Shown one piece after another: positions 1 through 50,443 of a stretch of 50,443 bases of DNA. The notes beneath the pieces were generated by a model that did not search any database, was not told the DNA's origin, and saw only the letters and a list, made by a program, of their open reading frames with translations. How positions within the stretch are numbered: position 1 is the first letter of the stretch; each line of letters begins with the position of its first letter. Position numbers and translations under genes: made by a program. The DNA is taken from NCBI GenBank assembly GCA_023265175.1, contig JAHFUI010000004.1, positions 26,864 to 77,306 of the forward strand. Direction: 5' to 3'. The stretch comes from Acidobacteriota bacterium (lineage in GTDB: Bacteria > Acidobacteriota > Vicinamibacteria > Vicinamibacterales > CAVVIG01).

Positions 1-308
1 CGCACCGACCGGCGGCCGCGACGGTCCCTGAACTCGTCAGGCTGCTCATCGGCATCTCTATTCCCAGATTGCCGATCGAAGCACGTTCGCCGGCGTACTC
101 CCAAACGTGCCGAATGAGCCGTGTGCCACGGCCACATGATGGCACGGACCGTTAGCAACGAAGAGGGTTTGATCCAACGCCTGCGCGTCACCAGCGGCGC
201 GCTCGCCGTTCAGCACAGCGCACTGTCTGGTGCATGCTGTCATTCACCCCCTTGTTCCGGATCGACCCAGCGTCCTTCTCCAGCCGGCAAACAGCGGAAT
301 GGCGAGAG
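1..308. other. no confident gene
   Basis: I see no convincing gene here. The open frames on both strands have no recognisable product. The minus strand downstream of the small membrane-protein gene is GC-rich and weakly palindromic (around 180-240) and includes a GTTGGAT box at about 176-182, but no convincing paired arm was found. Confidence 0.5.
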
Positions 309-620
309 TCAGCGCGTAGTGAGATAGACGTCCGGCTTGTAATATCCGTCCGCCGGCTTGAACGCTGTGACGATGAACAAGTAGTCGCCGAGAAGCGCGA
401 TCGACAACCAGACAAGCGCCACAAGACCATAGTGCCGCAGCGTGTTGCCGTTCACCTTCTTGAATGCGACCCAAAGCGTCACCGCCGTACCGATGGGCGT
501 GATGATCCAGCCGATGAGGTTCGCCGGCACGAGAGCGAAGAGCATTATGCCGAGCGCGTAGCCGATGAGCCAGAGGACCAGGCCCCAACCTAAACCTTCC
601 TTCGCAAGTTGTCTGTTCAC
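309..620 (-). CDS. small multi-pass membrane protein, unknown function
   Basis: The frame encodes 103 residues dominated by three hydrophobic segments, at about residues 12-31, 37-54 and 66-86, separated by short charged loops. This suggests a small inner-membrane protein. The N-terminus is short and basic (MNRQLAKEG), as expected for a cytoplasmic start. I recognise no family motif. It lies on the same strand as the next three small genes, each with its own flanking sequence, a layout reminiscent of captured gene cassettes. The start is the first in-frame ATG ahead of the first membrane segment. Confidence 0.55.
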   Translation of the reverse strand: MNRQLAKEGLGWGLVLWLIGYALGIMLFALVPANLIGWIITPIGTAVTLWVAFKKVNGNTLRHYGLVALVWLSIALLGDYLFIVTAFKPADGYYKPDVYLTTR

Positions 621-882
621 AGTTCGGTCTCGTTGGCTGAAAAGAGATTCGTCTGACAGGCGCGTCGGTCACCGTCCATCCTGATTCCATCACTTCAGCA
701 AACGTATCGCGCAGAGAGTGTTCCTGGGCCGCCTGCGCGGGTCCCGCTCTTGAGGGGGGCCTGCTCGGTGGCGGGTGATGCGGAGGATCGCTCCGAGATC
801 ACGCCAGAACAGCATAGGCGTCAGCGCTGAGCAGCGGCGCTCTTGATCGCAGCCGCGCCGGCGGCTCAAGTGATACGCTTTG
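621..882. other. gene-free spacer with one arm of an inverted repeat
   Basis: There is no convincing gene. The stretch AAACGTATC at 700-708 is the inverse complement of GATACGCTTT at 872-881 except for one extra base, and the second arm runs directly into GTTAGCT at 882-888. This looks like a long, degenerate attC-like structure behind the next gene. Confidence 0.35.
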
Positions 883-1119
883 TTAGCTGGCCCGTTGAAG
901 TGCGAGAATCCTTTTTCGGACAGCCTGAGGGAAATCCACGAAAGCGAACTGATGCTTGTCGAAGAGGTAGTCGTCGCCGCTCTCGTCAACGATTCTTACG
1001 AGGTCGTCCTTCGCGGCTCGTGCATCGGGCAGAATTCGATAGACCTTGCCGAGGATCAGCGAGGCTTCGTTCCCAGCATTGTCGAGGCACAGCGCAAATT
1101 GTTTGGCCAGTCGTTTCAT
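883..1119 (-). CDS. small hypothetical protein, second gene of a coupled pair
   Basis: It encodes 78 residues starting MKRLAKQFALCLDN, with a mixed alpha/beta look and a patch rich in Asp and Glu (IVDESGDDYLFD) near the middle. The start ATG overlaps the stop of the upstream gene as ATGA (1116-1119), so the two are almost certainly translated together. I have seen similar short proteins paired in the same order in other soil bacteria but know no function; a toxin-antitoxin-like role would be a guess. The stop codon TAA lies inside AGCTAAC, a core-site-like heptamer, which recalls integron cassettes where the stop codon runs into attC. Confidence 0.6.
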   Translation of the reverse strand: MKRLAKQFALCLDNAGNEASLILGKVYRILPDARAAKDDLVRIVDESGDDYLFDKHQFAFVDFPQAVRKRILALQRAS

Positions 1120-1355
1120 CGCTTGTCCAGGTAGTCCTTGATCTTGAGATCCCGTTTGCCGATGCCTTGGGCTTCGTACCAATGTAGCTCGACGCGACGC
1201 AAATTCCCATTCGGAAGCCGTACCATTGCGATTCCCTTTCTCTTCCGCCACCGGCCACGACCGTAGAGTTTTCGAAGAAACGACCGCGCCTTGACGCTGG
1301 GGCCTGCTGCAATGGTCTCAACTTGCTCGATGCTGCCTACGATCTCGAATGTCAC
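1116..1355 (-). CDS. small hypothetical protein, first gene of a coupled pair
   Basis: It encodes 79 residues (MTFEIVGSIEQVETIA...) with a basic middle (GRGRWRKRKG) and a predicted beta-rich C-terminal half ending KIKDYLDKR. The start is GTG at 1353-1355; no earlier start in frame is better. The basic stretch could contact nucleic acid, but no known domain is recognised. The gene overlaps the following gene by four bases (ATGA). The pair behaves as one unit and is probably one cassette or transcript. Confidence 0.6.
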   Translation of the reverse strand: MTFEIVGSIEQVETIAAGPSVKARSFLRKLYGRGRWRKRKGIAMVRLPNGNLRRVELHWYEAQGIGKRDLKIKDYLDKR

Positions 1356-1400
1356 TCGCCGATTGTGCCCGAGATCTTACGGGTCGGCAATGCCAGCTGA

Positions 1401-1467
1401 CGATCGTTTCGCATCAGCCGTGCCGCTCTTGACGACGGTTCGGCGTCGGCTGCATGCGAAGTTAGGC
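1401..1467 (-). repeat. attC-like imperfect inverted repeat
   Basis: On the minus strand the sequence begins GCCTAAC (1467 down to 1461), matching the integron core consensus RYYYAAC and containing the stop codon of the upstream gene. It is followed by the arm TTCGCATGCAGCCG and, about 26 bases later, by CGGCTGATGCGAA. The arms pair perfectly except for one unpaired base, the classic attC extrahelical base. The opposite core box, expected to read GTTRRRY, is ACGATCG and does not fit. It is therefore a degenerate or coincidental attC. Confidence 0.4.
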
Positions 1468-2523
1468 TTTGGTCAAGGCACTCAACCGTTTGATCGTCTC
1501 AACCAGCTTCTCGTTCACCTCTATGCCCCGCTCGACGAGGGGAAGGTTCTCCAACATCACTCTGCCTTGGTCGTGCCAGACGTAGCCTGCGAAGAACGTG
1601 CATGCGCTGTAGATGCCCATGATGGAGTACTCATCCTGCGCCAAGAACGAGATATCGTCGTATCGATCCACACTATCTTTACGCACGTCGCCTACTGGTA
1701 GGAAGAAGACGCCCGCGATCAAAGAGTACAGGTCGTAGTGATCTTTGCAGGCTTCCATCAAAAACTGGGTATTCTTGAGAGTCTGCTCGCTGTCCCCCGT
1801 AACATCGTCCGCCAATAAATCCAAAAGCCACGTCCTGATCTCGTGGTCTTCGATTGTGCTCTCTATAAGCTGCCTGAAGTCGCTCAGTTTTCGCGAAAAC
1901 GATACAGCGTCGATGCCAGAGGCGATTGCGGACAGTCGTCGGATCGTCGTCGGATAAATCAGTCGCGGCTCGATCGTCTCAAACAGGGCGCTGATGAGCT
2001 CTCTGAATTCATCGATATTCTTCGGGAGTTCCGCACTCAACCGAGCTATTTGCTCCCTGGTCGGGTTGCCGGCGTCAGCGGACGGTGTAGGCGCAATGGC
2101 TTGGCCCGCGCCAAGTAAATGGTTCAGCAAGGAAGCTGCGACGCCCATGTAGCGCTCAACGTCGCCGGCCGCGACGGTTATTCCACTGCCTTGGTGGTAG
2201 AGCTGATTGCGTTTGGCATGGTAGTACTTGACGTAGTGCAGGTCTGTTTGCGCAATCGGTGTGGCACAAGCGGTTTCTACTCCTTTGGTCAAGTCATGAA
2301 AGTTGCCCTCGGCGAACTTGCGTCTCTCGAAGTATTTGACCTTTGACGGAGCGAGGCCGTCTGGAAGGGACAGGAACGTCCGCATCGTGGTCTCAACACA
2401 AATATCGAGAAGGAGAAAGGCGACCAACTGATTCAGCTGATCGGCTGATCTACAGGTGTCGCGAGCGAACCGCAACAGTCCCACCGGACCCTCTTGCCAC
2501 GGGTGCAGATCGAGCACCGGCAT
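1462..2523 (-). CDS. HEPN-motif protein, likely stress or defence RNase-like
   Basis: It encodes 353 residues. Residues about 20-125 are mostly helical and carry RNQLYH at 105-110, fitting the R-x4-6-H signature of HEPN proteins, in the conserved setting YYHAKRNQLYHQGSGITV. The C-terminal 200 residues are helical with no known motif. HEPN proteins with this motif are often metal-independent RNases in toxin-antitoxin or abortive-infection systems; here that role is an inference. I chose the ATG at 2523 because GGAG lies six bases upstream. An ATG at 2631 would add 36 residues that read through an attC-like core. The stop codon TAA sits inside GCCTAAC. Confidence 0.65.
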   Translation of the reverse strand: MPVLDLHPWQEGPVGLLRFARDTCRSADQLNQLVAFLLLDICVETTMRTFLSLPDGLAPSKVKYFERRKFAEGNFHDLTKGVETACATPIAQTDLHYVKYYHAKRNQLYHQGSGITVAAGDVERYMGVAASLLNHLLGAGQAIAPTPSADAGNPTREQIARLSAELPKNIDEFRELISALFETIEPRLIYPTTIRRLSAIASGIDAVSFSRKLSDFRQLIESTIEDHEIRTWLLDLLADDVTGDSEQTLKNTQFLMEACKDHYDLYSLIAGVFFLPVGDVRKDSVDRYDDISFLAQDEYSIMGIYSACTFFAGYVWHDQGRVMLENLPLVERGIEVNEKLVETIKRLSALTKA

Positions 2524-2537
2524 TCTTGTCTCCGAAA

Positions 2538-2544
2538 GCCTAAC
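2538..2544 (-). other. attC-like core box upstream of the HEPN gene
   Basis: On the minus strand this reads GTTAGGC, matching the integron consensus GTTRRRY. It lies 14 bases upstream of the HEPN gene start, with the Shine-Dalgarno sequence in between. The HEPN gene is thus flanked by GTTAGGC on its 5' side and GCCTAAC on its 3' side, as a mobilised cassette would be. The partner arm for this site was not resolved; GGCTGAC at about 2619-2625 is a weak candidate. Confidence 0.3.
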
Positions 2545-2620
2545 GTCGTATGGGTCGACGGCGCCAATTGCCGCTGCCTGCAAACAGAACCGACTCGCGT
2601 GAGCGTCGGCAACGCGGTCG

Positions 2621-2725
2621 TCAGCCGCCATTCTTCTTGTCCGGGGACCCCTGGTCAAGTGCCACCTGCGCAAGTGATTGCCGAAGGTCGGCGATGCTCG
2701 AGCCGTAGATTGGTTCCGGCGCCAT
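2621..2725 (-). CDS. possible 34-residue orphan peptide
   Basis: A short frame (MAPEPIYGSSIADLRQSLAQ...) with a plausible amphipathic helix precedes the HEPN gene on the same strand. Its last codons overlap the alternative ATG at 2631. Composition looks coding-like, but the length gives little power and no ribosome-binding site is evident. It may be a truncated cassette gene or the end of a longer decayed one. Confidence 0.25.
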   Translation of the reverse strand: MAPEPIYGSSIADLRQSLAQVALDQGSPDKKNGG

Positions 2726-2896
2726 AACCACGGTGGTGTCAAATCGACAACCTGTGACTGAAGCACAACTCCCCGGTGCGTGCGCTGGGTGCGCCGATTC
2801 CTGTTGTCGCGACAAGAACGCCAGAGCGACCATCGACTGGCTCGTCAGCGGCGCCACGCTGACGTGGCTCGCCAACAGCACGTCAACGCCGCGGCG

Positions 2897-2902
2897 TATA
2901 AT
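2897..2902 (+). promoter_or_regulatory. -10 element TATAAT
   Basis: A perfect TATAAT stands in otherwise GC-rich DNA just upstream of the membrane-protein gene. Transcription would start near 2909. No good -35 box is visible at the usual distance. Confidence 0.45.
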
Positions 2903-2925
2903 CGCGCCGCTTGAGGTCTGATCGG

Positions 2926-4596
2926 TTGTCGCCGCGCGTCGCGCCGGCGGCGCGCCCCGCGCGCTGGCCCGAGTCCACGACGCTACGGACCGTGTTCGTC
3001 GGTGCGGCCGCGTTTTTTCTGATCGCATCCATCCTCATCGTCCTGACCGGCGGAAGAGAGCTGCGCCTCGCCCGCGTCGGAGTCTCCGCGACTCAGGCGG
3101 GAAGACCGGCGGTGATTGGCTTCGTGCTGCTGCTCGTCGGCAGCATGCTCGTCCCTCCCGCGCGCGGCGCCGGCGCGTGGTTCGCGGCGTCGTGCGTGGG
3201 ATTGATCCTGAGCCTGGTCTCGCTGTCGAGTCCCCGGCGTGTCGGCGACGGCGCCGAATATCTCGCCATGGCGCTCAGTCTCGCCGACGGCTCCGCGCCC
3301 AGCGTGTCCGGCGCGGTGATTGCGAAGGTGCCGGCATTTTTCCCCGGCGATACCGGCATTCAGCTCGTCGATCTGAATTATCGTGGCGCCGACGGACGTC
3401 AGGACTACACCCATTTCTGGCTGTACCCGCTGCTTGCTGCGCCGTTCGTCCGCGCCGCGCTGGCGAACGGGGTCAATCCCGTGTACGGCTTTGTTGTGCT
3501 CAATATCGGGCTTCTGCTCATCGCGATGGCGGTGTTGTGGAGGCGTGCGCCGCCGCCTGTCGTGTTGTTCTTCGCGGCCGGTCCCATTTTGTGGTGGGTG
3601 GACAAGGCCCACACAGAGGTCTTCACGTTTTCGCTGCTGACGATCGGCGCGGTGTGTTTCAGTGTCGCACCGTGGTGGTCTGTGGTCGCGTTTGGCGTGG
3701 CCGCGGCACAAAACCCGCCGATCGCGGGCGCGATGCTCGTCGCCGCCGCATGCGGGTTCGCGATCCATGGCCGGCGTAACGTTCGGATGTGGATGGCGCT
3801 GGCCGCTGGCGGCGCGCTGGCGGCGATGCATCCGCTCTATTACTATGCGCGGCTCGGGATCTGGTCGGCGCTCCACGGCGCCATTGACTGGCATCGGCCG
3901 TCAGCGCGCGAGCTGACGGCTGTCCTGACGGATTTGAACGTCGGCATCCTCGTTCACGCGCCGTTCTTGACGGCCGCCGCCGTGGCTGCCGTGCTGGTGA
4001 CGCTGTGGCGGGCACCTCGGCGCCTCGTCACGCCCGAGCACGGCGCGGCGCTGATGATCGGCGCGCTCTTTCTTGTCGGGTTCAGTCAGGCGACGAATTT
4101 CAACAGCGGCGGCACCCCGAATCCCAGCCGGTACGGTCTCTGGCTGCTGCCGCTGGCCGTTCCGTTCTTCTCGGCCAGCTCGGAGGTCGCCGAGCGCCGC
4201 TGGTTCCGTGCACTCGCGGCGGCGTCGATGGTGTGGTGCGCGGTCACCTTTGCGCCGCGGTTGCCCGACAACTATCTGAAGCCGGATGCGCTCGCCTCCA
4301 CGGTGTGGCGCCGCTGGCCGGCGCTGGACAATCCGCTCGCGGAGATTTTTGCCGAACGGGTCGCCGGCCGCGAGCCGGCGAGGCCGCCGGTCGCGACGAG
4401 CGGCTGTGAAAAGATTCTGCTGCTGGCGGATCCGAAAGGGGTCGAGTGGCCGGAGCGGTGCGCTCAGACACGCGTGCGTCCGCGGTGCAGCCAACCGGGG
4501 GCGTTGTGCTACGGGAACCAGGTCGAGGATGGATATGACTTCACGCCCGCGCCCTCGTCGCCGTCGTGGCTCCGGGATCGCGTCAGGGAGCGGTAG
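2926..4596 (+). CDS. polytopic membrane protein, GT-C glycosyltransferase-like
   Basis: The product is about 556 residues with roughly ten membrane segments. A large loop after the second or third segment contains SSPRRVGDGAEYLAMALSL. An acidic residue just after a membrane segment and the overall shape resemble GT-C family polyprenyl-phosphate sugar transferases of the cell envelope. No diagnostic signature is strong enough to name a substrate. The TTG at 2926 is preferred to the TTG at 2911 because GAGG lies nine bases upstream and the -10 box at 2897 would leave 2911 almost without leader. The last 14 bases overlap the convergent ftsB-like gene. Confidence 0.6.
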   Translation: MSPRVAPAARPARWPESTTLRTVFVGAAAFFLIASILIVLTGGRELRLARVGVSATQAGRPAVIGFVLLLVGSMLVPPARGAGAWFAASCVGLILSLVSLSSPRRVGDGAEYLAMALSLADGSAPSVSGAVIAKVPAFFPGDTGIQLVDLNYRGADGRQDYTHFWLYPLLAAPFVRAALANGVNPVYGFVVLNIGLLLIAMAVLWRRAPPPVVLFFAAGPILWWVDKAHTEVFTFSLLTIGAVCFSVAPWWSVVAFGVAAAQNPPIAGAMLVAAACGFAIHGRRNVRMWMALAAGGALAAMHPLYYYARLGIWSALHGAIDWHRPSARELTAVLTDLNVGILVHAPFLTAAAVAAVLVTLWRAPRRLVTPEHGAALMIGALFLVGFSQATNFNSGGTPNPSRYGLWLLPLAVPFFSASSEVAERRWFRALAAASMVWCAVTFAPRLPDNYLKPDALASTVWRRWPALDNPLAEIFAERVAGREPARPPVATSGCEKILLLADPKGVEWPERCAQTRVRPRCSQPGALCYGNQVEDGYDFTPAPSSPSWLRDRVRER

Positions 4597-4966
4597 ATCG
4601 CGGCGGTGCGACGTCCTTGACGATGAAGATCTTTTCGCCGGGCCTGATGAGCCCCAGGTCGCGGCGGGCGATTTCTTCAATGGTTGCGGAGTCTTCGCGC
4701 AGGCGCCGCGCCTCGTCGCGCAGGCGCAGGTTTTCGGCGCGCTGGCGGGCGATCTTCGCGGCGAGCTCGTCGTACTCCTGACGCGCGCGGAGCATCGCCA
4801 GCAATCCGCGATCGCCAACCAGACCGTCGATGATGGTCACGGCCGCCACGAAGATCAGCAGAAACTGGACGACTCGGTGGCCTCTCGCCGGCCGTTTCGA
4901 CGGCTGGGTCCGGCGCTTCGCGCTTGGTCGAGTCTGCTCCTGGGTCACGCGCGAACGACGGTACAA
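4583..4966 (-). CDS. ftsB: septum formation initiator family protein (FtsB/DivIC-like)
   Basis: It encodes 127 residues: a basic cytoplasmic N-terminus, one membrane segment at about residues 32-50, then a periplasmic coiled coil (about 55-92, rich in Ala, Arg, Glu and Leu), ending with IARRDLGLIRPGEKIF. This matches FtsB/DivIC, which bridges FtsL and FtsQ at the division septum. The motif ending in GE-K-I-F is typical of the family. The start is uncertain: TTG at 4966 or GTG at 4948; neither has a clear ribosome-binding site. The 3' end overlaps the convergent membrane-protein gene by 14 bases. Confidence 0.8.
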   Translation of the reverse strand: MYRRSRVTQEQTRPSAKRRTQPSKRPARGHRVVQFLLIFVAAVTIIDGLVGDRGLLAMLRARQEYDELAAKIARQRAENLRLRDEARRLREDSATIEEIARRDLGLIRPGEKIFIVKDVAPPRSTAP

Positions 4967-4998
4967 CAGTTTCGGAAAAAGTACAACATCCCACCGCC

Positions 4999-5316
4999 AT
5001 GACTGACATCGTCATCGTCCTGACAACGGCTCCCGCCGATGACCGCGCCGAGCAGTGGGCGCGGCAGCTCGTCGACGAGCGGCTCGCCGCCTGCGTCAAT
5101 ATCTATCCGCCGATGGTCTCGGTCTATCGATGGAAAGGACAGGTCCAGCGGGACACGGAGCGTCAGATGATCATCAAGACGACGCGCGATCGCCTGGCGG
5201 CGCTGGAAGCGAGGGTTCAGGCGCTCCATTCCTACGAGCTGCCGGAGTTCATCGTCGTCGCGGTGGGCAGTGGCAGCGATCGCTACGTTTCGTGGGTGAA
5301 GGATCAGGTCGTGTGA
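4999..5316 (+). CDS. cutA: CutA1 divalent-cation tolerance protein
   Basis: The 105-residue protein has the full CutA1 pattern: the strand IVIVLTTAP, the segment LVDERLAACVNI, a Y-W-G hairpin (SVYRWKG), the central IIKTT and HSYELPEFI near the C-terminus. CutA1 forms a small ferredoxin-like-fold trimer linked to copper and other divalent metal tolerance, though its biochemical role is still debated. The ATG at 4999 is chosen because the consensus begins directly after it. The gene is divergent from the ftsB-like gene and its 3' end overlaps the convergent dedA by 13 bases. Confidence 0.92.
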   Translation: MTDIVIVLTTAPADDRAEQWARQLVDERLAACVNIYPPMVSVYRWKGQVQRDTERQMIIKTTRDRLAALEARVQALHSYELPEFIVVAVGSGSDRYVSWVKDQVV

Positions 5317-5936
5317 TGCCGCACGTACTCGACGATCATCGGCAGGATGGACACGAACACGATGCCGATCGTCACCAGCGAGAAGTTGTTCTTCACCACC
5401 GGCACATTCCCGAAGACCAGTCCCGCGCCGAGACACAGGCCGACCCACGCCACGGCCCCGACCAAATTATAGAGCCCGAACGCGTGCGGCGTCATCTGCG
5501 CCGCGCCGGCGACGAACGGGACGAACGTGCGGACGACCGGGACGAATCGGCCAAGCACAATCGCCTTGCCGCCGTACTGTTCGAAGAAGGCATGTGCACG
5601 TCCAAGGTGCTCGCGGTTGAGCAGACGATGGGAGATGCGTGACTGGTCGGTTGCGCTGAACACGCGCGGGCCGAGCACGCGTCCCATGGTGTAGTTCACG
5701 GCGTTGCCGGTGAACGCGGCGAGTGCGAGCAGCGCGAGGGCGGCCGGCGTCCGCAGCGCGCCCGTCGCGCACAGCGCCCCGGTGGCGAAGAGCAGTGAAT
5801 CGCCCGGCAGGAAGGGCGTGACGACGAACCCGGTCTCCGCGAACACGATCGCGAACAGCAGTCCATATACCCACGAGCCGTAGGTGCGGACGAACTCGAG
5901 CAGATGCCGGTCGCTGTGGAGGAGGAGGTCGATCAT
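5304..5936 (-). CDS. DedA family membrane protein
   Basis: It encodes about 210 residues with the DedA/SNARE-associated pattern: an N-terminal half-membrane segment, F-x-E-TG (FAETGFVVTPFLPGDSLLF), then TGNAVNYTMGR and GRFVPVVRTFVPFVAG before two C-terminal membrane helices. DedA proteins are inner-membrane proteins related to lipid-carrier and phospholipid flippases; which lipid this one handles is not visible. The ATG at 5936 (MIDLLLHSDRHLLEF) fits the usual family N-terminus; an ATG at 5981 would add 15 residues. The end overlaps cutA tail to tail. Confidence 0.88.
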   Translation of the reverse strand: MIDLLLHSDRHLLEFVRTYGSWVYGLLFAIVFAETGFVVTPFLPGDSLLFATGALCATGALRTPAALALLALAAFTGNAVNYTMGRVLGPRVFSATDQSRISHRLLNREHLGRAHAFFEQYGGKAIVLGRFVPVVRTFVPFVAGAAQMTPHAFGLYNLVGAVAWVGLCLGAGLVFGNVPVVKNNFSLVTIGIVFVSILPMIVEYVRHHTT

Positions 5937-5981
5937 GTAGGCGCGCTGCGCGCGCGTGGCTTCAACATCATTGGCGTTCAT

Positions 5982-5996
5982 GCCGGCGAAGCCGGC
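5982..5996. repeat. GC hairpin GCCGGC-GAA-GCCGGC
   Basis: A short perfect stem lies between the dedA start and the hairpin that ends the next operon. It resembles other GC-rich hairpins in this window. Confidence 0.5.
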
Positions 5997-5999
5997 CTA

Positions 6000-6036
6000 C
6001 TAGGAGCGTGTTAAGGTTTCTCAGACACGCTCCTAG
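6000..6036 (-). terminator. hairpin overlapping the stop codon of the cystathionine gamma-synthase gene
   Basis: The arms CTAGGAGCGTGT (6000-6011) and ACACGCTCCTAG (6025-6036) are perfect 12-bp inverse complements with a 13-base loop. The TAG stop of the downstream-reading gene (6033-6035) lies within the stem. No long U-run follows, so it is either a U-poor terminator or an mRNA-stabilising stem. Confidence 0.55.
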
Positions 6037-7190
6037 ACGCGATCGAGCGCTTGCGCGAGGTCCTCCTGGAGATCCTCGATGTCTTCGATGCCGGCCGAGA
6101 TCCGGACGAGACCGTCGGTGATGCCGAGCGCCGCGCGGCGCTCGGCCGGCACCGACGCGTGTGACATCGTCGCGGGATGCGAGATGAGCGTCTCGACGCC
6201 CCCGAGGCTTTCCGCGAGCGCGATCAGCCGGACCGAGTTGAGCAGTCGCCGCGCGGCATCGAGCGATCCGAGCTCGAACGCCACCATGCCGCCGAATCCG
6301 CGCATCTGGCGTTTGGCGAGCTCGTGCTGCGGGTGTGACGGCAGCCCCGGGTAATACACGTGGCGCACCTTCGCGTGCGCCGCCAGGAACTGCGCGAGCG
6401 CGAGACCGTTGGCGTTTTGCTGCTGCATGCGCAGCGTGAGCGTCTTGGTGCCGCGCAGCACGAGCCACGAATCGAACGGGCCGAGGATCGCGCCCTCCGC
6501 GTTCTGCACGAACTTCAGCCACTCGATGTCATCGTCCCGCGTCGCGATCGCGATGCCGCCGACGCTGTCACTGTGGCCGTTGAGGTACTTGGTCGTGCTG
6601 TGCGCGACGATGTCCGCGCCGAGATCGATGGGCCGCTGCACGTACGGACTGGCGAAGGTGTTGTCGACCACCAGCCGCACGGCGTGCCCGTGCGCGAGAT
6701 CCGCCGCCGCCCGCAGATCGGTGAGCGCGAGCATCGGATTGGTTGGCGTCTCGACGAAGAGCATCCGCGTGCGCGGCGTCATGGCGCGCTCGACGGCGTC
6801 GAGATTCGACGTCTCGACGTACGAAAAGGAGATTTGATAGCGGCTGAGCACCTGTTCGAAGAGACGGTAGGTGCCGCCGTACACGTTATCGGAGACGACC
6901 ACGTGATCGCCCGATTGGAGCATCGTGGCGATGGCGCCAATCGCCGCCATGCCTGATGCGAACGCAAAGGCGGCTTTCCCGCCTTCGATCGCCGCGAGGT
7001 TCTTCTCGAGCGCCAGCCGCGTGGGGTTGTGCGTGCGACCGTACTCGAACCCTTTGTGCCTGCCGAGCTCGTCCTGGACGTAGGTCGATGTCTGATAGAT
7101 GGGGATGACGATGGCGCCTGTCGCGGGATCCGGTTCCTGCCCTGCGTGGAGGCAGATCGTGCTGAATCGCGCGTTCGATGGGAGCTTCAC
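6033..7190 (-). CDS. cystathionine gamma-synthase/lyase family PLP enzyme
   Basis: It encodes 385 residues with the Cys/Met metabolism PLP-enzyme fold. Visible features are STICLHAGQEPDPATGA at the N-terminus, EYGRTHNPTR, the SGMAAI loop, DNTFASPY, and the PLP lysine at about residue 201 in HSTTKYLNGHSD. The C-terminal domain carries LAESLGGVETLISHP. It probably makes or cleaves cystathionine in transsulfuration; synthase and lyase cannot be separated by eye. The start is GTG. It stands alone on the minus strand, and a 24-bp element repeated at 48.1 kb lies immediately upstream of the start. Confidence 0.88.
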   Translation of the reverse strand: MKLPSNARFSTICLHAGQEPDPATGAIVIPIYQTSTYVQDELGRHKGFEYGRTHNPTRLALEKNLAAIEGGKAAFAFASGMAAIGAIATMLQSGDHVVVSDNVYGGTYRLFEQVLSRYQISFSYVETSNLDAVERAMTPRTRMLFVETPTNPMLALTDLRAAADLAHGHAVRLVVDNTFASPYVQRPIDLGADIVAHSTTKYLNGHSDSVGGIAIATRDDDIEWLKFVQNAEGAILGPFDSWLVLRGTKTLTLRMQQQNANGLALAQFLAAHAKVRHVYYPGLPSHPQHELAKRQMRGFGGMVAFELGSLDAARRLLNSVRLIALAESLGGVETLISHPATMSHASVPAERRAALGITDGLVRISAGIEDIEDLQEDLAQALDRV

Positions 7191-7192
7191 GA

Positions 7193-7216
7193 TGTAACGA
7201 AGCTTCGTCTCAACGA
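7193..7216 (-). repeat. dispersed start-proximal element, copy 1
   Basis: TGTAACGAAGCTTCG is followed by TCTC and AACGA. Apart from three mismatches the same 24 bases occur inverted at 48095-48118. In both places the element lies just upstream of a start codon and in the same orientation relative to that gene. It contains the palindrome CGAAGCTTCG. Confidence 0.5.
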
Positions 7217-7356
7217 CGCGTGACGGGCAGCTTGGTTACCCGATGCGAGGCCGCGGGTGCGGCCGCGCCTAAGCCGAGCTTGCGCGGAATAGTTGACACG
7301 TCCTAGCACCTTCGAGCCGTGCAAGCACGGCTAGCTACGATACATCTGTTACGATC

Positions 7357-9654
7357 GTGAAGTCTACGTCCATGCCCGGACCACGATCATCGCGCAGGCT
7401 CGCTTCGTCGCTTACCGGGCTCACTGGGCTCACCGGGCCATCTCGAGATCGCCGACAAGGCGTGCGACACGCACTGCTGCACACGCTGCCAGGCCGCGCG
7501 ATCGTTGTCGGTCTGGTGGTGCGGCTCGTCGTCTACGGTCTCAGCCTCGCGCTCGGCACCGCGCCGGCGTTTCTCGGGATCGTCGACACCGCGGCGGGCA
7601 TCGCGCTGGCGATAGGCGCCGCGTACTTCGTCTTTCGCCTGCTGGTGATCGCCAAGCGCCGATTGCTCTGGCGGGTCCGCCGCAAGCTCATTCTCTCGTA
7701 CGTCTTCATCGGGTTGATTCCGGCCACGCTGATCGTCCTGTTCTTCGTGTTATGCGGCCTGCTGCTGTTTTTCAACTTCAGCTCGTATCTCGTACGGACC
7801 CGGCTGCGCGCGATGGGGGATCGCGCGCAATTTCTGGCCGCGAGCACGGCGCTCGAAATCGAGCGCGCCGGCGGACGCGACGTCGCTGCGATCCTCGGGC
7901 GGCGGCAGCAGGTGGCCGCTCGCGAATTTCCCGACGCGTCGCTCGCCCTCGTGCCGGTCGACCGTCCGTGCGCGCAAGGCGCCCGCGGAGGCGCCAGCGC
8001 GAACGTGGCGGCTGCGCCGGCGACGGCCGGACCGTGGGCGCACGTCGAACCGCCGCGGACCGTGCCGCCGTGGATCGACTGCACCGGATTCACGGGACTG
8101 CTCGCGTATCGTCACACCACCGGCGTCGCACCCGATCGCGCGGACTCTCGACAGACGATCACGGTCAGCGGTCAACGGATGGACTTGGCGGGCGGCACCG
8201 AAGACACGCACATGTTGCTGCGTGCCGTCGCCTTTCCCGAGTCACCCATGCCCGGGTATGCGGTGATAGCCGATCTGCTCGTCAGCGAGGACGTGAAGCG
8301 GCAGTTGCGGCAAGAGACGGGCGTCGATATCCGCGGCACAAGCGCGCTGCAGGCCGGTGATCAGGCCGAGCCGAAGCCGCTCACCGGACGATCCGGCGGC
8401 GACGGTGGGGCCAGAGCCGAATCGACCGGGCCGCTCAACTGGGTCGCGTTCATCGAATACCGCGACTGGAACAGCGGCGCGATCGGCACGCTGCTCGTGT
8501 CGGTCGAACTGAGCATCGGCCGGATCTACAGTCACATTTCGGCCGTGCAGGGATCGATTGGCAACAGCAGCTATGGGCAAGTGCTCCTGACCGTCCTGTT
8601 CATTGTCGCGGGTCTGTTTCTCATCATCGAGTTCATCGCGCTTCTTGCCGGGCTCGCCCTCGCCAAGTCGATCACCGGATCGGTCCACGAGCTGTTCGGC
8701 GGCACCGAACGGGTTCGCCAGGGCGACTTCACGCACAAGATCGCCGTCAAGACCGACGATCAGCTGGGCGAGCTGTCCCTGTCGTTCAACTCGATGACCG
8801 CCAGCATCGAGGATCTGCTTCGCCAGGCGGCCGAGAAGAAGCGGCTCGAGGAAGAGTTGCGCATCGCGCGGGAAATCCAGATGTCGCTGCTGCCGCAGGG
8901 GCCGCTCGAGATGCCGGGCCTGTCTGTCACCGCGCTGTGCGTGCCGGCGCGCGAAGTGGGCGGCGACTACTACGATTTCTTCCGGCTGGGCGAGCGGCGG
9001 CTCGGGGTGTTGATCGCGGACGTTTCGGGGAAGGGGACGTCGGCCGCCTTGTACATGGCGGAGCTCAAGGGCCTGGTGCTGTCGCTCAGCCAGATTCACG
9101 CGTCGCCGCGCGCATTGATGCTGGCGGCCAACCGCATCATCGCCGCGAACCTCAATCCCGGCAGCTTCATCACGATGACCTACGCCGTCGTCGACCTCGA
9201 CGCGCGCACGATGACCTACGCGCGCGCGGGCCACACCCCGCTGATGTATCTGCCGGGACCCGACTCGCGCCTCGACCGGCACGTGCGCGTCCTGGCGCCT
9301 GATGGTCTCGTGCTCGGCCTGAACATCGACAACGGAGAGATGTTCGAGCGTCTGCTCGACGAGCACACGCTCACGCTCCACGCGGGCGACGTGGCGCTGT
9401 TCTTCACCGACGGCATCACCGAGGCGATGAACGAAGCCGACGACTTCTTCGGCGAGGGACGTCTCGGACAACTGATCGAAGAGCACGCGCACCTGTCTTC
9501 CGACGAGCTGCGCGAGCGCGTCCTGCGCGAGATCCAGGCGTTCGTCGGCAGCGCACCCCAGCACGACGACATGACGATGATCTTCCTCAAAGTGGAGGAC
9601 ATCGCCGCGCCGGCGACGATCAACGCGGGGACCGTCGAGCTTGCGGCGTCCTGA
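7357..9654 (+). CDS. membrane-bound SpoIIE/PP2C-type serine phosphatase with HAMP domain
   Basis: This 765-residue protein has two or three membrane helices in the first 155 residues, an extracytoplasmic sensor region (about 160-400), another membrane helix near 410-440, a HAMP linker (about 441-495) and a C-terminal PP2C/SpoIIE phosphatase. Metal-binding motifs are VGGDYYDF (about 534), ADVSGKG, FTDGITEA and HDDMTM. Such proteins dephosphorylate anti-anti-sigma factors in partner-switching stress pathways or act as response-regulated phosphatases. No anti-sigma partner is in the window. The start is GTG at 7357. GC-rich hairpins fill the 166 bases upstream. Confidence 0.88.
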   Translation: MKSTSMPGPRSSRRLASSLTGLTGLTGPSRDRRQGVRHALLHTLPGRAIVVGLVVRLVVYGLSLALGTAPAFLGIVDTAAGIALAIGAAYFVFRLLVIAKRRLLWRVRRKLILSYVFIGLIPATLIVLFFVLCGLLLFFNFSSYLVRTRLRAMGDRAQFLAASTALEIERAGGRDVAAILGRRQQVAAREFPDASLALVPVDRPCAQGARGGASANVAAAPATAGPWAHVEPPRTVPPWIDCTGFTGLLAYRHTTGVAPDRADSRQTITVSGQRMDLAGGTEDTHMLLRAVAFPESPMPGYAVIADLLVSEDVKRQLRQETGVDIRGTSALQAGDQAEPKPLTGRSGGDGGARAESTGPLNWVAFIEYRDWNSGAIGTLLVSVELSIGRIYSHISAVQGSIGNSSYGQVLLTVLFIVAGLFLIIEFIALLAGLALAKSITGSVHELFGGTERVRQGDFTHKIAVKTDDQLGELSLSFNSMTASIEDLLRQAAEKKRLEEELRIAREIQMSLLPQGPLEMPGLSVTALCVPAREVGGDYYDFFRLGERRLGVLIADVSGKGTSAALYMAELKGLVLSLSQIHASPRALMLAANRIIAANLNPGSFITMTYAVVDLDARTMTYARAGHTPLMYLPGPDSRLDRHVRVLAPDGLVLGLNIDNGEMFERLLDEHTLTLHAGDVALFFTDGITEAMNEADDFFGEGRLGQLIEEHAHLSSDELRERVLREIQAFVGSAPQHDDMTMIFLKVEDIAAPATINAGTVELAAS

Positions 9655-9665
9655 ACACATGCGGC

Positions 9666-9689
9666 CACGAAGACACGAGAGCACGAAGA
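9666..9689. repeat. octad tract CACGAAGA x3
   Basis: Three 8-bp units (CACGAAGA, CACGAGAG, CACGAAGA) lie in the 57-bp gap between the phosphatase and the RNase III gene. It is a short member of the tandem-tract class seen throughout the window. Confidence 0.6.
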
Positions 9690-9711
9690 AGATCAAGTAG
9701 GTTAAGCGGAC

Positions 9712-10656
9712 GTGCCTGATCTCGTCGTCATCTTCCGCGCGCACTCCGATATCGAGGCGAGCGTCGTCCGGGGCCTGCTCGAAGCGCACGGCGTGCCGTC
9801 GGTGATGTCTCCCAACGTGCCGTATGCGGTTTTTCCGCCGACGGTCGGCGCGCTGGGAGAAGTGCGGATCTCGGTCAACGAGAGCGACGCCGATCTTGCG
9901 CGGCGGATCATCGAGAGTCATCGGACCGAGCTGCCGGGCGGCCGCTTGATCCGGCTGCGCGACGAATTCGAGGCGCTCCAGCAGGCAATCGGATATCGCT
10001 TTCGCGACGTCGGCCTGCTCGAACACGCGATGACGCACACCTCGCGCGCCAACGAGGACGTCAGCGGCGGCGTGCTCGATAACGAATCGCTCGAGTTCCT
10101 CGGCGACGCAGTGCTGGGCTTCGTGATCGCCGACCAGTTGTTCCGAGATTTTCCGGCATTCGACGAAGGACAGAAGTCGAAGACCAAGGCCGCGCTGGTA
10201 TCGACGGCCGCGCTCGCCCGGCAGGCCGAGCGGCTCGGGCTCGGCGATCATCTGCTGCTCGGCCGCGGCGAGGAAAAAACCGGCGGCCGGCGCAAGCAGG
10301 CGCTCCTCGCCGATGGCTACGAGGCGCTGATCGCGGCCATCTATCTCGACGGCGGCATCGAGCAGGCGCACGCGTTCATCACGCGCGCGTTCGCCCCGCT
10401 GCTGGATAACATCCGCCGGCATGGGCTTTCCGGCAGGGATTACAAGTCGTCGCTCCAGGAATACCTGCAGTCACACGACGATCCGCTGCCCGAATACCGG
10501 ATTGCCGGCACGATCGGTCCCGATCACCGCAAGCTGTTTCAAGTGGAAGTCGTGGTGCGCGGCGAACCGATCGCCACCGCGACGGGGCCGAGCAAGAAAG
10601 AGGCGGAACAGGAAGCCGCCAGGGTCGCCTTGGAGAAATTAGGAATTCAGAATTAG
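9712..10656 (+). CDS. rnc: ribonuclease III with N-terminal DUF2007-like domain
   Basis: The 314-residue protein is about 80 residues longer than usual RNase III. Residues 1-72 (DLVVIFRAHSDIEASVVRGL...) look like the DUF2007 signal-transducing domain. Residues about 84-235 are the RNase III domain with the signature NESLEFLGD at 124-132 (E128, D132) and the second metal site at D201/E204. Residues about 243-312 are a double-stranded RNA-binding domain. All catalytic acids are present, so it should process rRNA and structured mRNA. The GTG at 9712 is the only start that keeps the extra domain. The last residues (LGIQN) are encoded inside a tandem-repeat tract. Confidence 0.9.
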   Translation: MPDLVVIFRAHSDIEASVVRGLLEAHGVPSVMSPNVPYAVFPPTVGALGEVRISVNESDADLARRIIESHRTELPGGRLIRLRDEFEALQQAIGYRFRDVGLLEHAMTHTSRANEDVSGGVLDNESLEFLGDAVLGFVIADQLFRDFPAFDEGQKSKTKAALVSTAALARQAERLGLGDHLLLGRGEEKTGGRRKQALLADGYEALIAAIYLDGGIEQAHAFITRAFAPLLDNIRRHGLSGRDYKSSLQEYLQSHDDPLPEYRIAGTIGPDHRKLFQVEVVVRGEPIATATGPSKKEAEQEAARVALEKLGIQN

Positions 10657-10691
10657 GAATTCAGAATTCCTAATTCCTAATTCCCAATTAG
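10637..10691. repeat. heptad tract AATTAGG/AATTCCT forming an inverted repeat
   Basis: Two 14-bp units (AATTAGGAATTCAG) are followed by three 7-bp units (AATTCCT, AATTCCT, AATTCCC) complementary to them. The stop codons of both convergent genes, rnc and the AAA ATPase, lie inside it. The AT-rich stem probably acts as a bidirectional terminator. The same unit recurs at 22.3 kb. Confidence 0.8.
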
Positions 10692-11830
10692 TCGATCTCA
10701 ATAATTCCCCACGGCTTCTTGTCCCCGTCCGAGGCGCCGCCCGCCGCCGCCATGGCCAGCGCGGGCTCGTGCTGGGGCAAACGCGGCAGGGCGTAGCGAT
10801 GCACCTCGCGCGCGAGATCGTCTTCGCTTGGCGGCGTGGCGCGGCAGTGCAGCCGGACCCAGACCCGCAGCACCGGATCGGTGAAGCTGTAGCGCTTCTG
10901 CCGCGCCGTCACCAGATCCACGTCTTCGAGCCACGACAGGTAATCCTTCGTCGAACCGGGCGTGCGCTGCAGTCGCTGCGAGATCTCGGTCAGCGTGAGC
11001 CCTTCTTCCTCGCCGAGGATTTCGAGAATCGCCTTCAACGCGCCGTATCCCCGCGCCCGGTGCAGCCGCAGCTCGTAGCAGAAGCCGCACAACTTTGCGA
11101 GGCGGCCGTCGAGCGCCATCAGCGACGCCAGCGCGCTCACTGCGTCGCCGCCGCCGTGTTCCCGCATCGACGCGAGCTCGTCGGCGACGGCCCGGACGTA
11201 CGCCGGGCGTCCGTCCGACAGCGCCTGCACGCTGCGCGCGGTGTACTCGGCCTCGTGGGGATCCGCCGACCCCACCGACAGCCCGATGATGTCCATCGTG
11301 TCTTCGACCGTCAGACCGGGCATGTGAATCACTTCGAAGCGGGCGGATCGATCGCGCAGCAAGCGCAGGGTGCGCACGACATACCGGCTCGTGAGGACGA
11401 ACCTGTTACCGCTCAACGAGATACAGTCGATGAAGTCGTGCAGGACCTGGCGCAGTCCCGGAAAGCTTTCAAAGGTGCGCAGCTCGAGGAACTCGTCGAG
11501 GAGGAACGTGACCGGATCGCCGCTGCTCGTTCTGGCGCGGCTGAAAAAATCCATTGTCGCATCGAACGCCCCGCGCGCGCCGCGCGCCGAGGCGTCGCCG
11601 ATCGGCACCGGCGCGTCCGCGGCAATCGCCCGAAGAAACCGTTCCGGCGTCGTCGCGATGCGTTCGACGTCGATCGACTGCGTCGGACCCCGGCCCACGC
11701 GATCGCGGAGCTGCTGAAGCAGGGTCGTACGGCCGCTCCCGCATCCACCGACGAGCACCGGGATCCGGGACGGCGACGCATCGAGCGCCGCCACGATGCG
11801 GCGCGCCAGTGTCGAACGAGGCGTCAACAT
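10688..11830 (-). CDS. AAA ATPase (ORC/Cdc6-like) with C-terminal winged helix
   Basis: The 380-residue protein has an N-terminal AAA core: a P-loop GGCGSGRTT at 28-36 in which the invariant Lys is Arg34, a Walker B VTFLLDEF, and a sensor-like FVLTSRYV. The C-terminal 120 residues look like a winged helix (TLTEISQRLQRTPGSTKDYLSWLEDVDLV). Similar ATPases occur in chromosomal operons of soil bacteria and resemble archaeal ORC/Cdc6 or STAND-type regulators; the target is unknown. The ATG at 11830 is chosen because GAGG lies five bases upstream. A good promoter stands at 11889-11916. It is transcribed divergently from purA. Confidence 0.75.
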   Translation of the reverse strand: MLTPRSTLARRIVAALDASPSRIPVLVGGCGSGRTTLLQQLRDRVGRGPTQSIDVERIATTPERFLRAIAADAPVPIGDASARGARGAFDATMDFFSRARTSSGDPVTFLLDEFLELRTFESFPGLRQVLHDFIDCISLSGNRFVLTSRYVVRTLRLLRDRSARFEVIHMPGLTVEDTMDIIGLSVGSADPHEAEYTARSVQALSDGRPAYVRAVADELASMREHGGGDAVSALASLMALDGRLAKLCGFCYELRLHRARGYGALKAILEILGEEEGLTLTEISQRLQRTPGSTKDYLSWLEDVDLVTARQKRYSFTDPVLRVWVRLHCRATPPSEDDLAREVHRYALPRLPQHEPALAMAAAGGASDGDKKPWGIIEID

Positions 11831-11888
11831 GCGTTCCTCTTGCCCTGGATGTACGCGAACGTCGGACAACGTGAGCGAATGAGTAGAC

Positions 11889-11916
11889 CTTAAAGAAGCG
11901 ACGCGCGGCTTGTCAA
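11889..11916 (-). promoter_or_regulatory. sigma-70-type promoter for the AAA ATPase gene
   Basis: On the minus strand TTGACA (11916-11911) is followed after 16 bases by TTTAAG (11894-11889). Directly upstream lies an A/T-rich stretch (about 11917-11941) in otherwise GC-rich DNA, which resembles an UP element. The position fits a leader of about 55 bases before the ATG at 11830. Confidence 0.6.
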
Positions 11917-12063
11917 TTTGAAAATGAAAATTTTTCACTTGACTACCGTGCCGCACGCGTTTTCCAATTCGCTGGTCGCGATGAATTCTGTGATCGCGAC
12001 AATATCGGACGACGTCGGACGGTCTTCGTCACGTGTAGAATCCTACTGTCGACTGACAACGTT

Positions 12064-13389
12064 ATGAATCTCGCAGTCCTGGGCGCGCAGTGGGGCGACG
12101 AAGGCAAAGGCAAGATCGTCGATCTGCTGACGCCCCATTTCGACATCGTCGCGCGATATCAGGGCGGTCACAACGCCGGCCATACCGTCTACGTGGGCGG
12201 CACGAAGTTCATCCTGCGTCTGATCCCTTCGGGCATTCTGCATCCCGGCATCATCTGTGTGATCGGTAACGGCGTCGTCGTCGATCCGCAGGCGCTCCTG
12301 TCGGAGGTGGACGAGCTGACGAGGAACGGTATCGATGTCGACAACCGGATCGTCCTCAGCGACAAGGCGCACCTCATCCTTCCGTACCACCGCGATCTCG
12401 ATCTGTTGTCCGAAGCACGCCGCGGTGAGCGCAAGATCGGCACGACCTCGCGCGGGATCGGACCGGCTTACGAGGACAAGATCGCGCGGCGCGGCATTCG
12501 AGCCGGCGATCTGGCCGATCCGCAGGCCCTCGAGCACGACGTGCGGGACAACGTGACCGCCCGCAATCGTCTCGTGCAGGACACGACGATGGACTGGCGC
12601 GCGGTGCTCGATCAGCTGCTCAGCCACAGGATCCGCATCCGGCCATGGGTTCGTGACGTGTCGCTGATGCTCAGTGACGCGATGCGGGACGGCAAATCGA
12701 TTCTGTTCGAGGGCGCGCAGGGAACGCTGCTGGACATCGACCACGGCACGTACCCGTTCGTCACCTCGTCCAACGCCTCAATCGGCGGCGTGTGCACCGG
12801 TCTGGGCGTCGGTCCGCGCGTGATCGGCGGCGTCCTCGGAGTCGCCAAGGCGTACACGACACGCGTCGGCGAAGGACCATTGCCGACGGAGTTGTTCGGG
12901 GAGATGGGTAACCGGCTGCGCGAGAGCGGTCACGAATACGGCGCCGTCACCGGCCGGCCGCGACGCTGCGGATGGTACGACGCCGTGGCGATTCGATACA
13001 GCGTCCGGATCAACGGCCTCGACGCGTTGGCGCTGACGAAGCTGGACGTGCTCGACGGGCTCGATCGTCTCGAGATCTGCACGGCGTACCGGTGCGAGGG
13101 CCAGATGCTGACGGACTTCCCGTCCGATATCACGCGGCTCGCCGCGTGCGAGCCGGTCTACGAGAGGATGCCTGGTTGGACGGCGCCGACGCGCGGGCTG
13201 CGCCGGTTCGATGATCTGCCGGAAGCGGCGCGCCGCTACGTGGCGCGCCTCGAGGAAGCGTCCGGTGTCCCTGCCGCGATCATTTCGACCGGCTCCGCGC
13301 GCGACGATACGATCCTGAGAGAAGACATCATTGCGAAATGCAAATTGCCAATTCTCACAGCTCCGCTACGCACGGGCCGGCCGTCTTGA
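12064..13389 (+). CDS. purA: adenylosuccinate synthetase
   Basis: It encodes 441 residues that are standard PurA over the whole length: the GTP-binding QWGDEGKGK near the N-terminus, YQGGHNAGHTV, the TSRGIGPAYEDK loop, FEGAQGTLLDIDHGTYPFVTS (split here across the IMP site), GRPRRCGWYD and TKLDVLDGL. It joins IMP and aspartate using GTP in AMP synthesis. The last 15 or so residues (after DDTIL) extend past the usual end and look unconserved. The ATG at 12064 fits the family N-terminus. A TAGAAT box at about 12036 may be the -10 element. Confidence 0.97.
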   Translation: MNLAVLGAQWGDEGKGKIVDLLTPHFDIVARYQGGHNAGHTVYVGGTKFILRLIPSGILHPGIICVIGNGVVVDPQALLSEVDELTRNGIDVDNRIVLSDKAHLILPYHRDLDLLSEARRGERKIGTTSRGIGPAYEDKIARRGIRAGDLADPQALEHDVRDNVTARNRLVQDTTMDWRAVLDQLLSHRIRIRPWVRDVSLMLSDAMRDGKSILFEGAQGTLLDIDHGTYPFVTSSNASIGGVCTGLGVGPRVIGGVLGVAKAYTTRVGEGPLPTELFGEMGNRLRESGHEYGAVTGRPRRCGWYDAVAIRYSVRINGLDALALTKLDVLDGLDRLEICTAYRCEGQMLTDFPSDITRLAACEPVYERMPGWTAPTRGLRRFDDLPEAARRYVARLEEASGVPAAIISTGSARDDTILREDIIAKCKLPILTAPLRTGRPS

Positions 13390-13435
13390 CGTGAAAACTT
13401 GACTGATTCGCTGCGAGTCTTTGCAGTCAGGATGG

Positions 13436-14179
13436 CTAGGCTTGGTGACGGATGCGGAACGCGTCCACCTCGGCCGCCTTCGCATCGATGAATTCAATCC
13501 CGGCGCGATAGCGCGGCCCGCTCTTGGGCGGGATCTCGAATGACGCCCAGGCGACGACGGCGCTGACGCGGATCGTCGCGTGTTCGTCGGCGACGGTCAT
13601 GCGCAGCTTCTGATTCGGCTTCAGGACCGTCGCCGACACGATCTGGGCCCCGACCGTCGAGAGATCGATGAGCGTGGTGGCATTTCCATCGGCGATCACT
13701 TCCACATTGCCCACCAGCTTGAAGCGCGGCGCGCGGCGCGTGCCGCGCTGGTCGAGCTGCGCCGCCGGAACGGCCACGACGGCAGGCGCGGGGGCGGCCA
13801 CCGCAGCGGTTGCCGCTGCCGCCAGTGTCGCAGGGGCGGTGTGCTCGGGAGCGGTGGGCGCGGCGCCGTGATCGGTCGCGGTCGTCGCCGGCGATACCAC
13901 GCGCGTGTCGTCGGTGTCGTACGACACGACGCGGATTTCCGAACCGCTCAGCGTCGGGTCCGCCTTGATGCGGTTGATGAGCGCGGCGCCTCGGGGTGTC
14001 GCTGCGAATACCTTTTCGAGCGCCACCACACTCGGACGCCGCCGGCTGATCGCGTCCAGCGCCCGGAGCGCCTCAGTATCGGAGAAGGCGAGCAACTCGC
14101 CTTCGGTGTCGGCGGCTCGCTGCTTCAGCGTGGGAAGGCGATCGGCCGCGGCGATGAGAACGGTACAGGATTCGGACAC
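13436..14179 (-). CDS. PilZ domain protein with degenerate receiver-like N-terminus
   Basis: The 247-residue protein has three parts. Residues 1-95 resemble a response-regulator receiver fold but lack a clear phosphorylatable Asp pocket. Residues about 96-140 are a linker very rich in Ala, Pro and Thr. Residues about 145-245 are a PilZ domain with RGTRRAPRF (the R-x3-R type c-di-GMP motif) and LIDLSTVGAQI in place of D-x-S-x2-G. PilZ proteins bind c-di-GMP and modulate motility or exopolysaccharide. The start is GTG. The neighbour downstream in transcription is purA, convergent. Confidence 0.75.
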   Translation of the reverse strand: MSESCTVLIAAADRLPTLKQRAADTEGELLAFSDTEALRALDAISRRRPSVVALEKVFAATPRGAALINRIKADPTLSGSEIRVVSYDTDDTRVVSPATTATDHGAAPTAPEHTAPATLAAAATAAVAAPAPAVVAVPAAQLDQRGTRRAPRFKLVGNVEVIADGNATTLIDLSTVGAQIVSATVLKPNQKLRMTVADEHATIRVSAVVAWASFEIPPKSGPRYRAGIEFIDAKAAEVDAFRIRHQA

Positions 14180-14224
14180 GGTGCTTCAGTCGACCACAAA
14201 TAGCGCTCAGCTCTCAGCGGTGGG

Positions 14225-14941
14225 CTAGAAGAACCGCGCGTCCTGGATCGGCCACCAGCGGACCTTGACCTTGCCGACAATATATTTCTTCGGGACCGGG
14301 CCCCAATGCCGGCTGTCGGAGCTGTTGTTCCGGTGGTCGCCCATCACGAAGTAATAGCCCTGCTTGACGACCTCGGGGCCGTAGTCGTCGTGGCTCCGGA
14401 ATTCCGCCGGCACGTAATCGTCGTGCAGCGGCTGATCGTTCACGTATACGCGGCCGTCCACGATCCGGACCGTATCGCCTTCTCCGGCAATCACCCGCTT
14501 GACGAACATCTTCTCGGGGTTCACCGGGTAGTAGAGCATCACGATGTCGCCGGGCCGAGGCTCGCCCAGCTCGTACACCAGCTTGTTCACGATGAGCCGA
14601 TCGTGATCCTCCAGCGTCGGCGCCATGCTCAACCCGTCGACGCGCGCGACCTGGAACCCGAACGTGACGATGAGCGTGGCGTAGACCGCCGCCGACACCA
14701 AGGTTTGAAAGCCGGAGACGAGATCCTTGCCGGCACGCGTCCAGCGGTCGAGCCGAGGCGGGGCGGGCGCCGCTTCGAGCGGATCGTTCAACGTGGTAGG
14801 CTGGAGCTCAGGACGGAAGTCCTGCGCTACGGCATCATGCTCCACGGGAAACCAAGGCGCCGGCAGCGCCTCGTGGTCCATTGACGCCGGTTCTGTCTGG
14901 AGCGGAGCGAGTGGGAGCAGGTCCTGTTCGGGTTCGGTCAT
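14225..14941 (-). CDS. lepB: signal peptidase I
   Basis: It encodes 238 residues. After a Pro-rich cytoplasmic N-terminus of about 75 residues comes one membrane helix (about 77-97), then the S26 catalytic domain: the nucleophile Ser105 in DGLSMAPT, the general-base Lys148 in FVKRVIAGEGD, and GDHRNNSSDSR near the C-terminus. It removes signal peptides on the outer face of the inner membrane. The cytoplasmic tail is longer than in many single-helix homologues. It ends just upstream of the PilZ gene on the same strand with a 45-bp gap, so they may form one transcript. Confidence 0.93.
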   Translation of the reverse strand: MTEPEQDLLPLAPLQTEPASMDHEALPAPWFPVEHDAVAQDFRPELQPTTLNDPLEAAPAPPRLDRWTRAGKDLVSGFQTLVSAAVYATLIVTFGFQVARVDGLSMAPTLEDHDRLIVNKLVYELGEPRPGDIVMLYYPVNPEKMFVKRVIAGEGDTVRIVDGRVYVNDQPLHDDYVPAEFRSHDDYGPEVVKQGYYFVMGDHRNNSSDSRHWGPVPKKYIVGKVKVRWWPIQDARFF

Positions 14942-15014
14942 GTACGCGTATCTAAGGATACCAGAAGACGCAGGGCAGACAGGTGATTCTCGCGTCTTCC
15001 CCGGCCAGGCGTTG

Positions 15015-17198
15015 CTACGGCTGGGCTATCAGCACCAGGACGTGGGCGAGCGATCCGTCGATCTGCCGGAGCTCGATGCCGTCCTGCATCAGCTCGTCGC
15101 CACCCGCGGTTCCAAGCACGCCGAAGTCGGCCGAGCGCACCTCATACACCACATCGCTGCGAAGACCTCGCAGGCGCACGACCACGCGGCCTTCGCCAGG
15201 GTCGTTCTTGAACGCGAAGAGCACCGCGGACAGCCGATCGTCGGCGACTTCCTGCAGAACATCCCACGATCCGCCTTCGATCGGAGCCTGCGCGCTCAAC
15301 AGCGTCGCGCTCGCGCGTGCGACGATGTCCCGGTACGTCTTGTAGTGCTGAATTTCCGCCGCCAGATGCTGCGTCGTCTCCTTGCTGAGATTGGCGGTGC
15401 GAAACGTCATGCCGAGCACTCCCGGCATCCGGCTGCGCACGATGTTCGAGAGATCGTTGCCCATGTCGATCTCTTCTCCACCGCCGGCGATGACGAACGA
15501 CAACAGGTACGCGGGCGGCAAGGCGAACGTGAGTCCCTCGAGATTATGACGGACGTGCGCGGAGGGTTCGGTGCGGTCGTCCATCCAGGCGACGTCGGTG
15601 AAGCCGAGCATCCCGAAGTCCAACCGGTTGCCGCCGCCCGAGACGTTCTCGATCAACAGATCCGGAAAGCGACGGCGCAGCTCGGCGAGCACGCTGTACA
15701 GCGCGTCGACGTGCGCGAAGTTGCCATCGTCCGGTCCATGACCGTGTCCCGCCCGATTGCAGTTGATCCAGCCGTTGTTGTCCCACTTGAGGTAGTCCGG
15801 ACGAACGGACTCGATGAGTCGCGTCAGCCGGTCGAGGACCCACTTTCGCGCTTGCGGCCCCGCGAGACACACCTGCCCCGCCGTGCTCGAGCCGTACGAG
15901 CCGTCACGAGTGGCCAGCCAGCTCTCGCGGACACCCGACGACTGGTCCAGCAGGTCCAGGGCGACTCGCTCCGGTTCGACCCAGAGACCGAACTTCATGC
16001 CGGCGTTGTGCGCGTAGTCGGCAAGCGACGGGAGCCCGGTCGGGAACCGATCGGGGTCGGCCGTCAGATTTCCCAGACCGGAGTCGAAGTCGGAGTCGCC
16101 GCTCGCGCCGGCGCCCGTATACCATCCCGCGTCAACGACGAACAGCTCGACGCCGAGCGCCGACGCGCGATCGATCTCATCGACGAGTGCATCTTCGGTG
16201 ATCGTCGTGCCGTAGCTGAACCAGGTGTTGTAGGTGACGAGCGGCGTGAACGGCCGGCCGTGGCGGATGCCCCGAATGACGAACTGCCACAATGCCGCTG
16301 ATTGACTGGCGCGAGCATGCGACGTGAAACCGAAGAACGTATGCGGGACCTCGATGGGGCGCGAAGGCCCCACCGCCGGCGAATCGGGAATCAGCGCCGT
16401 CATTCGCAGGCGATCCCCAATCTGTTCGCACGTGATTTTCCATCTCCCCGACCACATGATGCCGCCGTAGAACGCGTCCTGTCCGTTGTCGACGACGACG
16501 AACGGCACGTAATGCTCGGTGGAGCGTCCGGTGGCGCCGATCTCCCAGTGCTCGTTGGGATCGAACTGCCGCTCGGCCAGCTCGAACGGCTCCAGCTCTC
16601 CCTCATGAGCGTCGCTCCGCAGGCCCCCGAGCCACTTCACCGGCGCGAGCGGCATGGTGATCTGCCAGCCGATCATGCCGGTCAAGGGCACGTCGCTGAC
16701 CGCATCGCTGCCGATGATGTGGGTCCAGGTTTCGATGGTCGGCGAGCCCGGATAGCACGCGTAGGCCCGCGAGATACGCAGCCGTAGCGCGCGATGCTCG
16801 AACGTGAACACGAGGCGAACGCCGTTGTCCGTCTCCTCGGCGTCGACGCCCGCCAGTGCCAGACCGTTGCTTCTGGCGGCGAGCGCGAAGCGCGTGCCGG
16901 CGGCGGTGATGCTGACGTCCGCGTCCGGTGTGATGTCCAGGGAGCGATTCGTCCGGGGATTCGACAGACGTTGCAGCGTGAGTGCGCCCGACGCGTCGAA
17001 GCCGACGACGAGCGCGACTTCCCGGCTGCCGATCGTCCACAGGTCGCTCGACGTGTCGTGCGCGATGAACGCATCCTCGTGCGACGCGACGATCGTCGCC
17101 GCCCCGGCCGGCGACGCGCACACGGCACCCATGGCGCAAACTGCGACGAGCGACCAGAATCCCGCGGTCAGAAATGAAGTCGGCCGAACCGTCAACAC
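15015..17198 (-). CDS. secreted GH36-type alpha-galactosidase
   Basis: About 727 residues: a signal peptide (FWSLVAVCAMGAVCASPAGA), an N-terminal beta-sandwich, a TIM barrel and a C-terminal beta domain, as in GH36 melibiases. The nucleophile Asp is at about residue 473 in YLKWDNNG; the acid/base Asp is probably in WMDDRTEP. Motifs FVVDAGWYTGAG and KFGLWVEPERV also match. It should release alpha-linked galactose or a related sugar outside the cytoplasm; the exact substrate is open. I chose the GTG at 17198 since a longer frame would run into pepT and put residues before the signal peptide. It probably shares a transcript with pepT 14 bp upstream. Confidence 0.82.
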   Translation of the reverse strand: MLTVRPTSFLTAGFWSLVAVCAMGAVCASPAGAATIVASHEDAFIAHDTSSDLWTIGSREVALVVGFDASGALTLQRLSNPRTNRSLDITPDADVSITAAGTRFALAARSNGLALAGVDAEETDNGVRLVFTFEHRALRLRISRAYACYPGSPTIETWTHIIGSDAVSDVPLTGMIGWQITMPLAPVKWLGGLRSDAHEGELEPFELAERQFDPNEHWEIGATGRSTEHYVPFVVVDNGQDAFYGGIMWSGRWKITCEQIGDRLRMTALIPDSPAVGPSRPIEVPHTFFGFTSHARASQSAALWQFVIRGIRHGRPFTPLVTYNTWFSYGTTITEDALVDEIDRASALGVELFVVDAGWYTGAGASGDSDFDSGLGNLTADPDRFPTGLPSLADYAHNAGMKFGLWVEPERVALDLLDQSSGVRESWLATRDGSYGSSTAGQVCLAGPQARKWVLDRLTRLIESVRPDYLKWDNNGWINCNRAGHGHGPDDGNFAHVDALYSVLAELRRRFPDLLIENVSGGGNRLDFGMLGFTDVAWMDDRTEPSAHVRHNLEGLTFALPPAYLLSFVIAGGGEEIDMGNDLSNIVRSRMPGVLGMTFRTANLSKETTQHLAAEIQHYKTYRDIVARASATLLSAQAPIEGGSWDVLQEVADDRLSAVLFAFKNDPGEGRVVVRLRGLRSDVVYEVRSADFGVLGTAGGDELMQDGIELRQIDGSLAHVLVLIAQP

Positions 17199-17212
17199 AG
17201 TTGAATCTGCAT

Positions 17213-18487
17213 CTAATTGTATATGGACGGGCCCGGCGCGGGTCCGGTTCCACGCGAAGTCGCTCCTTCCCAGACCTGACACAGGTTCACGATGACCTCG
17301 ACCGCCTTTTCCATGTCCTGCACCGACACCCATTCGAGCCGCGAGTGGAAGTTGTGTTCGCCGGCGAAGATATTCGGCGTCGGCAGCCCCATGAACGACA
17401 GCTTCGAGCCGTCGGTGCCGCCGCGAATCGGCCGCGACCGCACCTCGAGGCCCGCACGGCGCACGGCTTCGCGGGCATGCGCCACGACGTCTGGATGCTG
17501 GTCGAGAATCTCCTTCATGTTTCGATACGATTCCTCGACCGATACCTCCAGTCGCGCTCCCGGGAATCGGGACACGGCGTGTCGCGCCAGTTCCTCGACG
17601 GTCGTTTCTTTGGCCCGTAACCCGGCGGTTTGAAAATCGCGAATCAGCAGTTTGACCGCAGTTCGTTCGACGCCGGCCTGCAGGACATAGGGGTGGACAA
17701 ACCCGTCGTGCCCATCGGTCGTTTCAGGCGATTCGCGATCGGCCGGCAGGCGATTGATGAAATCGGCCGCGACTTTGATGGCGTTCACCATGCGGCCCTT
17801 GGCGTAGCCGGGATGCGTGTTGAAACCGTGAAACGTGATCGTCATCGCATCGGCGGAAAAGCCCTCGCTCTCGACTTCGCCCCGGCTGCCGCCGTCCATC
17901 GTGTAGGCGCAGAGAGCGCCGAACCGGTTCACATCGAAATGCGCCGTGCCGCGGCCGACCTCCTCGTCCGGCGTGAACGCGATGCGTACCGGCCCGTGCG
18001 CGATGGCCGGGTGCGCGATGAGATATTCCGCCGCCGTAACGATCTCGGCGACGCCCGCCTTGTCGTCGGCCCCGAGCAGCGTCGTCCCCGATGCCGTGAC
18101 GATGTCGTGGCCGATCTGGTCGGCGAGCGCAGGATTGTCCGCCAGGCGGAGCACCAGTGACGGGTCGTCCGGCAGCACGAGATCGCGCCCGTCGTATTGG
18201 CGGTGGAGGATGGGCGTGACGCCGGCGCCACTCATTTCAGGTGATGTGTCGACGTGCGCGATGAAGCCGATCGTCGGCACGCTCATCCGCCGGCTCGTGG
18301 CCGGAATGGTCGCCATGACGTAACCGTGGGCGTCGACGTCTGCATCGGCCAGTCCCAGCTGGCGCAGCTCGGTCGCCAGATCACGCAGCAGCACCAACTG
18401 CTTCGCCGTGCTCGGATAGGACGTCGAGCGCTCATCGGACTGGGTGTCGTAGCGGACGTAGCGGAGAAAACGATCGACGACAGACAT
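17213..18487 (-). CDS. pepT: peptidase T (tripeptide aminopeptidase)
   Basis: It encodes 424 residues of the M20B family. Zinc-site motifs are GFIAHVDTSPE, LLGADDKAGVAEI and AFTPDEEVGRG, and the C-terminal PIRGGTDGSKLSFMGLPTPNIF. PepT removes the N-terminal residue from tripeptides in the cytoplasm. Length and order fit the family; the last 20 residues (after CQVWEG) are a divergent tail. The ATG at 18487 stands directly next to a tandem-repeat tract, which leaves no visible ribosome-binding site. Confidence 0.94.
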   Translation of the reverse strand: MSVVDRFLRYVRYDTQSDERSTSYPSTAKQLVLLRDLATELRQLGLADADVDAHGYVMATIPATSRRMSVPTIGFIAHVDTSPEMSGAGVTPILHRQYDGRDLVLPDDPSLVLRLADNPALADQIGHDIVTASGTTLLGADDKAGVAEIVTAAEYLIAHPAIAHGPVRIAFTPDEEVGRGTAHFDVNRFGALCAYTMDGGSRGEVESEGFSADAMTITFHGFNTHPGYAKGRMVNAIKVAADFINRLPADRESPETTDGHDGFVHPYVLQAGVERTAVKLLIRDFQTAGLRAKETTVEELARHAVSRFPGARLEVSVEESYRNMKEILDQHPDVVAHAREAVRRAGLEVRSRPIRGGTDGSKLSFMGLPTPNIFAGEHNFHSRLEWVSVQDMEKAVEVIVNLCQVWEGATSRGTGPAPGPSIYN

Positions 18488-18597
18488 TGCAGGATTACAG
18501 GATGGCAGAATTGCAGGAAGCTAAGGCACAACGTCGCACGGTCATCGCTGACACCTTACCTTTCTGCAATCCTGAAATCCTGCCATCCTGTAATGTT
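18484..18597. repeat. octad tract with long inverted repeat between xth and pepT
   Basis: Left side: TGCAGGAT, TACAGGAT, GGCAGAAT, TGCAGGAA (18487-18518). Right side: TGCAATCC, TGAAATCC, TGCCATCC, TGTAATG (18565-18595). ATTACAGGATGGCAG pairs perfectly with CTGCCATCCTGTAAT. The right side starts immediately after the xth stop codon on the minus strand. Confidence 0.8.
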
Positions 18598-19355
18598 CAT
18601 GCAAAGCTCGCGACGACCGGTGCGTGGTCGCTCGTGCCGACGTCCGCCTGCACGGGGCATGCCGTCGCGCGCGCCGCGAGCGGCGCGCTGGCGAGCACGT
18701 AATCGAGGCGCCAGCCGATGTTGCGCTGGCGCATGTTGCGCCACGGAGCCCACCAGGTGAAGAGTCCCTCGTTGTCGGGATCGCGCGCACGGCCGACGTC
18801 GACGAGCCCGCGGCTGATGATGCGTTCGAGCGACGCGCGCTCTTCCGGGAGCTGGCCGATCGCGTGCGGCTTGCGCTCTTTCGGATGGACGTCGATGTCG
18901 GTGCGCGCGACGTTCAGATCGCCGCAGAGGACGAGGGCGCGACCGGCGGCCTGGCACGACGCCGCGTACTGGTCCATCGCGTCGAGGAACCGCATTTTGG
19001 CGGGGAAGTCCTTGCCGCCGTTCGGCACGTAGATGGAAGCCACCGTCACCTCGCCGGCGCCGGTCGTGACGTCGACGGTCACGATGCGATGCTCGTAGTC
19101 GAAGGCGGGATGCGCGAAGATCGGCCGGCTTGGCGCCAGGTCCTGACGGACGTGCAGCCCGACGCCGGAATAGCCCTTGCCGCCGTGCCAATAACACCAG
19201 TAGCCCTCCATTTCGCAGAGAGCGGCCGGCACGTGATCGGATGCGGCCTTGATTTCCTGCAGGCAGACGACATCCGGGCGCTCGCGCTCGATCCACTCCT
19301 GGACCTGCGCCTGCCGTGCCCGGATCCCGTTGACGTTCCAGGTGGCAATCTTCAT
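18597..19355 (-). CDS. xthA: exodeoxyribonuclease III
   Basis: It encodes 252 residues of the AP-endonuclease/ExoIII family: MKIATWNVNGIRAR, VCLQEIKA (metal-binding Glu), SIYVPNGGKD, LCGDLNVARTDIDV (catalytic Asp-Asn), WWAPWRNMRQRNIGWRLDYVL and the C-terminal TSDHAPVV. It repairs abasic sites and trims 3' ends. The ATG at 19355 gives the family N-terminus; an upstream TTG would add four residues. The gene ends at one tandem tract and begins next to another. Confidence 0.95.
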   Translation of the reverse strand: MKIATWNVNGIRARQAQVQEWIERERPDVVCLQEIKAASDHVPAALCEMEGYWCYWHGGKGYSGVGLHVRQDLAPSRPIFAHPAFDYEHRIVTVDVTTGAGEVTVASIYVPNGGKDFPAKMRFLDAMDQYAASCQAAGRALVLCGDLNVARTDIDVHPKERKPHAIGQLPEERASLERIISRGLVDVGRARDPDNEGLFTWWAPWRNMRQRNIGWRLDYVLASAPLAARATACPVQADVGTSDHAPVVASFA

Positions 19356-19356
19356 C

Positions 19357-19405
19357 GCAGATTGCAATCACATCTGCAATCTGAAATCTGCCGTCTGCAA
19401 TTTCG
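19357..19405. repeat. heptad tract ATCTGCA-type
   Basis: Units ATCTGCA, ATCTGAA, ATCTGCC, GTCTGCA follow each other (about 19373-19400), and GCAGATTGCA at 19357-19366 is an inverted copy. The tract fills the gap between the ferredoxin gene and xthA. Confidence 0.75.
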
Positions 19406-19410
19406 CGAAG

Positions 19411-19785
19411 CTAGTGGGCGGGGTGGGCCGCCGCGCGCTCCGCGGCCGGGATGGCCATCAGTTCCGGGTGCGAGGCGACGTGCGCCTTGACGATCTCTTC
19501 GGCTTTGGCCATCAAGTCCGGATCGCCGTTGCGATAGATTGCGTTGGCCTCGACGAGATCCTTCTGATGCGCCGGCGTGGCATCGATGCTCTCGTAAATC
19601 GCAGCGACCGGACACGCCGGCACGCAGGCGCCGCAGTCGATGCACTCTTCCGGATGGATGTAGAGCATCGTCGTCGCGGCGAATTCGGGCTCGTCCTTGC
19701 GCGGATGGATGCAGTCCACCGGGCAGACGTCGACGCAGGCGGTATCTTTCGTTTCAATGCAGGGGTCTGTGATGATGAATGGCAT
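19411..19785 (-). CDS. 7Fe-type ferredoxin
   Basis: It encodes 124 residues. Two cysteine clusters are visible: C9, C17, C21, C25 ([20 protein letters not shown]) and C48, C51, C54, C58 ([13 protein letters not shown]). This is the pattern of ferredoxins with one 3Fe-4S and one 4Fe-4S centre. The C-terminal 60 residues are helical and Ala/Glu-rich, giving it a longer tail than simple bacterial ferredoxins. It should be a cytoplasmic one-electron carrier; its redox partner is not in the window. Confidence 0.9.
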
Positions 19786-19807
19786 TCTCAGGTTCTCCGT
19801 ACGTAGT

Positions 19808-19825
19808 GTCCGGCTTTCGCCGGAC
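19808..19825. repeat. GC hairpin GTCCGGC-TTTC-GCCGGAC
   Basis: A perfect 7-bp stem with a TTTC loop lies upstream of the ferredoxin gene. It shares loop type and GC-rich stem with the hairpins at 36.05 and 48.08 kb. Confidence 0.55.
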
Positions 19826-19939
19826 CGTCGCTGGCGTCACCCAACGAGATGACGCACCGATATGGTGACCGGCACGAGATCCTATCGAAAACCGCACGTT
19901 TGCGCCAGTCCATCGAAGTGCGCGGATTATACTCAACGC

Positions 19940-20668
19940 ATGTCAACCGAGACGCGACGCGGACCTGAACCTCCGGACATCACGGAAAAAGGCGGCATGA
20001 AAGGCGGGCAGCCGCAACGGGCGAATACGCGGCTCTTCATGCAGTTGGTGGCGTTCGGCGGCTGCGTCGACTCCGCGCCGCTCGCCGAGGCGATGAAGCA
20101 GGCGGGGTTGCCAGGCGTGTTGTACGAGGACATGAATGATCCGCGCGGCGTCGCGCTTCTGACGTTCGGCGAGGATCCGGCCTTCTTTCTCGATCGCGTT
20201 CGTCCGCTCCTGACCAAAGCGCCGTTCGCGTCGCTCGTGCAGAAGCCGGAGTACACGATGGTGGGACGCACCTACTCGCTCGGGTACGAACCCGATCTCA
20301 TTGACGCGCTGCTGCATCGCCCTGCGCGAACGGTCCTCAATCCTGCCTGGCGATGGGGCGTGTGGTATCCCCTGCGTCGCAGCGGACGGTTCGCACAGCT
20401 GCCGCCCGACGAACAACGAGTGATTCTCGCCGAACACGGGACGATTGGCATGTCGTTCGGCGCCGCGGATCTCGCCCACGACGTGCGCCTCGCGTGCCAC
20501 GGTCTCGACAAAGACGACAACGACTTCGTCGTCGGCCTCATCGGCAAGGATCTGTATCCGCTGTCGGCCATCGTACAGGCGATGAGAAAGACCCAGCAGA
20601 CGGCGCTGTATCTGGAGCGGTTGGGACCGTTCTTCGTCGGCCGGGCGGTCTGGCAGAGCGCGCTCTAG
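19940..20668 (+). CDS. chlorite dismutase/HemQ-family heme protein
   Basis: About 242 residues with the C-terminal ferredoxin-like domain of the chlorite-dismutase superfamily: GVWYPLRRSGRF, RVILAEHGTIGMSF (candidate proximal heme His), LACHGLDKDDNDFVVGLIG and KTQQTALYLERLGPFFVGR. Members include HemQ (coproheme decarboxylase) and true chlorite dismutases; HemQ-like is more likely in an organism without chlorate genes nearby, but this is inference. TATACT at 19928-19933 would put the transcription start at about the ATG itself, so the mRNA may be leaderless; no ribosome-binding site is seen. Confidence 0.8.
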   Translation: MSTETRRGPEPPDITEKGGMKGGQPQRANTRLFMQLVAFGGCVDSAPLAEAMKQAGLPGVLYEDMNDPRGVALLTFGEDPAFFLDRVRPLLTKAPFASLVQKPEYTMVGRTYSLGYEPDLIDALLHRPARTVLNPAWRWGVWYPLRRSGRFAQLPPDEQRVILAEHGTIGMSFGAADLAHDVRLACHGLDKDDNDFVVGLIGKDLYPLSAIVQAMRKTQQTALYLERLGPFFVGRAVWQSAL

Positions 20669-20676
20669 AAGCGCAG

Positions 20677-20731
20677 AAATGCACAATGACGAATGCACAA
20701 TGCATTGTGCATTATTATGCATTATGCATTT
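20677..20731. repeat. tract of AATGCAC-type units forming an inverted repeat
   Basis: Left units ATGCACA, ATGACGA, ATGCACA meet right units TGCATTA, TTATGCATT, ATGCATT at a perfect centre (AATGCATT). It separates the convergent HemQ-like and thioredoxin genes. The thioredoxin stop codon and the codon before it lie inside the tract. Confidence 0.78.
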
Positions 20732-21201
20732 CGACCGACTTCCGTGACCGCCCGTCCGATGAACGCCTCGATATCGCTCGCGGGCCGCGCGCCGGCCGTG
20801 CGCGCCACCTCGCGGCCGCCGGCAAACACGGCGAGGGTCGGAATCGAACGAATGCCGAAGCGCTCGCCGAGATCGCCGAGCACGTCGGTGTTGACCTTGA
20901 CGACGAGGAATCGTCCCGCCTGCCGCGCCGCGACCTTCTGAAGCTCGGGCGCCACCATCCGGCACGGGCCGCACCACGGTGCCCAGTAATCGACGACGAC
21001 GGGCAGTGGCGAGGCTCCGATCAAGCGATCGAAATGGGTCGAAGACTCGACCTCGATCGGTGAGGCAGGAGCCGACAGCGCCGCTTTACATTTGCCGCAC
21101 TGTACCGTGTCGACCAGTCGCGCGTACGACAGGCGATTCTGCTGTCCGCACTGACCGCACGAGACGATCACACCGCGGTCGTCGAGCTTGGTAGACGACA
21201 T
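20722..21201 (-). CDS. trxC: thioredoxin 2 with N-terminal zinc ribbon
   Basis: It encodes 159 residues. An N-terminal zinc ribbon has C15, C18, C35 and C38 (CGQC ... CGKC). The thioredoxin domain has the active site WCGPC (C77, C80) and the cis-Pro loop IRSIPTLAVF. This is TrxC, a disulfide reductase often tied to oxidative stress. It stands alone between the HemQ-like gene and the lytic transglycosylase gene, 12 bp upstream of whose stop it starts. Confidence 0.94.
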   Translation of the reverse strand: MSSTKLDDRGVIVSCGQCGQQNRLSYARLVDTVQCGKCKAALSAPASPIEVESSTHFDRLIGASPLPVVVDYWAPWCGPCRMVAPELQKVAARQAGRFLVVKVNTDVLGDLGERFGIRSIPTLAVFAGGREVARTAGARPASDIEAFIGRAVTEVGRNA

Positions 21202-21213
21202 GTCTCATTGTAC

Positions 21214-22302
21214 CTACCGTGACCGTTTCTTGGACGCGCGCCGGCGCAAGACGCGTTGGGGCGATTTGGCGGGCGAGGGAGACACCGCCGCGGCTGCTAC
21301 GATCTGGTTGGCAAGCAGGCCGACGCTGATGGCGTAGGAGTGCGAACAGTTGTATTCGAGGAGCGCGTCATAGTTGTGATACACGAGAAAGTGCCGCGTC
21401 GCGCCGGACACCAGCGCAGCGTCGGGAGTCGTGGCCGGGAGCGCGCCTCCGCTCGGAAGTCGAACGCCGAGCTGCTCCCATTCCTTGACCGGCAGCGCCA
21501 CCGTCATGTCGCGCGTCGCCTGACAGGTGCCGGCTCGCCGCGCAACCTCTGCCGCAACCGTTCGCGCTTCGTCCTTCGAGAGACGGACCTCGCGACCCCA
21601 GCGCTGGCCGGCCAGCCATCCGTGCCCTTCCAGATAGTTCGCGATGGACGCGAAGATGTCGGCAGGCGACGACCAGATATCGCGGCGTCCGTCTCCATCG
21701 AAGTCCTGCGCGAATTTCAGGTAGCTCGAGGGCATGAATTGGACCTGCCCCATCGCGCCCGCCCAGGAACCGCGCATCCGTGACACGTCGATGTCGCCGT
21801 GATTCAGGATGTCGAGCGCGGCGAACAGCTCGCCGCGGAAGAACGCGGCCCGCCGCGTGTCCCACGCCAGCGTGGCGAGCGCGGCGATGGTCGGCCGGAT
21901 TCCGCTGAATCGGCCGAAGTTCGATTCGATGCCCCAGATGGCGACGAGAATCTCGACCGGGACTCCGTAGCGATCGCTGACCTCATCGAGCAGCATCCGG
22001 TGTGCGGCGAACCCTTCGCGCCCGGCCTTGATCAGTTTCGGCGTCAAGCGCCGCGCCACGTACTTCTCCAGCGACAAGACCGTTTCAGCCTGCGCGCGAT
22101 CGCGCTCGATGACGACCGGCAGCGGTTCTTCGATAGGCGACAGCGCCCCGTCGACGATCTCCGGTCGGATCCCACGCGCGAGCGCCTCGGCGCGCACGTC
22201 GGCGAGAAATTCGGAAAACGAGGGGCGGGACTCTTGCGCGGCGCGGACGTGCGGAGTCGCCACCGCGATGATGACGAGCAGAGCCGGCAGCCAGGAACGC
22301 AC
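21214..22302 (-). CDS. lytic murein transglycosylase (MltB/Slt35-like)
   Basis: It encodes 362 residues: a signal peptide (LPALLVIIAVATPHVRAA), then the MltB-type catalytic domain with Glu126 in IWGIESNFG, the MRGSWAGAMGQVQFMPSSYL signature, and FDGDGRRDIW. The C-terminal 30 residues are basic. It cleaves peptidoglycan with formation of anhydro-MurNAc in the periplasm; no lipobox Cys is seen, so it is probably soluble. The start is GTG at 22302. The gene lies downstream of the efflux operon on the same strand, separated by a heptad tract. Confidence 0.9.
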   Translation of the reverse strand: MRSWLPALLVIIAVATPHVRAAQESRPSFSEFLADVRAEALARGIRPEIVDGALSPIEEPLPVVIERDRAQAETVLSLEKYVARRLTPKLIKAGREGFAAHRMLLDEVSDRYGVPVEILVAIWGIESNFGRFSGIRPTIAALATLAWDTRRAAFFRGELFAALDILNHGDIDVSRMRGSWAGAMGQVQFMPSSYLKFAQDFDGDGRRDIWSSPADIFASIANYLEGHGWLAGQRWGREVRLSKDEARTVAAEVARRAGTCQATRDMTVALPVKEWEQLGVRLPSGGALPATTPDAALVSGATRHFLVYHNYDALLEYNCSHSYAISVGLLANQIVAAAAVSPSPAKSPQRVLRRRASKKRSR

Positions 22303-22328
22303 TGAAGCAGTGTACCAGCGCGCGTCAT

Positions 22329-22376
22329 AATTCAGAATTGCTGAATTGCTGAATTCCTAATTCCTAATTCCTAACC
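22329..22376. repeat. heptad tract AATTCCT
   Basis: AATTCAG, AATTGCTG (twice) and AATTCCT (three times) run end to end between the transglycosylase and emrB genes. The emrB stop codon (TAG read inside AATTAGG) is part of the tract. The unit is the same as at 10.64 kb. Confidence 0.78.
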
Positions 22377-23896
22377 GGTCGTTTCATGATCACCACGAGC
22401 GGGATGAGCAGAAGGAAAAGGACCCCGAGCATCTGGAAGATGCTCACGAACGACACCATCGACGCCTGCCGCATCACCATCCCGAACAGCGCTCCGTACG
22501 TCCGATTGGTGGCGGTTACCGGGTCGGCCCCGGCCGCGATGAATCCTGCGCGGGTTTGCGCGAACATCGCCCTCGTCGCCGCGTCGTAGGCGGTGACGTG
22601 CGAGCCGAGCAGCGTCGTGACCGCCTGCTGGCGCCGCACCAGCAGCGTGCCGGTCGTCGCGATGCCGATGCTGCCGCCGATGTTGCGCATCAGGTTGAAC
22701 AGGCTCGTCGCGTTCCCCATCCGCTCCCGCGGGATCGGATCCATCGCGACCGTCGTCAACGGCACGAAGAGCAGCGACATGCCGACGCCTTGAATCAACT
22801 GCGGCCAGAAGATGTCCCAGTAGCCCGCCTGGAGATTGAGCCGGGACAGCCAGAGCAGCGTTCCCCCGCCGACCACCAGTCCGACCGTCAGCAGCTTCCG
22901 CGGATCGAACCAGCCGGTCATCAGCCCCGTGAGCGGCATCATGAAGAACGACCCGATGCCGCGCGGCGCCATCGCGATGCCGGCCTGCATCGGCGGATAG
23001 GCGAGCAGCGTCTCGAGCATGATCGGCAGCAGCACCATGCTGCCGTACAACACGAAGCCGACGACGGTCATCAGAAACACGCCCACGGCGTAGGTGCGCG
23101 CCTTGAACACCCGGAGATCGACGACCGGATCATCGGTCCGCAGCTGGTGGAAGATGAAGATGACAATCGTGACCGCGCTCAGCACGGCGAGCGTCGCGAT
23201 CATGTTCGATGAGAACCAGTCTTCTTCCTGTCCCTTGTCGAGTACGATCTGCAGCGCGCCGATGCCGACGGCGAGCATCCCGATTCCCCAGTAGTCGATG
23301 CGCCGCTTCTCCTGCCGGATGTACGGCGGGTCGAAGATGAAGAGCCGCGTCATGATCAGCGACGTGATGCCGACGGGAATGTTGATGTAGAAGACCCAGC
23401 GCCAGCTGTAGCTGTCGGTGAGCCATCCGCCGAGCACCGGTCCCAGGATCGGCGCCACGACGATGCCGAGTCCCCAGAAGCCCATGGCTTTACCGCGGTC
23501 CTTGGGGGGAAACGCCTCCAGGAGCACCGCCTGCGACAGGGGCTGCATCGCGCCGCCCGTCGCGCCCTGCAGACAGCGGAACACGATCAGCGTCGCCAGG
23601 TTCGGCGCCAGGCCGCACAGGAACGACGACATGGTGAAGCCGGCGACCGACGCCATCAGCAGACGCTTGCGTCCGAACAGGCTTGCCAGCCATCCAGTCA
23701 TCGGCAGGATGATCGCGTTGGCGACGAGGTAGGAGGTCAGCGCCCACGTCGCCTCGTCGATGCTCGCCGAGAGATTGCCCGCGATGTGGGGGAGCGACAC
23801 GTTGACGACCGTCGTGTCGAGCACCTCCATGAAGGTCGCGAACATCACGGCAATCGCGACAATCCACGGGTTGACGTGGCGGTGGGGGTCGCTCAT
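22364..23896 (-). CDS. emrB: DHA2-family drug:H+ antiporter (EmrB-like)
   Basis: It encodes 510 residues with about 14 membrane helices. Motif A-like GWLASLFGRKRLL and the DHA2 segments LDTTVVNVSLPHIAGNL and GFWGLGIVVAPILGPVLGGWL are present. It is the inner-membrane transporter of a three-part efflux pump. It is the last gene of the minus-strand operon tolC-emrA-emrB, with a 100-bp repeat-filled gap after emrA. Substrates cannot be predicted from sequence alone. The ATG at 23896 is clear. Confidence 0.92.
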   Translation of the reverse strand: MSDPHRHVNPWIVAIAVMFATFMEVLDTTVVNVSLPHIAGNLSASIDEATWALTSYLVANAIILPMTGWLASLFGRKRLLMASVAGFTMSSFLCGLAPNLATLIVFRCLQGATGGAMQPLSQAVLLEAFPPKDRGKAMGFWGLGIVVAPILGPVLGGWLTDSYSWRWVFYINIPVGITSLIMTRLFIFDPPYIRQEKRRIDYWGIGMLAVGIGALQIVLDKGQEEDWFSSNMIATLAVLSAVTIVIFIFHQLRTDDPVVDLRVFKARTYAVGVFLMTVVGFVLYGSMVLLPIMLETLLAYPPMQAGIAMAPRGIGSFFMMPLTGLMTGWFDPRKLLTVGLVVGGGTLLWLSRLNLQAGYWDIFWPQLIQGVGMSLLFVPLTTVAMDPIPRERMGNATSLFNLMRNIGGSIGIATTGTLLVRRQQAVTTLLGSHVTAYDAATRAMFAQTRAGFIAAGADPVTATNRTYGALFGMVMRQASMVSFVSIFQMLGVLFLLLIPLVVIMKRPVRN

Positions 23897-23899
23897 GAG

Positions 23900-24031
23900 A
23901 AGTGAGGAAGTGAGGAAGTAAGGAAGTGAGGAAGTAAGGAAGTGAGGAAGTTGCGCGATGAGACTCGAACGCCGTACGTCCTCACTTTCTCACCTCCCCA
24001 CTTTCTCACTTTCTCACTTTCTCACTTTCTG
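23900..24031. repeat. paired octad tracts AAGTGAGG and CTCACTTT
   Basis: Seven AAGTGAGG/AAGTAAGG units (23900-23951) are followed after 28 bases by about six CTCACTTT/CTCACCTC units (23980-24030), inverse complements of the first set. The HlyD-family gene ends inside the second block, so its last residues are tract-encoded. The same AAGTGAGG unit recurs at 33.9 kb. Confidence 0.85.
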
Positions 24032-25262
24032 TTGTGTAAACCGTGGGCACCACTGACATTCCCGGCCGCAACAGACGCTCAGGATCCTGTCCGCCTTCGA
24101 GCACAATTTTCACCGGCACGCGCTGCACGACCTTCACGTAGTTGCCGGTGGCGTTCTCCGGCGGCAACAGACTGAACCGCGCGCCGGTGGCGGCGGCGAT
24201 GCTGTCGACCTTGCCCTTGAGCTCTCGTCCGCCGTACGCATCCACCTTGATCGTGGCCCGTTGCCCGGGCCGCATGTCCCGAAGCTGCGTTTCCTTGAAG
24301 TTCGCCGTGACCCAGACGGTGTCGAGCGGGATGATCGCCATCAACGGCTGGCCGGGCTGGATGACCTGCCCAGGCTCCGCGCTCTTGCGGCTCACGATGC
24401 CACGCAAGGGCGCGGTGAGGACGGTGTACTGCAGGTTGAGCTCGGCCTGCTCGAGCGCGGCTTTGGCTTGTTGCGCGTGCGCCTCCGCCGATTGCGCGCG
24501 CGCGCGCATGCCCGCGACCTGTTCCGGCGCGGTCTGGGCCGACGCCAGGCCGGCACGCGCCTGCTGCTCGCCGGCACGCGCCTGCGCCAGCCGGCTCTCC
24601 GCGACGCGGATGCCGGCTTCGGCTTCGGCGGTCTGCGACGTCGCGGAGTCGGCCGCGGCGCGCTGCGCGTCGGCGGTCGCGACGGCCGCGTCGAACTGCT
24701 GCTGCGCGACTTCGTCCTTGGCGAGCAGACCGCGCAGCCGCTCGACGTCGCGCGCGGCCTTGGTGGCGTTGGCCTCCGCCTCGCGCTGGCGCGCGTGCGC
24801 GGTGCCCAGCCGCGCGCGCGCCGCTTCGACTTCCTTTTCCGCCTCGTCGATGCCGCCGCGCGCCTGCGCGAGCGACCCGCGGGCGGTCGTGACGTTGCTG
24901 GCGGACGTGGTCGACGTAATGGGCACGTTGCTGCGGGCTGCGAGCGCCGCCGCTTCGGCGTCGGCGAGCTCCGCCCGCGCTTTCGAGACGGCAATCTGAT
25001 AATCCCGCGGATCGAGCTCGACGAGCACGGCGCCGGCCTCGACTTGCTGGTTGTCTCCGGCCGGCACACGCAACACCGTTCCGCCGACGCGTGCGGCAAT
25101 CGGCGTCACGTGCGCCTCCACCTGGGCATCGTCGGTCGACTCGCGTCCGGCGGTGAGCCACACCCACGCGCCGATGGCCGCGAGCGCGATGACAACGAGG
25201 CCGGCGGCGACACGGAACGGGCGCTGACGGGTGAAGGACACTGTTTGCGGGTGATCGGCCAT
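24006..25262 (-). CDS. emrA: membrane fusion protein (HlyD/EmrA-like)
   Basis: It encodes 418 residues: a short cytoplasmic N-terminus, one membrane helix (about 20-36), a barrel/lipoyl half motif (PIAARVGGTVLRV), a long Ala-rich coiled-coil hairpin (about 95-280) and the second half with PLRGIVSRKSAEPGQVI. It links EmrB to TolC across the periplasm. The start codon shares one base with the tolC stop (TGATG), showing tight coupling. The final ESEKVRK is encoded by the adjoining octad tract, suggesting an earlier C-terminus was replaced. Confidence 0.92.
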   Translation of the reverse strand: MADHPQTVSFTRQRPFRVAAGLVVIALAAIGAWVWLTAGRESTDDAQVEAHVTPIAARVGGTVLRVPAGDNQQVEAGAVLVELDPRDYQIAVSKARAELADAEAAALAARSNVPITSTTSASNVTTARGSLAQARGGIDEAEKEVEAARARLGTAHARQREAEANATKAARDVERLRGLLAKDEVAQQQFDAAVATADAQRAAADSATSQTAEAEAGIRVAESRLAQARAGEQQARAGLASAQTAPEQVAGMRARAQSAEAHAQQAKAALEQAELNLQYTVLTAPLRGIVSRKSAEPGQVIQPGQPLMAIIPLDTVWVTANFKETQLRDMRPGQRATIKVDAYGGRELKGKVDSIAAATGARFSLLPPENATGNYVKVVQRVPVKIVLEGGQDPERLLRPGMSVVPTVYTTESEKVRK

Positions 25263-26668
25263 CAGCGGAGGCCTCCGAATACCTGTCGCGCCGTTTCTTC
25301 CGCGATGCCGACCGCGTGAATGAACGCGCCTTTCGCGAGATTGCTGGCGTACAACGCGGCGATGTACTGGTCGTTGGCGACGGTCACGGCGCTTTGCGCC
25401 TGCACGACCTCGATATTACCCGCGACGCCGGCGGCGAACCGATCGCGCGCCTGTGTCAACTGATCGGCGGCAAGCTCGCGAGCTCGCGCCGCGACCTGCA
25501 TCTGCTCGTTGCCGGCCTGCAAATCGATCAGGGCCGCGCGAATCTCGTAATAAATGGACGCCTTCAGGTCGTCGGCATCGGCGCGCCGGCTGCGCAGATC
25601 CGCGTCCGCCTCGAGGAGACGACCACGAGTCTTCCCGCCTTGAAAAATCGGCACGTCGACGGCGCCGACAATCGCAAAGGTGTCGTGCGATTGGGCAGGT
25701 GAATGGCCGAGATCTCCGTAGTTTCCGTTCACCCGTATTGCCGGCAGGGCTTCGCTGATTGCCGCCTGTCGGGTGGCTTGGGCGGCACGCACCCGTTCGA
25801 GCGCGGCCAGGTAGTCCCCACGGGTCTTGTACGCCCGATCGAGCGCCTGTTCGAGCGTCATCGCTGGAATCGGCGCCGACGAGATCTGATCGGTCAACGT
25901 GAACGCCTGGCCGAGGGGCAATCCCATCAGTCGGGCCAGTTGCAGCTTGGCTTTCTCGAACGTCGCCTGCGCGGCGGTCACGCGCTGGCGATCGGTGGCG
26001 AGCTGCACGTCGGCCCGGAGGACGTCGATGCCGGCGACCAAGCCGCCTTGTTTGAGGTCGACTGCCTGGTTGTACAGCGCCCGCGCCGTGTCGACCTGCG
26101 CGCGGACGGCGTCGACGCGCGCCGACGCCGCCAACGCCTGCGCGTACGCATCGACGCCGACGAGCACGACGAGATCGCGCGCATTCTTGTAGTCGTACCG
26201 GGCGGCGGCGAGGTTGTGCGTCTCGGCGCGCGTATCGTTGAGCGCCTTGAAATCCAGCACCGACTGGGAGAACGACACGCGTGCGTCAAACAGGTTGAAC
26301 GGACCGACGACGCTCGGGACGCCGGCCGGCCGCGGGAATCCGTAGGCCGCGAGGTTGATCTGTTGCCGTGTCTCGGACAGACGCCCGCTGACGTTCGGGA
26401 GGAGATCGCTCAGCGCGCGCCACCTCGCGCCGCGCGCCCGATCCACGCCGTTCGCGGACAGGAGCACGCCGAGGTTGTGTTCGAGGGCGCGGCCGAGCGC
26501 GTCGGTGATCGACAGGGAGAGCGGCTCGGATGTCGGTGGTCCCGACGGCACGCCGCCAACAAACGGACCGATCGCCGCCGGCGGCGGCCCCTGCATCGGC
26601 GCGGCCGTCGTCGCCGCGCTATGACCGAAGAGGAGCGCCACAAACAGGACCGGGGGAACGGCTCTCAC
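25262..26668 (-). CDS. TolC-family outer-membrane efflux protein
   Basis: It encodes about 468 residues: a signal peptide followed by a Pro/Gly-rich linker and two outer-membrane efflux repeats, with long helices containing LGVLLSANGVDRARGARW and YDYKNARDLVVLVGVDAY. It is the outer-membrane channel of the pump. I chose the GTG at 26668 because AAAGGGA lies five bases upstream and it begins just before the signal peptide; a GTG at 26692 would add eight residues. It is the first gene of the operon. Confidence 0.88.
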   Translation of the reverse strand: MRAVPPVLFVALLFGHSAATTAAPMQGPPPAAIGPFVGGVPSGPPTSEPLSLSITDALGRALEHNLGVLLSANGVDRARGARWRALSDLLPNVSGRLSETRQQINLAAYGFPRPAGVPSVVGPFNLFDARVSFSQSVLDFKALNDTRAETHNLAAARYDYKNARDLVVLVGVDAYAQALAASARVDAVRAQVDTARALYNQAVDLKQGGLVAGIDVLRADVQLATDRQRVTAAQATFEKAKLQLARLMGLPLGQAFTLTDQISSAPIPAMTLEQALDRAYKTRGDYLAALERVRAAQATRQAAISEALPAIRVNGNYGDLGHSPAQSHDTFAIVGAVDVPIFQGGKTRGRLLEADADLRSRRADADDLKASIYYEIRAALIDLQAGNEQMQVAARARELAADQLTQARDRFAAGVAGNIEVVQAQSAVTVANDQYIAALYASNLAKGAFIHAVGIAEETARQVFGGLR

Positions 26669-26836
26669 GTCTGTCCCTTTCTCGCCTGACACGGTCGACG
26701 AGACAGGGGTGAAGCGGTGAGCCTACGTCGCGTCGTTCCCAGGCGGCGCAACCGGCAATGCGATTGCACTCCTAGAGTACTACGTTCAGCGCCAGGAGCT
26801 TCGTGCGGTTCATCGCGCAGTATGCGTTGATGGTCA

Positions 26837-26865
26837 TTGACATAGATTTACACATTACGTATAAA
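26837..26865 (+). promoter_or_regulatory. near-consensus sigma-70 promoter
   Basis: TTGACA (26837-26842), a 17-bp spacer and TATAAA (26860-26865). Transcription would begin at about 26872, two bases before the ATG at 26874. An earlier ATG at 26865 overlaps the -10 box and cannot be used by this promoter. Confidence 0.7.
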
Positions 26866-26873
26866 TGCATGTT

Positions 26874-27368
26874 ATGACGCACGCCGAGTATCACCGCGCG
26901 CTCGAGGCCGCAAGTCGCGAGTACGAGAAACTTGGCGAGGAGCGCCGCCGGATCGACGAGCGCCTCGCTCAACTCGCGCAGACGATTGGCACGCTCAACC
27001 GGCTCTGTGGCTTCGTCCCGACCGTGTTCTGGGGCTTCACCGATGCGTGCCGGGTCGTCTTGAAGGGCACGGCCCACCCGATGACGCCGGTGGAGGTTCG
27101 CGACCGCCTCGGGGCGATCGGCTTCGACCTGTCGAAGTACACGAACCCTCTCGCGGCGATTCACACCGTCCTCAAACGATTGGGCGAAGCCAAGGAGGTC
27201 GGGTTCGTCGAAATCGCCGGCGGCAAGTTCGCCTACGAATGGCTGCAGGCCGCCCGAGCGCCCCTCGTGCTGAATGAACGGGAGTTGGCCGAGCTCGTGA
27301 GCGAGGGGGATTTGTCGGGCCTCGAATCGCGCGCCGCGGCCAAGGCGAAGAAGCGGAGGAAGAAGTGA
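26874..27368 (+). CDS. coiled-coil plus winged-helix protein, unknown function
   Basis: About 164 residues. The first 45 form a charged coiled coil (EYEKLGEERRRIDERLAQL). Residues about 60-125 look like a winged helix (MTPVEVRDRLGAIGFDLSKY, then NPLAAIHTVLKRLGEA and a beta wing). The C-terminus is very basic. It may be a DNA-binding regulator. The start at 26874 follows from the promoter position and implies a leaderless or nearly leaderless mRNA. The end overlaps the methyltransferase gene by four bases (GTGA), so both are one operon. Confidence 0.68.
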   Translation: MTHAEYHRALEAASREYEKLGEERRRIDERLAQLAQTIGTLNRLCGFVPTVFWGFTDACRVVLKGTAHPMTPVEVRDRLGAIGFDLSKYTNPLAAIHTVLKRLGEAKEVGFVEIAGGKFAYEWLQAARAPLVLNERELAELVSEGDLSGLESRAAAKAKKRRKK

Positions 27369-28246
27369 CGGACAATCTCGACCTGCGCCGGCGTTTCTTT
27401 GCGGAAGAACTGGAAGCCGTGTGCAAGTTGCGATCGCCGGGACTCGTTGACGCGTTCGCCGCGGTTTCCCGCGAGCAGTTCCTGCGGCCGGGCCCCTGGA
27501 CCGTGCTCGCGGACGGCGATTTCATGACCGGCGGCGGCATGCAGACGCGCGCAACGCCGGACGCGGATCCCGCGCGGGTGTATCACAACATCGCGGTCGC
27601 GATCGATCCGTCGCGTCAGCTCTTCAACGGCCAGCCGGGGACGCTCGCCGTCTGGATCGACGCGCTCGCGCTCGTGCCGGGTGCGCGAGTCCTGCACGTC
27701 GGTTGCGGATTGGGGTACTACACCGCGATTATGGCGCACTGCGTTGGTCCGACCGGACGCGTCGTGGCGTTCGAGGTGGATCAGGCGCTCGCCACCGACG
27801 CACGCCAGAATCTGGCGTCGATGTCGTGGGTCGACGCGCGATACGGCAACGCGTCGGAGCGGATCGATGAGGAGTTCGATGCGATTCTCGTGAACGCGGG
27901 CGTGACCCGTCCGCAGGATACGTGGCTCGACGCCCTGGCTGCGGGTGGACGGATGGTTCTGCCCTTGACGGCGACGATGCCGGCGATGGGGTCCACGCTC
28001 GGTAAGGGGTTGGTGTTCGTTCTGACAAGGGAAAGCGAGAGCGATTTGTCCGCGCGCGTCCTCTCGATGGTTGCCGTCTATTCCGCCGAGGGATTGCGCG
28101 ACGACGGAATGAACGAGCGGCTGGGCAAGGCGATGATGGGCGGACCGATGCAGTGGCGCTCGGTCAAGCGATTGCGCCGCGACGCGCACGATGAGTCGCC
28201 GGCGTGCTGGCTCCACGCCGCGCGCTGTTGTCTATCCACGTCCTAA
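27365..28246 (+). CDS. protein-L-isoaspartate O-methyltransferase-like SAM enzyme
   Basis: It encodes 293 residues. An N-terminal region ends in AAVSREQFLRPGPW, then a Rossmann methyltransferase core with motif I VLHVGCGLGYYT, motif Post-I VVAFEVD, and NAGVTRPQDTWLDAL. This resembles PCMT, which repairs isoaspartyl damage, but the protein is longer than usual (about 210) and the C-terminal 80 residues are unlike PCMT. The substrate is therefore uncertain. The GTG start overlaps the upstream stop as GTGA. Confidence 0.75.
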   Translation: MTDNLDLRRRFFAEELEAVCKLRSPGLVDAFAAVSREQFLRPGPWTVLADGDFMTGGGMQTRATPDADPARVYHNIAVAIDPSRQLFNGQPGTLAVWIDALALVPGARVLHVGCGLGYYTAIMAHCVGPTGRVVAFEVDQALATDARQNLASMSWVDARYGNASERIDEEFDAILVNAGVTRPQDTWLDALAAGGRMVLPLTATMPAMGSTLGKGLVFVLTRESESDLSARVLSMVAVYSAEGLRDDGMNERLGKAMMGGPMQWRSVKRLRRDAHDESPACWLHAARCCLSTS

Positions 28247-28254
28247 TCCCGATG

Positions 28255-28373
28255 GGCACTTGGGCTTGACGATCCGCAGCGGGACTAGGGGGGACTCAGG
28301 GGGAGACTAGGGGCGCGATTCACCGCCTGCGTGGTTTCCACCGGCCCCGCTCCGGATCGTCAAGCCAAGTGCC
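28255..28373. repeat. long imperfect inverted repeat with G-rich tandem centre
   Basis: The arms 28255-28283 and 28346-28373 are about 28 bp and differ by one mismatch and one unpaired base (GGCACTTGG ... GCGGG). The 62-bp loop contains G-rich units of 11 bp (GGGGGACTCAG, GGGGAGACTAG). It starts eight bases after the methyltransferase stop. It could be a strong terminator or a small inverted-repeat element. Confidence 0.75.
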
Positions 28374-28469
28374 TTTCGGTGTAATCGAACGGCTCGCCCG
28401 TTCAGGCCGGTGCGACGCACGCGGGTACCGCGACGATCATGACGCGCGACGCGGGGATATGATCCGACC

Positions 28470-29144
28470 ATGCGCGCGCTCATCGTGGAAGACGACGCCA
28501 CGATCGCCGAGTTCGTCGCGCGGGGTCTGCGCGAGGCCGGCTTCGCCGTCGACGTCGAGCCGGACGGCGAGGCGGCACTCGAGCGCACGCGACACCAGAT
28601 CTACGATGTCGCCATCGTCGACTTGATGCTCCCCAGGCGCGACGGCCTGTCGGTCATCGACGAGATGCGGCGCCGCGGCATCGGGACGCCGGTGCTGATT
28701 CTCAGCGCGCGCCGCTCGGTCGACGACCGCGTGAAGGGGCTGCAGGCCGGCGGCGACGACTATCTCACCAAACCGTTCGCCTTTGCCGAGCTGCTCGCGC
28801 GCGTGCAGGCGCTCGTCCGCCGTGCGACCCGCGCACCCGAGGCCACGACGCTGACCGTCGACGACCTTGTGCTCGACCTCCTGTCGCGGCGAGTCACGCG
28901 CAGCGGAAAACCGATCGACCTGCGGCCGCGTGAATTCGCGTTGCTCGAGTACCTGATGCGGAATCCTGGTCGCGTGGTGTCGAAAACGATGATCCTGTCA
29001 CACGTCTGGGAATACAGCTTCGATCCGCAGACCAACATCGTCGATGTGCTGGTGAGCCGCTTGCGCGAGAAGATCGACCGGCCCTTCGAGAAGAAGCTGC
29101 TGCAGACGGTTCGCGGCGTCGGGTATGTCTTACGTGAATCGTAA
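28470..29144 (+). CDS. OmpR-family response regulator
   Basis: It encodes 224 residues: a receiver domain (acidic pair EDD at 7-9, phospho-acceptor D51 in VDLMLP, Lys101 in DYLTKPF) and a winged-helix DNA-binding domain (LRPREFALLEYLMRNPGRVVS ... VDVLVSRLREKID, with GVGYVL at the end). The 20-bp overlap with the kinase gene shows they act together. Its target is probably the neighbouring htrA promoter (see the direct repeat at 30453). Confidence 0.95.
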   Translation: MRALIVEDDATIAEFVARGLREAGFAVDVEPDGEAALERTRHQIYDVAIVDLMLPRRDGLSVIDEMRRRGIGTPVLILSARRSVDDRVKGLQAGGDDYLTKPFAFAELLARVQALVRRATRAPEATTLTVDDLVLDLLSRRVTRSGKPIDLRPREFALLEYLMRNPGRVVSKTMILSHVWEYSFDPQTNIVDVLVSRLREKIDRPFEKKLLQTVRGVGYVLRES

Positions 29145-30456
29145 ACCTCGGTTTCCGACGTTTGGGTTGCGCCTGGCCTTGTGGTACGCGACCTTGTTCG
29201 TCGTCGGGTCGATGGTCATCGTCTTCCTGACGTACTGGCTGACGGCGGCGTCGCTGGCCCAGCGCGATCGGCAGATTATTTCGTCCAAGCTGGGCGACTA
29301 CGCGTCCGCGTATCAGCGCGGAGGACTCGGCGCGCTCGCCGACACGGTCCGGGCGGAGCAGCGGACGGCGCCCGAGCGTCTGTTCGTGCGTGTGGTCGAC
29401 CGGGGCGCCGAGGCGCTCGTCTTGAGTCAGCCCGAGGGATGGGATCCAGCCGCGCTCGAGACGGCATCGCTTCGCCTCCGGGATGGGACCCTCGTGCAGG
29501 TGGGCAAGAGCACCGACGCCCGACGGGACCTGCTCGCCCGATTTCGCGCCGCGCTCGGCATCGTCACGCTGACGATCGTGCTCGTCGCGCTGACCGGCGG
29601 CTTCGTGGTGACGCGCTCCGCGGTCCTGCCGATTCGGCGGCTGACGCGGGCGGTCGGCCGAATCATCCGCACCGGCCGCACCGACGAACGCGTCCCGCTG
29701 TCGGGCGAGGGCAGCGACGATGCGATCGACGAGCTGACGACGCTGTTCAACGCGATGCTCGACAGGATCGAAGGGCTCGTGACGGCGATGCGCGGCTCGC
29801 TCGACAACGTGTCGCACGATCTCCGGACGCCGCTGACGAGGTTGCGCGGCACCGCTGAAATGGCGCTCGCCTCGCCGCCCGACGTCGATCGCTATCGCGA
29901 AGCGCTGGCCGATTGCGTCGAAGAGTCGGATCGCGTCCTCGTGATGCTCAACACGCTGATGGATATCTCCGAGGCCGAGAGCGGTGCGATGCAGCTGCAC
30001 CGCGAACCGCTCCGCCTCAGCGATGTCGTCGCGCGCGCCGTCGATCTGTATCGTGACGTCGCCGAATCGAAAGGCGTGGTTCTCACGGCGCACCCGCCCG
30101 CCGACGTCGTCGTGACCGCGGACCAGACAAGGCTCGAACAGGTCGCCGCCAACCTGATCGACAACGCCGTGAAATACACACCCGCAAGCGGACGCGTCGA
30201 CGTCGACGTCCTGCGGCAGAGCGACCGTGCGTTTCTGCGTGTCCGCGACACCGGTGTCGGCATCCGGCCTGACGAGCTACCGCGCATCTGGGACAGGTTA
30301 TTTCGCGGAGATGCAAGTCGCGCGGAGCGTGGCCTTGGTCTCGGCCTCAGCCTCGTGAGGGCGGTCGTCGAGGCGCACGGCGGAACGGTCGACGTGACCA
30401 GCGAGCTCGGCAAAGGATCCACGTTCACGGTGGCGCTTCCCATTGCACCGATGTAA
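29125..30456 (+). CDS. sensor histidine kinase
   Basis: It encodes 443 residues: membrane helix (about 17-40), short periplasmic region (about 45-142), second helix (143-163), HAMP, HisKA with the phosphorylated His231 in VSHDLRTPLTRL, and HATPase with AANLIDNAVKYTP, RDTGVGI and GLGLGLSLV. The small periplasmic domain suggests an envelope signal. It overlaps the response-regulator gene and is followed by htrA, so an envelope-stress role is likely. The start may be the ATG at 29125 or the GTG at 29134. Confidence 0.93.
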   Translation: MSYVNRKPRFPTFGLRLALWYATLFVVGSMVIVFLTYWLTAASLAQRDRQIISSKLGDYASAYQRGGLGALADTVRAEQRTAPERLFVRVVDRGAEALVLSQPEGWDPAALETASLRLRDGTLVQVGKSTDARRDLLARFRAALGIVTLTIVLVALTGGFVVTRSAVLPIRRLTRAVGRIIRTGRTDERVPLSGEGSDDAIDELTTLFNAMLDRIEGLVTAMRGSLDNVSHDLRTPLTRLRGTAEMALASPPDVDRYREALADCVEESDRVLVMLNTLMDISEAESGAMQLHREPLRLSDVVARAVDLYRDVAESKGVVLTAHPPADVVVTADQTRLEQVAANLIDNAVKYTPASGRVDVDVLRQSDRAFLRVRDTGVGIRPDELPRIWDRLFRGDASRAERGLGLGLSLVRAVVEAHGGTVDVTSELGKGSTFTVALPIAPM

Positions 30457-30496
30457 TGTTCGCGTAACGTCCTCGAAAGGCTGTCTCCCGTCTAAT
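30453..30496 (+). promoter_or_regulatory. putative response-regulator box and -10 element upstream of htrA
   Basis: GTAATGTTC (30453-30461) and GTAACGTCC (30464-30472) form a direct repeat with an 11-bp period, as OmpR-family regulators bind. TCTAAT at 30491-30496 matches a -10 box. There is no consensus -35, as expected for an activator-dependent promoter. The repeat overlaps the kinase stop codon. Confidence 0.5.
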
Positions 30497-30562
30497 CAGG
30501 TGTGGCGGACCAAAAACTCCGCGTCACAACTGATTCGATCATTCACGAAAGGGAACAGAGCC

Positions 30563-32083
30563 ATGAACGATGGACGCATCACTCTCACACGGCGCGCGAA
30601 GCAGGCCGGGCTGGCCGCCTTGGCGGCCGTCACGCTGCTAGGCGGCGCGACATGGCACGGCCTTGCGGCCGTCCCGCAAGCCACGCAATCCAAGACAGAC
30701 CGTTCCACGACGGGAACGACACCAGCCGTCGGTCATGCGATCGCCGCCGGCCGCGACTCGTACGCCGACGTCGTCAAGATCGTGGCGCCAGCCGTCGTCA
30801 CGATTCGCGTCGAGGGCAAAGCGAAGGTCTCGCCGACCGAGTTTCAGGAAGATGATTTCTTCCGCCGCTTCTTCGGCGAGCAATTCGACCGGAGACAGCA
30901 GCCGCGCACGCCGCGCTCATTCAAGCAGCGCGGGCTGGGCTCTGGCGTTGTGATCAGCAACGACGGATACATTCTGACCAACAACCACGTCGTCAACGGC
31001 GCCGACGACATCAAAGTCGACCTCACGGACGGACGAACGGTCACGGCGAAGGTGATCGGGACCGACAAGCCGAGCGACCTGGCGCTGCTCAAGGTCATCG
31101 CGACCGATCTGCACGCGCTCACGCTCGGTAACTCCGACGCCGTCCAGGTTGGCGATGTGGTGCTCGCCGTCGGCAACCCTCTCGGCATCGGCCAGACGGT
31201 GACGATGGGGATCGTGAGCGCGAAGGGGCGATCGACCGCCGTTGGTGACGACCGCAACTACGAGGATTTCCTGCAGACAGACGCGCCGATCAACCACGGC
31301 AACTCGGGCGGCGCCCTCGTGAACACGAAGGGGGAGCTCGTCGGCATCAACTCGCAGATTCTGTCCAACTCGGGCGAGAACATCGGGATCGGGTTTGCGA
31401 TTCCGGCCAACATGGCGCGCCACGTGGTCGACGAGCTCCGCGCCAACGGCAAGGTCACGCGGGCGCGACTGGGCGTGTTGGTGCAGCCGGTGACGTCCGA
31501 CATCGCATCGAGCCTCGGACTGAAGCAGGTGAACGGCGCCATCGTGTCCGAGGTCGAGCCGGGCAGCGCCGCCCTGCGAGCCGGCATCAGGCAGGGCGAC
31601 GTGATCCTGTCGTTCGACGGACAGGCGGTCCACGACACCAACACGCTGCGCAATCGCGTGGCGGAGACGAAGCCCGGATCGGAGGCGAAGATTGTCGTGC
31701 TGCGGGACGGCAGCGAGAAGACGCTGACGGTGAAGCCGGAAGAAGCGTCAGCCGGAAAAGTCGCTCGCCGTGGCGAGGAGCCGGCCGCCGACGACAAAGC
31801 GTCGCTCGGCATTTCGGTGGCTCCGCTGACGCCGGACGTGGCCTCGCGCTTCGGTGTTCCGAAGAACACGAAGGGGGTCGTCATCGAGGACGTCAAACCC
31901 GACGGCCGCGCGGCTGATGCCGGGCTGCGGGCGGGAGACGTCATCGAGCAGGTGAACCGGCAGTCAGTGGAGAATGTCGAGGAGCTGCGGACGGCCGTCC
32001 GCCGCGGCGCAGACAAACCGCTGCTGCTGCTGATTAAGCGCGAAGGGCGCAACCTCTTCGTGACGGTGAGACCCAACGCGTAA
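30563..32083 (+). CDS. degP: HtrA/DegP-type periplasmic serine protease
   Basis: About 506 residues: basic N-terminus and membrane anchor or signal (AALAAVTLLGGATWHGLAA), trypsin-like domain with the triad H142 (TNNHVV), D172 (PSDLALL) and S248 (HGNSGGAL), a Q-linker region before it (RRFFGEQFDRRQQP), and two PDZ domains (about 290-385 and 410-500). It degrades misfolded envelope proteins. The ATG at 30563 follows a GGGA-containing stretch. Downstream of the response regulator and kinase, it is their likely target. Confidence 0.95.
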   Translation: MNDGRITLTRRAKQAGLAALAAVTLLGGATWHGLAAVPQATQSKTDRSTTGTTPAVGHAIAAGRDSYADVVKIVAPAVVTIRVEGKAKVSPTEFQEDDFFRRFFGEQFDRRQQPRTPRSFKQRGLGSGVVISNDGYILTNNHVVNGADDIKVDLTDGRTVTAKVIGTDKPSDLALLKVIATDLHALTLGNSDAVQVGDVVLAVGNPLGIGQTVTMGIVSAKGRSTAVGDDRNYEDFLQTDAPINHGNSGGALVNTKGELVGINSQILSNSGENIGIGFAIPANMARHVVDELRANGKVTRARLGVLVQPVTSDIASSLGLKQVNGAIVSEVEPGSAALRAGIRQGDVILSFDGQAVHDTNTLRNRVAETKPGSEAKIVVLRDGSEKTLTVKPEEASAGKVARRGEEPAADDKASLGISVAPLTPDVASRFGVPKNTKGVVIEDVKPDGRAADAGLRAGDVIEQVNRQSVENVEELRTAVRRGADKPLLLLIKREGRNLFVTVRPNA

Positions 32084-32132
32084 CAGTCGACAGTCGTCAG
32101 TCGTCAGTCGACAGTCGACAGTCGTCAGTCGA
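32084..32132. repeat. heptad tract CAGTCGA/CAGTCGT x7
   Basis: Seven 7-bp units run without interruption directly from the degP stop codon (TAA at 32081-32083). Every unit is CAGTCGA or CAGTCGT. CGAC and GTCG within the units allow many small hairpins. Confidence 0.88.
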
Positions 32133-32151
32133 CGACAGCCCGCCGCTACTT

Positions 32152-32257
32152 GGATATCTGGTTATCTGGTTATCTGGTTGTCTGGTTATCTGGTTATCTT
32201 GTTATTTGTCGCTCAATTGGGCAATCGATAACCAGATAATCAGATGACCAGATATCC
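32152..32257. repeat. octad tract GGTTATCT with inverted copy
   Basis: Seven 8-bp units (GGATATCT, GGTTATCT mostly) at 32152-32207 are followed after about 19 bases by the inverse complement (GATAACCAGATAATC..., 32227-32257). The result is a long AT-rich hairpin that follows the heptad tract, between degP and the SDR gene. Confidence 0.85.
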
Positions 32258-32279
32258 AAATTGTGTCCCGGGGGGCTCG

Positions 32280-33071
32280 GTGGATCTGAAACTGAGCGGA
32301 AAAGTGGCGATGGTCGGGGGAGCCAGCAAGGGGCTCGGGTTTGCGGTCGCGCGCGCGCTGGCGGCCGACGGTGCACACGTCTCGATCGCGTCGCGCAATC
32401 AGCAGGCGATCGACGCCGCCGCCCGACAGATCGCGGAGAACACTGGTGCACCTGTGCTGGCGATTGCGGCTGATCTCGCGTCCGCCGATGCGATCGCGCG
32501 CTGGCACCGGGCGACCCTCGATCGTTTCGGCGGCATCGATCTCTTGTTCACGAATGCCGGGGGACCGCCCGCGGGCCGCGTCTTCGATTTCGATGATGCG
32601 GCGTGGCAGTCGGCATTCGAGCTGCTCGTGCTCGGCGTGGTCCGGCAGATCCGGCTGGTGGTGCCGTCGATGCACGCGCGCGGTGGCGGCTCGATTCTCA
32701 TGAGCACCTCGTCGGCCGTGAAAGAGCCGATCGCCAACATCGCGCTCTCGAACGTCCTGCGCGCGTCGGTGGCGGCCCTTGCGAAGACGCTGGCGCTCGA
32801 GCTCGCCGCCAGCCATATTCGCGTCAACCAGCTCGTCCCCGGGCGAATCGGCACCGACCGCGTGCGGGAGATCGACGAGATCAACGCGAAGAAAGCTGGC
32901 ATTTCCGCCGACGAGCAGCGCCAGCGCTCCGTATCGACGATCCCCATGGGTCGCTACGGCGACCCGGACGAGTTCGGTCGCGTCGCGGCCTTTCTGTTGT
33001 CGGATGCCGCGGCGTACGTGACGGGCGCGTCGCTGCAGGTCGATGGCGGAATGGTTCGGGGCCTGTTGTGA
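32280..33071 (+). CDS. short-chain dehydrogenase/reductase lacking the YxxxK motif
   Basis: About 263 residues with the SDR fold: nucleotide-binding GGASKGLGFAVA, LFTNAGGPPAG in place of NNAG, and a C-terminal GASLQVDGGM. The Ser in ILMSTSSAVKEP is present, but where Tyr-x3-Lys is expected the sequence is IALSNVLRASVAALAKTLALE, without Tyr. A known branch of FabG-like SDRs shares this loss; catalytic activity is therefore uncertain. The GTG at 32280 follows a run of G residues that can serve as ribosome-binding site; an ATG at 32244 lies in the repeat tract. Confidence 0.8.
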   Translation: MDLKLSGKVAMVGGASKGLGFAVARALAADGAHVSIASRNQQAIDAAARQIAENTGAPVLAIAADLASADAIARWHRATLDRFGGIDLLFTNAGGPPAGRVFDFDDAAWQSAFELLVLGVVRQIRLVVPSMHARGGGSILMSTSSAVKEPIANIALSNVLRASVAALAKTLALELAASHIRVNQLVPGRIGTDRVREIDEINAKKAGISADEQRQRSVSTIPMGRYGDPDEFGRVAAFLLSDAAAYVTGASLQVDGGMVRGLL

Positions 33072-33072
33072 C

Positions 33073-33393
33073 GTGAGCATCGCGCGAAAGATTCTGCTGC
33101 ACATCGCGACGCACGATGCGCGGCTCATCGACAGATTGGCGGCGTACATCAAAGCGCAGCGCACGCCTCGGTCGGCCTACGAGTACGCGATGCTCTACGG
33201 GATCCAAGAGCCGTTGCAACAGCGGCTGGTGGTGTCCGGCCGTCGGCTTCGCGTGTTGATTTCCTACGGCGAATACTGGTTCCCGTGGTACATGCGGCGT
33301 CTGGCGGAACGGCCCGCCAACCTACTGTTCGTCGTGAAGAACCTGTTGCCATGGTCAAGTGGTTCAGCTGCGTCGGGTGCGAAGGAGGTCTGA
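33073..33393 (+). pseudogene. C-terminal remnant of proline dehydrogenase
   Basis: This 106-codon frame matches only the last third of proline dehydrogenase: IATHDARLIDRL, YEYAMLYGIQEPLQQRL, then the substrate-binding FPWYMRRLAERPANLLFVVKNL. A full enzyme is about 300 residues with a TIM barrel; the first 200 are missing, and the SDR gene ends only a few bases upstream. Without most of the FAD site it should not work as a dehydrogenase. It keeps an open frame, a GTG start and a GGAGGT near its end that serves the next gene, so it may still be translated. Confidence 0.72.
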
Positions 33394-33894
33394 ATGAATC
33401 TGGAGGAGCTGCGCGCGTTGCTGGACTATCACTACTGGGCGCGCGACCGGGTGCTCGAGGCGACCGAGAAGCTGACGCCGGATCAATTGACGCGCGATCT
33501 CGGAAGCAGCTTTCGCTCCGTGCGCGACACCCTCGCGCACACCTACGCCGCCGAATGGGCGTGGTGCTCACGGTGGAACGGGCAGTCGCCGACCGCGCTG
33601 CCGCCGGCTGACACGTTCCCAGACGTTCCCACGCTTCGGGCGAAGTGGACGGAGCTCGAAGGAAACGTGCGCGCGGTCCTTGACCGCATGGGTGCGCAGG
33701 GGCTCGAGCGTGTAATCGAATACACCATGATCAACGGCGATGCACGGCGGTCGGTGTTCTGGCACATGCTGCAGCACGTTGTAAACCACGCGTCGTATCA
33801 CCGCGGTCAGGTGACGACGATGCTGAGGCAGCTTGGTGCGCCGCCGCCGCAGGGGATGGATCTGATCACGTTCTACCGCACGATGCGCGGATGA
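33394..33894 (+). CDS. DinB-family protein
   Basis: It encodes 166 residues forming a four-helix bundle with the DinB-type metal ligands: His in LAHTYAAEW (about residue 49), and the paired His in HVVNHASYHRGQVTTMLRQLG (about 127 and 131). DinB proteins bind a divalent metal and often act in thiol transfer or stress; the specific reaction is unknown. GGAGGT ends four bases before the ATG, which directly follows the TGA of the upstream remnant. Confidence 0.85.
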   Translation: MNLEELRALLDYHYWARDRVLEATEKLTPDQLTRDLGSSFRSVRDTLAHTYAAEWAWCSRWNGQSPTALPPADTFPDVPTLRAKWTELEGNVRAVLDRMGAQGLERVIEYTMINGDARRSVFWHMLQHVVNHASYHRGQVTTMLRQLGAPPPQGMDLITFYRTMRG

Positions 33895-34204
33895 GGCTGA
33901 CGGGGCCGGCGCAAGGGAGGAAGTGAGGAAGTGAGGAAGTGAGGAAGTGAGGAAGTGAGGAAGTAATGAGAAAGCGGACGTCAGCGGTGACGAACGCTCG
34001 CAACAGATCGGCAAAGTCCGGGTTCATCGGGGAAGCCGCCGCGCAGCCGCCAAGGTCCTGGCTCAGCCGCCACACTTGAAGGACGCGCTCCGCATCCGGC
34101 ATCTGCATCCAATACTCGAGGTCGTGGCGGTCGGCTTCCGCGGCCGAGGCGTACCGCTTTACGGTGATGCGTTCGGCGCGAGGAATCGTGTGGTCGGACG
34201 GCAT
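33866..34204 (-). pseudogene. degraded two-gene module fused by deletion and cut by an octad tract
   Basis: The 112-codon frame is a mosaic. Residues 1-50 (ITVKRYASAAEADRHDLEYW ... VLQVWRLSQ) match the N-terminal part of a short protein family I recognise next to nucleotidyltransferase genes. Residues 60-80 (MNPDFADLLRAFVTADVRFLI) match the start of a Sub-Ib/AbiEii-like nucleotidyltransferase, which normally continues with VGAYAL. Instead the frame runs into the octad tract (SSLPHFLTSSLPHFL). So the C-terminus of gene one and nearly all of gene two are gone. It starts five bases after the M28 peptidase stop. It probably does nothing now. Confidence 0.55.
33916..33967. repeat. octad tract AAGTGAGG x6
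   Basis: GGAGG is followed by six AAGTGAGG-type units, ending AAGTAATG. The same unit is found at 23.9 kb. It lies at the breakpoint of the truncated nucleotidyltransferase-like frame and 20 bp downstream of the DinB gene. Confidence 0.85.
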
Positions 34205-34209
34205 TCGTG

Positions 34210-36123
34210 TTACTTGCGCGCGGACGGTGTGAGCATCGTCTCGATCCGTTTGCCGCCGCGCACGTAGACGACCTTCACCGGCTGGCCGATCTTGAGGAGC
34301 TCGAGCGCGTAGGTGTAGTCGTAGATGTTCGTGATCGATTGGCCCGCAATCTCCACGATCACGTCGCCTTTCTGCAGCCCCGCCTCTTCCGCGGGCCCGC
34401 CGCCGATCACGCCGCCGAGCAACAGCCCTTTGGCCTCGGACGTGTAGTCTGGAATCGTACCGGTGAACACGCGCACGCCGGCACGCGAAGCACCTTGCGT
34501 CGACTCGTTCACCTTGGTGAACGCCGGCAGCTCGTCGAGGTCCTCGAGGCGCCGCGCGAGGGTTACCGCAAAGCCGACGACGCGATCGAGATCCTCGTAG
34601 TCGATCTTGTCAGCCGTGTCGGTTGGCCGGTGATAATCGGCGTGGTTGCCGGTGGAGAAGGTCAGGCAGGGCACGCCCGCCTGATTGAACGTGGCCACGT
34701 CGGTCGGCTGATAGGGGTCCTGTTGCGTTTTCAGATCGAATCCGGCCGCGACGTTCGCCTGCTCGAGGATCTTCGGCCACGCCGGCGACGTCCCGATCGC
34801 CTGCACGCCGAGCTTGTTGTCCTGCATGCGGCCGACCATGTCGAAATTCAGGTAGGCGGCGATCTGATCGAGCGGCACGAGCGGCCGCGCGGCGAAGGCG
34901 GCCGACCCGATCAGCCCGATCTCCTCGCCCGACCAGAGACCCAGCAGCACATTGCGCCGGCGAGACTGTTTGGCGAGCGCTTCGCCGATCGCCAGAACGG
35001 CTGCTGTGCCTGATGCGTTGTCGTCTGCGCCGAAGTGGATGCGTCCGGCTTCTTCCTTGCGCGCGAGCGAGCTGCCGTTGTTCCCGTGTCCAAGATGATC
35101 GTAGTGCGCGCCAACCGCCACCCACGGCCTGCTGATCCCGGTCGGCGGCGTGGTTGCCGGCAGGACCGCGAGGATGTTGTGACCTTCCTGCTTTTCACGC
35201 ACCACGATGGTGTGAAGCGTGATGGTCAGACCCGGAATCTCGAAGCCCGCAACATGTGGATTTGCGGTGTCGAGTGACTGCTGCACGGCTTCAAGAGTCT
35301 TGTCAGGGATAGCACTGAAGATCGACGTCGCAACGTTGCCGCTGATGCTGGCCGCGGCGAGGCCGGAGCCGGCAAGCGCGGTATCGAAGCTCATGGGAAC
35401 GGTCTCACCCCCGTTTGGCGATCGCGGGCCGGTCACGACCAGGATCGCTTTTGCGCCGCGCTGCCGCGCTGCCTGCGCCTTGTAGCGAAGATCAGAGTAC
35501 CGTGCGAGGATCGCCTTCGTTTTCTGCTCCGCGTCCTCGGGAAAATACCGCAGCACGAGCACGACTTTGTCCTTCACGTCGAGGGTCGCGTAACTGTCGT
35601 ATCCGAAGTCCTGCGCCTCCGGGACGACGATGCCGTAGCCGGCGAACACGAGCGGCCCCTTCACCTCGCCGTTGTCGGAGAACGACAGGGCCTGGACCTC
35701 GCGGCGTGCATCGAAGGTCCGACTGGCGCCGGCGCGGTTCACGCCGGTCCCCGCGAAAGACACCGACAGTGTCGATCCGCCGTCGCGGCTGCCAGCCGTG
35801 AACTCGAACGGCACGCGGTAATCCGCCTGGCCGGGCAGCGGCTTCGCCCCAATCTTCTGGAGCTCGGCCACGATGTAATCGGCGGCGAGGCGCTCGCCCG
35901 CGGATCCGGTCAGCCGGCCGTCGAACTTCTCGGACGCCAACGCTTCGACGTGCTGTCGCGTGCGCGACGTCGCGCCAGCCGGCACGCCGTGAAAGGCGTG
36001 CCCTACCGGGATCAGGGCCTGCCCGATCCGAATCAGGCCTACCTGAATCGGTAGGGGACGGCCTTCAGGCCGTCCCGACATCGCGGCGACGGCGAGCGCG
36101 ACGAGATACAGGCGACGCGTCAT
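34210..36123 (-). CDS. M28 zinc aminopeptidase with PA and PDZ domains
   Basis: It encodes 637 residues: signal peptide (LYLVALAVAA), an odd low-conservation stretch (about 16-50), an M28 domain interrupted by a protease-associated domain, and a C-terminal PDZ domain (about 555-630). Zinc ligands are visible in GAHYDHLGHG, HFGADDNASG, WSGEEIGLIG, LNFDMVGR and HADYHRPTDT. It is a secreted or periplasmic aminopeptidase. The odd stretch is encoded by four consecutive palindromes (35981-36076), an in-frame insertion. The start overlaps the upstream WD40-like gene by four bases (ATGA). Confidence 0.9.
   Translation of the reverse strand: MTRRLYLVALAVAAMSGRPEGRPLPIQVGLIRIGQALIPVGHAFHGVPAGATSRTRQHVEALASEKFDGRLTGSAGERLAADYIVAELQKIGAKPLPGQADYRVPFEFTAGSRDGGSTLSVSFAGTGVNRAGASRTFDARREVQALSFSDNGEVKGPLVFAGYGIVVPEAQDFGYDSYATLDVKDKVVLVLRYFPEDAEQKTKAILARYSDLRYKAQAARQRGAKAILVVTGPRSPNGGETVPMSFDTALAGSGLAAASISGNVATSIFSAIPDKTLEAVQQSLDTANPHVAGFEIPGLTITLHTIVVREKQEGHNILAVLPATTPPTGISRPWVAVGAHYDHLGHGNNGSSLARKEEAGRIHFGADDNASGTAAVLAIGEALAKQSRRRNVLLGLWSGEEIGLIGSAAFAARPLVPLDQIAAYLNFDMVGRMQDNKLGVQAIGTSPAWPKILEQANVAAGFDLKTQQDPYQPTDVATFNQAGVPCLTFSTGNHADYHRPTDTADKIDYEDLDRVVGFAVTLARRLEDLDELPAFTKVNESTQGASRAGVRVFTGTIPDYTSEAKGLLLGGVIGGGPAEEAGLQKGDVIVEIAGQSITNIYDYTYALELLKIGQPVKVVYVRGGKRIETMLTPSARK
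35981..36076. repeat. cluster of GC hairpins inserted in frame in a gene
   Basis: Four hairpins follow one another: GGCACGCC-loop-GGCGTGCC (35981-36002); an outer stem CCCTACCG/CGGTAGGG (36001-36056) enclosing GGATC-A-GGGC/GCCC-GATCC and CCGAATCAGG/CCTGAATCGG (one mismatch); and GGGACGGCC-TTCA-GGCCGTCCC (36055-36076). All lie inside the M28 peptidase reading frame without a stop codon. Confidence 0.8.
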
Positions 36124-37256
36124 GACTTGCCCTTCACGTTCCGCGGCGGCGCCTGCCGGATGGCGTCGAGCGCCTTCTCATGATTCCACTGCGCCAGAAA
36201 CAACTGGCCGGCCGACCCACCCGAGCGGCTCGACGTCCACGCGAGCATGCTTCCGTCCGGCGACGGCACCGGCAGCCCGTCGAAACCATCCGAGTACGTG
36301 ACACGCACCGGCTCTTTGGTTCCCTGCGTATCGACTATGAACAGCTCGAAATTCTCGAAGCCAAGCTTGTTCGACGAGAAGACAAAATAGCGGCCGGACG
36401 GATGTTCGTACGGCGCCCAGCTCATCGAACCGAAATCGGTGATCTGTTTCTGATCGGTGCCGTCCGGCTTCATCGTCCACACATCGGCGATCAACCCCTG
36501 CTCGTCGAATCGCCGCCAGACGATGCGCGAGCCGTCGTGGGTGAAGAAGGGGCCGCCGTCATAGCCGGGGACGTTGGTGAGCCGCTTCTGTCCGGATCCG
36601 TCGGCGCGCATGATGTAGATGTCGGCGAAGTAGCTCGGGTTCTCCTCGAGCATCTTCTGCTCGCGCTCGCTCAACGTCCGGCCGTAGGCGTCGCGCATCG
36701 ACGAAAAAATGATCCACTGGCCGTCAGGCGAGTAGCTGCCCTCGGCGTCGTAGCCGCGCGCGGTCGTGAGCCGCTTCAACGCACCGGTCTTTTCGCTGTA
36801 CGCGTAGATGTCCATCTCGGGGTCGTAATCCCACGAGTAGCGCCGCTCCTTGCCCGATGCCCGGAACGCGAGCTCCTCGTCCTGCCACTCCTTCGACTTC
36901 GGATCCGCATGCGTCGAGGCGAAGAGAATCTCGTCCGTCCCCGGACGGAAGAACGCGCACGTCGTCTTGCCGGTGCCGGGGGAAATGCGTTTGGCGTCGC
37001 CGGTGCCGAGATCGAGCGTGTAGATCTGGTAGAACGGGTTGCCGGGCTCGCGCTCGCTTTGAAAGACCAGCCGCTTCCCATCGGGTGACCAATACCCTTC
37101 CCCCGCGCGGCGTCCCTCGACGGTCAGCCGCCGGATGCGCGTCAGGAAATCGCGTTCCTGATACCGCGCCGGCTGCTGAGCCGCAAGGGAAGCGACGAGG
37201 GGGGCGACTACCAGGGCAATCCGAGCAGCGGACATGTGGATGGGAGATTTTCGCAT
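36120..37256 (-). CDS. TolB-like/WD40-like beta-propeller protein, exported
   Basis: About 378 residues: a signal peptide (ARIALVVAPLVASLAAQQ), then repeated PD40 units with SPDGKRLVFQSERE, SPDGQWIIFSSMRD, THDGSRIVWRR, HPSGRYFVFSS and SPDGSMLAWTSSR. These fold as a six-bladed propeller as in TolB C-termini. Such proteins are common beside secreted peptidases and may bind or present substrates. It is translationally coupled to the M28 gene (ATGA overlap). The ATG at 37256 is used; 37235 is an alternative. Confidence 0.85.
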   Translation of the reverse strand: MRKSPIHMSAARIALVVAPLVASLAAQQPARYQERDFLTRIRRLTVEGRRAGEGYWSPDGKRLVFQSEREPGNPFYQIYTLDLGTGDAKRISPGTGKTTCAFFRPGTDEILFASTHADPKSKEWQDEELAFRASGKERRYSWDYDPEMDIYAYSEKTGALKRLTTARGYDAEGSYSPDGQWIIFSSMRDAYGRTLSEREQKMLEENPSYFADIYIMRADGSGQKRLTNVPGYDGGPFFTHDGSRIVWRRFDEQGLIADVWTMKPDGTDQKQITDFGSMSWAPYEHPSGRYFVFSSNKLGFENFELFIVDTQGTKEPVRVTYSDGFDGLPVPSPDGSMLAWTSSRSGGSAGQLFLAQWNHEKALDAIRQAPPRNVKGKS

Positions 37257-37707
37257 GGATCGGTGAAGCGCCGGGCAATGGGTTACTCTGAAGCCGCATC
37301 GACAGGCCGCCGCGCGACAGCCGCCGGGATCCCTCGTCGCTGCCACCCTGGTCGGCAGGCCGGACCCCGTGGCAAGACGCGTCGTACCCGTCCGCGCTCG
37401 CGACGGTCAAGGGGTTGTGCGAAGGACGGGCACCTACGCGGGCTCGCGGCGGGGTGACATACACGGTCATCGCACGGATCGCCGTGACCGTCGCGTGAGA
37501 CGCTGCGGCCACGGGGTCGTGCGATCGCGACGGCCAGCCTTCAAGGTCGGCTGCGACGAGGCATCCCGCCGGCTCTCTATCGCGATCGAGGCGCCTCGGT
37601 TGCGTCATGTGCATCAGGGCCACGCGCTTCTCGCGCGAACCAACTGATGTCACTACGAAGCGCCGCTGTGAAGGAACCAAGCGGCCCGTTCGTGGTACGG
37701 TCGTAAG
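37257..37707. other. gene-free region between divergent genes
   Basis: I see no convincing gene in these 450 bases, which separate the WD40-like and ABC-F genes. Promoters for both directions must be here, but no strong -10/-35 pair stands out. Confidence 0.4.
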
Positions 37708-39492
37708 GTGCCGGTCGTTGTCCTCGATCATGTGTCCATCGCGTACGGACACCTCCCGTTACTGAATGATATCGGGCTGCAGGTCGACGCGCGCGAGCGG
37801 GTGTCGCTGATCGGGAGAAACGGCAGCGGGAAGTCCACGCTCCTGCGCATCATCCACGGCGACCTGCCGCCCGACACCGGTTCGATCTGGCGTCAACCGG
37901 GCGTGCGGATCGCGCGCCTCGAGCAGGACGTGCCGCTCTCGGCCGATCGCTCCGTGTTCGACGTCGTCGCCGACGGCGTCAACGACGAGGAGCAGCACTG
38001 GCGGGTCGACCGCGTGCTGTCGCACCTCGAGCTGTCGCCCGATCCGATCGTCGATACGCTCTCGGGCGGGGAGAAACGCCGCGTACTGCTGGCGCGCGCG
38101 CTCGTGTCCCAGCCGGACCTGCTGCTGCTCGACGAGCCGACGAATCATCTCGACATCGCCGCCATCACCTGGCTCGAAGAATTTCTCGTCGATTACCCGG
38201 GTGCGGTGATCTTCGTCACGCACGATCGCGCGTTTCTCCAGCAGATCGCCACGCGAATCGTCGAGCTCGATCGCGGGCGCCTCATGTCGTGGCCTGGCGA
38301 CTACGCCGCGTTCCTCCGCAAGAAGGAAGCCTGGCTGGCGACCGACGCGATCCAACAGGCGAAATTCGACAAACGGCTTGCCGAGGAGGAAGCGTGGCTG
38401 CGACAGGGGGTGAAGGCTCGGCGCACGCGAAACGAAGGCCGCGTCCGCGCGCTGATGGCGATGCGCGAGGAACGCGCGGCGCGCCGCGGGGGCGCGGGAA
38501 CGGTCCGCCTGCAGATGGACCGAGGCGATCAGTCGGGACAGCTCGTGATCGAGGCGGAAGGCGTCAGCAAGGCGTTCGGCGACAAGGTCGTCGTACGCAA
38601 CTTCAGCACGCGCGTCATGCGCGGCGATCGCATCGGTCTGATCGGTCCGAACGGAACGGGCAAGACGACCCTGCTGCGCCTGCTCCTTGGCGCGCTCGAG
38701 CCGGATGCCGGCACCGTTCGTTGCGGCGCCAACGTCCAGATTGCGTACTACGATCAGCAGCGCGAGCAGCTCGATCCCGAGCGGACGGTCTTCGACACGA
38801 TCGGCGACGGTAACGAGACGGTCATCGTCGACGGACAGCCGCGCCACGTGCACGGGTACCTGCGCGATTTTCTGTTTCCGGCGGAACGCGCACGCTCGCC
38901 GGTCAAGGCGTTGTCCGGCGGCGAACGCAACCGTCTGTTGCTCGCGCGGCTCTTCACACGTCCGGCGAACCTGCTCGTGCTCGACGAGCCGACCAACGAT
39001 CTCGATCTGGAGACGCTGGAGCTGCTCGAATTCCAGCTCGCCGAGTGGTCGGGCACGCTGCTCCTCGTGAGCCACGATCGGGTCTTCCTCGACAACATCG
39101 TCACCAGCACGCTCGTGTTCGAGGGTGAGGGCCGCATCCAGGAATACGTGGGCGGCTACGAAGACTGGCTGCGGCAGCGCGCCGTGGATGCACCCGCCAG
39201 GTCCACTCGTACCGATGTCAGGCGTCCGTCGACCGAGCTCGGGACGACCGACCCATCGAAAAAGAAGTTGTCCTTCAAGGAACAGCGAGAGCTCGAGCAA
39301 CTGCCGTCGCGCATCGAGGCGCTCGAGGCCGAAGAGCGGCGGCTGGACGCGGCCTTCGCCGATCCGGAGTTCTACAAAGAACCGGCCGACACCATCAGGC
39401 GAACGCTCGTACGGTTGGAGGAGGTGCGCAGCGAGCTCGCGGTTGCGTACGCCCGCTGGGACGCGCTCGATTCGCGGGCGGTCCGTCCATGA
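37708..39492 (+). CDS. ABC-F ATPase (Uup-like)
   Basis: It encodes 594 residues with two ABC cassettes and no membrane helices. Cassette 1: Walker A GRNGSGKST, signature LSGGEKRRV, Walker B LLLLDEPTNHLD. Cassette 2: GPNGTGKTT, LSGGERNRL, LLVLDEPTNDLD. A P-site-tRNA interaction motif linker (RRTRNEGRVRALMAMREERAA) joins them. The C-terminal domain is a coiled coil (about 515-590), as in Uup. ABC-F proteins act on the ribosome or, for Uup, also on branched DNA. The start is GTG at 37708. Confidence 0.93.
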   Translation: MPVVVLDHVSIAYGHLPLLNDIGLQVDARERVSLIGRNGSGKSTLLRIIHGDLPPDTGSIWRQPGVRIARLEQDVPLSADRSVFDVVADGVNDEEQHWRVDRVLSHLELSPDPIVDTLSGGEKRRVLLARALVSQPDLLLLDEPTNHLDIAAITWLEEFLVDYPGAVIFVTHDRAFLQQIATRIVELDRGRLMSWPGDYAAFLRKKEAWLATDAIQQAKFDKRLAEEEAWLRQGVKARRTRNEGRVRALMAMREERAARRGGAGTVRLQMDRGDQSGQLVIEAEGVSKAFGDKVVVRNFSTRVMRGDRIGLIGPNGTGKTTLLRLLLGALEPDAGTVRCGANVQIAYYDQQREQLDPERTVFDTIGDGNETVIVDGQPRHVHGYLRDFLFPAERARSPVKALSGGERNRLLLARLFTRPANLLVLDEPTNDLDLETLELLEFQLAEWSGTLLLVSHDRVFLDNIVTSTLVFEGEGRIQEYVGGYEDWLRQRAVDAPARSTRTDVRRPSTELGTTDPSKKKLSFKEQRELEQLPSRIEALEAEERRLDAAFADPEFYKEPADTIRRTLVRLEEVRSELAVAYARWDALDSRAVRP

Positions 39493-39512
39493 GAATTCAC
39501 CACAAGAGAGGA

Positions 39513-40397
39513 TCAGTGCCGTCCGAGAAGCGCGAGCAGCGACAACGGATCGACGCGTGAGCCTCCGACCCGCACGGCCCAGTGAAGATGCGGGCCGCTC
39601 ACGCGGCCCGTGGCGCCGACCTGGCCGACGACCTGACCGGCCGTGACAGTGTCCCCTTGCCTCACCTCGAGAACGGATAAATGCGCGAGGATCGAGAAGA
39701 GTCCCTGCCCGTGATCGAGCACGACGGTGTTTCCCAGAAAGTACAGCTCGCGCGCGAGCAGAACGCGCGCGGCGTTCGGCGCTTTCACCGGCGTTCCCGT
39801 CGGGCTCAGAAAATCAGCGCCGCCGTGCTGACTCCGAGGTTGGCCGTTGTAGATGCTGCGCGTGCCGAACGCGCTGTTCGATGGATCCGGTACCGGACGG
39901 ACGAAGGGTTCAGACCAGTGCGGTCCCGGCCCCGACTGTTCCCATAGCTGCCGCATCTCGCGCGCTTCGCGGGCAATCCGTTTCGCGACGTTTGCGGGAG
40001 GATTCACGAAGGCTGAGTCGACCTGCAGCGTTCGCGTCGGGAACCGGCGCGCGAGGACGACCAGCTCCTGTGAAGCGTGCGTGGTGTGCGAACCGGACCG
40101 GGCGTCGACGAAGATGCGATAGCGACCCGCCGCCGCCCCGAGATCGATGCCGATGAGGGCACGCCATTGCAGGGGACCGACGCGGACGGCCGGCATGTCG
40201 CGGTTGAACGCCCGAACGCCCAGGCCGTCCGCGCGCACCGCGGTATCGATCGTCAGGACGACCAGTTCGCCGGGTTGGATCGAGCGCGCCGCGACCGTGA
40301 TGGAAACCGCCGGGGCCGCAGTGGGCGTGTGCTCGAACGCCGAGTTACCACAAAGGACAAAAAGGACACCAAGGTCAAGAAATAAGGTATGAATCAC
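39513..40397 (-). CDS. M23-family peptidase (LytM-like)
   Basis: About 294 residues. N-terminal signal peptide (LFLDLGVLFVLCGNS), an Ig-like domain (about 30-125), and a C-terminal M23 domain with HGGADFLSPTGTPV (zinc His and Asp), GNTVVLDHGQGLFS, LAHLSVLEV and GPHLHWAVR. It should cut peptidoglycan cross-links or activate amidases. The GTG at 40397 is the only start that gives a signal peptide; it lies within a 9-bp repeat tract that encodes most of that peptide. A longer frame overlaps the FGE-sulfatase fusion gene and is unlikely. Confidence 0.82.
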   Translation of the reverse strand: MIHTLFLDLGVLFVLCGNSAFEHTPTAAPAVSITVAARSIQPGELVVLTIDTAVRADGLGVRAFNRDMPAVRVGPLQWRALIGIDLGAAAGRYRIFVDARSGSHTTHASQELVVLARRFPTRTLQVDSAFVNPPANVAKRIAREAREMRQLWEQSGPGPHWSEPFVRPVPDPSNSAFGTRSIYNGQPRSQHGGADFLSPTGTPVKAPNAARVLLARELYFLGNTVVLDHGQGLFSILAHLSVLEVRQGDTVTAGQVVGQVGATGRVSGPHLHWAVRVGGSRVDPLSLLALLGRH

Positions 40398-40431
40398 AGC
40401 CAGACTCAGCGTACTCTGCGTCCTCTGCGGT
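40347..40431. repeat. 9-bp-unit tract
   Basis: Units ACCACAAAGG, ACAAAAAGG, ACACCAAGG (about 40347-40375) and CTCAGCGTA, CTCTGCGTC, CTCTGCGGT (about 40405-40431) flank the start of the M23 gene. The second block ends at the stop codon of the FGE-sulfatase fusion gene. Confidence 0.7.
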
Positions 40432-42060
40432 TTACTCTTGTCGTGTTTTTCGATCGGCGGCGATCCGAAAGCCGACAGCGGAGTCGCGGCTGTTGGGTTC
40501 GCGGGCCGATCGCGCCGCGCAGCGGGCGCTTGCCGCATCGGCCTGCCAGCTTCCACCGCGAATCACGCGCTTGTCGCCCGCCGCTCCAACCGGATCGACG
40601 ACGTCGCCTGACGGGTACGCGCCGTACCAGTCCGCGGTCCACTCCCAGACATTGCCGTGCATGTCGGCGAGGCCCCAGGCGTTCGGAGGAAATCCGCCGG
40701 CCCGCGTCGGCCGTTCGCGGAACAGGCCGGGCGCCGCGTTGCCGTACCGCGCCTTGCCGTTGTAGTTGGCCTGCGCGGTGGTCAACGTGTCGCCCGTCGC
40801 GAACGGGCCGGCCGTGCCCGCTCGGCACGCGTATTCCCACTCGGCCTCGGTCGGCAGACGGAACACCACCTCGGTGTCGGCCGGCGCGTTCAATGCCGCG
40901 ACAAATTTCTGGACCTCGGCGAAGGTGACGCTCTCGACCGGACAGCGCGGTCCGCAATCGGCAAACCGGCTGGGGTTCGTGTTCATCACCGCGCGCCACT
41001 CCTGGTGCGTGACTTCGTGCTGGGCCAGGAAGAACCCACGATTGATCGTCACGTCGTGGATCGTCTCGTCGGAGTGCCGGCCGATCTCCGGCGCGGCGCT
41101 TCCCATCGTGAAGCGGCCGGACGGGATCTCGGTCAAGACGATGCCGGTCCGCTTGTCCGTGATCGTCTGCGCTGTGGGATTGTGAAAGCTCTCGTCCGCG
41201 TTGACATCGAACCGCCGGAAGCGGCCGTAGCTGGCGATGCCGCTCACCTGGCCGCGATCGAGGAAGTACTGCTCGCGCATCTCGACGGGCACGTCGATCT
41301 GAAAGCGCTCGTCGAGGCGGAACGTGGTGGTGACGCGCGCCCGAATCCCTCGCGTGTCCAGCACGAGCTCGGCCTTCACGACGCGGCCGGTTGCTGCATC
41401 GATCCAGAAGCGGCCCGACGCCGGGACGTCCGAGTTGGCCAGGCCGCGAACCAGAGTCGGCCGCGCCACTTCCTTGTAGTCGACGATCCATGCATCGTCG
41501 CCGGCACTTGGATCGCGTTTGCCGAGCGTGAGGCGGAAATGGCTCTGGGTGTCGAATTGAAGGAACATCAGCGCGAGGATCGGCGTATTGATCGTGCGCT
41601 GCATCGCGCCGATGTTGTACCGCGCGCTTTCGTTGGTGATGTCCAACGCCTGCGCCAGCTCCGACTCGGTCGCCTTCGATTTCAGAAAGAGCTTCGCGAG
41701 GCGCTGCTCGCGATCGCGCACCGGCGTGCCGTCCACTTCGAACACGTCGCGGAACGGGAGCCAGTCGGCCGGGCCGATCTTCACGAGCAGAAAGTCCGAC
41801 TTGAGCTCCCGGCGGCGCGAGGCCGGTCCCATTTGTTGGATGCCGCCGCGGCCGCCGAGGGCGAACGCCGGCAGGTTGCCCAATGTCTCCTGCAGGTACC
41901 GTTCCTCGGCGACGACGTTCGAGAAGCGGTCGATGAACTGCGCGACGTAGCGTCCTGCGCGCGCGAGGATGGCGTCCACGGCCGGCGCGCTTTGACCGGC
42001 GAGCGTCACCACCGACACCACGAGCACTGTGACAATCGTCGCAGGCACCCGTGCGGACAT
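40432..42060 (-). CDS. FGE-sulfatase (SUMF1) domain fused to an N-terminal outer-membrane-type domain
   Basis: It encodes 542 residues. A signal peptide (IVTVLVVSVVTLAGQ) and an N-terminal domain of about 280 residues, rich in beta strands (LRDVFEVDGTPVRDREQRL, KAELVLDTRGIRARVTTTFR), of a kind I associate with Acidobacteriota envelope proteins. Residues about 300-535 are a formylglycine-generating-enzyme domain with SGRFTMGSAAPEI, FFLAQHEVTHQEW, RLPTEAEWEYACRAG, HGNVWEWTADW and VIRGGSW. The usual active-site cysteine is not evident, so it may be a binding rather than oxidising member. The ATG at 42060 starts a plausible signal peptide. Confidence 0.82.
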   Translation of the reverse strand: MSARVPATIVTVLVVSVVTLAGQSAPAVDAILARAGRYVAQFIDRFSNVVAEERYLQETLGNLPAFALGGRGGIQQMGPASRRRELKSDFLLVKIGPADWLPFRDVFEVDGTPVRDREQRLAKLFLKSKATESELAQALDITNESARYNIGAMQRTINTPILALMFLQFDTQSHFRLTLGKRDPSAGDDAWIVDYKEVARPTLVRGLANSDVPASGRFWIDAATGRVVKAELVLDTRGIRARVTTTFRLDERFQIDVPVEMREQYFLDRGQVSGIASYGRFRRFDVNADESFHNPTAQTITDKRTGIVLTEIPSGRFTMGSAAPEIGRHSDETIHDVTINRGFFLAQHEVTHQEWRAVMNTNPSRFADCGPRCPVESVTFAEVQKFVAALNAPADTEVVFRLPTEAEWEYACRAGTAGPFATGDTLTTAQANYNGKARYGNAAPGLFRERPTRAGGFPPNAWGLADMHGNVWEWTADWYGAYPSGDVVDPVGAAGDKRVIRGGSWQADAASARCAARSAREPNSRDSAVGFRIAADRKTRQE

Positions 42061-42089
42061 CTTGCGACTATATCCGCAATGCGAACGGC

Positions 42090-42126
42090 CTAAAATGCAA
42101 AATGCAAAATGCTCAATGCAAAATGT
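42090..42126. repeat. heptad tract AAAATGC
   Basis: AAAATGC repeats four or five times with one interruption (CTC) and fills the 66-bp gap between the radical SAM and FGE-sulfatase genes. The tract begins next to the radical SAM stop codon. Confidence 0.75.
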
Positions 42127-43881
42127 CTATACCGCCTGAGCCATGATGACGCGCTGTGGCTTCGGCGCCGGTCCGCCTTCGGGGACATCGCCGTTGTCTT
42201 CGCGCAGGTATTGCCACTGATGCGGCTTGATGGTGGCGAGCAGTTCCTTGCGCGTCCTGATCGGAAGCGGCCTGCCGATGTGAATCCTGCCAAGCGTGCC
42301 GAGGAGTGATTCGGGCATCGCGCTCGCGAACATCAGCATCGGCCAGGTGAAATTCGGCCCGTTGAGCTTCCGCAGCTTGTAACCCCACAGCCCGAGCGCG
42401 CCGAGGCGCCAGACCATCGGCCCCCACCAGCTCATTTGGCCCGGCCGCAGGTTCATCTTCCAGCACTTCATCATCAGCTGCCACTGCAGCGGCGTGAGCT
42501 GCTTCGTTTCGGTCACGCCTTTCTTCTGCTCCATGCGCGTGTCGTGGAGCGGGGTGAAGATCGACGGGATGAAGAACGCGAACAGTCCGCGGCGCTCGAC
42601 TTCGTAGATCAAGTCGATCGTCGCCTTGACGTCCTCATCGGTTTCGCCGGGATTGCCGACGATGAGCGTCATGGCGGGGAACCAGTTGTTCTCGTTGAGG
42701 ACCTCGAGGCCCCTCACGACGACGCTCGGCCAGTCCTCGATCGAGAAGGGGACGCCCTTGCTCGGCATGATCTGCTTTGCCGTGCGCACCGATCCTGTTT
42801 CGAGGCCAATCAACGGCACGAGCGCGCGCTTCTCCGGATGCGTGCTGAGCAGCGGCAGCTTGATGGGGCTCTTGTCCAGGCACAGATCCGACAGCTTCTT
42901 GATGAGGATCGGATCCACGACCGCCGGGGCGATGGTGGCGTGGCTCAGGACATGGTGTTTGACGCCCGGCGTATTCACCACGTCTGAATACAGATCGAGC
43001 AACGCTTCGCGGTTCGGGAAGTAAAAGGGCGTGTCGGTCTGGATCTGGCCCCAGATGAACATGTCCTCGGTGGCGAGTGAGATCTGATTATTGCCGTCGC
43101 GAACGTTGGCGTGGACCGCCTGCATCATGCGGTGTTTGGGCACGTCGAGCTGCGGATTCAAATCCGGCAGACAGAACTGGCACCGCCGGCCGCAGCCGGT
43201 CGTCATCTCGACGACGCCGAAGGTCGTCCGTTTGTCGGGGATGAGAATCTCGTCGCGCTCGCGCGGATGGCCGACGTCGATCTGGTGCGGCACCGCCTCG
43301 CCCCGAATCGCCTTGGCGAAGAGATCCATCGTCGCGGTCGACTCCGCGCGTCCTTCGACGATGCAGTCGACGCCCAATTCTTCCCAGGTGTCGGTCTGCG
43401 CGATCTGCCATCCGCCGGGTCCGCCGACGATGACCTTGAAGTTCTGGCGGAATGGACTCGCCTTCACGCGATCGAACATCTCGCGCGTGTAGTGAGAGTT
43501 GATCGGCTGCTTCGCGGATCCGAAGATCGACGTGTACACGCCCGCGGCGAACGTGGCGCCCAGGGGATTGTGCGTGGATACCCCCACGACGCGCGTGTCC
43601 GGGCCAATGAACTTGTCCAGATCGTCGGGATAGCAGGCGACGATGTCGCCGGCGTCGTACTCGCGCAGCAGCGCGGCTTCGAGCACACGAAGCCCCGCCG
43701 GCATGTAACGCGCCGACTGGTCCGGGTTGCGCTCGACGTCACGCCACTTCGGGTACTTCTTGTTCAGGATCCCTTCGAGCCACATGGGCAGCGACGCCAT
43801 GCTCATTTGGATGAAGTACCCGGCGTGATCGATCGATTCGGTGAGTGGTGCCGTCAACACAATGAGCTTCCCGCGGTTCAT
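42127..43881 (-). CDS. B12-binding-type radical SAM protein
   Basis: It encodes 584 residues. An N-terminal domain (about 1-210) has a Rossmann-like cobalamin-binding character (VGVSTHNPLGATFAAG, VIVGGPGGWQIAQT) without the classic D-x-H-x2-G. The radical SAM core carries CGRRCQFC (C-x3-C-x2-C) in MTTGCGRRCQFC. The C-terminal part is unrecognised. The protein could methylate or rearrange an unreactive carbon, but the substrate is unknown. It stands alone. A TATAGT box and a 17-bp palindrome lie upstream. Confidence 0.85.
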   Translation of the reverse strand: MNRGKLIVLTAPLTESIDHAGYFIQMSMASLPMWLEGILNKKYPKWRDVERNPDQSARYMPAGLRVLEAALLREYDAGDIVACYPDDLDKFIGPDTRVVGVSTHNPLGATFAAGVYTSIFGSAKQPINSHYTREMFDRVKASPFRQNFKVIVGGPGGWQIAQTDTWEELGVDCIVEGRAESTATMDLFAKAIRGEAVPHQIDVGHPRERDEILIPDKRTTFGVVEMTTGCGRRCQFCLPDLNPQLDVPKHRMMQAVHANVRDGNNQISLATEDMFIWGQIQTDTPFYFPNREALLDLYSDVVNTPGVKHHVLSHATIAPAVVDPILIKKLSDLCLDKSPIKLPLLSTHPEKRALVPLIGLETGSVRTAKQIMPSKGVPFSIEDWPSVVVRGLEVLNENNWFPAMTLIVGNPGETDEDVKATIDLIYEVERRGLFAFFIPSIFTPLHDTRMEQKKGVTETKQLTPLQWQLMMKCWKMNLRPGQMSWWGPMVWRLGALGLWGYKLRKLNGPNFTWPMLMFASAMPESLLGTLGRIHIGRPLPIRTRKELLATIKPHQWQYLREDNGDVPEGGPAPKPQRVIMAQAV

Positions 43882-44227
43882 TGCGTTCCTCCGTCCGCCG
43901 CATTAGTCAACGTGGGTGAAAATTCGGTCGCTGGTGAAAGGCCGCGACCAAGCAGAGACGGTAAACTATAAACCATCACGAATGGTTCAGCAGCCATGAC
44001 CCTGGCGGTAGGCGCGGTGGTCACACGGCGGACGTGCGTTGTAGGACACAATAGGACGGCGCGGTCAAGCATGTGTGATCACTGAACTGTAACCGATATA
44101 TCAGTTTCAGTACGGCGACGGAATGCCGGCGAGAAATGAAATTAGCGATAAGTGCCGTGATCGCAATGTGTTATCGTCACATTTCCCACGGCATCGTCTT
44201 TGCGCACCGAAGGTGAACTCGAACGAC
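43882..44227. other. divergent regulatory region
   Basis: No gene is seen. It contains the palindrome AACCAT-N5-ATGGTT (43971-43987) next to TATAGT on the minus strand, and a near-palindrome ACTGAACTG (44081-44089) with CAGTTTCAGT (44102-44111) ahead of the pilin operon. A plus-strand frame extends back to 44123, but the prepilin start at 44228 is preferred. Confidence 0.45.
43971..43987. promoter_or_regulatory. palindromic operator-like site AACCAT-N5-ATGGTT
   Basis: A perfect 6-bp dyad with a five-base centre overlaps the spacer of a possible minus-strand promoter (TATAGT at about 43965-43970) for the radical SAM gene. The regulator is unknown. Confidence 0.4.
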
Positions 44228-44821
44228 ATGAGAATGGGAAGCACGAAGGGCTTCACGCTGTTGGAAGTCATGATTGTGATGGCGCTGAGCGTCATCATCG
44301 CCGCCATCGCGATCCCGATGTCGGGCAACGCGCTTGGGTTCTTTCGCTTGAGCGGCGACGCCCGAGCGCTGTCCAACTCCGTCGCGCTGTCGAAGATGCG
44401 TGCGGCGTCGGTCTTCGGCAAGGTGCGCCTCTTCGTCGATTTGAGCGAGAAGACCTACCACCTGGAGACCTTCGACAACACCAGCGCGATCTGCTGCTGG
44501 CATGCCGACGGCGGGACGTCGCAGCTGTCGACGAGCGTATCGTTCAGTTACGGCGTCGTCACCACGGCGCCGCCAAACACGCAAGGCACGATCGGGCAGG
44601 CGCCGCTGTGCAAGAGCGACACGGGCGTCGACGTGGTGAACAGCGCCTGCATCATCTTCAACTCACGCGGTGCGCCCGTGGATTCGAGCGGAGCGCCGAT
44701 CGTCGACGCCCTGTATGTCACGGACGGCTCGGCCGTGTACGGAACCACGGTCTCCGCCACCGGCATGGTCCGCACCTGGCGAACCCTGCCGAACGCCACG
44801 CCGTCGTGGGGGCTGCAGTGA
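44228..44821 (+). CDS. FimT/GspH-type minor pseudopilin
   Basis: About 197 residues with a short basic leader, prepilin site G-FTLLEVMIVMALSVII with Glu5, and a C-terminal beta domain containing several Cys (ICCWHAD, PLCKSD, NSACI) that may form disulfides. FimT helps prime type IV pilus assembly and binds DNA in some competent bacteria. The ATG at 44228 leaves a leader typical of prepilins; an earlier frame start at 44123 would add 35 residues. The next gene overlaps by four bases (GTGA). Confidence 0.85.
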   Translation: MRMGSTKGFTLLEVMIVMALSVIIAAIAIPMSGNALGFFRLSGDARALSNSVALSKMRAASVFGKVRLFVDLSEKTYHLETFDNTSAICCWHADGGTSQLSTSVSFSYGVVTTAPPNTQGTIGQAPLCKSDTGVDVVNSACIIFNSRGAPVDSSGAPIVDALYVTDGSAVYGTTVSATGMVRTWRTLPNATPSWGLQ

Positions 44822-45375
44822 GCGCCTCGATGCGCGCGGCCCTCCGGCGGCGGATTCGGGACGAGCAGGGGACGACCCTCGTCGAGACCGCGTTTGCTTC
44901 GGGAATCCTCCTGGTGACGCTGGCCGGGCTCATGTCCATGGGCTCGATCGCGACGATGCACACGGAGAATCAAGGACACCTGGCTCCGAGAACCACCGAA
45001 TACGCGCAGGACAAGATGGAGCAGCTGCTCGCGCTGGCGTATACAGACGCGACCAGCGACACCGTCGTGTTTCCCGCGACCGCCGGTGGAGGATCCGGCC
45101 TCGCGGTCGGTGGGAGCTCGAATACGGCTGCGCCTGTGAATCTCTACGTCGATTGGCTGGGCAACGACGGGAGTCTTCTCGGAGGCGGCACGACGGCCCC
45201 CACGTCCTGGTTCTACGAGCGGGTGTGGGAGATCACGTGCGCCGCAGCAGCGTGCACGAACAGCCCGCCCGTCGGCATCAAACAGATTTCCGTCACGGTC
45301 ACCGTGCGTTCGGCGGTGGGAGGATTCCTGCTGCCGAAATCGACCGTCGTCGCGCTGAAAGCGTCTCAATTCTGA
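44818..45375 (+). CDS. PilV/GspI-type minor pseudopilin
   Basis: About 185 residues: basic leader with RRRIRDEQ, prepilin site G-TTLVETAFASGILLVTLAG with Glu5, then an alpha-beta domain. It is probably the second minor pilin of the priming complex. I chose the GTG at 44818 because it overlaps the upstream stop (GTGA) and has a G-rich ribosome-binding site; an ATG at 44830 is possible. The end overlaps the next gene by one base (TGATG). Confidence 0.82.
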   Translation: MSASMRAALRRRIRDEQGTTLVETAFASGILLVTLAGLMSMGSIATMHTENQGHLAPRTTEYAQDKMEQLLALAYTDATSDTVVFPATAGGGSGLAVGGSSNTAAPVNLYVDWLGNDGSLLGGGTTAPTSWFYERVWEITCAAAACTNSPPVGIKQISVTVTVRSAVGGFLLPKSTVVALKASQF

Positions 45376-46412
45376 TGGCCGGCAGGATCCGCTCCGAATC
45401 GGGTTTTTCCCTCGCCGAGATGCTGATTGCCACCGGGCTCCTGCTGGTCGTGTCGAGCATCGTCACGAGCGCGCTCATGCAGATGACGAGTCACCAGCAG
45501 ACGATCTGGAACCGCACGGAAATGCACAGCGGCGTCCGCGGCGCGACCGAGCTGCTGCAGCAGGAAGTGGGGCAGGCCGGGCGGATCACGTTGCCGGGCG
45601 CAGTGTGGGTCAGCGGCAACGCAGTCGTCGTGCCGGCGAATCCGACGGCGTGCGTCGTGGCCCAGCCGACGCTCAGCTCCGTCACCGGCATGTGGTTCGA
45701 CGCGGCGACGAACACCGGAACCAGCCTGACCTTCCTCGACGGCGACAACAGCGAGACGGTCCGCATTTCCGCCCTGGACACCGCGGCGAGCACCGTGACC
45801 GGATGCTTCTGGCACTCGCATGTGGCCGGCGTGCAAGGGGTGGGCGCGCCGGTGACCGTCATGGGTGCCTTCGCCACGGGGATCGTGCCTCCGAACCCCC
45901 CGAGCACGCTCCCGAACGGATCGACCGCGAACAAGCTGAAGCTGTACGGCGACATCAACGGCGACGGCAACATGGTGTACATCGAGTATTACTGCGATAA
46001 CGGCGATCCCGGCACCGCAGGCTCCTTCAATCTGTACCGAAACGTGATGCCGTTCAACACGCTCGCTATCAACAAGCCGGTGCTCACGAGCTCGATGATC
46101 CTGTTGAGCAACGTCCATCCGAACCCGCCGGACGCCGGCGGCGTCGCACGACCCTGTTTCCAGTATCAAATGAATCCGAATCCGCCCATGATCGTGCAGG
46201 GCGCGCCCTTTACCTTCGTCCTGGACGTCGCGGTGACCCTGACCGTGTGGACGCAGCAGGCCGATCCGGTGACGCATCAATTCCAGACCGAAACCAAGGC
46301 GCTCCTGAACGTGTCGCCGCGAAATGTCTTCAGCGCCTGGGAGCTGGCGAGCATCGGCTACACGGAGCGCATCCAATCGACGCCGGGAACCGTCACGGCA
46401 CTGCTGCCCTGA
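45375..46412 (+). CDS. PilW/GspJ-type minor pseudopilin
   Basis: It encodes 345 residues: prepilin site G-FSLAEMLIATGLLLVVSSI with Glu5 near residue 15, then a large beta-rich domain containing DINGDGNMVYIEYYCDNGD, a calcium-site-like loop. This size and position fit PilW. It starts with an ATG that shares a base with the preceding stop codon, so the three pilin genes are translated as a unit. Confidence 0.82.
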   Translation: MAGRIRSESGFSLAEMLIATGLLLVVSSIVTSALMQMTSHQQTIWNRTEMHSGVRGATELLQQEVGQAGRITLPGAVWVSGNAVVVPANPTACVVAQPTLSSVTGMWFDAATNTGTSLTFLDGDNSETVRISALDTAASTVTGCFWHSHVAGVQGVGAPVTVMGAFATGIVPPNPPSTLPNGSTANKLKLYGDINGDGNMVYIEYYCDNGDPGTAGSFNLYRNVMPFNTLAINKPVLTSSMILLSNVHPNPPDAGGVARPCFQYQMNPNPPMIVQGAPFTFVLDVAVTLTVWTQQADPVTHQFQTETKALLNVSPRNVFSAWELASIGYTERIQSTPGTVTALLP

Positions 46413-46434
46413 TTGCTTGTGAGACAACCTGCTT

Positions 46435-47991
46435 ATGCAGACACACCACGAACGCGGAATCGCCCTCGTCCTCGCGCTGTTCCTCATGTCGGCGCTATCG
46501 GTGCTGGGCGCGTCGCTGATGTTCCTGTCGCAGACGGAAACGTACGCGAGCATGAACTACCGGATGATGTCGCAGGCCCGCTATTCGGCCGAGGCGGGCA
46601 TCCAGAAAGCGTCCAACTTCCTGCTCGATTCGGCGCAATACCAGGTGCCCGGCACGGCCAACGATCCGCTGACCAACTACAACACGTCGGTCTCGCCCGT
46701 GACCTCTGTGGCGAACGGGCAGCCGGTCGTGCTGTCTGCGAGCTCCAAGGCGTCCAACTATCCGTATGCGGCGGCGCAAACCGCGTTCAGCGCCGCCGCG
46801 CAAGGCACGCTGGCGGCCGGCAACACGACGCTCACTTATAGGACGTACGCGACCCTCATCTCCATGCAGAGATTCGACGCCTACGGCGGCACGCAGGACG
46901 TCGTGCAGACCTGGGAGATCACTGCGGATGGCGGCCTCACCACGTCGCCCAAGGCGACGGTGGAGGTTGTGGCGACGATCGAGACGCCGAAGGTGTCCGC
47001 CAACTCATACGCCGCGTTTGCGACGTCCAATCAGTGCAACGCCATCCAGTTCCATGGCAACGTCACGGTCGACAGCTACGATTCGAGCGTGGGTCCTCCG
47101 ACCGGCGCGGGCAACAGCACCGAGAGCAGCGGCGGCGACGTCGGCACCAACGGCAACCTGCATATCTGGGGCAGCGTCGACGTGCAGGGCAACTTGTACA
47201 CGCCGCGCACCGGCGTGGGCGGCTGCGTCACGGGCGCGGTCACCGGCTTGACGGAAGGAGGCAGCGCGACGGTGGAGGGCAGCATGGTGCAGCTGCCAAC
47301 CGAAGTGTCGTTCCCCTTGCCCGTATTTTCGACCGTCCCGCCGACGACCGCGGTCTCCATCGATGCCGCGTCGATGGCGGTCCCTTCGGTGGCGTGCACC
47401 GCTCTCGGGCTGACGTTTGGCGTCAACTGCAGCTCGAGCGGGACGACCCTCATCGTCGACGGCCATGGAGCGGACGTCACGCTGCCGAGCGTCACGATCG
47501 CGTCAGGCTATACGCTGCAATTCACAGGCGCCAACACGCCGGGCCAGAGCGTCAACATCAACAGCCTGGCCGGCAGCGGCACGGTAGAAATCAATGCCAA
47601 TACCACGGGCGTCAACAACGAATCGGTCATTCTGAAGATCGCTGGAATGAACGCGAACAACACCGAGATGGAGGTACCCTTCGACCTCTCCACAATGGCG
47701 TGGAAGCAGAATGCCGCCACGACGACCTACGACGCGTCGAGCCTGCAAATCGTCTACGGCGGGACGAAGACGATCAACATGCAGGGCGGAAACAGCCAGT
47801 CGGCCGCGACGATCTACGCGCCCAACGCGAACTTCGAGCTGCAGGGCACCCAGGATTTGTACGGATCAATCATGGCCAAGACGATCTCGAACGCCGGCAA
47901 CGCGAGCATCCATTACGATCGCCGCCTGTCCCGCGACTTCTACGTTGCGGGTCATCCGATGATGGGCAGCTTCACCTGGAAGCGAAACTAG
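46435..47991 (+). CDS. PilX-type minor pilin with large beta-helix-like C-terminus
   Basis: It encodes 518 residues, much longer than usual PilX (about 170-200). The N-terminus is ERG-IALVLALFLMSALSVLG, with Leu instead of Glu at position 5, as in PilX/GspK. Residues about 50-180 are a pilin-like head; residues about 190-510 carry short Gly/Asn/Ser-rich repeats (HFHGNVTVDSYDS-like, GTVEINANTTGVNN) suggesting a beta-helix or polymer-forming fold. Such tails may be adhesive tips. It is the last gene of the pilin operon. Confidence 0.8.
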   Translation: MQTHHERGIALVLALFLMSALSVLGASLMFLSQTETYASMNYRMMSQARYSAEAGIQKASNFLLDSAQYQVPGTANDPLTNYNTSVSPVTSVANGQPVVLSASSKASNYPYAAAQTAFSAAAQGTLAAGNTTLTYRTYATLISMQRFDAYGGTQDVVQTWEITADGGLTTSPKATVEVVATIETPKVSANSYAAFATSNQCNAIQFHGNVTVDSYDSSVGPPTGAGNSTESSGGDVGTNGNLHIWGSVDVQGNLYTPRTGVGGCVTGAVTGLTEGGSATVEGSMVQLPTEVSFPLPVFSTVPPTTAVSIDAASMAVPSVACTALGLTFGVNCSSSGTTLIVDGHGADVTLPSVTIASGYTLQFTGANTPGQSVNINSLAGSGTVEINANTTGVNNESVILKIAGMNANNTEMEVPFDLSTMAWKQNAATTTYDASSLQIVYGGTKTINMQGGNSQSAATIYAPNANFELQGTQDLYGSIMAKTISNAGNASIHYDRRLSRDFYVAGHPMMGSFTWKRN

Positions 47992-48024
47992 TCACGAAGG
48001 TTGGGACCACGGTCGTGTTTCCAT

Positions 48025-48118
48025 GAACGACTATCGCAACTGCGGCGGCTGCGACTTTCAGTCGCGCCAGGGGTCTATCGCCTTCAGGCGATAGTCGTTC
48101 AAGCGAAGCTTCGTTACA
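48025..48118. repeat. hairpin cluster and second copy of the start-proximal element
   Basis: GAACGACTATCG (48025-48036) pairs with CGATAGTCGTTC (48089-48100). Inside lie GCGAC-TTTCA-GTCGC (48051-48065) and CTATCGCC-TTCA-GGCGATAG (48075-48094). The bases 48095-48118 are the inverse copy of the 7193 element and lead directly to the start of the next gene. The cluster probably ends the pilin operon. Confidence 0.7.
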
Positions 48119-48128
48119 ATGCTCGGCC

Positions 48129-49400
48129 ATGTCTTCGGATTTCTCCGTTGTCGCGATCATCGCCGCGCGCAACGAGGCGGATGTCATCGAACATGTCGTC
48201 GCCGACCTGATCGATCAAGGCATCCGCGTCTACTTCCTGGACGACAGTTCCACTGACGGCACCGCCGCCATCGTCGGGCGGCACCTCGGCCACGGCGTCG
48301 TCGGCATCGAACGGCTTTCGGACACGATCAAGGACACGGTGCCGGCTGCCTTCGAGTGGGAGCGCATCCTTCTCAGGAAGGCGCAGCTCGCCGCGGAGCT
48401 CGACGCGGACTGGCTCATTCACCACGACGCCGACGAATTCCGCGAAAGCCCATGGCCGCATCTTTCGTTGCGCGACGCCATCCGGCGCGTTGACGCGCTC
48501 GGGTTCAACGCGATCGATTTCACGAGCCTCGATTTCTGGCCCGTGGACGATCGATTTCGCGCCGGCGACGACGTCCGCAAGGCGTTGACCTTCTATTCAG
48601 TGCGGGCGCCCTACGATTGTCTGCAGATCCGCTGCTGGAAGAAGACGGACGATCCGGTCGACCTGGCGTCGAGCGGAGGCCACGACGCGCGGTTTCAGGG
48701 CCGCTCGATCTTTCCGCTCCGCTTCCTCCTCCGCCACTATCCCATCCGCGGTCAGGCGCACGGCGAGCGTAAGGTCTTCGAGGAGCGGCAACGCCGGTTC
48801 CTCGATCGAGAGCGCGCCCGAGGCTGGCACGTGCAGTACGACGAGGTGCGTCCGGGTGCGTCTTTCATCCGTGATGCCTCGACGCTCACATCGTACGATC
48901 CAGATGCCGTGAGGCTGGCGCTGACGCTTCGGCACCGCGGCGTCGAGGAGCTCGAAGAGGCGCTCGGCGCGGCGCGGTCTGAAGTCGCGACGCTCTGCCG
49001 TCAGCTCGACGTGACGGCCGAGGGTCTCCGCGTGCGCAGCCAGGAGCTCGCTGTCCGCGATCAGGAGCTGGCCGCCCGCGGTCAGGAGCTTGCCGCCCGC
49101 GATCGCGAGCTTGCCGTCCGAGGTCAGGAGATCAAGCGCCGTGATCATCAGCTCGCGCAGACACGACGGGAGCTCGATGCTCATATCGCCGAGGTCGCCA
49201 CGCTTCGAGGCGAAATCGAGCGACGCGCTCATGACGTCGATGAGTTGAGGCGCGGGTTGGATGTGCGCCTCGTCGAGATTAACGACTGGCGGCAGTCGTT
49301 CGAGGAGCGGACGCGGCTGCTGGACGAATGCCATCGCTCGTTGAGCTGGCGCTGGACCGCACCCGCCCGGGCGGCGTATCGGATCCTCAAGGGCTGGTGA
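48129..49400 (+). CDS. family 2 glycosyltransferase with heptad-repeat coiled-coil tail
   Basis: It encodes 423 residues. The GT2 core (about 1-260) shows AARNEADVIEHVV, FLDDSSTDGT, WLIHHDADEFRE and a later FLLRHYPIRGQAHGERK. A long coiled coil follows (about 280-395), partly built from a 21-bp DNA repeat (49041-49145, five copies) that encodes seven residues such as QELAVRD each. The C-terminus has SLSWRWTAPAR. This is an envelope or surface-glycan type transferase; acceptor unknown. The ATG at 48129 follows the hairpin cluster. Confidence 0.82.
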   Translation: MSSDFSVVAIIAARNEADVIEHVVADLIDQGIRVYFLDDSSTDGTAAIVGRHLGHGVVGIERLSDTIKDTVPAAFEWERILLRKAQLAAELDADWLIHHDADEFRESPWPHLSLRDAIRRVDALGFNAIDFTSLDFWPVDDRFRAGDDVRKALTFYSVRAPYDCLQIRCWKKTDDPVDLASSGGHDARFQGRSIFPLRFLLRHYPIRGQAHGERKVFEERQRRFLDRERARGWHVQYDEVRPGASFIRDASTLTSYDPDAVRLALTLRHRGVEELEEALGAARSEVATLCRQLDVTAEGLRVRSQELAVRDQELAARGQELAARDRELAVRGQEIKRRDHQLAQTRRELDAHIAEVATLRGEIERRAHDVDELRRGLDVRLVEINDWRQSFEERTRLLDECHRSLSWRWTAPARAAYRILKGW

Positions 49401-49404
49401 TCGC

Positions 49405-50443
49405 GTGAGCAGCGCCGAGACGCCGCGGGTCTCAGTCATCATCCCCTGTTACAACCTTGGCGAGCACCTCGACGCGGCAGTCGAGAGCGTGCTATCGCAG
49501 ACCTACCAGGACTTCGAGATCCTCATCGTGGATGACGGCTCGACAGACGCGACGACGCGCGATCTGCTCGCGGACTACCGGCGGCCCAGGACCCGCGTGA
49601 TTCACACGGCACATGGCGGGCTTGCCGCCGCGAGGAACCTCGGCGTCGACAAGGCTGCGGGCGAGTACCTGTGCGCGCTCGATGCAGACGATCGTCTCGA
49701 GCCTTCATACCTGGCGAAAGCGGTCCGCGTGCTCGAGAGCGACCCCTCGGTCACATTTGTCTCGTCGTGGCTCCGGACGTTTGGCGACGAGGAGTGGGAA
49801 TGGAAACCTGAGCGGTGCGATCTGCCGACGCTGCTCTGGGAGGACACCGTGCTCACCGCGGCGCTCGTGCGGCGCGAAGCGGTCGTGGCCGCCGGCGGAT
49901 ACGACACGGCGATGCCGGTGCAGGGCGATGAGGACTGGGATCTGTGGCTGACTCTCGTGGAGCGAGGACATCGAGGCGTGATTCTCCCCGAGATGCTGTT
50001 CAACTATCGGCGCCGCGCGGGCTCGATGAGCACCGTCTGCTGGTACGGTCCAGGACACATGCCTCTTGCCCGCTATCGCCTCGCCAAGCACCGTGATTCC
50101 TACCAGCAACACCTGATCGACGTGCTGCTCCATCAGGATGCCGACACGGCGGTGTTGCTGCGACGAAATGACGAGCTCGAACGGCATATCGCCTCTGATC
50201 TGGAGCCCGCCGTCACGCTTCGACGGGAGGAACTGGCGACGCTCCAGGCGCGGCTGGCATCGTCCGCCGCGGCGGGCGAAGCTGAGACGCTCGCGGCACT
50301 CACCGCGAAGCGCGTCGCCGATCTCGAGATCTCCTTGCGCGTCGCCTCAGCCGAGGCGCTGGCTCTCAGGACATCGAAGAGCTGGCGGATCACGGGCCCG
50401 CTGCGGCAGGTCTACGGGTGGTGGCTACGCCTGAGGGGGACGG
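49405..50443 (+). CDS. family 2 glycosyltransferase, incomplete at window end
   Basis: The frame runs to the end of the window (at least 346 codons). The GT2 core has SVIIPCYNLGEHL, ILIVDDGSTDATT, HGGLAAARNLGVDKA, LDADDRLEPSYL and GDEDWDLWLTLVERG, a typical inverting GT-A enzyme. A coiled coil follows (about 250-320), and the last part has SKSWRITGPLR, the same S-x-SWR-x-T-x-P-x-R ending as the gene before it. The GTG at 49405 lies four bases after the previous stop, so the two are one operon. It is truncated only by the window boundary. Confidence 0.85.
   Translation, partial: MSSAETPRVSVIIPCYNLGEHLDAAVESVLSQTYQDFEILIVDDGSTDATTRDLLADYRRPRTRVIHTAHGGLAAARNLGVDKAAGEYLCALDADDRLEPSYLAKAVRVLESDPSVTFVSSWLRTFGDEEWEWKPERCDLPTLLWEDTVLTAALVRREAVVAAGGYDTAMPVQGDEDWDLWLTLVERGHRGVILPEMLFNYRRRAGSMSTVCWYGPGHMPLARYRLAKHRDSYQQHLIDVLLHQDADTAVLLRRNDELERHIASDLEPAVTLRREELATLQARLASSAAAGEAETLAALTAKRVADLEISLRVASAEALALRTSKSWRITGPLRQVYGWWLRLRGT

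Follow-up and report, generated by a model that had tools for sequence, protein, structure and literature searches.

In bacteria of the order Vicinamibacterales (Acidobacteriota), the housekeeping ribonuclease III (RNase III), encoded by rnc, carries a third domain: a DUF2007 domain (PF09413) is fused to the N-terminus of an otherwise complete enzyme. The gene was analyzed in a stretch of 50,443 nucleotides from an Acidobacteriota bacterium, the whole of which is referred to here as the window, and its relatives were followed through the order and beyond. The enzyme family and DUF2007 are each already known; what appears to be new is their combination, fixed order-wide on the housekeeping copy. 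By its fold, conserved loop and profile relationships, the extra domain resembles a protein-docking module more than it does a signal sensor. The features of the locus are collected in Table 1.

Table 1. Features of the rnc locus in the window (residue numbers refer to the rnc product)
Feature	Position	Strand	Basis
rsbU-like gene (HAMP + SpoIIE/PP2C phosphatase), in tandem upstream of rnc, 57-base gap	7357..9654	+	Pfam
rnc, DUF2007-RNase III fusion, 314 aa, GTG start	9712..10656	+	ORF, Pfam and NCBIfam matches
DUF2007 domain (PF09413), residues 7-69, beta-alpha-beta-beta-alpha in AlphaFold2 models	9730..9918	+	44.9 bits (N-terminal piece alone) vs gathering score 25.7
Beta-2/beta-3 loop, residues 36-51, consensus ~FP(L)xVxxLGE(V)	9817..9864	+	Sequence conserved, pLDDT low
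Linker, residues 72-88; residues 73-80 with pLDDT < 50	9925..9975	+	AlphaFold2 model; low pairwise identity
RNase III catalytic domain, residues 89-227, seven acids intact	9976..10392	+	Pfam, NCBIfam, alignment
Double-stranded RNA binding domain, residues 244-310	10441..10641	+	PF00035, E 3.9e-18

An earlier note on this DNA had read the protein as a complete RNase III with all its catalytic acids, preceded by a DUF2007-like domain. The fusion of a true DUF2007 domain to a full RNase III is confirmed by a domain search of the whole product, in which both parts score above their cut-offs. For the N-terminal piece alone, the DUF2007 match has an E-value of 1.3e-11. The NCBIfam model TIGR02191 covers residues 89-310 (E 1e-72, 244 bits against a cut-off of 166), and the Pfam families Ribonucleas_3_3 (PF14622), Ribonuclease_3 (PF00636) and dsrm (PF00035) all exceed their cut-offs within residues 101-310. 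The seven acids listed as conserved for the E. coli enzyme, E38, E41, D45, E65, E100, D114 and E117 (PMC8708148), correspond, always 87 positions further on, to E125, E128, D132, E152, E187, D201 and E204, which are invariant among 60 relatives. The conserved acids, the C-terminal dsRNA-binding domain and the TIGR02191 equivalog score place the protein with class I bacterial RNase III, such as E. coli Rnc, which it also resembles in being present as a single copy: a search of the host genome returned this rnc as the only RNase III match. From this family membership we infer that the enzyme would cleave dsRNA as a homodimer and take part in rRNA maturation in the normal way. Bacterial class I enzymes have been described only as two-domain proteins (PMC8708148), comprising the catalytic and dsRNA-binding domains, whereas the Vicinamibacterales protein has DUF2007 as a third, N-terminal domain. 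This addition weakens the label of an ordinary two-domain RNase III and leaves membership in the enzyme family unaffected.

The frame of rnc cannot begin earlier than annotated, since an in-frame TAA at 9703-9705 forms the third triplet upstream, nine bases ahead of the GTG. The sole start-like codon from residue 52 to residue 106 is a TTG at residue 79, which lacks a Shine-Dalgarno motif. In 69 related loci, Shine-Dalgarno-like 4-mers were found at 46% of annotated starts, at 26% of internal start-like codons (residues 63-96) and at 24% of random in-gene positions, and thus the internal signals stand at background; the earlier note had asked whether a start near residue 75 lacks a ribosome-binding site, and by these measures it does. 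Gene fission or a wrongly assigned start was ruled out by the upstream in-frame stop together with the absent internal start signal. Scans for promoters, terminators and Rfam families across the rnc region gave no useful result.

The phyletic spread, which the earlier note had left to be established, identifies the fusion as the standard rnc of Vicinamibacterales and not as a one-off. Among 60 members of the family and order (host genome included), a near-full-length fusion lies on a single contig in 51, which rules out an assembly artefact as its source, and in three genomes (G020, G022 and G025) fragments covering the N-terminal domain lie on contigs that are split or short. The fused gene is also present in a one-contig genome of 7.48 Mb (G029, L050). 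In total, the domain is present in 54 of the 55 order genomes giving any match; G044 holds the one in-order RNase III without DUF2007, and another five of the 60 relatives gave no match. Four order members estimated to be 91-100% complete (G028, G036, G043 and G056) have no RNase III match at all, which probably reflects assembly gaps and possibly true absence. In the alignment of 60 order members, 59 match DUF2007 at E <= 0.001. A contig scan with the N-terminal domain alone returned 70 loci, 69 of which run on into RNase III, one of these being truncated by a contig edge; the remaining locus is a weak match in Bacteroidales.

Searches for the fusion covered Acidobacteriota and the phylum of the Bacteroidales record (G333). 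In a 297-genome sample of Acidobacteriota, no fusion was found among the matches listed outside the order, all of which begin at residue 64 or later. Likewise, none was found among the matches listed for 148 genomes of Bacteroidota, where no rnc match begins before residue 63 and the DUF2007 part is matched by three short frames of their own. A plasmid collection searched with the N-terminal domain gave one match (E 0.7), which is not meaningful. Four public records titled Acidimicrobiia or Cyanobacteria (L074, L098, L100 and L106) nonetheless contain Vicinamibacterales-type rnc; these titles look wrong, because the coordinates of L098 and L106 match those of the order members G059 and G050.

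The added domain is, as estimated from pN/pS, under purifying selection of about the strength acting on the dsRNA-binding domain. The DUF2007 part has a ratio of 0.25, close to the 0.23 of the dsRNA-binding domain; the catalytic domain is lower at 0.14, and the two linkers are higher at 0.29 and 0.37. The value of the DUF2007 part is not the pattern expected from a dispensable leader.

The adjacency of rsbU and rnc is kept through most of the order, as part of a widely kept neighbourhood comprising a cystathionine gamma-synthase-type gene, rsbU, rnc, an AAA/winged-helix gene on the other strand, and purA. It is also kept in an unfused sister lineage (two genomes from another family of the same class), in which rsbU lies upstream of rnc on the same strand, as in the window. 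In this lineage the rnc frame is 239-244 residues long and lacks DUF2007, and in L128 the two genes nearly touch. Since the pair exists there unfused, the domain most likely joined a pre-existing gene pair. In the RNase III tree, a single branch has all the fused sequences on the same side in 76% of the bootstrap replicates (weak support, 79/15). These sequence comparisons fit a single addition of DUF2007 at or near the base of Vicinamibacterales, within the existing rsbU-rnc pair, after which the domain would have been kept.

The adjacency of the two genes suggests that a signalling phosphatase and RNase III are transcribed together. A strict dependence of the fusion on rsbU was rejected: six loci (L093, L099, L105, L111, L118 and L122) keep the fusion with no rsbU match in the available upstream sequence. 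Fusion-specific residues in the catalytic domain were also sought, and the eight positions that differ from ten unfused sequences proved uninformative, because some of them (e.g. K155) are shared by the sister lineage. The in-order exception, G044 (L130), has an rnc without DUF2007 that is strongly diverged (45% identity) in an unchanged neighbourhood, and its long branch is placed among the unfused sequences of the RNase III tree. Either loss of the domain accompanied by fast change or replacement of rnc may account for this genome. Because this rnc occupies the same neighbourhood without the domain, DUF2007 is not strictly required.

The 3' end of rnc coincides with a dispersed heptamer repeat, (CTAATTC)n / (GAATTAG)n, located in the window at 10643-10690 and 22350-22370 and in more copies elsewhere in the genome (L277-L282). 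At some sites the repeat consists of two opposed arrays capable of forming a hairpin. The 14-mer CTAATTCCTAATTC has 42 exact occurrences at roughly 17 sites in the host genome, against 0 for the reversed control pattern. The hairpin predicted at rnc (-23.2 kcal/mol, z -3.9) covers the final GIQN codons of the gene together with the interval before the convergent AAA gene.

The AlphaFold2 model of the whole protein has a mean pLDDT of 87.7 and a pTM of 0.59, with RNase III well predicted. The N-terminal domain modelled alone (pLDDT 81.6) is a small alpha/beta fold without a membrane helix or a fourth strand. A sequence search of the PDB with this domain gave no meaningful match. Foldseek ranked 2hfv (RPA1041), which we take to be a solved DUF2007 member, first for the domain (E 0.025, TMq 0.64), and VIA-align gave a Z of 7.9 with an rmsd of 4.7 over 70 residues for the same pair. 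In the same comparison, ring-building motif 1 (RBM1) of SctJ-type proteins and FliF reached Z 7.6-9.6 with an rmsd of mostly 1.3-2.0 over 55-60 residues, ACT domains reached Z about 6, and PII-like proteins Z 5.0-5.5 with an rmsd of mostly about 3-5. As these Z values are moderate, the link to ring-building motifs was also examined with sequence profiles. The profile of standalone DUF2007 proteins aligns with FliF RBM1 of the same phylum with a score of 38.4 and a probability of 95%, compared with a best score of 13.4 in 60 column shuffles and 10.8 for the reversed profile; with PII, the standalone profile aligns at a probability of 0.4%. The profile of the fused domain alone reaches a probability of 9-14%, and the link is thus indirect for the fused form, running through the standalone family and the fold. 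Pfam reports no direct match to YscJ_FliF (PF01514) in the fused domain. FliF and SctJ share the beta-alpha-beta-beta-alpha fold with it but are membrane-anchored ring proteins.

Outside the order, the closest relatives of the domain are encoded by short frames elsewhere in the genome that have a similar loop, e.g. SHTLYPFTVNGLGETRI in L229. Among the matches listed outside the order, these relatives sit away from rnc, whereas the window encodes the domain as part of RNase III. The beta-2/beta-3 loop, of the PxTVxGLGE type in standalone Acidobacteriota members, is common to the fused domain and the standalone DUF2007 proteins of the phylum, other families included; this shared conservation suggests that the function was brought in from the standalone proteins. 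No standalone DUF2007 gene beside rnc, which would be a Rosetta-stone neighbour, was found in relatives among the pairs of places compared, and no constant neighbour of standalone DUF2007 was found by eye in 12 loci. The host genome (L032, C191) itself encodes a second, diverged standalone DUF2007 protein (30.0 bits, above the cut-off), near a gene for an ABC-F-type ATPase.

We tentatively favour, while stopping short of calling it probable, a role for the domain as a protein-docking module tethered to an otherwise standard RNase III and acting through its loop. In this model, DUF2007 would be a small, flexibly linked domain with a fold like that of ring-building motifs, present twice per RNase III homodimer. 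The conserved loop (FPLxVxGLGE) would attach the enzyme to a partner protein or to the surface of another DUF2007 domain, and this docking may set the place or timing of cleavage, with the chemistry of the enzyme unchanged. Isolated FliF RBM1 is monomeric and has been proposed to act by contacting a neighbouring domain (PMC8786727); a docking module is for this reason preferred over a ring builder, as an RBM-like fold by itself is no proof of self-assembly. The invariant residues of the domain, most of which are those expected in the core of the fold, weigh against the docking model. A further-reaching version, which we regard as doubtful, would make the domain a genuine homologue of ring-building motifs, by which RNase III is assembled or docked into an order-specific multi-protein complex, with DUF2007 generally being a cytoplasmic contact module of the RBM type and not a PII-like sensor.

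A sensor role, in which DUF2007 would recognise a nucleotide or small molecule in the manner of PII-like and ACT domains and thereby switch RNase III activity, appears unlikely. The long beta-2/beta-3 loop sits at the position of the PII T-loop, and weak fold matches to aspartokinase ACT, SbtB, PstA and GlnK (Z 5-6, rmsd mostly about 3-5) point the same way, as do the Pfam family title, 'putative prokaryotic signal transducing protein', and the label 'Pii-type' repeated in PMC11841066. However, the PII fold matches rank below those to ring-building motifs, the fourth strand is missing from the domain model, and the hhalign probability against the PII profile (PF00543) is 0.4-0.9%. Apart from Ser12 and Glu15, the domain has no cluster of invariant polar residues. 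The proposals of the earlier note that DUF2007 senses signals or binds membranes were not borne out: the signalling role derives from the Pfam title, and the domain has no membrane helix and a median net charge of -5.

It also seems improbable that the domain serves to steady the RNase III homodimer or to aid its folding, with neither a partner nor a signal. There is a eukaryotic parallel, compared here by position only: yeast Rnt1p and Pac1p carry N-terminal additions ahead of the catalytic domain, and the N-terminal fragment of Rnt1p stabilises its homodimer (PMC8708148). Conservation across the order would be expected of such a stabiliser, which could also be lost, as in G044. On the other hand, the linker is flexible (pLDDT < 50), RNase III of the sister lineage manages without the domain, and the loop conservation extends to standalone DUF2007 proteins. 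Contact with RNA or the ribosome, which would widen or narrow the choice of substrates, is suggested by attachment to an RNA-processing enzyme, but is very unlikely, since the domain is acidic and its profile scores against the dsRNA-binding domain at noise level. Finally, an internal restart yielding RNase III without the domain, the N-terminal part being separate or regulatory, is nearly excluded: GTG codons near residues 74-80 occur in a number of relatives, but at 79-80 they are expected, because Val is the majority residue there and the genome is GC-rich, and the window offers just the motif-free TTG.

The earlier note had not known this architecture as a described protein, and in agreement with this our searches of open-licence papers found none mentioning both DUF2007 and RNase III; DUF2007 is named in four of these papers altogether, and searches for PF09413 and RPA1041 in the same literature returned no information on function. 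The architecture may already be listed mechanically in domain databases. A textbook two-domain housekeeping enzyme has three domains throughout one Acidobacteriota order of soil and water bacteria, and since these bacteria have kept the third domain on their only RNase III, some RNA-processing step probably depends on it. The fusion ties DUF2007 to an enzyme with well-known substrates and assays, which makes the family testable in a defined setting, and the profile link between DUF2007 and the ring-building motif provides a concrete hypothesis for the entire DUF2007 family.
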